Origin: Polyangia bacterium
GTDB lineage: Bacteria; Myxococcota_A; Polyangia; Polyangiales; Sandaracinaceae
DNA length: 41,940 nucleotides
Assembly (NCBI GenBank): GCA_030426845.1
Contig: JAUHXR010000040.1
Span: 1 to 41,940 of the forward strand
Direction of reading: 5' to 3'
Shown here: positions 1-41,940 of the stretch, in pieces
Position numbering within the stretch: the stretch's first letter is position 1
Layout: every line of letters begins with the position of its first letter
Notes under the pieces: generated by a model
The model's input: only the letters and a program-made list of their open reading frames with translations
Told to the model about the DNA's origin: nothing
Database searches by the model: none
Made by a program: the position numbers and the translations under genes

Positions 1-1217
1 CCGAGAGCAGCCTCTACGCGCTGCTCCGCCGCCTCGACCCCGCGCGCCACGCGCCGCTCGCGCTCCTCCCGACCAACGGGCGCCTGTCCGAGCGGCTCGA
101 GCGCCTCGGGGTGCCCCTCGCCTACGCCGCGACCGTGCCGTGGATCGACCAGCGCGGCGCGGGCATCGAGGCGCGCTTCGGCGCCGACCTCGAGTGGCGC
201 GTCGAGGCCTTCGCCGAGCGGCTGCGGCGCGCGGAGGCGCGCGTGGTGATGACGAACTCCGCGGTGATGCTCGAGGGCGCGCTCGCGGCCCACCGCCTCG
301 GGCTGCCCCACGTCTGGCGGATCCACGAGATGCTCTCGCGCCACGACAACCTCGAGCGCGCGCTCCCGCTCGAGCTCTACCCACGGCTCGTGGAGGCGCT
401 CTCCGATCGCGCGCTGCTCGTGAGCGAGGCGGTCCGCGAAGACCTCGCCGCGGCCGACGCGGGCGCGCTCGAGGTGGTGCCGAACGGCCTGCCCCCCTTC
501 GAGCCCTCGGCGGTGTCGCGGCGCGCGCGCATCGGCGTCGACCCGAGCGCTCCGCTCATCGTCTTCGTCGGGACGCTCTCCGAGGCCAAGGGGGTGCCCC
601 TGCTCGCGCCGATCCTCAAGCGCGTGCGCGAGACGGTGCCAGACGCGCGGTGCGCGCTGGTCGGCCGGGACGTCGGGGGAGAGGCGCCGCTGCGGCGCGC
701 GATCCGCCGGCTCGGCCTCGGGCAGGCGTTCTCGTTCCTCGGCTTCCGCGACGACGCGATGGAGATCATCGCGCTGGCCGACGCGCTCGTGCTGCCCTCG
801 CGCGTCGACTCGCTGCCCTGCGTGGTGATGGAGGCGATGGCCGCGGGCGTGCCCCCGGTCGCGACGCGCAGCGGCGGGGCGGCCGAGCTGATCGTGGACG
901 GCGAGACCGGCTACCTCGCCGCGATCGGCGACGCCGAGGCGATGGGCGACGCGTTGGCTCGATTGCTCGGCGATCGGGCCCACGCGTCGGCCGTCGGCGC
1001 GGCCGCGCGCGACCGGGCGCGCGATGTCTACGGGCTCGATCGCATGGTGCGCGCCTTCGAGGCGACCTTCGATCGCCTCGCGGAGCGCCGCCGCGCCCCG
1101 GACCCGGAGGGCTCAAAGGCGCTCGTCGGGCGACTGGTGGAGGCGAGCGGGCCGAGCGCGTCGGCCACGAGCGTCCGCGCGGTCGAGGCGCTCCTCGCCG
1201 AGCTGCGCCCACGCTGA
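1..1217 (+). CDS. Glycosyltransferase family 4 protein, 5' end cut by the window edge
   Basis: The frame is open from the first bases of the window; residues before the first internal Met (position 111) already read like a GT4 N-terminal Rossmann domain (SLYALLRRLDP, then LPTNGRLSERL), so the true start lies upstream. The C-terminal half has the GT-B donor-binding domain: a VFVGTLSEAKGVPLL strand-loop, then VLPSRVDSLPCVVMEAMAAG and a TRSGGAAELI segment, the family's conserved Glu/Gly region. This family transfers a sugar from a nucleotide-sugar donor at the cytoplasmic face of the membrane. The neighbouring glycosyltransferases suggest surface polysaccharide or O-antigen synthesis; the specific sugar cannot be read from the sequence. 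Confidence 0.88.
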   Translation, partial: ESSLYALLRRLDPARHAPLALLPTNGRLSERLERLGVPLAYAATVPWIDQRGAGIEARFGADLEWRVEAFAERLRRAEARVVMTNSAVMLEGALAAHRLGLPHVWRIHEMLSRHDNLERALPLELYPRLVEALSDRALLVSEAVREDLAAADAGALEVVPNGLPPFEPSAVSRRARIGVDPSAPLIVFVGTLSEAKGVPLLAPILKRVRETVPDARCALVGRDVGGEAPLRRAIRRLGLGQAFSFLGFRDDAMEIIALADALVLPSRVDSLPCVVMEAMAAGVPPVATRSGGAAELIVDGETGYLAAIGDAEAMGDALARLLGDRAHASAVGAAARDRARDVYGLDRMVRAFEATFDRLAERRRAPDPEGSKALVGRLVEASGPSASATSVRAVEALLAELRPR

Positions 1218-1221
1218 CAAG

Positions 1222-1297
1222 ACCGCTTGGTCACATCTACGACGGCCCTCGCTCGCTCAGCGCTTGCGGGCGGCCCGCGCCTCCTCGCAAGGGCGGG
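1222..1297 (+). repeat. Single arm of a dispersed intergenic repeat
   Basis: This spacer sequence, between two converging glycosyltransferase genes, reappears in inverted orientation at about 22,711-22,787. The best core is GACGGCCCTCGCTCG followed by TCAGCGCTT and then CGGGCGGCCCGCGCC. By hand alignment about 65 of 78 positions agree, with one indel. It starts four bases after the stop codon of the upstream gene. No protein is likely here. It may be a transcribed hairpin half, a terminator relic or a REP/MITE-like element. Confidence 0.6.
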
Positions 1298-1308
1298 CAC
1301 CTGGGCCG

Positions 1309-4300
1309 CTACAGATGGGCCACGAAGGCCTCGCGCAGCAGCTCGACGTGACGGCCCACCCGGCGCGTCGAGTCGAGGAGCAAGCGGACCTGCACGGCGG
1401 CGTGGTCGCCGACGCGGTGCCGCAGGGCCTCGTCCGCGAGCAGCCGCTCGAGCACCGTCGCGACCTCGCGCGTCGACCGCATGTCGACCATGAACCCGTG
1501 GACGTCCGGCCCGATCACGTCGCCCACCCCGGGGATCCACGGGCCGACGACCGGGCGGTGGAACGCCATCGCCTCGAGGAGCACCCGCGGGAAGACCTCC
1601 CGCGTGCCGTGCGTCATCAGGACCACGTCCGCGACCAACAGCGCGTCCTCGCGGGCGAGGGTCGGGCCGCTCCCGCGCGCGGGCCGCGCGAGCGCGCCGT
1701 CGAGCTCCAGCACGGACGCGTCGGGCGCCACCTCGCGGATCGCCCGCCGCGTCGCGCCCGCGCCGGCGTCCGGGACGAGCGCGAGGATCGTCTCGCGGGG
1801 CCCGAAGCCGTGGCGGCTCCGGAGCGCCGCGCGCGAGCCGCGGCGGCGGAACGCCTCGAGCCGCGGCACGCTCACCCCGACGGGCAGGACGCGGTAGCGA
1901 TCGCCGTCGTCGAGGGGCCGGTAGCTCTCGATCACGTGCGGGCTCGAGAAGACCACCCGCGTCGCCGCGCTCACCGCCTGCGCGAGGACCTCGAGCCCGG
2001 GCGCGCCCACCCCGAGCTCGGCCGCCGTGACCTCGAACATCTCACGACCGAGGAGGTGGTAGACGCTCGCGACCCCGAGCTGCCGCGCGAGCTCGACCCC
2101 GTGGGCGGCCTGCGCCCCGTGGGCGAGCACGACGTCCGGCGGATCGATCGCCTGGGCGATCCGGCCGACCTCGCGCCGCCAGTCGCTCGGGTCGTCGGCG
2201 AGGTGCGGGCTCGGGCGGCGCAGCACGGTGAGCTCCACGTCCGGGTGCGTCGCGAGCGCGTCCACCAGGTCGTGCAGCTCGGAGGCGGGGTCGCCGTCGT
2301 CGTGGCCCGGCACCATCAGCACGCGGAGGCGCGCCGGCGCGGCCGCGGTGTGCGGCGCCCGGTGCGGATCGATCGCGAGCCTCGGCGACTCCCGGTCGAG
2401 CGCGGGGCTCACGAAGGGATCGACGTAGTCGCCATGCACCTCAACGAAGCGCGCCTTCTCGAGCGGGTTCACGACGATCCCCCGCGAGGCGCTGCCGAGG
2501 TGGCGCAGCTCGGCCTCCGCCGCGTAGATCACGCGCCGCCCGTGGCCGACGGCGCGCAAGCAATAGTCGATGTCGTTGTAGTCGACGCCGAGCTGGGCCT
2601 CGTCGAGCCCACCGAGCTCGCGGTACAGCGCGACCGGGGTCAGCAGGCACGCGCCGGTGACCGCCGAGGCGTCGCGGCTCGCGCGCGACAGGCCGAGGTA
2701 GCCGTCGGAGTCGCCGGGCAGGCCGTGCAGGAGGTGATCGGCGAGCCCGCCGTGGACGCCGATCGTCACCCCGGCGTGCTGGATGGTCCCGTCCGCGTAG
2801 AGCAGCCGCGCCCCGACCACGCCGACGTCGGGCAGCCGCGTCCAGCCGACCATCTGCGCGAGCCACCCCGGCCGCAACGCCTCGCAGTCGTTGTTGAGCA
2901 GCAGCACGAGCGGCGTCTCCACGTGCTCGACGCCGAAGTTCACGAGCCGCGCGAAGTTGAATCCGTCGCGGGGACCGGGCGGCCGCAGGACCCGGAACCT
3001 CGGATCGCGCGCGAGCTCCTCGAGGTAGGCGTGGGTCGCCGGCTCCTGGCTCTCGTCGTCGACGATCAGGACGCGGAGCGAAGCCTCGGGGACGGTGCGC
3101 CGCAGCGCGTCCACGCACGGGCCCAGCAGGTCGACGCGGTCCCGGGTCGGGATGACCATCGTGACCGGCGTCGCCTCGAGCGCGGCGTCGGACCACACGA
3201 TCCGGCGGCCCGTCTCGAGGTCGGCCATCGGCACCGCCCGCGCGTCGTAGCCGCGCCGCGCCAGGGCGTTGGACACGCAGCGCGTGAGCGCCTGACGGTG
3301 AGCGCTCGGCGGCCGCTCGGGGCGCGACCGCTGCGCGATCACGTGCGGGACGTGGCGCACCTGGCCCGGGGGCCGGCGCTCGATCATGCGGAGCCACAGG
3401 TCGTGCGCGTGCGCGCCCTCGAGCTCGTCGTCGTAGCCGCCGACCTCGAGCGCGAGCGCGCGGCGGTGGAACGTGAGGCCGAATCCGTCCACCCCGAGCG
3501 CGAACGTGGGGTTGAAGGGCGTCCGGAACAGGGGCGCGCCAGGACGACCCGCGGCGTCGAGCTCGACCTCGTCGCCGTAGACGAGGTCGAGCTCGGGGTC
3601 GGCGGCGAGCGCGCGCGCGACCCGCAGCAGCGCGTCGGGGGGCAGGCGCAGGTCGGGGTCGAGGGCGGCCAGGTAGGGCGCGTCGGCCGCGCGCAGCAGG
3701 TGATCGATCGCGTCGACCCCCGCGCGGGCCTCCCGCACCACGGTGACGCGCGGGTCGCGCGCGAGCGTCTCGGCGAGGTAGGGGCCGGAGCTCCCGTCGT
3801 CCAGCGCCCAGAGCCGCCACGCGCCGTAGAGCTGCGCCTCGAGCGAGCGGAGCAACGCGTCGACCCGCGCGACGGAGGCGTCGTGGAGGGGAAGCAGCAG
3901 GCCGATCACCGGCGCGCCGGCGGCGTGGAGGGCGCGCGCCTCCCGGGCGAGGCGGGCGCGCTGGCGGGGCGGCTGGGGGCTCAGCCGGTCGAGCCGCTGG
4001 AGCGCCTCGTCCCGGCCGCGGTCGCCCTCGGGATCGCGCTCGGTCGGGCGCTCCGCCGCGGGGACCTCGGGCGTGGGCTCCGCCGACGCGAGGTGCGTGC
4101 GGGCCCAGCCCGGCAGCAGCCGCGTCCAGATCGAACGCGCCTCCGGAACCGGCGCGGCGGGCCGGGTCGGCTCACGCAGCGGGGCGCGTCGGGTGAGCCA
4201 CCGGACGCGAGCGCCGTCGTCCAGCTCCGCCCACATCGCGAGGTCCGCGTGCGCGCCGCTGGTCGGCGCCACGACCTCCCCCACGAAGCCCGCGCGGTCG

Positions 4301-4848
4301 GCCCCGACGATCGCCGGGTAGTGGTACGCCACGTCGACGCGCGCCCGCCCGCACACGAGAAAAGACCGTTGGCCCCCCATCTCGATCCAGACCCGCTCGA
4401 CGCGGTGCCCCTCGGCCCCCACCCAGCCGCGCACCCCGGCTGGCTCGCCCGGCGCCAGCGCGACGCCCGGCGCGGGGAGGTCGAGCGCGCCGAGGAGCCG
4501 TCCGCCGCCGGGCAGCGGGAGGTCCACCGTCACCAGCGCGTCCCGGTGGACCACGCGCCGGCTGGGCAGCTCGACCCGCACCTGGCCGCCCTCCGGCAGG
4601 TGCGCGAACAGATCCACGCGCAGGTGGCGGTGCCCCCGCGGCAGCACGAAGCCGGCCGTGAAGCGCGCGGGCTCGCCGTCCGCGCCGTCGTGGAGCAGGG
4701 GCGCAGGCACCCGCCCGGCGCCGTCGACCCAGAGCTCGACCCGCTCGACCGGCCCGCCCAGCGCGACCTGCCCGTCGGTCGCGAGGAAGCCGCTCTCGGG
4801 GGAGACCTCGGGAATCGGCAACGAGAGCCTGGCGGTCACCCCGCTCAC
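1309..4848 (-). CDS. Multidomain glycosyltransferase (GT2-GT2-GT4), RfbC-like
   Basis: About 1,179 residues. The first ~300 are a beta-rich region of unknown role, followed by two tandem GT-A (GT2) domains and a C-terminal GT-B (GT4) domain. GT2-A spans about 310-530: DDGSS nucleotide-binding motif, DPD metal motif, HDLW near the base position. GT2-B spans about 560-800: DDES, NND and DYNDIDYC. The GT4-like part starts near 840 (LRVLMVPGHDD) and includes VFPRVLLEAMAFHRPVVG. The arrangement resembles the large RfbC-type O-antigen proteins of Myxococcus xanthus (family knowledge). The GTG at 4848 is preferred: the longer frame would start at a GTG (4938) inside the divergent radical SAM gene. 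No strong ribosome site is visible, so the start is uncertain. Likely adds several sugars in one glycan pathway. Confidence 0.85.
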   Translation of the reverse strand: MSGVTARLSLPIPEVSPESGFLATDGQVALGGPVERVELWVDGAGRVPAPLLHDGADGEPARFTAGFVLPRGHRHLRVDLFAHLPEGGQVRVELPSRRVVHRDALVTVDLPLPGGGRLLGALDLPAPGVALAPGEPAGVRGWVGAEGHRVERVWIEMGGQRSFLVCGRARVDVAYHYPAIVGADRAGFVGEVVAPTSGAHADLAMWAELDDGARVRWLTRRAPLREPTRPAAPVPEARSIWTRLLPGWARTHLASAEPTPEVPAAERPTERDPEGDRGRDEALQRLDRLSPQPPRQRARLAREARALHAAGAPVIGLLLPLHDASVARVDALLRSLEAQLYGAWRLWALDDGSSGPYLAETLARDPRVTVVREARAGVDAIDHLLRAADAPYLAALDPDLRLPPDALLRVARALAADPELDLVYGDEVELDAAGRPGAPLFRTPFNPTFALGVDGFGLTFHRRALALEVGGYDDELEGAHAHDLWLRMIERRPPGQVRHVPHVIAQRSRPERPPSAHRQALTRCVSNALARRGYDARAVPMADLETGRRIVWSDAALEATPVTMVIPTRDRVDLLGPCVDALRRTVPEASLRVLIVDDESQEPATHAYLEELARDPRFRVLRPPGPRDGFNFARLVNFGVEHVETPLVLLLNNDCEALRPGWLAQMVGWTRLPDVGVVGARLLYADGTIQHAGVTIGVHGGLADHLLHGLPGDSDGYLGLSRASRDASAVTGACLLTPVALYRELGGLDEAQLGVDYNDIDYCLRAVGHGRRVIYAAEAELRHLGSASRGIVVNPLEKARFVEVHGDYVDPFVSPALDRESPRLAIDPHRAPHTAAAPARLRVLMVPGHDDGDPASELHDLVDALATHPDVELTVLRRPSPHLADDPSDWRREVGRIAQAIDPPDVVLAHGAQAAHGVELARQLGVASVYHLLGREMFEVTAAELGVGAPGLEVLAQAVSAATRVVFSSPHVIESYRPLDDGDRYRVLPVGVSVPRLEAFRRRGSRAALRSRHGFGPRETILALVPDAGAGATRRAIREVAPDASVLELDGALARPARGSGPTLAREDALLVADVVLMTHGTREVFPRVLLEAMAFHRPVVGPWIPGVGDVIGPDVHGFMVDMRSTREVATVLERLLADEALRHRVGDHAAVQVRLLLDSTRRVGRHVELLREAFVAHL

Positions 4849-4920
4849 GCGGCCGCCCCCGCGTCGGCGCTCCGCACTCGGCGCAACCCCGCGGACCCGG
4901 CTCGGTGTAGCCTTCGGGGG

Positions 4921-6000
4921 ATGACCGAGCCCTCGCACCTCCAGTTCGTCGTCATCGAGACGACTCGCCGATGCAACCTACGTTGCATCCACTGCGCGGT
5001 GAGCGAGGAGAACAACGACGGTACCTACGCCTACGAAGACCTGCCATTCGAGAGCTTCGAGAGATTGCTGCCCACGCTCCGCGAGCACAAGCCCGAGGTG
5101 CAGCTGAGCGGTCACGGCGAGACCCTGCTCCACCCGCGGTTCGAGGAGATGCTCGAGCAGACGCTCCTCGCGGGCTGCCGCGTGCGCATCCAGACCAACG
5201 GCACGATGCTCACCCCGCGGGTCATCGACATCCTCGTGCGCCACGGCGCGGAGCTGGTGGTCGTCTCGCTCGACGGGGCGACCGCGGAGACCTTCGAGGG
5301 GATCCGGCGCCGCGCGAAGCTCTCCAAGGTCCTCGACAACCTCGAGGCGCTCGTCGAGGCCAAACGCGAGGCCGGAGTGGACCTGCCCAACCTCTCGATC
5401 GAGTTCGTGGCGATGCGCCGCAACATCGAGGAGCTGCCGCAGGTGCTCGAGATCGCTGCGCGCCTCGGCGCGAGCGAGTTCGCGATCACCGAGCTGCGCG
5501 AGTACCCGCTCACCCCTGGCCAGACCCTCGCGGGCGACCCGGAGATGCAGCGCTGGGCCGACCTCGCGACCGCGTTCGCGGAGGAGCACGGCATCCAGCT
5601 GCACCTGCCGCCGATCGCGGGCCGCGAGGTCGTCGGGGTCGAAGAGCTGACGATCGATCGCAGCTCGCCGGCCTCCTACCGCGGGCTGCGCAAGACGTGC
5701 CGCGAGCCGTGGGAGCGCGCCTTCGTTCAGTACAACGGCGAGGTCTGGCCGTGCTGCTACATCTGCGAGCCCTTCGGTGACCTCACGCGCAAACCGTTCG
5801 ACGAGATCTGGCACAACGCCCGGTTCAGCGCGCTGCGCACCGCGCTCGCGAGCGATCGCCCGCCGGAGACCTGCGTGCGGTGCCCCGAGTACGGCTGGCA
5901 GCCGATCAACGCGTCCGCCGACGCCGGGAGCTGGCTCGTCACGCCCGACGAGGAGCCGCTGCCGCCGAGCGAGGTCGCGGACGGTCCCCCGCCGCGCTGA
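4921..6000 (+). CDS. Radical SAM/SPASM domain protein in the glycan locus
   Basis: 359 residues. The cluster motif C18-x3-C22-x2-C25 (CNLRCIHC) binds the SAM-cleaving 4Fe-4S cluster; GHGE (about 63-66) and SLDG follow as in radical SAM barrels. The C-terminus has a SPASM-like set of cysteines (about C260, CCYIC at 278-282, CVRC at 318-321) that would hold one or two auxiliary Fe-S clusters. SPASM proteins modify peptides, but related enzymes act on sugars or other small molecules. No precursor peptide is visible beside it, and both neighbours are glycan or dioxygenase genes, so a sugar or lipid-linked substrate is possible. The frame is open far upstream, but this ATG fits the domain start. 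TAGCCT ends 7 nt before it, with no Shine-Dalgarno site, suggesting a leaderless transcript. Confidence 0.88.
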   Translation: MTEPSHLQFVVIETTRRCNLRCIHCAVSEENNDGTYAYEDLPFESFERLLPTLREHKPEVQLSGHGETLLHPRFEEMLEQTLLAGCRVRIQTNGTMLTPRVIDILVRHGAELVVVSLDGATAETFEGIRRRAKLSKVLDNLEALVEAKREAGVDLPNLSIEFVAMRRNIEELPQVLEIAARLGASEFAITELREYPLTPGQTLAGDPEMQRWADLATAFAEEHGIQLHLPPIAGREVVGVEELTIDRSSPASYRGLRKTCREPWERAFVQYNGEVWPCCYICEPFGDLTRKPFDEIWHNARFSALRTALASDRPPETCVRCPEYGWQPINASADAGSWLVTPDEEPLPPSEVADGPPPR

Positions 6001-6009
6001 CGGTGCAGG

Positions 6010-7068
6010 TCAGCGCTCGGGCGGCGCGATCGCGCGCTTCTCGTGGCGGCCGTAGATGAGCCAGTGCTCCGCCGCGTCCATCCCGGCTCGCTTCACGTCG
6101 GGGTTGGCCTCGAGGTAGAGGTCCGGGTCGAAGCCCTCGGGGAGATTTGGCACGCGGAGCTGGACCGCCTCGATGAACTCCGGCCGGGGCGCGCGCCCCA
6201 CCAGGGTCGGCGACACCGGCTCATCGGTCCGCACGTCGGTGGGGATGCGCAGGTCGATGCTCCCCTGGAACGGGTCCGAGTTCATCGGCGTGTACCAGAC
6301 GCAGTCGTCGAAGTAGTAGTGGGTCACCATCGACCAGCGGGTGCGCATCGGGTCGCGCTGAGGCTCTCCCCCGTGGAGCAGGTTGGCGGCCCAGATGAGC
6401 GCCTGGCCCTTCTTCGCGTGGAACGTCTGGGGCTCGACGCCGTGCAGCCGCACCATCTCGGCCCACAGCGGGTGAAAGAACTCTTGCGTCGATCCGAAGC
6501 CGAGCTCCGCCGCGTGACGGCCGATGTGCTCGTTGCCGTAGAGCGGCCAGCGGTGGCTCCCCGGGTAGTAGACGAGCGGGCCCGCGTCCTCGTGGATGTC
6601 CTCGAGCGCCACCCACACGCCGCACATGAAGCGCTCCGGCACCGAGCTGAAGTGGACCGCGTCGGAGTGGTAGTGCTGCTGCGTCCCGACGGGGAAGGTC
6701 AGCGTCTGGAACGGGAACGCCGGCCGGCCGTAGAGGGTCGAGAGCAGCTCGAGGAGCCCGGGGTTGGTCGCGATGCGGCGCACGCCCTCGTCGGTGCGCC
6801 ACGCGTCCTGCACGCGCATACCGCCGCCCTCGCCGTGGCCCTGCGAGCGCCACCAGTCCCACGGAAAGCCTGGCTCGAGGCGCGCGCGGATCCCGTCGAC
6901 CACCGCGTCGAAGTCGTCGTCGGGGAAGTCGACGATCGCGAAGCCGTCCTCGTGCAGCGCCCGCGCGACCGCGAGCGTCGCGTCGTCGTAGAGCTCGGGA
7001 GTGAAGAGCTCGTCGAAGAACGGCGACTCGACCAGGGGCACCCCCGGCAGCGGGTGGTCGACGCTCAT
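6010..7068 (-). CDS. Phytanoyl-CoA dioxygenase (PhyH)-like Fe(II)/2-oxoglutarate oxygenase
   Basis: 352 residues. The double-stranded beta-helix iron site is visible as HSD (about 133-135, in QQHYHSDAVHF) with a distal His in NLLHGG (about 230) and an Arg in RTRWSMV that could hold 2-oxoglutarate. Family members hydroxylate lipids, natural products or sugars. The last 40 residues (FDPDLYLEANPDVKRAG, then HWLIYGRHEKR) form a short YL-NPDV-AG-H-GR motif that I recall from glycan-related proteins. The start is firm: GGGAGGTGA sits just upstream, and ATG overlaps the stop of the preceding glycosyltransferase as ATGA, so the two are translationally coupled. Inference: it modifies a glycan or lipid carrier made by this locus. 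Confidence 0.85.
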   Translation of the reverse strand: MSVDHPLPGVPLVESPFFDELFTPELYDDATLAVARALHEDGFAIVDFPDDDFDAVVDGIRARLEPGFPWDWWRSQGHGEGGGMRVQDAWRTDEGVRRIATNPGLLELLSTLYGRPAFPFQTLTFPVGTQQHYHSDAVHFSSVPERFMCGVWVALEDIHEDAGPLVYYPGSHRWPLYGNEHIGRHAAELGFGSTQEFFHPLWAEMVRLHGVEPQTFHAKKGQALIWAANLLHGGEPQRDPMRTRWSMVTHYYFDDCVWYTPMNSDPFQGSIDLRIPTDVRTDEPVSPTLVGRAPRPEFIEAVQLRVPNLPEGFDPDLYLEANPDVKRAGMDAAEHWLIYGRHEKRAIAPPER

Positions 7069-8477
7069 CCCTCACCTCCCGGCGGCTCCGCCATGCGATC
7101 GATCGTGCGCAACGCGCGCTGCCCGAGGCGGCGGGCCGCGAACCGACCGACCGCCGCCACCGCGCCCGCGGCCCCGCCGTTGGCGAGGTGCGCGCGCATC
7201 GTCGCCGCGTGCTGCTGGAGCGGCCCGGGGTGGCGGTCCAGGGTCACCCGCGCCTCGCGCGCCGGCGCCCGCCGCGGCGCCTGCGCCCACGACAGCAGCG
7301 GCGCGAGGCCGACCGCGGGGAGGCGCGCGTCGCGCACGTGGCGCCGCCCGCGCAGGCCCATCGTCAGCGCCTCCTCCGGGTCGTCGACGAGCCGCCGGAT
7401 GGCGTCGCGGAGCGCGATCACCCGGCCGACTGGCGTCCGGTGCGCGGCCCCCGCAGCCTCGAGCTCGGTCGCGATCTCCGTCAGGTCCGTGCACACGACC
7501 GGCAGGCCCGCGGCCATCCACTCGAGGGCCCGGCCGCGACGCGCGCTCAGCCCGAGGTAGCTCGGGCGCTCCACGAAGATCCCCGCGTCGGCCCGCGCGT
7601 AGCGCTCGCGGAGCTCGTCGCGACCGACCCAGCCGGGCAGGTCGACGCGGCTCCGGAACGGCGACTGGTCCGCGCGACGCTGGAGCCGCGCGTAGAGCGC
7701 GTCGGCGCCGTCGTCGGGCCCGCCGAGCGCGCAGAACGTGAGACGCTCGTTCTCGGCGAGGAGCATCTCGACCGCCTCGAAGAGGGCGTCGACGTCGGCC
7801 CACGGGCGGAACGCGCCGCTCCACAGCAGGTAGAACGGATCGCCCGGAGCGCGGAGCCGGCGCTCGATCGCGCGCAGCGAGGCCAGCGCGTCGTCCGCGA
7901 TCACCTCGGGCATCTCCGCGACGAACTCGTAGCCCTCGTTCTCGCCGATCAGCCGGCCGACCATGCCGAGCTGGCCGACGACCGAGGCCCGGTGCGCGGC
8001 CGTGCGCACCGAGAGCCGATCGGCGCGCATGAGGACGGGGACGTGCTTGCGGTACGCCTCGTTGACCCAGAAGTCGCCCCGCCCGCCGGCGGCCCGCGCC
8101 TGCGCGCGCACCATCGGATCTCCGTCGAGGTCGACCCAGAGCGGGAGGTCGCCGACATGGTTGACGAGGATCGCGCTGGCCTCGCCGCTCACGCCCACGA
8201 GCGCGTCGGGGCGGTGGGCCTCGAGGGGCGCGGCGACGACCTCGGGGCGCTCGTGGCACGCGTGCTCCGAGATCGCCCAGATCGCGACGCCGTCACGCTG
8301 GTCTCGCTCCACGTCGGCGTCGAGCGCGTCGCCGGCCACGATGGCGAGGAGCGCGACCGAGTGACCGGCGTCGGCGAGCGCGCGCGCGAACTGCCAGCTC
8401 CTGCGCCCGTGGACCGGGCCGCGCTCCGGAGCCCGCCACGGGAGGGGGCCGCGGCCGCACACGAGGACTCTGCTCAT
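7065..8477 (-). CDS. Glycosyltransferase (GT4-like, GT-B fold)
   Basis: 470 residues. The N-terminus (MSRVLVCGRGPLPW, then HGRRSWQFARALADAGHSV) resembles the acceptor domain of GT-B enzymes. The C-terminal donor domain shows YLLWSGAFRPWADVDALFEA, then GLSARRGRALEWMAAGLPVV near residue 320, where GT4 proteins carry their conserved Glu. The last ~70 residues are Arg/Ala-rich and unassigned. It is first in a two-gene operon whose 4 bp overlap leads into the PhyH-like gene. It diverges from the membrane protein at 8580, with only about 100 bp between them for both promoters. Substrate unknown. Confidence 0.82.
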   Translation of the reverse strand: MSRVLVCGRGPLPWRAPERGPVHGRRSWQFARALADAGHSVALLAIVAGDALDADVERDQRDGVAIWAISEHACHERPEVVAAPLEAHRPDALVGVSGEASAILVNHVGDLPLWVDLDGDPMVRAQARAAGGRGDFWVNEAYRKHVPVLMRADRLSVRTAAHRASVVGQLGMVGRLIGENEGYEFVAEMPEVIADDALASLRAIERRLRAPGDPFYLLWSGAFRPWADVDALFEAVEMLLAENERLTFCALGGPDDGADALYARLQRRADQSPFRSRVDLPGWVGRDELRERYARADAGIFVERPSYLGLSARRGRALEWMAAGLPVVCTDLTEIATELEAAGAAHRTPVGRVIALRDAIRRLVDDPEEALTMGLRGRRHVRDARLPAVGLAPLLSWAQAPRRAPAREARVTLDRHPGPLQQHAATMRAHLANGGAAGAVAAVGRFAARRLGQRALRTIDRMAEPPGGEG

Positions 8478-8579
8478 GACGGCCTACTGTGGATCATCAC
8501 GCCGCCCGATGGCGAGCGTTACCCCGACCGGGCCTCGAACCGCGCGCGGCCCGGCCGCGGTATCGTCGGCGCGCCCCGC

Positions 8580-11378
8580 ATGCCAGATCCCCGCCCGCCC
8601 GAGCCGACGCCCGAGGACGCGCGCACCTGGATGCGCGGTCCGGCCGCCCGCGCGGCGTGGGTCCTCGCGCTCGGCGCGGCCTACGCGATCGTTGCCCGAG
8701 TCGCCGAGGCGTGGGCGCGCGCGAGCGCCTGGGACTTCCGGGCCCACGCCGCCGACCCGCTCGACGGGACGTGGCGCCTCGCGCTCGGATGGCTGGCCGC
8801 GCAGGGCGACTGGAGCTACCTCGACTTCCCCTACCCGCGCGGCCCCGGGTGGCAGGCGGTGGCGGGGCTGGCCTACACGCTCTCGGGCGGAGACCCCGGG
8901 TGGACCCACGCGCTGACCGCGCTCCTGTTCGAGCTGCTCGCGATGGCCGCGCTGCTCTGGGTGGTGCTGCGACGCGTGCGCGCGCCGTGGCCGCGGACCG
9001 GCGCGGGCCTCGTCGCGGTGGCTCTCTCGAGCGTGGTGGGCGCCGGCACGCTCCGCGCCGCGCTGCCCCTGCTCGTCGCGGACGCGCTCGTCCCCCGCGA
9101 GGACCACCCCGAGCGGCCGTCGCAGCCGTGGCGCGCCCCGGCGGCCGCCGCTGGCTGGACGGTCGCGGGGCTGCTCCTCGGCTTCGATCGGCTCTACGCC
9201 GCGGGCCTCGCCGCGCTGGCGGTCACCGCCGCGGCGGCCGTCCTCGCGGCGCGCGGAGGCGCCGCGATCACGCCGCCGCTCGCGCGCCTCGGTCGCTACC
9301 TCGCGTGCCTCGCGGCGGCCCTGGCCGCGCTCTCGGTGGTGGCCGCAGCCGCCGGCGCCTCGCCCCTCGAGATCGTCGTCGCGCAGCGTCGGCTCGCGGT
9401 CGACTACGCGGCCGCGATGGTGACGGAGTGGGAGGCGCCGGTGCCTCCGTGGATCGCGGGAGCGTTCGCGATCGGAGGCGCGGTCTACGTCCTCGCGCGT
9501 CGGGGCCCGAGCGCGGAGGCGCTGCTCGTCGCGGGCGCGCTGCCCGGCCTCCTTTTCGGGATGGTGCGCGCGGACGAAGAGCACCTCGTGGTGGCCGCGC
9601 TGCCCGTCGCGATCGCGCTGCTCGTCGCGGCGCTCCGGCCCGCGGATCCGTCGCGCGCGGGCCACGCGCGGCGAGGGCTCGCGGTCGCGCTCGCGGCGCT
9701 GGCGATCGGCGGCTGGGTCCTGGCCCGCCCCCGGACCGTCGCGTTCGATCCAGACGGGATCGCGCGCCTGCTCGCCGGCGAGGGCCCCGACCGCGACTAC
9801 CGAAGCGACGCGCAGGCCGCGGTGGCGTGGGCGCGGAGCCACCGCCGCGAGGGGTGCCTCGGCGCGAGCGCCGACGTCTCGGTGATCCACGCGATGGCCG
9901 ACGCGCGAGGACCGACCGAGCTCCCGATGCGCTGGACCCACGCGCGGCGCGAAGCGCTCGCGACCGCGATCGCGGAGGCGGACTGCCCGCGCTTCCTCTA
10001 CTCCGCGTACACCTTCGTCTGGCCCGGCAACAACTGGGTGCTCGGGCCGGACTTCGTCGAGGTTGCGCGACGCTACGAGCCGGCCGAGCGGGTCGCGCCG
10101 AGCCTCCTCGGCCTGCGCCGCCGGGCGCAGCTCCGCGAGGTCGAGCGTCGCGCGATCACCGAGGCGCCGCGCGGGGCGACGATCGGCGTGCCGGGCTCGT
10201 TCTCGATCGAGCTGGGTGAGGCGATCGGCGGCACCGACGTCCTCGAGCTGCCGCTCCGCGTCGACGTCTCGGGCTGGCGGCAGGCGCTCGGCGGCGCCCC
10301 GGCGATCGAGTGGCGCTTCGAGCGCGCGGGCGAGCCGGTCGGCGAGTGGCGTCCGGTCATGGGCCTCGTCTACGGCGAGCCCTCGACCGTACAGCTCGCC
10401 CCCGACCCCGACGCGGCCGAGTGGCGCTGGATCGGCGGGCGCTCGCCGTCGCGGACGCGATCCGCCGACGCGCTCGTGCTCCGGGCCCGCGCCCGCGGCT
10501 GGACGAGCCCGGCCGAGGTGCGCGTCGAGGTCGGCCCGATCGCGCGCCTGCGGCTCGCCGACGAGGACCCCGCGCCCGGGAGCGGCTGCCGACCTCACGA
10601 GGAGCTCCGGACCGCGATGCGCGGCGGCGCGGCGTGGGGCCGCTACGCGAGCCCTCGAGTGACCGAGGGCGGGGTGGAGCTCGAACCCAACGACCTCGAG
10701 GACCACGTCGCGGAGCTGTGGCTCGCCGCCCGGCCGTGCGCGGACAGCTGCGTCACCGTCGAGGCGATGGTCGACGCGAGCGAGTCCGAGAGCGACGGCG
10801 TCGAGGTCGCGCTCGAGCTGTTCGATCCTCCGGGGCGTCACACCCTCGAGTACCTGCGCGTGCCGGCCGGCCGCGCGCGCCATCGCCTGGAACGGCGGCT
10901 CGACGTGAGCCCCGGACGCGACGTGCTGGTCGGCCTCTCCGTCCGCCCGTGGGAGAGCTGGGGCGCCGACCGCCTGCGGCTGCTCGCCGCGCGGGTCGGG
11001 CCGTGCGTGGAGCTGAGCCCGCTCGCGCCCGGTCGTGTCCGCGTGAGCCGCGGTGAGGCGGTGACGCGCGGAGAGGACCTCGCCCTCGGCGCGGGCGGGG
11101 CCACGCTCGGCTTCCCCATGGCTACCCGCGAGCCGACCTGCCTGGCGCTCGCGGTGCGCGCCGACCGGCCCGGCGAGGGGGAGCTGCGCGTCTGGCTGCG
11201 CGAGGGCGACGAGGCGCCCTACGTCCACCGGCTCGCGCTCGAGCCCGTCCTCACCGTGGTCGATCCGTTCCCGATCACCGGCGCCGAGGGCGGGAACGGC
11301 GAGCTCACGATCGACGTCGCGCTCGCCGAGGGGATCGGAGGCGCGCTGCTCCGACCGCGCCTCGAGCGCTGCCCGTGA
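8580..11378 (+). CDS. Large polytopic membrane protein with C-terminal beta-sandwich region
   Basis: 932 residues from the ATG at 8580; the frame is open far upstream but only antisense to the glycosyltransferase. The first ~400 residues contain about nine hydrophobic segments (for example AWVLALGAAYAIVARV and LLWVVLRRV). The first external loop carries acidic residues (DFRAHAADPLDG), as in GT-C enzymes that use lipid-linked sugars. The remaining ~500 residues are soluble and beta-rich, with paired Cys (about 'RPCADSC'), and probably face the periplasm. The layout matches the membrane protein at 18,578-21,373 (931 residues), though I see no clear sequence match. A GT-C-type glycosyltransferase is a reasonable guess, not demonstrated. 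TATCGT lies 13 nt before the ATG and could be a -10 box. Confidence 0.75.
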   Translation: MPDPRPPEPTPEDARTWMRGPAARAAWVLALGAAYAIVARVAEAWARASAWDFRAHAADPLDGTWRLALGWLAAQGDWSYLDFPYPRGPGWQAVAGLAYTLSGGDPGWTHALTALLFELLAMAALLWVVLRRVRAPWPRTGAGLVAVALSSVVGAGTLRAALPLLVADALVPREDHPERPSQPWRAPAAAAGWTVAGLLLGFDRLYAAGLAALAVTAAAAVLAARGGAAITPPLARLGRYLACLAAALAALSVVAAAAGASPLEIVVAQRRLAVDYAAAMVTEWEAPVPPWIAGAFAIGGAVYVLARRGPSAEALLVAGALPGLLFGMVRADEEHLVVAALPVAIALLVAALRPADPSRAGHARRGLAVALAALAIGGWVLARPRTVAFDPDGIARLLAGEGPDRDYRSDAQAAVAWARSHRREGCLGASADVSVIHAMADARGPTELPMRWTHARREALATAIAEADCPRFLYSAYTFVWPGNNWVLGPDFVEVARRYEPAERVAPSLLGLRRRAQLREVERRAITEAPRGATIGVPGSFSIELGEAIGGTDVLELPLRVDVSGWRQALGGAPAIEWRFERAGEPVGEWRPVMGLVYGEPSTVQLAPDPDAAEWRWIGGRSPSRTRSADALVLRARARGWTSPAEVRVEVGPIARLRLADEDPAPGSGCRPHEELRTAMRGGAAWGRYASPRVTEGGVELEPNDLEDHVAELWLAARPCADSCVTVEAMVDASESESDGVEVALELFDPPGRHTLEYLRVPAGRARHRLERRLDVSPGRDVLVGLSVRPWESWGADRLRLLAARVGPCVELSPLAPGRVRVSRGEAVTRGEDLALGAGGATLGFPMATREPTCLALAVRADRPGEGELRVWLREGDEAPYVHRLALEPVLTVVDPFPITGAEGGNGELTIDVALAEGIGGALLRPRLERCP

Positions 11379-11388
11379 GGCCCCCGCG

Positions 11389-11431
11389 CCGGCCGCCGCA
11401 CCGTCAACGTTCGTTGATGGCGCGTGGCCGG
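11389..11431. terminator. Nested inverted repeats between convergent genes, possible bidirectional terminator
   Basis: Inner arms TCAACG and CGTTGA (11,404-11,417) are separated by TT and lie inside outer arms CCGGCC (11,389-11,394) and GGCCGG (11,426-11,431). The site lies between the membrane protein gene ending at 11,378 and the DUF4332 gene ending at 11,484, which converge. There is no T-tract on either strand, so intrinsic termination would be atypical. Confidence 0.35.
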
Positions 11432-11483
11432 TACGCGGCTCGCCTCGACCGCCCTCGCCCCGATGACCCTGCCCCCGACAGCC

Positions 11484-11888
11484 TCAGTGCGTGACGACCT
11501 TGTCGAGCGTCTTCGCCTGGGCGATCCACTCGCCGACGCTCTTCTCCGAGGGGAGCGAGCGCACGAGCTTCTTGGTCTCGTTCACCTCGCCCATCTTCGC
11601 GGTCAGGTTGGCCGCGTTACGCTGCGCGAGCTCCGGGACGGTGTCGACCCCCGCCGCCTCGAGCAGATCCGCGTACTCCTCGCCGACCCCCTTGATGCGG
11701 AACAGGTCCGCCATGTTGACCCAGCGGAGGATGCGCTCCTCCGAGATCGAGGTCGCCTCCGCGAGCTCCTTGCGCCCCTTCTTCGACGCGCCGCGCTCGA
11801 GCAGCTTCTCGACCGTCTTGACGCCGGCGCCCTCGAGCTTCTCGGCGTTGGCGGGCCCGATGCCCTCGATCTCCTTCACGTTGGCCAT
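11484..11888 (-). CDS. DUF4332-type helix-hairpin-helix protein
   Basis: 134 residues, soluble. Two helix-hairpin-helix-like repeats are visible: IEGIGPANAEKLEGAGVKTV (about 6-25) and IKGVGEEYADLLEAAGVDTV (about 64-83). These are typical of DUF4332 and related proteins; HhH repeats often bind DNA non-specifically, but no function is established for the family. The ATG at 11,888 is preferred over longer options because AAAGGA sits six bases upstream and the motif begins at residue 6. Its 5' region contains two abutting inverted repeats and an extended -10 box (separate entry), so it is probably regulated on its own. Confidence 0.85.
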   Translation of the reverse strand: MANVKEIEGIGPANAEKLEGAGVKTVEKLLERGASKKGRKELAEATSISEERILRWVNMADLFRIKGVGEEYADLLEAAGVDTVPELAQRNAANLTAKMGEVNETKKLVRSLPSEKSVGEWIAQAKTLDKVVTH

Positions 11889-11904
11889 GATCAGTCCTTT
11901 CGTT

Positions 11905-11942
11905 GCGACGTGACGTCCGTCGCACGGCTTATACCAAGCCGT
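11905..11942 (-). promoter_or_regulatory. Extended -10 promoter and two adjacent inverted repeats upstream of the DUF4332 gene
   Basis: On the minus strand TTGGTATAAG (within 11,927-11,936) reads as an extended -10 element (TGGTATAAG) about 40 nt before the start codon. It lies inside a perfect inverted repeat, ACGGCTT-5-AAGCCGT (11,924-11,942). A second repeat, GCGACG-7-CGTCGC (11,905-11,923), directly abuts it near the expected transcription start. This is a typical arrangement for a repressor operator, but the regulator is unknown. Confidence 0.45.
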
Positions 11943-12123
11943 CGGCCGGCCCCCACGAGCCGCCGCCCCCGCCCCTTCGCGCGGCGGGCTGGAGGGCGCA
12001 GCCGACAGTTGAGGGTGCGGCCCCCGGGCTCGCTCGGCCGCGGACCGGCCGGGCCCCGCGGGGCTGCCCGGCATGGTATGCGCATGAACCGGCAGCCGAA
12101 CCGACCAAGGAGAACCGAACGTC

Positions 12124-12525
12124 ATGCTCGATCAGCTCATCACTCAGTTCATGTCCTCGCGCGCCGCCAACGAGACCATCGCGTCCGTCACGCAGCAGAC
12201 GGAGCTCGACGCGGGTCAGGCCCGCCAGGCGGTCGAGGCGACCGCGCAGGGGGCCGCGGAGGCCGCGACCGATCAGGGCGGCCTCGCCGGCCTCGCCGGC
12301 TCGCTCCTCGGCGGCGGCGGCGGTGGAGGCGGTGGCCTCGCCGGGCTCGCCGGCTCGCTCCTCGGCGGCGGCGGTGGCGCCCCCGCGGCGGGCGGCCTGC
12401 CGCCTCAGCTCACGCAGCAGGTGACCCAGCTGGTGGCGGAGAAGACCGGCCTGTCCCCCGCGATCGCCGCGGCGGTCGTCGCGGTGGCGCTCCCGAAGGT
12501 CATGGAGTTCATCCAGGGCAAGTGA
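12124..12525 (+). CDS. Small Gly/Ala-rich protein with internal duplication
   Basis: 133 residues. A helical N-terminal part (LDQLITQFMSSRAANETIA, then DAGQARQAVEATAQG) is followed by two copies of GGLAGLAGSLLGGGG at about 53-84 and a hydrophobic C-terminal segment (GLSPAIAAAVVAVALPKVM). This loosely resembles DUF937/YidB-like small proteins, but I cannot assign it with confidence. There is no signal peptide. AAGGAG lies upstream at a good distance, supporting the start. It converges with the kinase gene; the spacer between them is a tandem-repeat array. The Gly linkers imply two flexibly joined helical modules. Confidence 0.75.
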   Translation: MLDQLITQFMSSRAANETIASVTQQTELDAGQARQAVEATAQGAAEAATDQGGLAGLAGSLLGGGGGGGGGLAGLAGSLLGGGGGAPAAGGLPPQLTQQVTQLVAEKTGLSPAIAAAVVAVALPKVMEFIQGK

Positions 12526-12537
12526 GGCGCGGCGTCG

Positions 12538-12618
12538 GCCGATCGCGCTCAGCCGATCGCGGTCAGCCGATGGCGCTCAGCCGATGGCGCTCAGCCGATC
12601 GCGATCGGCCGATCGCGG

Positions 12619-12621
<3 letters not shown>
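12538..12621. repeat. 14 bp tandem repeat, six copies, running into the kinase stop codon
   Basis: Six head-to-tail copies of GCCGATCGCGCTCA with point changes (some GATGGC, some GGTCA). The last copy's TCA (12,619-12,621) is the stop codon of the minus-strand kinase gene, so each unit reads TGA at its start on that strand. The array fills almost the whole spacer between the convergent genes. It also contains the 14 bp perfect palindrome CCGATCGCGATCGG at 12,595-12,608. Confidence 0.9.
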
Positions 12622-13962
<1,341 letters not shown>

Positions 13963-14072
13963 CGGCGGCCCATCTTGCGATCATGTCGAGCCGGCGTCAC
14001 GCCGCCGTTGGCGATCGGTGGCCCGGGCGTCATCCTCGGCCCCGCGCCGCAGGACATCCCTGGGGCCGACGA

Positions 14073-14101
14073 GTCACCCGGAACAGCACGTTCCGAGTGA
14101 C
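14073..14101. promoter_or_regulatory. Operator-like inverted repeat before the F420-reductase-like gene
   Basis: Arms GTCACCCGGAAC and GTTCCGAGTGAC are separated by AGCAC. They match at 11 of 12 positions, which is striking for a spacer. The element ends just before GGAGGG, the ribosome site of the gene starting at 14,116. It could be an operator, or an mRNA hairpin next to the ribosome site. No regulator gene is adjacent. Confidence 0.55.
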
Positions 14102-14115
14102 GAAGGAGGGACGCC

Positions 14116-14757
14116 ATGGAGATCGCGATCTTGGGGACGGGGACGGTCGGCAGGACCCTTTCGGAGGGGCTCGCGCGCCACGGCCACCGCGTGACGGTGG
14201 GCACGCGCGATCCGGAGGCGACCCGGGCGCGCGACGAGGCGGCGTTCGAGGGCGTGACGCTGCGCACCTTCGCGGACGCGGCCGCCGACGCCGAGCTGGT
14301 GATCCTCGCTACCTCGGGCCAGGCCGCGCTCGGGGTGATCGAGGCGGCCGGACCGAGCCGGCTCGCGGGCAAGGTGCTGATCGACGTCGCGAACCCGCTC
14401 GACTTCTCGAACGGCTTCCCGCCTTCGCTCTCCGTCTGCAACACGACCTCGCTCGGCGAGCAGGTCCAGGCGGCGGCGCCCGAGGCGAAGGTCGTCAAGG
14501 CGCTCAACACCGTCGCGGCGCCCGTGATGATCGACCCGGCCAGCGTCGCGGGGGGCGATCACACGCTGCCGATCTGCGGCGACGACGCAGAGGCCAAGGC
14601 CACCGTGACTGCGCTGCTCGCGGAGCTGGGCTGGCGGGACGTGCTCGACCTCGGACCGATCAGCGGCGCGCGCGCGACCGAGGCCTACCTGCTGCTCTGG
14701 ACGCGCCTCTACGCGGCGCGGCAGAGCGCCGCCTTCTCCATCAAGGTGGTGAGCTGA
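14116..14757 (+). CDS. NADPH-dependent F420 reductase-like NAD(P)-binding protein
   Basis: 213 residues. The N-terminal dinucleotide-binding fold starts at once with MEIAILGTGTVGRTLSEGLA (GxGxxG) and has the VGTRDP segment used for NADP contact. LIDVANPLDFSNGFPPS and KALNT are typical of the NADP oxidoreductase, coenzyme F420-dependent family. Many bacterial relatives do not use F420, and the real substrate here is unknown. The start is well supported by GGAGGG. The inverted repeat just upstream suggests single-gene regulation, as is common for stress-induced members of this family. Confidence 0.85.
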   Translation: MEIAILGTGTVGRTLSEGLARHGHRVTVGTRDPEATRARDEAAFEGVTLRTFADAAADAELVILATSGQAALGVIEAAGPSRLAGKVLIDVANPLDFSNGFPPSLSVCNTTSLGEQVQAAAPEAKVVKALNTVAAPVMIDPASVAGGDHTLPICGDDAEAKATVTALLAELGWRDVLDLGPISGARATEAYLLLWTRLYAARQSAAFSIKVVS

Positions 14758-14767
14758 GCCGGACGGG

Positions 14768-15532
14768 TCACTCGGGCGCGACGTGGAACGCGAGGGCGTG
14801 CCGGATACCGCGGCGCGGCGCGAGCTGACGGACGCCCCGCCGCGCGCGCCAGGCCGCCCCGGTCGAGGGCCCGCCGTCCAGGTTCAGCGCCTCCTCGCAC
14901 CCCTCGCGCGCGAGGAGCGCGCCCAGCGTGTGGAGGGTCGGGCCCGCCCGGCCGCGCGACGGATCGCGCCGGGCGAGGTAGACGTCGAGGGACCGGCCAC
15001 CGTCCCGGATGCAGAGCGCGGTGCGCGCGGCGGTGGCGGGCAGCCGGCGCGCGATGTTGTTCGCGCCCGCGACGACGAGGCGTGGCCGGCACTGGATCGC
15101 GAAGTCCAGGGGAGCGGGGAGCTGCAGCGGGGCCTCGGCGTCGTGCTGACTCGCCCGGCCCGACGAGAGCGCGACCACCCCGCCGCCGATCCGCGCGAGG
15201 TAGGGGCTCACCTCGTCGCCCCCCTCGACCACGAGGCCCTCGGGTCGGCGGTCGGTCCCGTAGAAGCCGCCGTTGATCACGAGCGCCGCCCCGCCGCGGA
15301 CCCAGCGCCCGAGGCCGCGGCGCATCCCGACGTCCACGACCTCGACCCGCGTCCGCTCGAGAGGCAGCGTCCAGCGGTGCAGGCGGTACGGCTCGCCGTC
15401 CCATCGCCGCTCGACGCGCACCTCGTACGGCAGGACCTCGCGCGACGCGGGCTGGGCGCGCAGCAGGCTCACGCTGGCGAGCAGGGCGAGGGGCGCGAAC
15501 GCGAACGACAGCCGTCGCATCCCCCGCAGCAT
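14768..15532 (-). CDS. Secreted phosphodiester glycosidase (NAGPA domain) family protein
   Basis: About 254 residues from 15,532; the alternative start at 15,520 gives a cleaner signal peptide (MRRLSFAFAPLALLASVSLL, then RAQPA). The NAGPA/DUF2233 fold is recognised by ALVINGGFYGTD (about 80-95) and NLDGGPSTGAAW near the C-terminus, the two conserved strand-loop motifs. Members remove N-acetylglucosamine in phosphodiester linkage or act on cell-wall and exopolysaccharide substrates; the one here is unknown. The protein should be periplasmic or secreted. It diverges from the VWA lipoprotein gene at 15,690. Confidence 0.85.
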   Translation of the reverse strand: MLRGMRRLSFAFAPLALLASVSLLRAQPASREVLPYEVRVERRWDGEPYRLHRWTLPLERTRVEVVDVGMRRGLGRWVRGGAALVINGGFYGTDRRPEGLVVEGGDEVSPYLARIGGGVVALSSGRASQHDAEAPLQLPAPLDFAIQCRPRLVVAGANNIARRLPATAARTALCIRDGGRSLDVYLARRDPSRGRAGPTLHTLGALLAREGCEEALNLDGGPSTGAAWRARRGVRQLAPRRGIRHALAFHVAPE

Positions 15533-15689
15533 GACGTCGCCCTCGCCCTCCCGCGAGCGTGGGAGCCGCAGAGGCGCGCTCGGCCGGGCGCCGGCCGGCT
15601 GTAAGCGGGCGTTAAGGCTCCACGCCGCGCCGGCCCGCGATATCTTGTGCGGTCTCCCACGCTTGACCGCCTCTGCCCCCGGAGCCTCC

Positions 15690-17114
15690 ATGACTCGCCT
15701 GTCGCTGCCTCTCCTGGCGCTGTCGCTCGCCTTCTGCCTCGCGTGCGAGGCCAGCCCCTCCGCGCCCCGACGGGACGGCGGCGGAGGCGGAGGCTCCGAC
15801 GCGGGTCCGCCGCGGCCCGGGTTCGACTCCGGCGCGCCGTTCGACGCGGGCCCCCGCCGCGACGCCGGGCCGCCGCGCCCGGGTGACATGGACGCCGACG
15901 GACTGCCGGACGCCGACGAGGCGATGCGCGGGACCGACCCCAACAACGCCGACACCGACGGCGACGGGGTGGGCGACGGCGTCGAGGTCCTCGCCGGCAC
16001 CGATCCGAACAGCGCGGCGAGCACGATCCCGGACACCGACTTCTACGTCGTCCTCGAGTTCGGGGCGGGCCCTCAGGTGCGCGAGCTCGACTTCACGGCG
16101 CGGCTCGGGCGGGGCGACGTGCTCTTCCTCGTCGACACGACGGGCAGCATGACGGCCGCGATCAACAACGTGCGCAGCTCCCTCTCGACCCAGATCGCGC
16201 CGGCCATCCAGGCCGCGATCGCCGACGTCGTGATGGGCGTGGGCGACTTCCGCGACTTCCCCGTCGACCCCTACGGCGACCCGGGGGACTGGTCCTACCA
16301 GACGCGCCAGACCATGACCTCGGACCTCGCGGCGGTGCAGTCGGCGCTGGGCACCCTGCGCGCGGGCGGCGGCGCGGACGGCCCGGAGGCGGCGATCGAG
16401 GGCCTCTACCAGTCGGTCGCCGGCTCGGGGAGCTGCCCGGCGGGGGGCTTCGGCGCGGTCTGCTTCCGCAGCATGAGCCACCCCATCGTGGTCCTCGTGA
16501 CCGACGCCGAGATGCACAACGGGCCCGGCGGCGCGAACAACTACTCGGGCGTGAGCGCGCGCTCCTACTCCGAGACGATGGCCGCGCTCAACGCGCAGAA
16601 CGTGAAGATCGTCGGCGCGGCGGTCGACCCGCTGAGCATCGGCCTGCCGTTCCCGCTGCCCAACGTGGCCCGCCCCCACCTCGTGGAGGTCGCGCGCGCC
16701 ACCTCGTCGCGCGCGGTCGACGGCAGCGACACCGTCTACGACGCGCCCGGCGGCTCCGTCGCCACCGCGGCGGTCGACGGGATCGTCGACCTCGTCGGCG
16801 CGACCACCCAGGACGTCACGACCCAGCAGCGCGACGACCCGTCCGACGCGGTGGACGCGACTCGCTTCATGCAGTCGATCCGTCCGCTCCGCGCGACCCG
16901 CGCGACCCGCTTCGACGCCACCACCTTCTACGGCGTGGCCGGCGGGAGCACGGTGACCTTCGAGGTGACCTTCGAGAACGACTTCCTGATGCAGGAGGCG
17001 TTCGTGCAGCTGTTCCAGGCCTACATCGATGTGGTCGACACCGCGTCGTCCACGACCCTCGACACGCGCAACGTCTACATCGTCGTGCCGGCGATCGGCG
17101 GCGGCCTCATCTGA
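15690..17114 (+). CDS. VWA-domain lipoprotein with thrombospondin type 3-like calcium repeats
   Basis: 474 residues. Signal peptide with an approximate lipobox (LAFCLAC), then a Gly-run and DAGPP-type linker to about residue 65. A calcium-binding stretch follows (MDADGLPDADE, then DTDGDGVGDGVEVLAGTDP). A von Willebrand A domain starts near 145 (VLFLVDTTGSM, the MIDAS motif DxTxS) and continues through VVLVTDAEMHNGPGG. The C-terminus is beta-rich. VWA domains bind protein ligands through a metal ion, so a surface adhesion or recognition role is likely. GGAG lies upstream of the ATG. The frame is open further upstream, but the signal peptide fixes the start. Confidence 0.88.
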   Translation: MTRLSLPLLALSLAFCLACEASPSAPRRDGGGGGGSDAGPPRPGFDSGAPFDAGPRRDAGPPRPGDMDADGLPDADEAMRGTDPNNADTDGDGVGDGVEVLAGTDPNSAASTIPDTDFYVVLEFGAGPQVRELDFTARLGRGDVLFLVDTTGSMTAAINNVRSSLSTQIAPAIQAAIADVVMGVGDFRDFPVDPYGDPGDWSYQTRQTMTSDLAAVQSALGTLRAGGGADGPEAAIEGLYQSVAGSGSCPAGGFGAVCFRSMSHPIVVLVTDAEMHNGPGGANNYSGVSARSYSETMAALNAQNVKIVGAAVDPLSIGLPFPLPNVARPHLVEVARATSSRAVDGSDTVYDAPGGSVATAAVDGIVDLVGATTQDVTTQQRDDPSDAVDATRFMQSIRPLRATRATRFDATTFYGVAGGSTVTFEVTFENDFLMQEAFVQLFQAYIDVVDTASSTTLDTRNVYIVVPAIGGGLI

Positions 17115-17198
17115 GCGATCCTCGACCCGAGGTGATCCCCGATCCGGGAGACCGGCGCGTCCTCGGGTTCCAGGGCCCGCGGCGGGCAAACCTCCGCA

Positions 17199-17226
17199 GT
17201 GACAGCCGACGCGTTCGTGGTAGACG
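17199..17226 (+). promoter_or_regulatory. Likely promoter of the His-rich lipoprotein gene, leaderless
   Basis: GTGACA (17,199-17,204) and TAGACG (17,221-17,226) are 16 bp apart, and the -10-like box ends 7 nt before the ATG at 17,234. No ribosome site is present. A transcript starting at this distance would begin at or very near the start codon. Confidence 0.45.
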
Positions 17227-17233
17227 ACGCGGC

Positions 17234-17758
17234 ATGAAGACTCACTTCGTGACGATGGCGCTGGCGCTCGCGCTGGCTGGATGCGGTGGCTCGAGCGCGG
17301 AGGAGGCTCCGGCCGACGACTCCGCCGGCGGCGAAACCGCGGAGGGCGGCCACCACCACGGCGGTCCCCACGGCGAGGGCCACGGGGACGGCCATCACGG
17401 CGAGGGGCATGGCGAGGGGCATGGCGAGGGGCATGGCCGCGATCATCACCCCGAGATGAGCCCGGCGCTGCGCGCCTTCCACGACGTCCTCGCGCCCGTC
17501 TATCACATGGAGCCCGGCGCCGAGCGCGCGGCCGCCACCTGCGCCCGCGCAGGCGACATGGGCGCGGCCGCGCCCGCGGTCAGCCAGGGCACCGTCAGCG
17601 CGGTCGGCAACCTGGCCGCGGCGTGCGAGGCGGACCTCACCTCCGAGGCGGGCGTCGCCGGCGCGGAGCAGGCCCTCGAGGCGGTCCACGACGCGTTCCA
17701 CGAGGCGATGGAGGCGGAGCGCGAGACCGAGGGCGCGGAGCACCCGGACGAGGGCTGA
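17234..17758 (+). CDS. Histidine-rich lipoprotein, possible metal binder
   Basis: 174 residues. Lipoprotein signal MKTHFVTMALALALAGC with lipobox LAGC, then an acidic stretch and a very His/Gly-rich segment (about 38-75) with HHHGGPHGEGHGDGHHGEGH and GEGH repeated. The DNA shows three exact 12 bp units (GGCGAGGGGCAT, 17,399-17,434), so the repeat is young. The C-terminal ~95 residues are helical with two cysteines and many His/Glu. His-rich lipoproteins usually bind zinc, nickel or copper; which metal cannot be told here. It converges with the Cys-rich lipoprotein gene across a repeat array. Confidence 0.8.
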   Translation: MKTHFVTMALALALAGCGGSSAEEAPADDSAGGETAEGGHHHGGPHGEGHGDGHHGEGHGEGHGEGHGRDHHPEMSPALRAFHDVLAPVYHMEPGAERAAATCARAGDMGAAAPAVSQGTVSAVGNLAAACEADLTSEAGVAGAEQALEAVHDAFHEAMEAERETEGAEHPDEG

Positions 17759-17811
17759 GCGCTCCCGGATCCGACGAGCCGAGGCGCGGGAACCGGAGCG
17801 GCTCCCGCTCG

Positions 17812-17915
17812 CTCGGCTCGGCCTTCTGACTCGGCTCGGCCTTCTGACTCGGCTCGGCTTCCGACTCGGCTCGGCTTCCGACTCGGCTCGGCTTCTGACT
17901 CGGCTCGGCTTCTGA
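17812..17915. repeat. 17-18 bp tandem repeat, six copies
   Basis: Two 18 bp units (CTCGGCTCGGCCTTCTGA) are followed by four 17 bp units ending in CTTCCGA or CTTCTGA. They sit in the spacer between convergent genes, directly before a second array of 15 bp units. The changes come in adjacent identical pairs, which suggests recent slippage or duplication. Confidence 0.9.
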
Positions 17916-17920
17916 CTCGG

Positions 17921-17980
17921 CTCAGCGCGCGGCGGCTCAGCGCGCGGCGGCTCAGCGCGCGGCGACTCAGCGCGCGGCGG
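17921..17980. repeat. 15 bp tandem repeat, four copies, ending at a stop codon
   Basis: Four units of CTCAGCGCGCGGCGG (one ending CGA) run to position 17,980; a partial fifth unit (CTCAGC) holds the stop codon (17,982-17,984) of the minus-strand lipoprotein gene. The unit therefore looks like a copy of the gene's own stop-codon neighbourhood. Confidence 0.9.
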
Positions 17981-17981
17981 C

Positions 17982-18476
17982 TCAGCTCGCGTCGCAGCGC
18001 TCGAACACCGTCGGGTCGAGCGCGCGCTCCTCGTCGGCCCGGATGCACGGAACACAGTAGCCACCGCGCACCGCGTCGGGGCCCGTGCTCACGAAGCCGC
18101 GGTCGTCGGGCTCGAGGCACCGGAACCCGTCGCCGCAGTCGCAGAGCGGGAGGTTCGACCCCTGCTCGCCCGAGCAACGGCACGAGCAGAACGCGCGGTT
18201 CTCGAGCGTCGCGTCGTCGAGCGTCCGGGGATCGCCGTCGAGCCGATAGACGAGACAAGCTCGCGTGCGGCACTGCACCGAGCTCGTCTCGAGGTAGACC
18301 TCCTGGGGGTCGAAGCCGTCGTCCGGGACCTGCTCGGGGAGGCAGACGTCGCCGACGCCGTCACCGGTGCAAGCGACAAGCACGGTTGCCGCGAGGACGG
18401 TCGCGCCGAGGACGGTCGCGCCGAGGACGGTCGCGCCGAGGACGCAGGCGCGCGCCGCGCCGGCCATGATCTGCAT
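17982..18476 (-). CDS. Cysteine-rich lipoprotein with a repeat-expanded signal peptide
   Basis: 164 residues. The signal peptide carries VLGATVLGATVLGATVLAAT, with a lipobox LVAC at about 33-36. The DNA behind it is three exact 15 bp units (18,393-18,437). The mature part is Cys-rich with about 14 cysteines (CLVYRLDG, then CSCRCSGEQ, CDCGDGFRC, GGYCVPC), probably disulphide-bonded or metal-binding outside the inner membrane. I recognise no family. GAAGGAG eight bases before the ATG at 18,476 makes this start firm. Copy-number change in the 15 bp unit would keep the frame and alter only the hydrophobic core length. Confidence 0.8.
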   Translation of the reverse strand: MQIMAGAARACVLGATVLGATVLGATVLAATVLVACTGDGVGDVCLPEQVPDDGFDPQEVYLETSSVQCRTRACLVYRLDGDPRTLDDATLENRAFCSCRCSGEQGSNLPLCDCGDGFRCLEPDDRGFVSTGPDAVRGGYCVPCIRADEERALDPTVFERCDAS

Positions 18477-18577
18477 GGGGTGCTCCTTCAAACCCCGGCC
18501 GGGTGGACGCGCCGCGGGGCGCGCGCCGGGGACAGCTCGAGAGTGGAGCCGCCGCGGCCGCGCGTTGCACTGCGCGC

Positions 18578-21373
18578 TCAGTCGCCCTCGAAGCCTCCGT
18601 CGAGCGCGACCGCGGCCGCGCGACCCGGGCCAACGAGGCGCATCTCGAGCTCGACCCGGACCGTCCCCGACCGCCCCGACGTGTCGAAGCGGTGCTCCTC
18701 GACCTCGCGCGCGTCGCGCGGCACGTCGAGGCGCGCGAGCTCGTCTCCGTCCACCCGCACCGTGAGCTGCGCCGCCGCATCGTAGGGCCCCGGCGCGGCT
18801 GCGACCCGGAGGGCGAGGGCCTCGCCGGCCGGCAGCTCCCACGCGATCGTCCGCGGCGAGCGCGGCCGGTGCTGGGACGTCGGCAGGAGCAGCAGCGGTC
18901 CGTCGTGCCCGGGCGCGTGGATCCCCGCGGGGAGCCGCAGCCCGGTGCGGTGGTCGCCGTCTCCGTCGAGGATCGCGCACTCCCAGCTCATCAGCTCCCA
19001 CGCGAGGAAATCGCACGGCGCCTCGCCGAGCGTGACCTCCGCGTGCCGGACGCCCCGGGGCGTCGCGAATCGGATGGGCTCCGACGTGGCCGCCGCTCGG
19101 CGCACCCCGCCGATCACCCCGAGCGTCGCGAGGGTCACCGCCGCGGCGCCCCACGCCAACCGGGGAGACGGGGTGAGCGGGACGCGCGCGAGCGCCCACC
19201 GGCCGAGCCTCGGCAGCGCGCCGAGGGCCGCGCCCGCGCCGAGGCAGACCACCACCGCGGCCGTCGCGCTCCAGCCCGCGCCGCTGGTCCACGCCCGCGG
19301 CACGAGGAGCCCGAGCGCCCCGAGCCCGAGCGCGAGCCCGAGGAGCCGCTCGCGCCGGAGCGCCGCCCAGAGCCCACCGAGCGGGGCGAGGACCAGCAGC
19401 GGCGTCAGCCCGCGGAGCGGCCCCGGCGACGCGAAGGCCTGGGCGATGGACGCGAAGGCGGACGGCGGCGACACCTGCGCCGCCCCGAGCGCGCCGGCCA
19501 CCACGAAGTCGTGCGGCGAGGCGAAGGGGCGCCCGATCACGGCGAGCGTGACCAGCCCGTAGACCCCGAGGGACGCCGCCGTCGCGAGGCCCGCCCGCGT
19601 CGCCGCCGGGCGCCCGCCGCTCCACCACGCGGCCAGCGCCGGCAGGAGCGCCCAGGGGAGCAGCGCGTCGGCGAGCCAGGCCGAGAGCCCGACCAGCGCG
19701 CCGGCCGCGACCCAGCGCCTCGACGCCGCGAGGCGGAGCGAGAGCGCGGCGAGCGCGGCGCCGAACAGGCCCGATCCCCCCGCGATCATCGCGTCGGACA
19801 GCGGCGGCACGAGCGTCACCCCGACCGCGACGATGGCGGCGAGCCAGGGCGGCGCGACCCGCGTGAGCAGCCGCGTCGACGCGTAGACGAGCAGCGCTCC
19901 GGCGAGGAGGTGCAAGACGAGCAGCCCCGCGTAGCCGCCGAGGAGGAACGCGAGGCCGCCGAGGAGGACCGCCGGGAGAGGCGCGCGCGCGACGGGCGTG
20001 CCGAAGCGCGTGCGGGTCGCGACTGACGCGTCGCCCTGGGTGTCGCCCGGTCCGAGGCGGTCGGTGAGATCGAGAGCGCCGGCGGCCAGCGCCTCGGCGC
20101 CGACCACGTAGCCGTCGTGGCCCATCCGCTCGGGCAGCGGCGGGCTCGTGCCGAGCGTGGTGAGCGCGGCCGCGACGGCGAGCACGGCGGCCATCAGCGC
20201 GGCCGGATGAAGCCGCGCGCGCATCCGCCGCCCCGCCGCCTGCGCCGCCTTGAAGATCAGCTCGAGCGCACGGGCGAGCGCGGGGACGTGGAGCGCGAAG
20301 GCGCCGAAGAGGAACCGGTCGAAGCGCCACGGGAAGCGGCTGAACAGGAGGAACATCCCGACCGTGGTGAGGACCGTCCCGAGCACGTAGCGCGGGCGGC
20401 GGCGGATCATCGCGGCGTGGCCGACGAGGCAGAGCGCGAAGAGCCCCCAGCGGCGCGCGACGCCCCACGGCCCCGACCAGAGATCGGGGATGCCGACCGA
20501 CCACGGCGTCTCGAACGCGTCGCTGTCGCTCACCACGCCTTGGACGCCGCCCTCGACGACGAGCACGCGGCTGTAGCCGAACCACCACGGCCGCCCGAAC
20601 ATGTAGGTGTTCATCGCCGCGCCCAGCCCGAGCGCGATCGCGCCCCCGTAGACCGCGTGCAGCAGCACCTTCAGCTCGCCGCGCTCCCAGAGGATCAGCC
20701 CGCAGGGGACCGCGAGGAGGATCGAGGGCGGCTTGATCAGGACGGTGAGCCCGAGGAAGAAGCCGGCGAGGAGCCCCCGCCGGGTGACCAGCGCGTAGAG
20801 CGCGACCCCGAGCAGCGCGAGCGAGAGCACGTCGACGCTGTAGTCGTAGACGCGCGCGCGCACCCCTCCCGCGAGGAGCAGGCCGAGCGTCGCCAGGGCC
20901 GAGGCGCTCGAGGACGCGTAGGCTCGCGTGAAGCGATCGACCCCGACCGCCGCGACCGCGAAGCCGAGCAGGTTGAACAGGAGCACGCCGAAGAGCCCGA
21001 ACGCCCAGTAGAGCGGCGTCGAGAGCACCGGCATGATCCAGGGCCGGAAGTGGTACTTCTCGCCGCGCGCGCCAAGCGCGAGGTTGCTGAAGTCGGCCGT
21101 GAGGTTGTAGTTCCAGCCGAGCTCGCCGCTGTACCAGGAGTGGGCGAACGGGTCCTCGAGCGAGCCTCGATCGAGGAGATTCTCGTTGACGTTCACGTAG
21201 AACCGGCCGTCGCGGTAGATCCACGTGTTGCGGGCGAGCGGCACGGCCACCTGCGCGAGCGCGAGGAGGAACACGCCGACCGCGATCACCAGCGCGCGCG
21301 CGCCGGGTGAAGCCTCGGCCTCCGCTCCCGGTCGGGGGCTCGCGTCCGCGGCGGTCGGCGCGGCGTCGCTCAT
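18578..21373 (-). CDS. Polytopic membrane protein, GT-C-like glycosyltransferase candidate
   Basis: 931 residues. After a short cytoplasmic N-terminus, the first helix (ALVIAVGVFLLALAQVAVPL) leads to a large loop with YRDGRFYVNVNENLLDRGS, an acidic first loop like those of GT-C enzymes. About fifteen or more hydrophobic segments follow, with GLTVLIKPPSILLAVP. The last ~180 residues are a soluble beta-rich domain, probably periplasmic. GT-C enzymes move sugars from polyprenyl-phosphate donors; donor and acceptor are unknown here. The ATG overlaps the stop of the YheU-like gene as ATGA, so translation is coupled. It is third in a thioesterase-YheU-membrane protein operon. Confidence 0.8.
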   Translation of the reverse strand: MSDAAPTAADASPRPGAEAEASPGARALVIAVGVFLLALAQVAVPLARNTWIYRDGRFYVNVNENLLDRGSLEDPFAHSWYSGELGWNYNLTADFSNLALGARGEKYHFRPWIMPVLSTPLYWAFGLFGVLLFNLLGFAVAAVGVDRFTRAYASSSASALATLGLLLAGGVRARVYDYSVDVLSLALLGVALYALVTRRGLLAGFFLGLTVLIKPPSILLAVPCGLILWERGELKVLLHAVYGGAIALGLGAAMNTYMFGRPWWFGYSRVLVVEGGVQGVVSDSDAFETPWSVGIPDLWSGPWGVARRWGLFALCLVGHAAMIRRRPRYVLGTVLTTVGMFLLFSRFPWRFDRFLFGAFALHVPALARALELIFKAAQAAGRRMRARLHPAALMAAVLAVAAALTTLGTSPPLPERMGHDGYVVGAEALAAGALDLTDRLGPGDTQGDASVATRTRFGTPVARAPLPAVLLGGLAFLLGGYAGLLVLHLLAGALLVYASTRLLTRVAPPWLAAIVAVGVTLVPPLSDAMIAGGSGLFGAALAALSLRLAASRRWVAAGALVGLSAWLADALLPWALLPALAAWWSGGRPAATRAGLATAASLGVYGLVTLAVIGRPFASPHDFVVAGALGAAQVSPPSAFASIAQAFASPGPLRGLTPLLVLAPLGGLWAALRRERLLGLALGLGALGLLVPRAWTSGAGWSATAAVVVCLGAGAALGALPRLGRWALARVPLTPSPRLAWGAAAVTLATLGVIGGVRRAAATSEPIRFATPRGVRHAEVTLGEAPCDFLAWELMSWECAILDGDGDHRTGLRLPAGIHAPGHDGPLLLLPTSQHRPRSPRTIAWELPAGEALALRVAAAPGPYDAAAQLTVRVDGDELARLDVPRDAREVEEHRFDTSGRSGTVRVELEMRLVGPGRAAAVALDGGFEGD

Positions 21374-21609
21374 GCCGGGAGGTCCCGCCGCAGCACGACG
21401 TTGACCGTCTCGCTGCGCGCGTCCCACAGCACGACCGCCTCGCCGCGCTCGAGCTGGCCGCGGACCTCGGCCATCTTGGCCTCGAGGTCCGCCTCGACGT
21501 GCCCGTAGTCGGTGCCCTCGCGGGTGACGAACTCGCCGATCACGCCCCGCAGGGCCTCCGGCGACAGCTCCTCCCACGGTATGACGACGCCCTCGGGCCC
21601 CTCGTCCAT
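21370..21609 (-). CDS. YheU family (UPF0270) protein
   Basis: 79 residues, near the usual family size. The central part VIPWEELSPEALRGVIGEFV, then REGTDYG, RGQLERGEAVVLWD and ETVNVVL matches Escherichia coli YheU closely from memory (IPW-LSPE-L-IE-FV-REGTDYG and QL-GEAV). Family function is unknown. GGAGGGG at the end of the thioesterase gene serves as its ribosome site, and its stop overlaps the next ATG. Its place between a thioesterase and a membrane glycosyltransferase is unexpected and may reflect only co-transcription. Confidence 0.9.
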   Translation of the reverse strand: MDEGPEGVVIPWEELSPEALRGVIGEFVTREGTDYGHVEADLEAKMAEVRGQLERGEAVVLWDARSETVNVVLRRDLPA

Positions 21610-21615
21610 CGCGCC

Positions 21616-22029
21616 CTACCCCTCCTCGAGGTGGCGCTCGAAGAGCGCGCGGTACTTGTCGGGGATCGGCTGCCCCCGATAGCTGTCCATGCTGATGCAG
21701 GCCACCACCACGGTGCCGTGACAGACGCGCTCGCCGTCCGGGCCGCGCACCTCGAAGTGGAACGTCGCGCTCTTGCCCCCGACGCGGCGCACCGCGACGC
21801 GAGTGGTGAGGGTCTCGCCGAACCGCGCGGGGCGCTCGAAGTCCGCTTCCGCGTGGACCGCCGGCCACCCCACCCGATCGTCGTCGAGGCACGCGCGGTA
21901 GGGGAACCCCTGGGCGTCGAAGAAGTCCTCGAACGCGCAGTGGAAGAAGTGGAAGAAGCGCGGGTAGTAGACGATCCGCGCGTGATCCTCGTCCCCGAAG
22001 CGCACCTTGAGCGTGCTCTCGAACGCCAT
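21616..22029 (-). CDS. 4-hydroxybenzoyl-CoA thioesterase-type acyl-CoA thioesterase
   Basis: 137 residues, a single hot-dog domain. The N-terminal motif FGDEDHARIVYYPRFF (11-26) aligns with the FGDCDPAGIV-type motif of the Pseudomonas 4HBT enzyme; Asp15 corresponds to its catalytic Asp. VCHGTVVVACISMD forms a later strand. The family hydrolyses aromatic or short acyl-CoA esters in the cytoplasm. It starts a three-gene operon, with only 6 bp to the YheU-like gene. There is no ribosome site, but TACTCG ends 6 nt before the ATG, so the transcript may be leaderless. Confidence 0.9.
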   Translation of the reverse strand: MAFESTLKVRFGDEDHARIVYYPRFFHFFHCAFEDFFDAQGFPYRACLDDDRVGWPAVHAEADFERPARFGETLTTRVAVRRVGGKSATFHFEVRGPDGERVCHGTVVVACISMDSYRGQPIPDKYRALFERHLEEG

Positions 22030-22073
22030 GGCGCGCGAGTATGGGCAATGCCCGCCGCGATCGCCACGCCGCC

Positions 22074-22158
22074 GCGTCCCTGCGCCCGCCGCGTCCCTTC
22101 GCCCGCTGCGTCCCTTCGCCCGCTGCGTCCCTGCGCCCGTCGCGTCCCTAGGCCGCCG
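22074..22158. repeat. 17 bp tandem repeat, four copies plus a diverged fifth holding a stop codon
   Basis: Units read GCGTCCCTGCGCCCGCC, GCGTCCCTTCGCCCGCT (twice) and GCGTCCCTGCGCCCGTC. A fifth, diverged unit (GCGTCCCTAGGCCGCC) contains the SSB-like gene's stop codon at 22,148-22,150. The array lies between the divergent thioesterase start and the SSB-like stop. Confidence 0.88.
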
Positions 22159-22507
22159 CGTCGGTCGCCGAGGCCGGGCGATCGAGCACGAGCAGCTCAC
22201 GCGCGTGGATCTCGGTGTCCCAGCGAGGAGCGCCCGCGTCGCCGACCTTCCGCGTGACCAGGCGCCCCTCGACCGCCACGCGGTGCCCGGAGCGGAGGAA
22301 CCGGCTCAGCCCCTCGGCCTGGCCTCCCCACACGACGACCGAGTGCCAACCAAGGCGCTCGCGCTTCACCCCGTTCTCGTCGGGCCGCAGCTCGCTCGTG
22401 CGGACCCGCAGCCACAGCCGGTGCCTCCCCCGCTCGTGGGGGCGGTAGCGCGGCTCTCCGTCCACGCTCCCGATGAGGACGACCCGGTTCAATCCCTGAC
22501 TCGACAT
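22148..22507 (-). CDS. Small single-stranded DNA-binding (SSB/OB-fold) protein
   Basis: 119 residues. The OB-fold core is typical of SSB: LNRVVLIGSVDGEPRYRP, then LWLRVRTSE, WHSVVVWGGQAEGLSRFLRSG and VAVEGRLVTRKV. The protein ends just after the fold with LDRPASATDAAA. The acidic tail of housekeeping SSB (usually ending DDDIPF), which recruits partner proteins, is missing. This suggests a secondary SSB or a dedicated OB protein rather than the main replicative one. GGAGGTGAG directly before the ATG at 22,507 supports this start over a longer frame. Confidence 0.88.
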   Translation of the reverse strand: MSSQGLNRVVLIGSVDGEPRYRPHERGRHRLWLRVRTSELRPDENGVKRERLGWHSVVVWGGQAEGLSRFLRSGHRVAVEGRLVTRKVGDAGAPRWDTEIHARELLVLDRPASATDAAA

Positions 22508-22629
22508 TGGCTCACCTCCGCCCAGGAGCTTTGGCAAGCCGCGTTCCGGATCTGCGCCTCAACGATCTCACGTACTTACGAGCGCGGATCGGCGGATCGG
22601 GTGGCGGACCGCCGGCGGCCGCCACCCCC

Positions 22630-22789
22630 GGGACTGCTTGGTCATCTGTCGGCGGATGATCGCGACGGGCAGCGCTTTGGGGCGGTCGGCGACCGACGAG
22701 CAAGGGCTTCCCGCCCCTGCGACGAGGGCGCGGGCCGCCCGGAAGCGCTGAACGAGCGAGGGCCGTCGCCAACGTAACCGAGCAGTCCC
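22630..22789. repeat. 160 bp imperfect inverted-repeat element
   Basis: The 291 bp spacer between the SSB-like and msrC genes has no gene but holds a long imperfect inverted repeat. The ends are GGGACTGCTTGGTCA (22,630-22,644) and TAACCGAGCAGTCCC (22,775-22,789), matching at 13 of 15. A second matching pair (CAGCGCTT with GGGCGG) lies inside each arm. The right arm matches the repeat at 1,222-1,297. It would fold into a long stem-loop. No open reading frame of a transposase is present, so it is at most a MITE or a structured RNA. Confidence 0.65.
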
Positions 22790-22798
22790 AGGCCGCGG

Positions 22799-23308
22799 TC
22801 AGGCCGCGCCGAAGCGGCGCCCGAGCTGGGCGCAGATCGCCTCGAGCTCGCGCTGATCGACCTCGTCGAACGCGGCGAGATGATCGCTGTCGACGTCGAG
22901 CACCGCGAGCAGCCGCCCGTCCGGCGTGAGCACGGGCACGACGATCTCGCTGCGGGTCGTGCTCGAACAGGCGATGTGGTCGGCGAAGGCCTCGACGTCC
23001 GGGACGAGCTGGGTCCGCCGGGTACGGGCGGCCGCGCCGCAGACGCCGCGCGTGAACGCGATGCGGAGGCAGCCGTGGCCGCCCTGGTAGGGCCCGATGA
23101 CCAGCACGTCCTCGCCGGCCGCGTCGCGGAGCGCGCGGTAGAAGCCGGTCCAGTGGAAGCGCTCGAACGCGTGGTGGAGCTCGCACGCGACCGTCGCCAT
23201 CGCGGCCACCCAGTCGTCCTCGCCCTCGAGGAGCGCGTCGATCGCGCCGCGCACCTCGCGGTAGCGCGCGGCCCGGTCCTCGGGGGCGTCCGTCGCGTCG
23301 AGGGCCAT
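22799..23308 (-). CDS. msrC: Free methionine-(R)-sulfoxide reductase (GAF domain)
   Basis: 169 residues, a single GAF domain. The three cysteines of the fRMsr active site are present: C80 (GGHGCLRIAF), C90 (RGVCGAA) and C114 (DHIACSS). Their spacing (10 and 24) equals that of Escherichia coli MsrC (C84, C94, C118). SEIVVPVLTPDGRLLAVLDVDSD is the usual GAF strand pair. The enzyme reduces free L-methionine-(R)-sulfoxide in the cytoplasm. Its ATG shares a base with the stop of the upstream lipoprotein gene (TGATG), so it is translated by coupling with an envelope protein, an unusual partner. Confidence 0.93.
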   Translation of the reverse strand: MALDATDAPEDRAARYREVRGAIDALLEGEDDWVAAMATVACELHHAFERFHWTGFYRALRDAAGEDVLVIGPYQGGHGCLRIAFTRGVCGAAARTRRTQLVPDVEAFADHIACSSTTRSEIVVPVLTPDGRLLAVLDVDSDHLAAFDEVDQRELEAICAQLGRRFGAA

Positions 23309-24777
23309 CAGAACGTGGGGTCGTTCTGGGTGAGGTAGAAGCCGGTCGTCAGCCCGGGCCGGTGGAGCAGCTCCACGTCACAGCCCGTCGTCTCGCCAGC
23401 CGCGTCGACGTGCACCGTCACGTCGGCGACCCGCCACATCGTGCCGATCGCGGTGTTGCCGTTGGGGCCGCGGAAGTTGTTGACCACGTCCGGTCGCTCG
23501 CCGAAGGTCGCCACGCGGCGGCCTCCGCAATAGACATTGACAACGGGCTGAGCGGTCCCGCCGGTGAAGTTCTGGACCATGACGCGGAACGTCTCGCCGT
23601 CGCGCGGGTTGTCGACGTTGATGTTCTCGGGCAGGCCGGAGCGCCCGGGCGACAGGTTGTTGTCGATGTCGAGCCGCGGGTTCGGGCAGACGCCGAGCAG
23701 CGCGCGGAAGCGGTCGCCGTTGGGACCCTGCTCGCACTGGGCGAGCGGCGAGTCCGCGTAGCCCCAGTCCGCGCGGCTCACCGGCCCGCCGGTCACCGGG
23801 TGCGCCGCCTGCCGGACCTCGGCCTCGCAGTCGTGCCAGCCGCAGGACGCCTCGGGCAAGGCGTCGAACGCGGTGCCGCCGCTCGCGTACCACGGGGTCG
23901 TGTCGTCGGGGCGGTGGAGGAACAGGTCGAGATCCTCCGACTCGCTCTCGGGGTAGCACATCTCCACCCGCAGCCCGGGGCCCGCGACGTGGACGACCCA
24001 GGCGCAGGAGAGCACCTCGCCGCCGGGCACGGTCACCGACAGGGTGACGCGGTAGTCCCCGCTCAGACGCGGCGTGAAGGTCGCCCGCTCGCTCGCCGCG
24101 CCGGTCAGGGTGAAGCTCTCGAGGCGGGGCGCGAGCCGATCGCAGGGCCCGCCCTCGACCGACCAGCGAAAGCCCTCGGCCGGTCCCGCGTAGAACGCGC
24201 GCCCGTCGAGCAGGTAGGGCTCGAAAGGCGCGCCGTCCGGAACGCGCGGATCGCCGGGGCTCGGGCAGTCGATCATGCAGATACGGTCGGCCGAGCACCC
24301 GTTGCAGAGGTCGTCGCGGCCGGTGCACACGGACTCGTCTGGTTGCACGCCTCCTTGACACGGGCCCCACCCGCCGGCCACGCCGCAGACCTGCTGGCCG
24401 TCCTGGCACGCGCCCACCCTGCGGCGCCCGGGCGGCCCCGCGAAGCAGTCCTGCACCGCGCCCGGCTCGCACGCGCAGCCCTCGTCGACCTGCCCGTCGC
24501 AGTCGTCGTCGTCGCCGTCGCCGCAGACCTCGTCCCCGAGGCAGCCGTCCTCGACCGGGACGCAGCCGCCGTCCGGGATCGGCCCCGCGTCCGGTCGGCC
24601 TCCGTCGCCGCCTCCGTCCAGCCCACCGTCGGGCGCCTCGCCGGCGTCCGGCCCCGCGTCGCGCCCGCCGTCCATCCCCGAGCCCGGATCGAGCCCGTCG
24701 AGCGAGGTCCGCGCGCCGCAGCCGGCGGCGAGCGAGAGGAGCAAGCAGGCGAGTCGAGTCCGAACCGAGGCGCGCAC
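23308..24777 (-). CDS. Lipoprotein with DAGP linker and MopE-like metal motif
   Basis: 489 residues from the GTG at 24,777. Signal MRASVRTRLACLLLSLAAGC with lipobox AAGC, then an Asp/Gly/Pro-rich linker (DGGRDAGPDAGEAPDGGLDG). CGDGDDDDCDGQVDEGCAC resembles the Asp/Cys motifs found in MopE-like proteins and may bind calcium. The rest is a beta-rich, Cys-containing region with PKD-like strands (YRVTLSVTVPGGEVLSCAWVV) and ESEDLDLFLHRP, a pattern I associate with myxobacterial surface lipoproteins. The start is supported by TACCTT ending 7 nt upstream, although no ribosome site exists. It is translationally coupled to msrC. Confidence 0.8.
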   Translation of the reverse strand: MRASVRTRLACLLLSLAAGCGARTSLDGLDPGSGMDGGRDAGPDAGEAPDGGLDGGGDGGRPDAGPIPDGGCVPVEDGCLGDEVCGDGDDDDCDGQVDEGCACEPGAVQDCFAGPPGRRRVGACQDGQQVCGVAGGWGPCQGGVQPDESVCTGRDDLCNGCSADRICMIDCPSPGDPRVPDGAPFEPYLLDGRAFYAGPAEGFRWSVEGGPCDRLAPRLESFTLTGAASERATFTPRLSGDYRVTLSVTVPGGEVLSCAWVVHVAGPGLRVEMCYPESESEDLDLFLHRPDDTTPWYASGGTAFDALPEASCGWHDCEAEVRQAAHPVTGGPVSRADWGYADSPLAQCEQGPNGDRFRALLGVCPNPRLDIDNNLSPGRSGLPENINVDNPRDGETFRVMVQNFTGGTAQPVVNVYCGGRRVATFGERPDVVNNFRGPNGNTAIGTMWRVADVTVHVDAAGETTGCDVELLHRPGLTTGFYLTQNDPTF

Positions 24778-24944
24778 GCGGGGCAAGGTAGCAGCGGCGG
24801 GGGCGCGCGCCCTCCCTGCGAAGGCACTGTAAGGTGCCTCTGCCGATCTGTGCCACGGCCCGGCCGCGTGCCGCGGTCTGAAGCCCGCCGCGCCCGGTCT
24901 GACCCGGAAACCGACTGGCATCGGCGTTGCTCGAGGATGCCGAC

Positions 24945-25313
24945 ATGTCCAAGCTCACCGCCTGCTCCGAGTGCTCCGGATTCCTCCCGCCTGCCGCGTC
25001 CGCTTGCCCGCACTGCGGGGGCCGCGTGGCACGGTCCACCCCCCTCCCGAAGCCCCTTCGCGCCGCGCTCGCGATCGGCGCGGGCGGCCTCCTCGCGATG
25101 ACGCTGTCGGCCTGCTACGGCGGCGGCGTCGACTTCCCGCGTGACTCCGGTCCGATGTGCACCGACAACGACGGCGACGGCTACTGCGTCATCGACGGCG
25201 ACTGCGACGACGCGAACTTCGACATCCACCCGTTCGCCGCCGACCCGCTCGGCGACGGGATCGATCAGAACTGCGACATGGTCGACGGCGTCGCGGGCGA
25301 CGCGGGCCCGTAG
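24945..25313 (+). CDS. Zinc-ribbon protein with membrane segment and MopE-like C-terminus, candidate radical SAM substrate
   Basis: 122 residues. An N-terminal zinc ribbon (CSECSGFLPPAASACPHCGG) is followed by one hydrophobic segment (ALAIGAGGLLAMTLSAC) that ends like a lipobox. The C-terminal part reads DNDGDGYCVIDGDCDDANFD, then GDGIDQNCDMVDG, the Asp/Cys pattern of MopE-type repeats, and ends in GDAGP, the linker motif of nearby lipoproteins. A cytoplasmic zinc ribbon, a membrane segment and an extracytoplasmic Ca/Cys motif in one small protein is an unusual order. The ATG at 24,945 has GAGG upstream and begins the zinc ribbon directly; a TTG at 24,927 is less likely. The radical SAM gene starts 33 bp downstream. 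Confidence 0.75.
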   Translation: MSKLTACSECSGFLPPAASACPHCGGRVARSTPLPKPLRAALAIGAGGLLAMTLSACYGGGVDFPRDSGPMCTDNDGDGYCVIDGDCDDANFDIHPFAADPLGDGIDQNCDMVDGVAGDAGP

Positions 25314-25346
25314 CCCGGCTTCCCGTCACCGCGTACGCTCACCGGC

Positions 25347-26630
25347 GTGACCGACCTCCCTCGCGACGACTCGGGGCGGCTGCGACGCCGCCTCGACGTG
25401 CTCCGCGCCGACTTCCACCCGCGGTACGTGGTGTGGGAGCTGACGCTGCGCTGCGACCACGCGTGCACCCACTGCGGGTCGCGCGCAGGCGCGGCGCGCG
25501 AGACGGAGCTGTCCACCCGCGAGGCGCTCCGCGTGGTCGACGAGCTCGCCGAGCTCGGCACCGGCGAGGTCGTCCTGATCGGCGGCGAGGCCTACCTCCA
25601 CGACGGGTTCCTCGACGTGATCCGCGCGCTGCGGCGCAAGCGCATCACCCCGATCATGACGACCGGGGGGCGCGGGGTGACCCGCGAGCTCGCGCACGCG
25701 ATGGCGGACGCAGGGCTCGCGCGCGTGTCCGTCAGCATCGACGGGCTGCGCGAGACCCACGACGCGATGCGCGCGCGCCGCGGCTCGTTCGACGACGCGC
25801 TCGCCGCGCTCGAGCACGTGGCCGAGGCGGCGATGGTGCCGATGGCGAACACCAACCTGAACCGCTTCAACCAGGCGGATCTCGAGCCGCTGTACGAGGT
25901 CCTCGCGCAGCGCGGGGTGCGCGCGTGGCAGGTGCAGCTCACCGCCCCGCTCGGCCGCGCCGCGGACCGGCCCGAGATGCTCCTGCAGCCGTACGATCTG
26001 CTGCAGCTCGTCCCGCGGATCGCGGCGGTCAAGGAGCGCGGCCTCGCGCGTGGGCTCCTGATGATGCCGGGCAACAACCTCGGCTACTTCGGGCCCGAGG
26101 AGGGCCTGCTCCGCTCGCAGCGGCCCGAAGACGGCGACCACTGGGGCGGGTGCCAGGCGGGGCGCTTCGTCATGGGCATCGAGTCGGACGGGGCGGTGAA
26201 GGGCTGCCCGTCGCTCCAGACCAAGGCCTACGTCGGCGGGCACGCGCCGGCGCGCTCCATCCGCTCGATCTGGGAGGGCTCGGACGAGCTCGCGTTCACG
26301 CGGTCCCGGACCCGCGACGATCTGTGGGGCTACTGCGCGGGCTGCGCGTTCGCGGAGCCCTGCCTCGGCGGCTGCTCGTTCACCGCCCACGCCTTCTTCG
26401 GCCGCCCCGGCAACAACCCGTACTGCCACTTCCGCGCGCGCGACTTCGCCCGGCGCGGCCTGCGCGAGCGGCTGGTCCCCGCCGATCCCGCCGACGGGGA
26501 CCCCTTCGACCACGGGCTGTTCACGCTCGAGGTCGAGCCGCTCGACGCGCCCGAGCCGCCGGCGCCGGAGCGTGAGGCCCTCGTCCAGATCGGGCGGCGG
26601 CCGGCCCGCATGATCCACGGCCGCGGCTGA
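25347..26630 (+). CDS. Radical SAM/SPASM peptide-maturase-like enzyme
   Basis: 427 residues. Cluster motif C36-x3-C40-x2-C43 (CDHACTHC), GGE at about 77-79, and SIDG later in the barrel. The SPASM region has cysteines at about 269 (GGCQAGRF), 287 (KGCPS), 330-343 (CAGCAFAEPCLGGC) and NPYCHF, enough for two auxiliary Fe-S clusters. This is typical of enzymes that modify ribosomal peptides or proteins and of quinohemoprotein or sulfatase maturases. The Cys-rich protein encoded 33 bp upstream is the obvious candidate partner. The GTG start is preceded by TACGCT at 7 nt and has no ribosome site. It is not closely similar by eye to the radical SAM gene at 4,921. Confidence 0.9.
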   Translation: MTDLPRDDSGRLRRRLDVLRADFHPRYVVWELTLRCDHACTHCGSRAGAARETELSTREALRVVDELAELGTGEVVLIGGEAYLHDGFLDVIRALRRKRITPIMTTGGRGVTRELAHAMADAGLARVSVSIDGLRETHDAMRARRGSFDDALAALEHVAEAAMVPMANTNLNRFNQADLEPLYEVLAQRGVRAWQVQLTAPLGRAADRPEMLLQPYDLLQLVPRIAAVKERGLARGLLMMPGNNLGYFGPEEGLLRSQRPEDGDHWGGCQAGRFVMGIESDGAVKGCPSLQTKAYVGGHAPARSIRSIWEGSDELAFTRSRTRDDLWGYCAGCAFAEPCLGGCSFTAHAFFGRPGNNPYCHFRARDFARRGLRERLVPADPADGDPFDHGLFTLEVEPLDAPEPPAPEREALVQIGRRPARMIHGRG

Positions 26631-26713
26631 TCCTCAACCGACAGCCTCTGCGTCCCGAACCCGGCTCGACGCGCGCTTCGGCTTGCGCTCGGACCGTTCC
26701 GTCCCCATGCGTT

Positions 26714-26733
26714 GGGCGGCGGAAGAGCCGCCC
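26714..26733. other. Perfect 7 bp stem-loop upstream of the peroxiredoxin gene
   Basis: GGGCGGC and GCCGCCC enclose a six-base loop (GGAAGA). It lies 84 bp past the radical SAM stop and just before the GAGGAG ribosome site of the next gene. It could end the radical SAM transcript (no T-tract follows) or form a 5' leader hairpin. Confidence 0.4.
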
Positions 26734-26754
26734 CCTGATCGAGGAGACCACATC

Positions 26755-27255
26755 GTGACCATCAGCGTAGGCGACCGCATCGGCGACGCGACCCTCTACG
26801 AGTCCCGCGAGTTCGGCGAGTTCTGTCCCGCGGGCCCCGCGCCCGTGTCCGTGGCGGAGGCCGCGGCCGGCAAGAAGATCGTCCTGTTCGGGCTCCCCGG
26901 GGCCTACACCCCGACCTGCTCGGCCCAGCACGTGCCTGGCTACAAGAAGCACGCGGCCGACCTCAAGGCCAAGGGCGTCGACGAGATCTGGTGCGTCTCG
27001 GTCAACGACGGCTTCGTGATGGCGGCCTGGGGCCGCGACGAGGACGCGCTCGAGGAGATCCGCTTCCTCGGCGACGGGAGCGCGCAGCTCGCCAAGGCGC
27101 TCGGCCTGGAGCTCGACCTCTCCGCGCACGGGATGGGCCTGCGGATGAAGCGCTTCTCGATGCTGCTCGAGGATGGCGTCGTGAAGCAGCTCAACGTCGA
27201 GGGCCCCGGCAAGTTCGAGGTCTCCGACGCCGAGACGATGCTCGGCCAGCTCTGA
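26755..27255 (+). CDS. Type II (Prx5-like) peroxiredoxin
   Basis: 166 residues. The peroxidatic Cys55 sits in PGAYTPTCS, the type II/Prx5 active-site loop, and Cys80 (GVDEIWCVSVND) lies 25 residues later, the same spacing as the Cys51/Cys76 pair of plant PrxII. FVMAAWGRDE and RFSMLLEDGVV are further family motifs. The enzyme reduces hydrogen or organic peroxides in the cytoplasm with thiol donors such as thioredoxin or glutaredoxin. The GTG start is supported by GAGGAG; the longer upstream frame is not needed. With msrC, it gives two oxidative-stress enzymes within 4 kb. Confidence 0.93.
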   Translation: MTISVGDRIGDATLYESREFGEFCPAGPAPVSVAEAAAGKKIVLFGLPGAYTPTCSAQHVPGYKKHAADLKAKGVDEIWCVSVNDGFVMAAWGRDEDALEEIRFLGDGSAQLAKALGLELDLSAHGMGLRMKRFSMLLEDGVVKQLNVEGPGKFEVSDAETMLGQL

Positions 27256-27286
27256 TCTCTCGGATCACGCGCGAACACGGCGGCCT

Positions 27287-28342
27287 TCAGGGGCGCGGGT
27301 GCGCGACGAAGAACTCCCACATCGCCTCGGTGGCCGAGATGTCGTTCGTGTTCGGCCCGAGGAAGGGGATCGAGTTGCCTCCCGGCCACTGATGGCCGCC
27401 GCCGTCGATCGTGCAGAGGCGGACCGTCGCGTCCGCCTGACAGCCCGTCCACTCCTCACAGCGCGCGTCGCCGTTGGTGAAGTAGGTCGTGGGCCCCGCG
27501 GAGCACCCGTTGCGCCGCGCCCAGTCCTCCATCGTCGCGCGTACACTGAGCTGACCGGCGAAGCCGTCGTAGGGGACGATGCGATCCCCGGTGCCGTGGA
27601 AGTGCATCACGGGGACGGGGCGGCTCGGCGCGCAGGACGTCGTCGCGTTGGGGCCCGCCACCGGGCCGATGGCGGCGATCCGATCGGCGAGCTCGCACGC
27701 GAGCCGGTGGCTCATGTAGCCCCCGTTCGACAGGCCGGTCGCGAACACGCGCCGCTCGTCCACGCAGAGCTCGGACGCGAGCCGATCGATCATCGCGCGC
27801 GTGAAGCCGACGTCGTCGACGTCCTGGCTCATGGCGGTGCCGCAGCAGAGGCCGCCGTTCCACGTCGCGCCGACGCCCTCGGGGTGGACCGCGACGAAGC
27901 CGTGCCGGTCGGCTGCGGCGTTCATCTCCGACAACACGATCTGCTGGCTCGCGCTCGACATGCGGCCGTGGAAGTTGAGCACCACCGGCGTGGCCGCCGA
28001 GGGCGAGTAGCCCGGGGGGACGTGGACCACGAAGGTGCGCTCGCGGCCGTCGTGCGTCAGCGTCCAGCGCCGGTCGTTCGCGCCGGGGTCGCGCCCGCAG
28101 CCGCCCCCGGTCGATCCGGGCCCCGCGTCGACGCCCGGCGCGGGGGGCCCGGCGTCGCTCCCGCTCGCCGGCGGGCCTGCGTCCGCGGCTCCCACTGGGG
28201 GCCCGGCGTCGCCCCCGACCCGCGGCGGACCCGCGTCGACGCCGGGGCGCGGGCCGGGGCCGGAGTCGACCGCGGCGGCGCCGCCGTCGCAGGCGGCGCA
28301 GAGCAGAACGAGCACGGGGAGCACGGGGAGCACGAAGCGCAT
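27287..28342 (-). CDS. Secreted LpqC/PHB-depolymerase-type esterase lipoprotein
   Basis: 351 residues. Lipoprotein signal MRFVLPVLPVLVLLCAAC, then a linker of DAGPP-type units to about residue 80. The esterase domain carries VVLNFHGRM (oxyanion region), the nucleophile elbow GLSNGGYM, an Asp in GTGDRIVPYDG and the catalytic His in GGGHQWPG. This is the COG3509 group, which includes polyhydroxybutyrate depolymerases, feruloyl esterases and LpqC; the exact ester is unknown. It should act outside the inner membrane. The start matches the signal peptide; no clear ribosome site is seen. Confidence 0.9.
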   Translation of the reverse strand: MRFVLPVLPVLVLLCAACDGGAAAVDSGPGPRPGVDAGPPRVGGDAGPPVGAADAGPPASGSDAGPPAPGVDAGPGSTGGGCGRDPGANDRRWTLTHDGRERTFVVHVPPGYSPSAATPVVLNFHGRMSSASQQIVLSEMNAAADRHGFVAVHPEGVGATWNGGLCCGTAMSQDVDDVGFTRAMIDRLASELCVDERRVFATGLSNGGYMSHRLACELADRIAAIGPVAGPNATTSCAPSRPVPVMHFHGTGDRIVPYDGFAGQLSVRATMEDWARRNGCSAGPTTYFTNGDARCEEWTGCQADATVRLCTIDGGGHQWPGGNSIPFLGPNTNDISATEAMWEFFVAHPRP

Positions 28343-28615
28343 AGGCGAGGTCTCTGCACATGCCGTGCGCGCCGCGCCGCGCCTCCTCCGGCCCGATCTG
28401 CCGCCCCGGGCGACACACGCGGTCGGGACGCCGAGCCCCAGCCGAGGCCACCTCTCGCGCGGCCAGAGCGCGCGCCGCGCGGCCCCACCCCGTGACAACC
28501 CGTAACAAGCCGCGACGCCCGGCCGGCTACCCCGGAGGAGGTGCTCGATGCGCGACTGGCGGGGCGGACCCGGCGGCGCGGCGCCTCGACCGACCTCGAC
28601 CTGAAGGAGGCCTCC

Positions 28616-30106
28616 GTGGAAGCTCGCATGACAACCTCACCGCTCCTCGTCCCGGGCGCGTGGGCCACCGCCCTCGCCGCCGCCCTCGCGCTCGCGGGGT
28701 GCGCCGCCGACGTGGGCGCCCCCGACGCGCTCGAGTCGACGAGCGCCCCGCTCACCATCGGAACCGCGCCCACCCCGCTCGGCCCGCACGGCTCGAGCGG
28801 CGGCACGTTCTCGCACTGCACCGGCGACATGGCGGAGGGCTTCATCAGCCTCGGGACCGTCTACTACCCGACCCCGCGGAGGACGCGCTGCGGCACCTAC
28901 GTGCCCGACCTGGACGTCGTCCTCGTGCGGCGAGCCCTCGGCAGCTCGGCGGGGAGCTACGCCCCGCTCGGCGAGCACCTCGCGAGCCACGGCTACGTCG
29001 TCGCGGTGCTCCAGTACACCGATCTCGCGGGCGCGATGGACTACCTCCACGATCACTTCCCGCTCAGCGGGCGGGTCGGGCTGTTCGGCCACAGCCGCGG
29101 CGGGCTAGAGATCGGGACGCGGGTCGGGGACGTCGAGGACGGGGGCGACGACGTCCGCGCGGTGGTCCTCCTCAACCCGGTCGTGGCTCGTGACGGAGTC
29201 GCGATCGACGCCCCGGACCTCGACGCAGTCGACGGCCTCCTCGCCATCCACTCCGTCCAGGACAACGATCCCGGCACCTGGGGGGACACGGTGCCCGGCG
29301 ACTCACGGGAGTCCGTCTGGAGGGTCGCCGACCGCGTGGCCGACCGGCGGGTCGTCGGGGACGTCGACCTCGTGTTCGTCCCGGGCGCCCACTACATCCA
29401 GGGCGGGCGCGCGACGCTCGGCTACACCACCGCGTTCCTCGACGCGCACCTGCGCGGGTCGATCGCCAACCGGACCTACTTCTCGGTTCAGTCCTTGCTG
29501 CCCAACCTCTCGAACTTCGAGCGACCGGTCGGTCAGTTCCATCGGCAGTCGTCTGACCACATCGTCTCGGACTTCGACGCGCACGCCCTCGCGCCCACGC
29601 CCGGCCCGGGGATGACCATCGTGGACACGGGGAGCACCTACGACCTGGACGACTTCTCGCCGCATCACACGCGCGCGGTACGCGCCCGCCGGCTGCCGGG
29701 CGCCCGGGCGCCGGCGCTCCACTTCAACCTGCCCGCGCCGGTCTCGACCTACAGCTCGCGGTACGTCTCGTTCCGGGCGTCGCAGATCTACGACCCGAAA
29801 GGGATGACCTCGGGCGATCCCGTAGAGCTCCGCGTCCAGGTGTGCTCGGGCACCGTGTGCGCGACCGAGAGCGTCGGTGACCTGAACTTCCCCATCGAGG
29901 TCAACCCGCTGACGGTGGCCTCGACCGGAGAGGTCGTGGACGCCACGAAGAACGGGATGCGGACGTTCACCGTCCGCCTCTCGAGCTACGAGGACGCAGG
30001 CGTCGACCTGACCGGCATCACGCGCGTGAGCCTGTTGTTCGAGCCGGGCTCGACGCGAGACTTCTGGGTCGACGACGTCGAGATCATCTCGCCGTTCGCG
30101 CCGTAG
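28616..30106 (+). CDS. Secreted alpha/beta hydrolase lipoprotein with C-terminal beta-domain
   Basis: 496 residues from the GTG at 28,616, chosen because GAAGGAGG lies 5 nt before it; an ATG at 28,628 is the alternative. Lipobox LAGCAAD. The N-terminal half is a chlorophyllase/dienelactone-hydrolase-like fold with RALGSSAGSYAPLGEHLASH and the nucleophile elbow GLFGHSRGG; PGAHYI carries the likely catalytic His. The C-terminal ~180 residues are beta-rich (LHFNLPAPVSTY, then VELRVQVCSGTVC) and may bind polymer or cell wall. The 273 bp spacer before it, shared with the divergent esterase gene, shows no other feature. With 27,287-28,342 it makes a pair of exported hydrolases. Confidence 0.85.
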   Translation: MEARMTTSPLLVPGAWATALAAALALAGCAADVGAPDALESTSAPLTIGTAPTPLGPHGSSGGTFSHCTGDMAEGFISLGTVYYPTPRRTRCGTYVPDLDVVLVRRALGSSAGSYAPLGEHLASHGYVVAVLQYTDLAGAMDYLHDHFPLSGRVGLFGHSRGGLEIGTRVGDVEDGGDDVRAVVLLNPVVARDGVAIDAPDLDAVDGLLAIHSVQDNDPGTWGDTVPGDSRESVWRVADRVADRRVVGDVDLVFVPGAHYIQGGRATLGYTTAFLDAHLRGSIANRTYFSVQSLLPNLSNFERPVGQFHRQSSDHIVSDFDAHALAPTPGPGMTIVDTGSTYDLDDFSPHHTRAVRARRLPGARAPALHFNLPAPVSTYSSRYVSFRASQIYDPKGMTSGDPVELRVQVCSGTVCATESVGDLNFPIEVNPLTVASTGEVVDATKNGMRTFTVRLSSYEDAGVDLTGITRVSLLFEPGSTRDFWVDDVEIISPFAP

Positions 30107-30122
30107 TACCCGCAGCCCGGAG

Positions 30123-30150
30123 CCGGGGCCGTCGCGATACGCGGCCTCGG
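30123..30150. terminator. GC-rich stem-loop between convergent genes
   Basis: CCGGGGCCG and CGGCCTCGG pair at 8 of 9 positions around a 10-base loop. The stem starts 17 bp past the hydrolase stop and precedes the barrel gene's stop on the other strand. There is no T-tract, so the terminator call is tentative. Confidence 0.35.
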
Positions 30151-30189
30151 CGTTCGAGCCGGACCGGAGTCGATCGGGATCCGCAGCCG

Positions 30190-30858
30190 CTACAGCCGGA
30201 ACCCGACGCTCAGCTCGGCGTTCGTGAGGAAGTTGAGGTTCGACCCTCCGCTCACGCCAGCCCCCGGGCTGCTCGGCGACTCCACGCCGTAGAGGAAGTC
30301 GAGGCGCAGGCCGCCCCGAAGGAACAGGGACGCCCCGGGCTGCACCAGGAGGCCGAACGGGAGCTGCCCGTGGAAGCCGCCGCCCGTCACCGCGACGTTG
30401 AGCCCGCCGCCCACCGGCTCGGTTCGGTAGGAGTAGTACCCGCCCGCGCCGACGCCCACGTAGAAGGCCATCCCGTGGACGATCGCCAGGTGATAGAGCC
30501 CCTGCACGGTCGCCCCGACCCCGTAGGTCTCCTGGGACTGCGCGCCGTCGATCCCCGCAAACAGGAAGATCCCATTGACGGCGAGGCGAACCTGGAACGC
30601 GTCGGTGATCATCCAGCCGCCGCCGATCGAGGGGAGCGAGAAGACAGTGTTCTGCGAGCGGCCGCCGCCGACGTCCGGGCTCGTCGAGCCGTAGGCCCAA
30701 CCGCCGGTGGCCGAGACGAAGAGGCTGAAGCGCCCTGCGCGCAGGAGCGTCTCGTCGTTGATCGTCCGCGTGCGGAAATCGCTACCCGACACCCGCGTCT
30801 GGGCGGCGGCGGGGGCAGCGGCGAGGAGGAGCAAGCCAGTGAGGATCAGGGTCTTCAT
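30190..30858 (-). CDS. Small outer-membrane beta-barrel-like protein
   Basis: 222 residues. Signal peptide MKTLILTGLLLLAAAPAAAQ, then many short alternating strands separated by Gly-rich turns (SLFVSATGGWAYGSTSP, then GGGFHGQLPFGLLVQPG). It ends with AELSVGFRL, an aromatic-containing terminal strand like the Bam signal. This fits an outer-membrane barrel of about eight strands, as in OmpA/OmpX-like or OmpW-like proteins, but no family is certain. The ATG at 30,858 gives a perfect signal peptide. Just upstream is a hemerythrin-like remnant on the other strand. Confidence 0.78.
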   Translation of the reverse strand: MKTLILTGLLLLAAAPAAAQTRVSGSDFRTRTINDETLLRAGRFSLFVSATGGWAYGSTSPDVGGGRSQNTVFSLPSIGGGWMITDAFQVRLAVNGIFLFAGIDGAQSQETYGVGATVQGLYHLAIVHGMAFYVGVGAGGYYSYRTEPVGGGLNVAVTGGGFHGQLPFGLLVQPGASLFLRGGLRLDFLYGVESPSSPGAGVSGGSNLNFLTNAELSVGFRL

Positions 30859-30922
30859 GCCGCGAGCGTGAGGGGCGATCTGGCCGTGGGCAACTGCTCC
30901 TTCCGCAAGCTCCAGGTCCACC

Positions 30923-31027
30923 GGCGGCGAGCTCGACGACAAGTTCTTCGCCTTCCTCAAGAGCTGGCTCGCGGCTCACATCTGCGGCATCGACCAGAAG
31001 TACGCCGCGCACGAGCACGCCGCGTGA
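30923..31027 (+). pseudogene. C-terminal remnant of a bacteriohemerythrin-like gene
   Basis: A short frame ends in ELDDKFFAFLKSWLAAHICG, then IDQKYAAHEHAA and TGA at 31,025. The W-L-x-x-H-I-x-x-x-D-x-K-Y pattern is the last iron-binding helix of bacteriohemerythrins (for example FLKDWLVNHI, then D-KY). The rest of the protein, with the earlier His/Glu ligands, is absent: the frame has a stop at 30,869-30,871 and the space is taken by the barrel gene's start. It therefore looks like a decayed 3' end, possibly left by a deletion. The assignment rests on 35 residues. Confidence 0.5.
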
Positions 31028-31105
31028 CGAGGTGAGCCTCGCGCCACCGACCCACACCGCCGACGATTCCGCTTGCAACCCCCGGGAAGTCTGCGAACCA
31101 GGGGC

Positions 31106-32380
31106 GTGACTTTTGACGAGCTCGGGCTGAATCGCCCGCTGTTGAGGGCCGTCCGCGACGCCGGCTACGAAGAACCGACCCCGATCCAGCGCGCGGCGAT
31201 CGAGCCCGCGCTCGCCGGCCGCGATGTGCTCGGGTGCGCGCAGACCGGCACCGGCAAGACCGCCGCCTTCGGCCTCCCGCTGCTGCAGCGCCTCGACGCG
31301 CAGGCGGGCGACGAGACCACGCTCCGCGCCCTGGTGCTGACTCCGACACGCGAGCTCGCCGCGCAGATCGGCGACTCGCTGCGGGTCTACGGCAAGCACC
31401 TCGAGATCTGGCACACGGTGATCTTCGGCGGCGTCAACGACAAGCCGCAGATCAAGGAGCTCGATCGAGGGATCGACGCGCTCATCGCGACCCCGGGCCG
31501 CCTGCTCGACCTGATGGGGCGCGGTCACGTGGACCTGAGCGACATCTCGATCTTCGTCCTCGACGAGGCCGATCGCATGCTCGACATGGGCTTCTTGCCC
31601 GACGTGAAGCGCGTGATCGCGAAGCTGCCGAAGAAGCGCCAGACGCTGTTCTTCTCGGCCACGATGCCGCCGCCGATCAAGGAGCTCGCCGACGGCCTCC
31701 TCCACGACCCGGTCCACGTCGCGGTCGATCCGGTCAGCTCGGCCGCCGAGCGCGTGAGCCAGCGCGTCTACTTCGTCGACAAGGCGGACAAGCGCCGGCT
31801 CCTCGTGCGCCTGCTCGAGAAGGACGAGCTCCGCCACACCCTCGTCTTCACGCGGACCAAGCACGGCGCCAACCGCGTCGTGCAGCACCTCGGCAAGGCG
31901 GGCATCGAGTCGGCCGCGATCCACGGCAACAAGTCCCAGGGCGCGCGGACCCGCGCGCTGGACGGCTTCCGCTCGGGATCGCTGAACGTCCTCGTGGCCA
32001 CCGACCTCGCGGCGCGCGGCATCGACGTCGAGAACATCAGCCACGTGATCAACTTCGACCTGCCGAACGTGCCCGAGACCTACGTGCACCGGATCGGCCG
32101 GACCGCGCGCGCGGGCGCGTCGGGGATCGCGCTGTCCTTCTGCGAGGCCGAGGAGCGCCCGTACCTCGCGGACATCGAGCGCCTGATCGGCGAGCACCTC
32201 GAGCGCGTCGACGAGCACCCCTACCCGGCGAGCGAGCCCCCGCCCCGCGCGACCGACCTGACGCCGCGCAAGGGCGGCGGAGGCAGCGGCGGCGCCCCCC
32301 GGCCCGGCGGCGGCTCGCGCCGGGGTCGAGGCGGACGCGGCGGCGGCGGCGGTCGTCGGCGCAACTCCGGCCGTCGCTGA
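31106..32380 (+). CDS. rhlE: DEAD-box RNA helicase, RhlE type
   Basis: 424 residues. All DEAD-box motifs are visible: Q motif PTPIQRAAI, walker [48 protein letters not shown] and HRIGRTARA. The C-terminus is a basic Gly/Arg-rich tail ([14 protein letters not shown]), typical of RhlE-like proteins and used for RNA contact. It unwinds RNA duplexes using ATP, in ribosome assembly or RNA decay. The GTG at 31,106 (VTFDELGL) matches the family N-terminus; a TTG at 31,073 is less likely. Symbol by similarity only. Confidence 0.93.
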
Positions 32381-32519
32381 GCCCCCTCGACGACCCCGAC
32401 GCCCGCAAGACCCCCCTGCAGCGATCGCGACGGTTTGATCGCGGTCTTCGGCGCCGAGCCTTCCTCGACGATAGGCGCCGCGGGCGGCCGCCGGGGTCCG
32501 TCCGGGCACCGGATCGCGG

Positions 32520-32548
32520 TTGACACTGAACGCCTGAGCAGTCACAGT
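32520..32548 (+). promoter_or_regulatory. SOS promoter with a LexA-like operator before the mutasome operon
   Basis: A consensus -35 box, TTGACA (32,520-32,525), is followed directly by CTGAAC-N7-CAG (32,526-32,541). This resembles the GTTCAG-containing box reported for Myxococcus xanthus LexA, read on the other strand (from memory, about 14 of 17 positions of that degenerate consensus). It would fill the space between -35 and a weak -10 near 32,543-32,548, a classic repressor position. imuA-imuB-dnaE2 is SOS-regulated in other bacteria, which supports the call. Confidence 0.5.
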
Positions 32549-32597
32549 GACCGCTCCGGAAACGTCTCCGGATCCGTGGACCCCGATCGGAGGCGAG

Positions 32598-33263
32598 GTG
32601 GCGGCCCGCGTCCTCGAGCTACATCACTGGGCGACCCGCGTCGGTCCCGGGCTCCTCGGGGGCGGGGTGTTTCGCGCGCCGGAGCTCCCTTCGGGGCGGC
32701 CAGCCGGGCTGCCTCGGGGCCGCCTGCTCGAGCTGGCCGGCGGCGCCGACGCGAGCCGCACCACGGCCGCCGCCCAGGTGCTCCTCGAGAGCCAGCGCGA
32801 GGGCGACCCGGTAGCCTGGATCGCGCGGGCGGCCGGCGCCGAGGGCGCGGTCTACCCGCCCGATCTGGCCGCGGTCGGGCTCGATCTCGAGGCGCTGCTC
32901 TTCGTGGAGGTGCCCGCCTCGGCCGGCCCGGCCGCGACCGCCAAGGCGACCGAGGTCCTGCTGCGGACGGGCGCCTTCGGCGCGCTCGCGGTCGACCTGG
33001 CCGGCGCGGCGCCTCCGCGCGGGGACGCGTGGCTCGGTCGCCTCGCCACGCTCGCGCGCGACAAGGACTGCCGGTGCGTCTTTCTGACCGGGGAGGACGG
33101 GGCCTCGCTCGGCCCGCTCATCGCCACCCGGCTGCGCGCCCGGCGCCGCCGCCTGCGGCCCGGCCGCTTCGCTCTCCATGCGGAGATCCTCAAGGACAAG
33201 ACCGGTTGCCTACCCGAGCTCCCCGGACCGACGCGCTACCGGGGCCCAGAGGGGATGCCGTGA
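32598..33263 (+). CDS. imuA: ImuA-like RecA-related protein of the mutasome
   Basis: 221 residues from the GTG at 32,598; a longer form from GTG 32,547 (238 residues) is possible. The later start is favoured by GGAGG just upstream and by the SOS promoter, whose transcript would begin near 32,555. The protein resembles a RecA/SulA-like ATPase core: RGRLLELAGGADASRTTAAA occupies the Walker A place but lacks its Gly-Lys-Thr, and the CRCVFLTGED strand follows. ImuA (RecA-like) is the accessory partner of ImuB and DnaE2 in error-prone translesion synthesis. Context makes the assignment: imuB follows with a GTGA overlap. Residues 1-30 are variable. Confidence 0.75.
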   Translation: MAARVLELHHWATRVGPGLLGGGVFRAPELPSGRPAGLPRGRLLELAGGADASRTTAAAQVLLESQREGDPVAWIARAAGAEGAVYPPDLAAVGLDLEALLFVEVPASAGPAATAKATEVLLRTGAFGALAVDLAGAAPPRGDAWLGRLATLARDKDCRCVFLTGEDGASLGPLIATRLRARRRRLRPGRFALHAEILKDKTGCLPELPGPTRYRGPEGMP

Positions 33264-34748
33264 GCCTCCCGACCGCGGACCTGGGTCATCACCGGGTGGC
33301 CTGCGTCGACGTGCCCGCGCTCCCCCTCCAGCTCGTCGCGCGGGCGCACCCGGAGTGGGCCGACGCGCCGCTGGCGGTGGTGGAGGAGGACCACCCCCAG
33401 GCCCGCATCCTGATGGTGGACGCGCGCGCGGCCGAGCAGCGGGTCCGCGCCGGCATGCGCTACGCCACCGGGCTCCAGGTCTCGCGCCACCTCCGCGCCG
33501 CGCCGGTCCCGCGCCAGACGCTGGAGGCGGCCGAGCGCGCGCTGCTCGTCGCCCTCCAGGCCCGCACGCCGCGGGTCGAGCCGGACAGCGCGATGCCCGG
33601 GGTCTACTGGCTCGACCCGAGCGGGCTCCGCGGGCTGTTCGGGCCGCTGCACGAGTGGGCTCTTCATGTGCATGGCGCGTTGACCACCCAGGGACTGGTC
33701 GGCGCGGTGGTCGTGGGCTTCGCGCGCCTGCCCTCATGGGCCATCGCGCGCGGGACGCGCGGGGCTCACGTCCTCGCGAGCCCCGCCGAGGAGGCGGAGC
33801 GGGCGGGGCGAGCCCCCCTGAGCCGCCTCGACGTCGACCCGGAGCTGCGCGACGCCCTCCACGCGCTGGGGGTCACGCGGCTCGGGGGCTTCCTGCGCCT
33901 GCCGCGCGGCGAGGTGGGCCTGCGCTTCGGCCCGGCCGCGCGCGCGCTGCACGCGAGGCTCGCCGACGCGATGCGCGATCCGATGCAGCCGGCGCCGTTC
34001 GAGGAGCCGCTGGCGATCGAGGCCCAGCTCGAGCCGCCGACCGACGACGCGCACCGCCTGCTGTTCTGCGTCAAGGGCGCGCTCCACGCGCTCATGGGGG
34101 AGCTCCGCGGCCGGGCCCTCGCGCTGTCGGCGCTCACGCTGCGCTTCGACCTCGAGCCGCGGGGGGAGTCACCGCGCGCGCACGAGGAGCGAGTGGAGCC
34201 CGCGACGGCGACCCGCGACGAGCTGGCGGTGCTCGAGCTGGTCCGGCTCCGGGTCGCCTCGGTCGCCCTCCCCGCGCCGGTCGAGCAGGTCACGCTCACC
34301 GCGGAGCCCGCGCCGCTCGACGGGGCTCAGCTCACGCTGTTCGGTGGACGACGGCGCGACCCGACCGAGGCCCAGCGCGGCATCGCCCGGCTCCGCGCCG
34401 CGTTCGGCGACGAGGCGGTCCGGCGCGCGCGGCTCGCGAACGGCTGGCTCCCGGAGAACCGCTTCCGCTGGGAGCCCACCCGCGAGGTCGACGCGCCCCG
34501 CCCGCGGGGCGACGCGGCCGACGACGCGGGCCTCGTCCGGCGGCTCCTGTCGCCACCGCGCGCGCTGGACACCGGCTCGGACGGGCGGCCTCGGACCCGC
34601 CCGCCGCTGACCGAGCTGACCGGCCCCTACCGGCTGCAGGGCGGCTGGTGGGCTCGCGAGGCGGCGCGCGACTACTTCTTCGGCGAGCGCGAGGACGGCG
34701 CGCTCCTGTGGCTGTTCCGCGACCGCGCGGCGCGGCGGTGGTTCGTTC

Positions 34749-34765
<17 letters not shown>
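33260..34765 (+). CDS. imuB: ImuB, catalytically inactive Y-family polymerase-like mutasome subunit
   Basis: 501 residues. The GTG overlaps the imuA stop as GTGA. The N-terminus (HRVACVDVPALPLQLVARAH) is the ImuB signature. The Y-family acidic motif is replaced by WLDPSGLRGLFG, so it should not polymerise DNA; ImuB instead links DnaE2 to the beta clamp and ImuA. QLTLFGG at about 356-362 could be the clamp-binding motif (QLxLF), which is well conserved in the family. It overlaps dnaE2 by 17 bp. Confidence 0.88.
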
Positions 34766-37862
<3,097 letters not shown>

Positions 37863-37917
37863 CCCGGAGCCCATCGCGGCTTTCATCGCGGCCCGCCCGG
37901 TGGTAGACGCTGGCGTC

Positions 37918-38469
37918 ATGGCGAAGGGATCGCTCGATCGCGTGGGCGTAGACCGGGTGGCGGTCGTCGCGTACCGGCTGACCCGCGCGGACGGCGAGGC
38001 GGTCGAGGAGGTGAGCGCCGACGCGCCGCTCGTCTATCTGCACGGGCACGCGCAGATCCCGGCCTCGCTTGAGGACGCCCTCGAGGACCGCGCGGTGGGC
38101 AAGGCCTTCGAGGCGGAGGTCCCGTCGGCGGGCTGGCTGAGCGCGGGCTCGGACGCGGGCCACCGGGTCATCCCGCGCGACGCGCTCGCCCCGGGCGCCC
38201 CGCTCGAGGCGGGCGCCGAGCTGACGCTGACCGAGGGCGACGACACCTTCCCCGCGTGGGTCGCGGAGGTCGGGGCCGACCGGGTCCGGATCAGCCTGTC
38301 GCCGCCGTGGGGCGACGCGCCGCTCGCGCTCCGGGCGGAGGTGCTCGCGGTGCGCGCGCCGACCGGCCAGGAGCTGGCCGACGGACGCGCGACGCGGGCC
38401 GACGCGGCCTCGACCCATGAGGCGGGCGAGGTCGAGGCCCCGCCCGGGGACGGGGTCGAGTCCGAGTAG
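37918..38469 (+). CDS. SlyD-like FKBP-type peptidyl-prolyl isomerase
   Basis: 183 residues. VAVVAYRLTRADGEAVEEVS, then PLVYLHGHAQIPASLEDALE and AVGKAFEAEVPSAGW follow the SlyD pattern (first FKBP strands, YLHGH, a helix, then the insert-in-flap domain). SlyD proteins catalyse prolyl isomerisation and act as chaperones. The C-terminal 40 residues are acidic, without the His/Cys metal tail of Escherichia coli SlyD. No ribosome site is present; TAGACG ends 8 nt before the ATG (possible leaderless transcript). Confidence 0.8.
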   Translation: MAKGSLDRVGVDRVAVVAYRLTRADGEAVEEVSADAPLVYLHGHAQIPASLEDALEDRAVGKAFEAEVPSAGWLSAGSDAGHRVIPRDALAPGAPLEAGAELTLTEGDDTFPAWVAEVGADRVRISLSPPWGDAPLALRAEVLAVRAPTGQELADGRATRADAASTHEAGEVEAPPGDGVESE

Positions 38470-38500
38470 CTCGGCGGCCGCGCCCTCAGCGCCGGCGCCC

Positions 38501-39661
<1,161 letters not shown>

Positions 39662-39703
39662 GTCCCGAAACGTGGGGCGTGGCGCCCGGGTCGCACAGCG
39701 GGG

Positions 39704-39731
39704 TTGTGCGTATCCTCAGGAGGCGTAAGGT
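39704..39731 (+). promoter_or_regulatory. Likely promoter of the gene at 39,739, possibly leaderless
   Basis: TTGTGC (39,704-39,709) and TAAGGT (39,726-39,731) are 16 bp apart. The -10-like box ends 7 nt before the ATG. AAGG within it could also act as a weak ribosome site, so the leaderless reading is not certain. Confidence 0.4.
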
Positions 39732-39738
39732 CCCGCCG

Positions 39739-40593
39739 ATGCGCCTCCACCTGGCCGCGGCCCTCGCCTGCGCCTGCTCGCTCGCCCCGGCCGGGGCGCG
39801 CGCGGCCGACGTCGTCGTGCTGACGCTCGGCGGCGACGCGCCGGAGGCCCAGGCCCGGCTGGCGCGCGAGGCGGTGGCCGCCGCCCTGACGCGCGAGGGC
39901 AGCGCCGTGCTGCCCGAGGCCGACGTCGCGATGCGGGTCGCGCCGTCGCGCCTCGCGGCCTGCCGGGCGGCGGAGTGCGCCTACGCGATCGCCCGCGAGC
40001 TCGAGGTGCCGACGGTGGCCGCGGTGACGCTCTGGATGGAGGGCGACGCGCCTGGCTCGCTCACCGTCAGCCTCATCGTCGGTCCCGAGCGTTCGCACAG
40101 CGCCCGCGAGGCGGTCGGGGATCGGCCGATCGAGGAGGCGGCCCGCGCCGCGGTGGAGGCGGCGCGCGCGGCCCAGCGGCGGGCGCTGCTCGTCGAGGGG
40201 GCGACGAGCGGCCCGGTCGCGCCGCCGGACGAGGAAGACCCGGACGCGCCGACCCGGGTCGAGACGCCGGAGACCTCACCGCTCCGCGCCGATCGCTCGC
40301 TCGAGGAGTGGATCCTCCCGAGCCTGCTCGGGGTCGTCGGGCTGACCCTGGTCGGGTTGAGCGTCTACGCGCTGCTGGAGGAGCAATGCGACGTGCGTGG
40401 CCCGAGCGGGGTCTGCCTGCGAGGCACCGCGCCCAACGTCGGGCTCGGGGTGACCTTCTCGGTGACCGGCGTGCTCGCGATCGCCGGCGCGATCGTCTGG
40501 CTGGTGGTCGGCGGGTCGCCCCCGTCGGTCGGGAACGTGGACGTGGTGATCGGGCCGGACGGCGGGGGGCTCGCGTGGCGCGGCCAGTTCTGA
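39739..40593 (+). CDS. Exported or membrane-anchored protein of unknown function
   Basis: 284 residues. Signal peptide (MRLHLAAALACACSLAPAGA, then RAADVVVLTL), then a ~130-residue globular part with two close cysteines (AACRAAECAYAIARELEVP). An acidic Pro-rich linker leads to two hydrophobic segments (LLGVVGLTLVGLSVYALL and VLAIAGAIVWLVVGG) with a Cys-containing loop between them. I do not recognise a family; the layout (periplasmic domain plus C-terminal hairpin) recalls unnamed envelope proteins of Polyangiales. The start is supported by the signal peptide and the TAAGGT box. It overlaps the next lipoprotein gene by 19 bp, so they are probably co-expressed. Confidence 0.7.
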   Translation: MRLHLAAALACACSLAPAGARAADVVVLTLGGDAPEAQARLAREAVAAALTREGSAVLPEADVAMRVAPSRLAACRAAECAYAIARELEVPTVAAVTLWMEGDAPGSLTVSLIVGPERSHSAREAVGDRPIEEAARAAVEAARAAQRRALLVEGATSGPVAPPDEEDPDAPTRVETPETSPLRADRSLEEWILPSLLGVVGLTLVGLSVYALLEEQCDVRGPSGVCLRGTAPNVGLGVTFSVTGVLAIAGAIVWLVVGGSPPSVGNVDVVIGPDGGGLAWRGQF

Positions 40594-40916
40594 CGCGGAT
40601 CGCGATCGTCGCGCTCGCCCTCGGCGCGAGCGGCTGCTTTCGGCTGGGGATCGACCTCTGCAGCGAGCCCCCGGTGCACCCCGACTGCGTGATCCTCGAC
40701 GCGGGGACCGACGGCGGCGAGCCGGACGCGGGACCGAACGACGCGGGACCGAACGACGCGGGACCGAACGACGCGGGACCGAGCGACGCGGGACCGAACG
40801 ACGCGGGACCGAACGACGCGGGACCCAACGACGCGGGACCGAACGACGCGGGACCGAACGACGCGGGACCCAACGACGCGGGACCCAACGACGCGGGACC
40901 GAACGACGCGGGCTGA
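40575..40916 (+). CDS. Small lipoprotein consisting almost wholly of a DAGPN repeat
   Basis: 113 residues. Signal VARPVLTRIAIVALALGASGC with lipobox ASGC, about 30 residues with two cysteines (LCSEPPVHPDC), then DAGPN repeated to the C-terminus with no domain after it. Elsewhere in this window the same kind of linker joins the lipobox to a folded domain, so this protein looks like an anchor and linker that has lost or never had a cargo. The GTG start overlaps the previous gene and gives a good signal. Expression is uncertain, but the intact frame argues for selection or very recent origin. Confidence 0.7.
   Translation: MARPVLTRIAIVALALGASGCFRLGIDLCSEPPVHPDCVILDAGTDGGEPDAGPNDAGPNDAGPNDAGPSDAGPNDAGPNDAGPNDAGPNDAGPNDAGPNDAGPNDAGPNDAG
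40725..40913 (+). repeat. 15 bp in-frame tandem repeat coding DAGPN, twelve copies plus a partial
   Basis: Twelve copies of GACGCGGGACCGAAC plus nine bases. Changes are few: one Ser codon (AGC) in place of Asn, and CCC for CCG in some Pro codons. The homogeneity points to recent copy-number change; each unit keeps the reading frame. Confidence 0.95.
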
Positions 40917-41037
40917 GCGGCGTGCTCCGCCCGCCGAGGCCCGCGCCCGCATCGAGAGACACTCGCGGACCGGCGGGTCGCGACGACCGGGGCGCCCGGC
41001 CGTCGGACGCGGACGCGCATCCTGCTAAGGTCTTCGC

Positions 41038-41940
41038 GTGAGCGGGGCGACGGAGGTCCGGCAGCGGTTCGGGCGCTATGAGGTCCTCTTCCCCATCGCG
41101 AGCGGGGGCATGGCGGAGGTCTTCGCGGCTCGCGTGATCGGTGAGGCCGGCTTCACCAAGCTCGTGGCCCTCAAGCGGATGCGGCCGGAGCTCACCGACG
41201 ACGTCCGCTTCACCACCATGTTCCTCGACGAAGGCCGGGTGGCGGCCCACATCGCGAGCCCGAACGTGGTCTCGACGCTCGACCTCGGCCGGGCAGACGA
41301 CAACTCGCTCTACCTCGTGATGGAGCTCGTGACCGGCGCGTCCCTCGCGACGCTCTCGCAGGAGTCGACCCTCGAGCAGACGCCGTTCCCTCCGGAGATC
41401 GCGGTCGCCATCCTCCGCCAGGCGGCGAACGGCCTGCACGACGCGCACGAGGCGCGGAGCCCGGCCGGCGAGGCGCTCGGGATCATCCACCGCGACGTCT
41501 CGCCCCACAACATCCTCGTCGACGTGAACGGGCAGGCGAAGATCACCGACTTCGGCATCGCCAAGGCGCTCGAGCGGCAGACCCGCAGCCAGGCCGGGGA
41601 GATGAAGGGCAAGCTGAGCTACCTCAGCCCCGAGCAGGCGCGCGGCTCGGACGTCGATCGGCGCACCGACATCTTCATCCTCGGCATCGTGGCGTGGGAG
41701 ACCCTCGTGGGCCGGCGGCTCTTCACCGGGCGGGGGCCGGTGGAGGTCCTGCACAAGATCGTAACGATGGACATCCCGCGGGTCGACGCCGAGCGGCCCG
41801 AGCTGCCGCGCGCGGTCGGCGACGCGGTCGAGCAGGCCCTCGCCCGCGATCGAGACGACCGCTTCTCGACCGCGCTCGCGTTCGGGGAGGCGCTCGGCCA
41901 CGCGCTCGGTCAGCGCCTGCCGGGCCGCGCCGAGGTGGGC
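41038..41940 (+). CDS. Serine/threonine protein kinase, 3' end cut by the window edge
   Basis: 301 residues are visible from the GTG at 41,038 with no stop by the window end. The kinase domain begins at about residue 14: Gly-loop ASGGMAEVFAAR, LVALKRM lysine, IIHRDVSPHNILVD catalytic loop, DFGIAK and GKLSYLSPEQARG at the activation-loop end. These are all intact and typical of bacterial Pkn-type kinases (HRDVSPHN is common in myxobacteria). What follows the kinase domain is outside the window. TAAGGT ends 6 nt before the GTG. It is clearly a different kinase from the one at 12,619-13,962. Confidence 0.92.
   Translation, partial: MSGATEVRQRFGRYEVLFPIASGGMAEVFAARVIGEAGFTKLVALKRMRPELTDDVRFTTMFLDEGRVAAHIASPNVVSTLDLGRADDNSLYLVMELVTGASLATLSQESTLEQTPFPPEIAVAILRQAANGLHDAHEARSPAGEALGIIHRDVSPHNILVDVNGQAKITDFGIAKALERQTRSQAGEMKGKLSYLSPEQARGSDVDRRTDIFILGIVAWETLVGRRLFTGRGPVEVLHKIVTMDIPRVDAERPELPRAVGDAVEQALARDRDDRFSTALAFGEALGHALGQRLPGRAEVG

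Follow-up and report, generated by a model that had tools for sequence, protein, structure and literature searches.

The window, the whole stretch of 41,940 nt that was analysed, contains a pair of genes lying in one reading frame on a common strand and separated by 33 bp: a small ORF (24945-25313, +, ATG start, 122 aa) followed by an enzyme ORF (25347-26630, +, GTG start, 427 aa), as given in a preliminary description of this DNA. The small protein, here predicted to be the substrate of the enzyme, starts with a zinc ribbon (C7xxC10…C21PxC24, residues 7-24; 24963-25016, +) that is invariant in the partner alignment A1, with sub-threshold matches only to Pfam zinc-ribbon models. This is followed by a hydrophobic segment (25062-25115, +) ending in the lipobox L54-S55-A56-C57 and, directly after the lipobox Cys, by Tyr58-Gly59, the conserved element; both features were overlooked in the preliminary description. 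Cys57-Tyr58-Gly59 (25113-25121, +) constitutes an X-Y-G motif and is the predicted splice site, since YG is kept in the partners and PlpXY splices at XYG. The lipobox is of the type found in bacterial lipoproteins; its Cys is at residue 57, later than the approximately 40 residues of a short N-terminal signal, because the zinc ribbon precedes the hydrophobic segment. Lipidation of Cys57 with SPase II cleavage is a prediction from the lipobox. The C-terminal part is an Asp/Cys-rich MopE-like tail (25158-25289, +), with a match to PF11617 (Cu-binding_MopE) at residues 86-111 scoring 29.9 bits against a cut-off of 27. The divergent neighbor of the pair (23308-24777, -) encodes a predicted lipoprotein that also has a MopE-like Asp/Cys motif, and a gene resembling it is likewise divergent beside the pair at another locus (L002). 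A further radical SAM domain (74.8 bits) is encoded at 4954-5436 (+) of the window.

The enzyme matched PF04055 (81.3 bits) and the SPASM model PF13186 (24.6 bits), both above cut-off. In an alignment of 57 enzymes (A2), including TIGR04103 members (among them that of Nostoc) and TIGR03913 members, the radical SAM cluster motif C36xxxC40xxC43 (25452-25475, +) and seven Cys residues of the SPASM domain (269, 287, 330, 333, 339, 343 and 360; 26151-26426, +) were invariant. Substrate-only rows became misaligned when included and were left out of the alignment. The highest-scoring family models were TIGR04103, nif11-class peptide radical SAM maturase 3 (440.3 bits, below its cut-off of 725), and TIGR03913 (392.5 bits, below its cut-off of 591.75), both far ahead of every other family, the third being TIGR04133, rSAM_w_lipo (148.4 bits, below its cut-off of 425). 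A maximum-likelihood tree placed the window enzyme in a clade of 21 (support 100/100), with the TIGR04103 and TIGR03913 clades falling among branches whose members have ribbon-lipoprotein partners, the joining nodes being modestly supported. Pairwise, the window enzyme and the TIGR04103 enzyme of Nostoc C057 shared 47.5% aa identity. Both window proteins were also modelled with AlphaFold as one chain, with the TAG stop read through. In this model the enzyme and the ribbon were confident, and the linker and YG region were disordered (pLDDT under 50). The fold matches of the modelled enzyme were SkfB, PqqE, SuiB and anSME, which is consistent with a peptide-modifying enzyme.

The association of the two genes was followed across genomes. 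Scanning genome contigs yielded 64 loci, of which nearly all were from Myxococcota and many had 60-76% identity to the window enzyme; when 112 genomes from across the phylum were considered, 44 contained the enzyme. Among 240 genomes of the class, a window-type enzyme (defined by a score of at least 500 bits) was present in 46, a strong partner in 43 and both in 41, covering many families (Fisher p = 4e-38, a value that ignores shared ancestry); at E <= 1e-3, a partner was detected in all 46 genomes with a window-type enzyme. The pairing of enzyme and small protein is therefore far beyond chance and is kept throughout Myxococcota, as had been anticipated for a genuine modification system. One genome (G259) has a strong partner (E 1e-14) and no enzyme that could be found, probably owing to a gap, as its assembly is 86% complete. 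The pairing also bears on the reading that the enzyme is an ordinary radical SAM enzyme for small molecules (cofactors) and only happens to adjoin a lipoprotein gene. Haem d1 and haem b models do match the enzyme weakly, at 110-132 bits, but these scores are far under those of the peptide-maturase models and under the cut-offs, and the enzyme co-occurs tightly with the small protein across genomes; this reading was rejected as scarcely credible. The original proposal of a peptide- or protein-modifying SPASM enzyme next to its likely substrate is supported by the same data, with TIGR04103 and TIGR03913 as top models and no grouping with small-molecule families.

The features conserved in the small protein were examined in 79 partner ORFs located beside the enzymes and picked by ribbon and hydrophobic segment alone. 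As YG was ignored in this selection, circularity was avoided. The usual plan is a CxxC…CPxC ribbon, a hydrophobic segment, a Cys and Tyr-Gly, and the partner gene lies upstream, downstream or divergent relative to most enzyme genes. YG was present in 76 of the 79 ORFs, compared with 22 expected after shuffling, and was mostly followed by AP, GP, LP, IP, SP, VP or PP; partners lacking a clean YG carry DYAGG (L047 and L085) or DYGDF (L073 and L076). The X residue preceding YG was most often Cys (47) or Leu (21), then Ala, Asp, Glu, Val, Arg or Met. The lipobox pattern occurred in all 46 CYG partners and in 28 of the 33 others. All 46 CYG partners, which make up the window-type branch, have the lipobox Cys at X. 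Most members of the other branch retain this Cys as well, but their XYG motif is found, in one to five copies, on an acidic, Pro-rich stalk. Separate lipobox Cys and YG are also seen in some Myxococcaceae that belong to the branch of the window (NCGSQMALYGVPC in L034 and L060). Lipidation and YG thus appear to be distinct functions that share one residue in the window type.

The tail behaves differently from this core. It had been suggested that the enzyme crosslinks Cys and Asp residues of the MopE-like tail to give a metal site, by analogy with the modified Trp that binds copper in MopE of Methylococcus. The window tail does score above the PF11617 gathering threshold through its short Asp-rich motif, and a similar tail occurs in 25 of the 46 CYG-type partners, but it was found in just 27 of the 79 same-family partners and is missing (no Pfam match) from L001, one of the closest relatives. 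The CYG-type partners L066, L010 and L016 have tails of approximately 150 residues, in which CGDGxxQxYEQCDDG-like motifs or a stretch of beta-rich appearance occur; this shows that tails are freely exchanged. Nor do the 122 residues of the small protein include any Trp that could serve as a modified copper ligand, so that the analogy with MopE does not hold and nothing points to the tail as the modified part. Crosslinking of the tail was rejected as very improbable, the tail being a variable appendage and not a conserved target.

The conserved X-Tyr-Gly relates the pair to the spliceases, which excise the core of a tyrosine (tyramine, C8H9NO, -135.07 Da) and then rejoin the protein chain. The characterized splicease PlpX belongs to IPR026482, which we take to be the InterPro entry of TIGR04103. 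In 244 Cyanobacteriota genomes, 13 enzymes exceeded the TIGR04103 cut-off, and all 13 loci encode Nif11-type precursors with XYG cores at the end (e.g. IRPLYGVIVWPP...AMYGVV). A plasmid locus of Nostoc C057 likewise combines an enzyme scoring 853 bits on TIGR04103 with an XYG precursor (GSIALYGLPPELF) and has a small ORF in the position of PlpY. PlpX acts on XYG, its native sites being MYG and LYG and its tag PIRPLYGLPI (PMC10533398; PMC11002830). The window pair shares with PlpXY of Pleurocapsa sp. PCC 7319 the wider radical SAM/SPASM family with its Cys sets kept, an enzyme gene adjoining the precursor gene, and the X-Tyr-Gly target (C57-Y58-G59 in the window), often with x-Pro next and in several copies in some precursors. 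It differs in that the PlpXY substrate is a peptide with a Nif11/NHLP leader, whereas the window precursor has no such leader and carries a zinc ribbon and hydrophobic segment instead, being a predicted membrane lipoprotein, and in that X is the lipobox Cys and the enzyme falls short of the TIGR04103 cut-off (440 versus 725 bits). The two groups are bridged by L101, which is in the TIGR04103 clade and adjoins a zinc-ribbon lipoprotein with YG repeats, by L056, which is in a ribbon-lipoprotein clade and adjoins a Nif11-like XYG peptide, and by L054, which is in the TIGR04103 clade and adjoins a precursor with many APMYGMP repeats. This last type of precursor, from a Cyanobacteriota MAG (L054/L096), has ~7 APMYGMP copies with DIDNG-rich spacers and lies beside a TIGR04103-like enzyme.

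TIGR03913, the GDL-motif peptide-associated maturase, is a sister family by score. The substrates beside three of its members (L104, L105 and L108) are DUF1843 peptides of about 55-70 aa and not lipoproteins, with PYG, LYG or PMYM near the N-terminus, which suggests that DUF1843 peptides are splicease-type substrates; as PMYM replaces XYG in some of them, the chemistry of the family may not be uniform. TIGR04133 resembles the window system by name, pairing a radical SAM/SPASM enzyme with a lipoprotein, but the window enzyme scored 148 bits against its cut-off of 425 and the models for its lipoprotein partners were unmatched by the scanned proteins.

In the same three TIGR03913 members the zinc ribbon is fused to the C-terminus of the enzyme, where the lipoprotein-ribbon HMM recognized it with E values of about 5e-6 to 2e-5, and in L106, from a Tropicibacter plasmid, it is at the enzyme N-terminus. 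The L106 operon also holds a second radical SAM gene and genes for a trypsin-like protein and an M23 peptidase. Since the ribbon can be carried by either enzyme or substrate, it probably holds the two together. A search of the window's own genome revealed no PlpY-like gene, although the single short query, the Nostoc ORF in the PlpY position, gives this search limited sensitivity. Together, these sequence comparisons suggest that the substrate ribbon docks the enzyme in the place of PlpY. The ribbon fusions and the lack of a PlpY-like match would also suit a zinc-ribbon protein that is itself a PlpY-like adaptor presenting other proteins to the enzyme, and not the substrate. Against such a role, the partner bears XYG near-universally and in up to five copies, and a second conserved XYG protein was not seen beside the pair, making the adaptor reading improbable.

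The pair is thus probably a splicease-like protein-modification system acting on lipoproteins, the chemistry being deduced from family membership and motif. The principal competing reading is that the enzyme acts on the lipoprotein X-Tyr-Gly by other chemistry, such as a C-C or C-S crosslink of Tyr, oxidation or epimerization. This would fit an enzyme below the TIGR04103 cut-off, the substrates without YG (PMYM) in the TIGR03913 group, the formation of thioethers and C-C bonds by the SPASM enzymes of similar fold SkfB, SuiB and PqqE, and the Cys at X in the window type, which would permit a thioether. Elsewhere in the family, however, X is variable (L, A, D, E, V, R or M) and Tyr-Gly fixed, a pattern that fits tyramine excision and is unlike that of a Cys thioether; other chemistry is accordingly a real but clearly less likely reading.

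Under the splicease-like reading, we infer that Tyr58 in X-Tyr-Gly would be edited by tyramine excision before export, after which the hydrophobic segment would bring the small protein to the membrane, where Cys57 would be lipidated and the ribbon and hydrophobic segment cleaved off. The window type would then show an electrophilic ketoamide at its lipid anchor, and other members may display ketoamides along a disordered surface stalk of X-Y-G-x-P repeats. Ketoamide peptides of the splicease class have been reported as protease inhibitors, as cited in PMC11117315, and it may be guessed that the product acts as a protease inhibitor fixed at its anchor or provides a crosslinking group. A chemistry known from small peptides thus probably acts on surface lipoproteins across the whole phylum. 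A more specific proposal can be offered tentatively, at somewhat less than even confidence: that of a phylum-wide splicease on membrane lipoproteins, whose largest branch edits the lipid-anchor Cys to leave a lipidated Cys-derived alpha-keto-beta-amino acid as the mature N-terminus, and in which the ribbon takes over docking from PlpY and is lost together with the signal segment. If correct, backbone splicing would reach beyond small peptide natural products and would be applied post-translationally to the surface lipoproteins of a major group of bacteria that includes predatory and social forms. Such splicing would need no leader, would be directed by a portable zinc ribbon and would edit the backbone at the lipobox cysteine. 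An electrophilic ketoamide would thereby be exposed on the cell surface, and many uncharacterized myxobacterial small proteins would gain a function.

The preliminary description knew of no system of this form. The enzyme family and X-Y-G recognition are already described, for spliceases; in the literature covered, which did not extend to splicease surveys, no description was found of a lipoprotein substrate that carries a ribbon and has its lipobox Cys in the X position. The survey of Scott et al. 2022, the title of which speaks of “peptides and proteins”, may already include the lipoprotein type, and the novelty of the lipoprotein branch is uncertain.

Other members of the system occur in the window's own genome (G000). 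Three ribbon proteins with CYG or YGxP (L139, C444:40892; L140, C519:48750; L141, C297:15235) were seen with no adjoining enzyme and are possible substrates in trans. A second enzyme of the family (L095, C164:1251-2402), next to which there is a further radical SAM match (C164:246-716), shares 49% identity with the window enzyme; its own ribbon lipoprotein carries PPYGIPP and LYGGAP.
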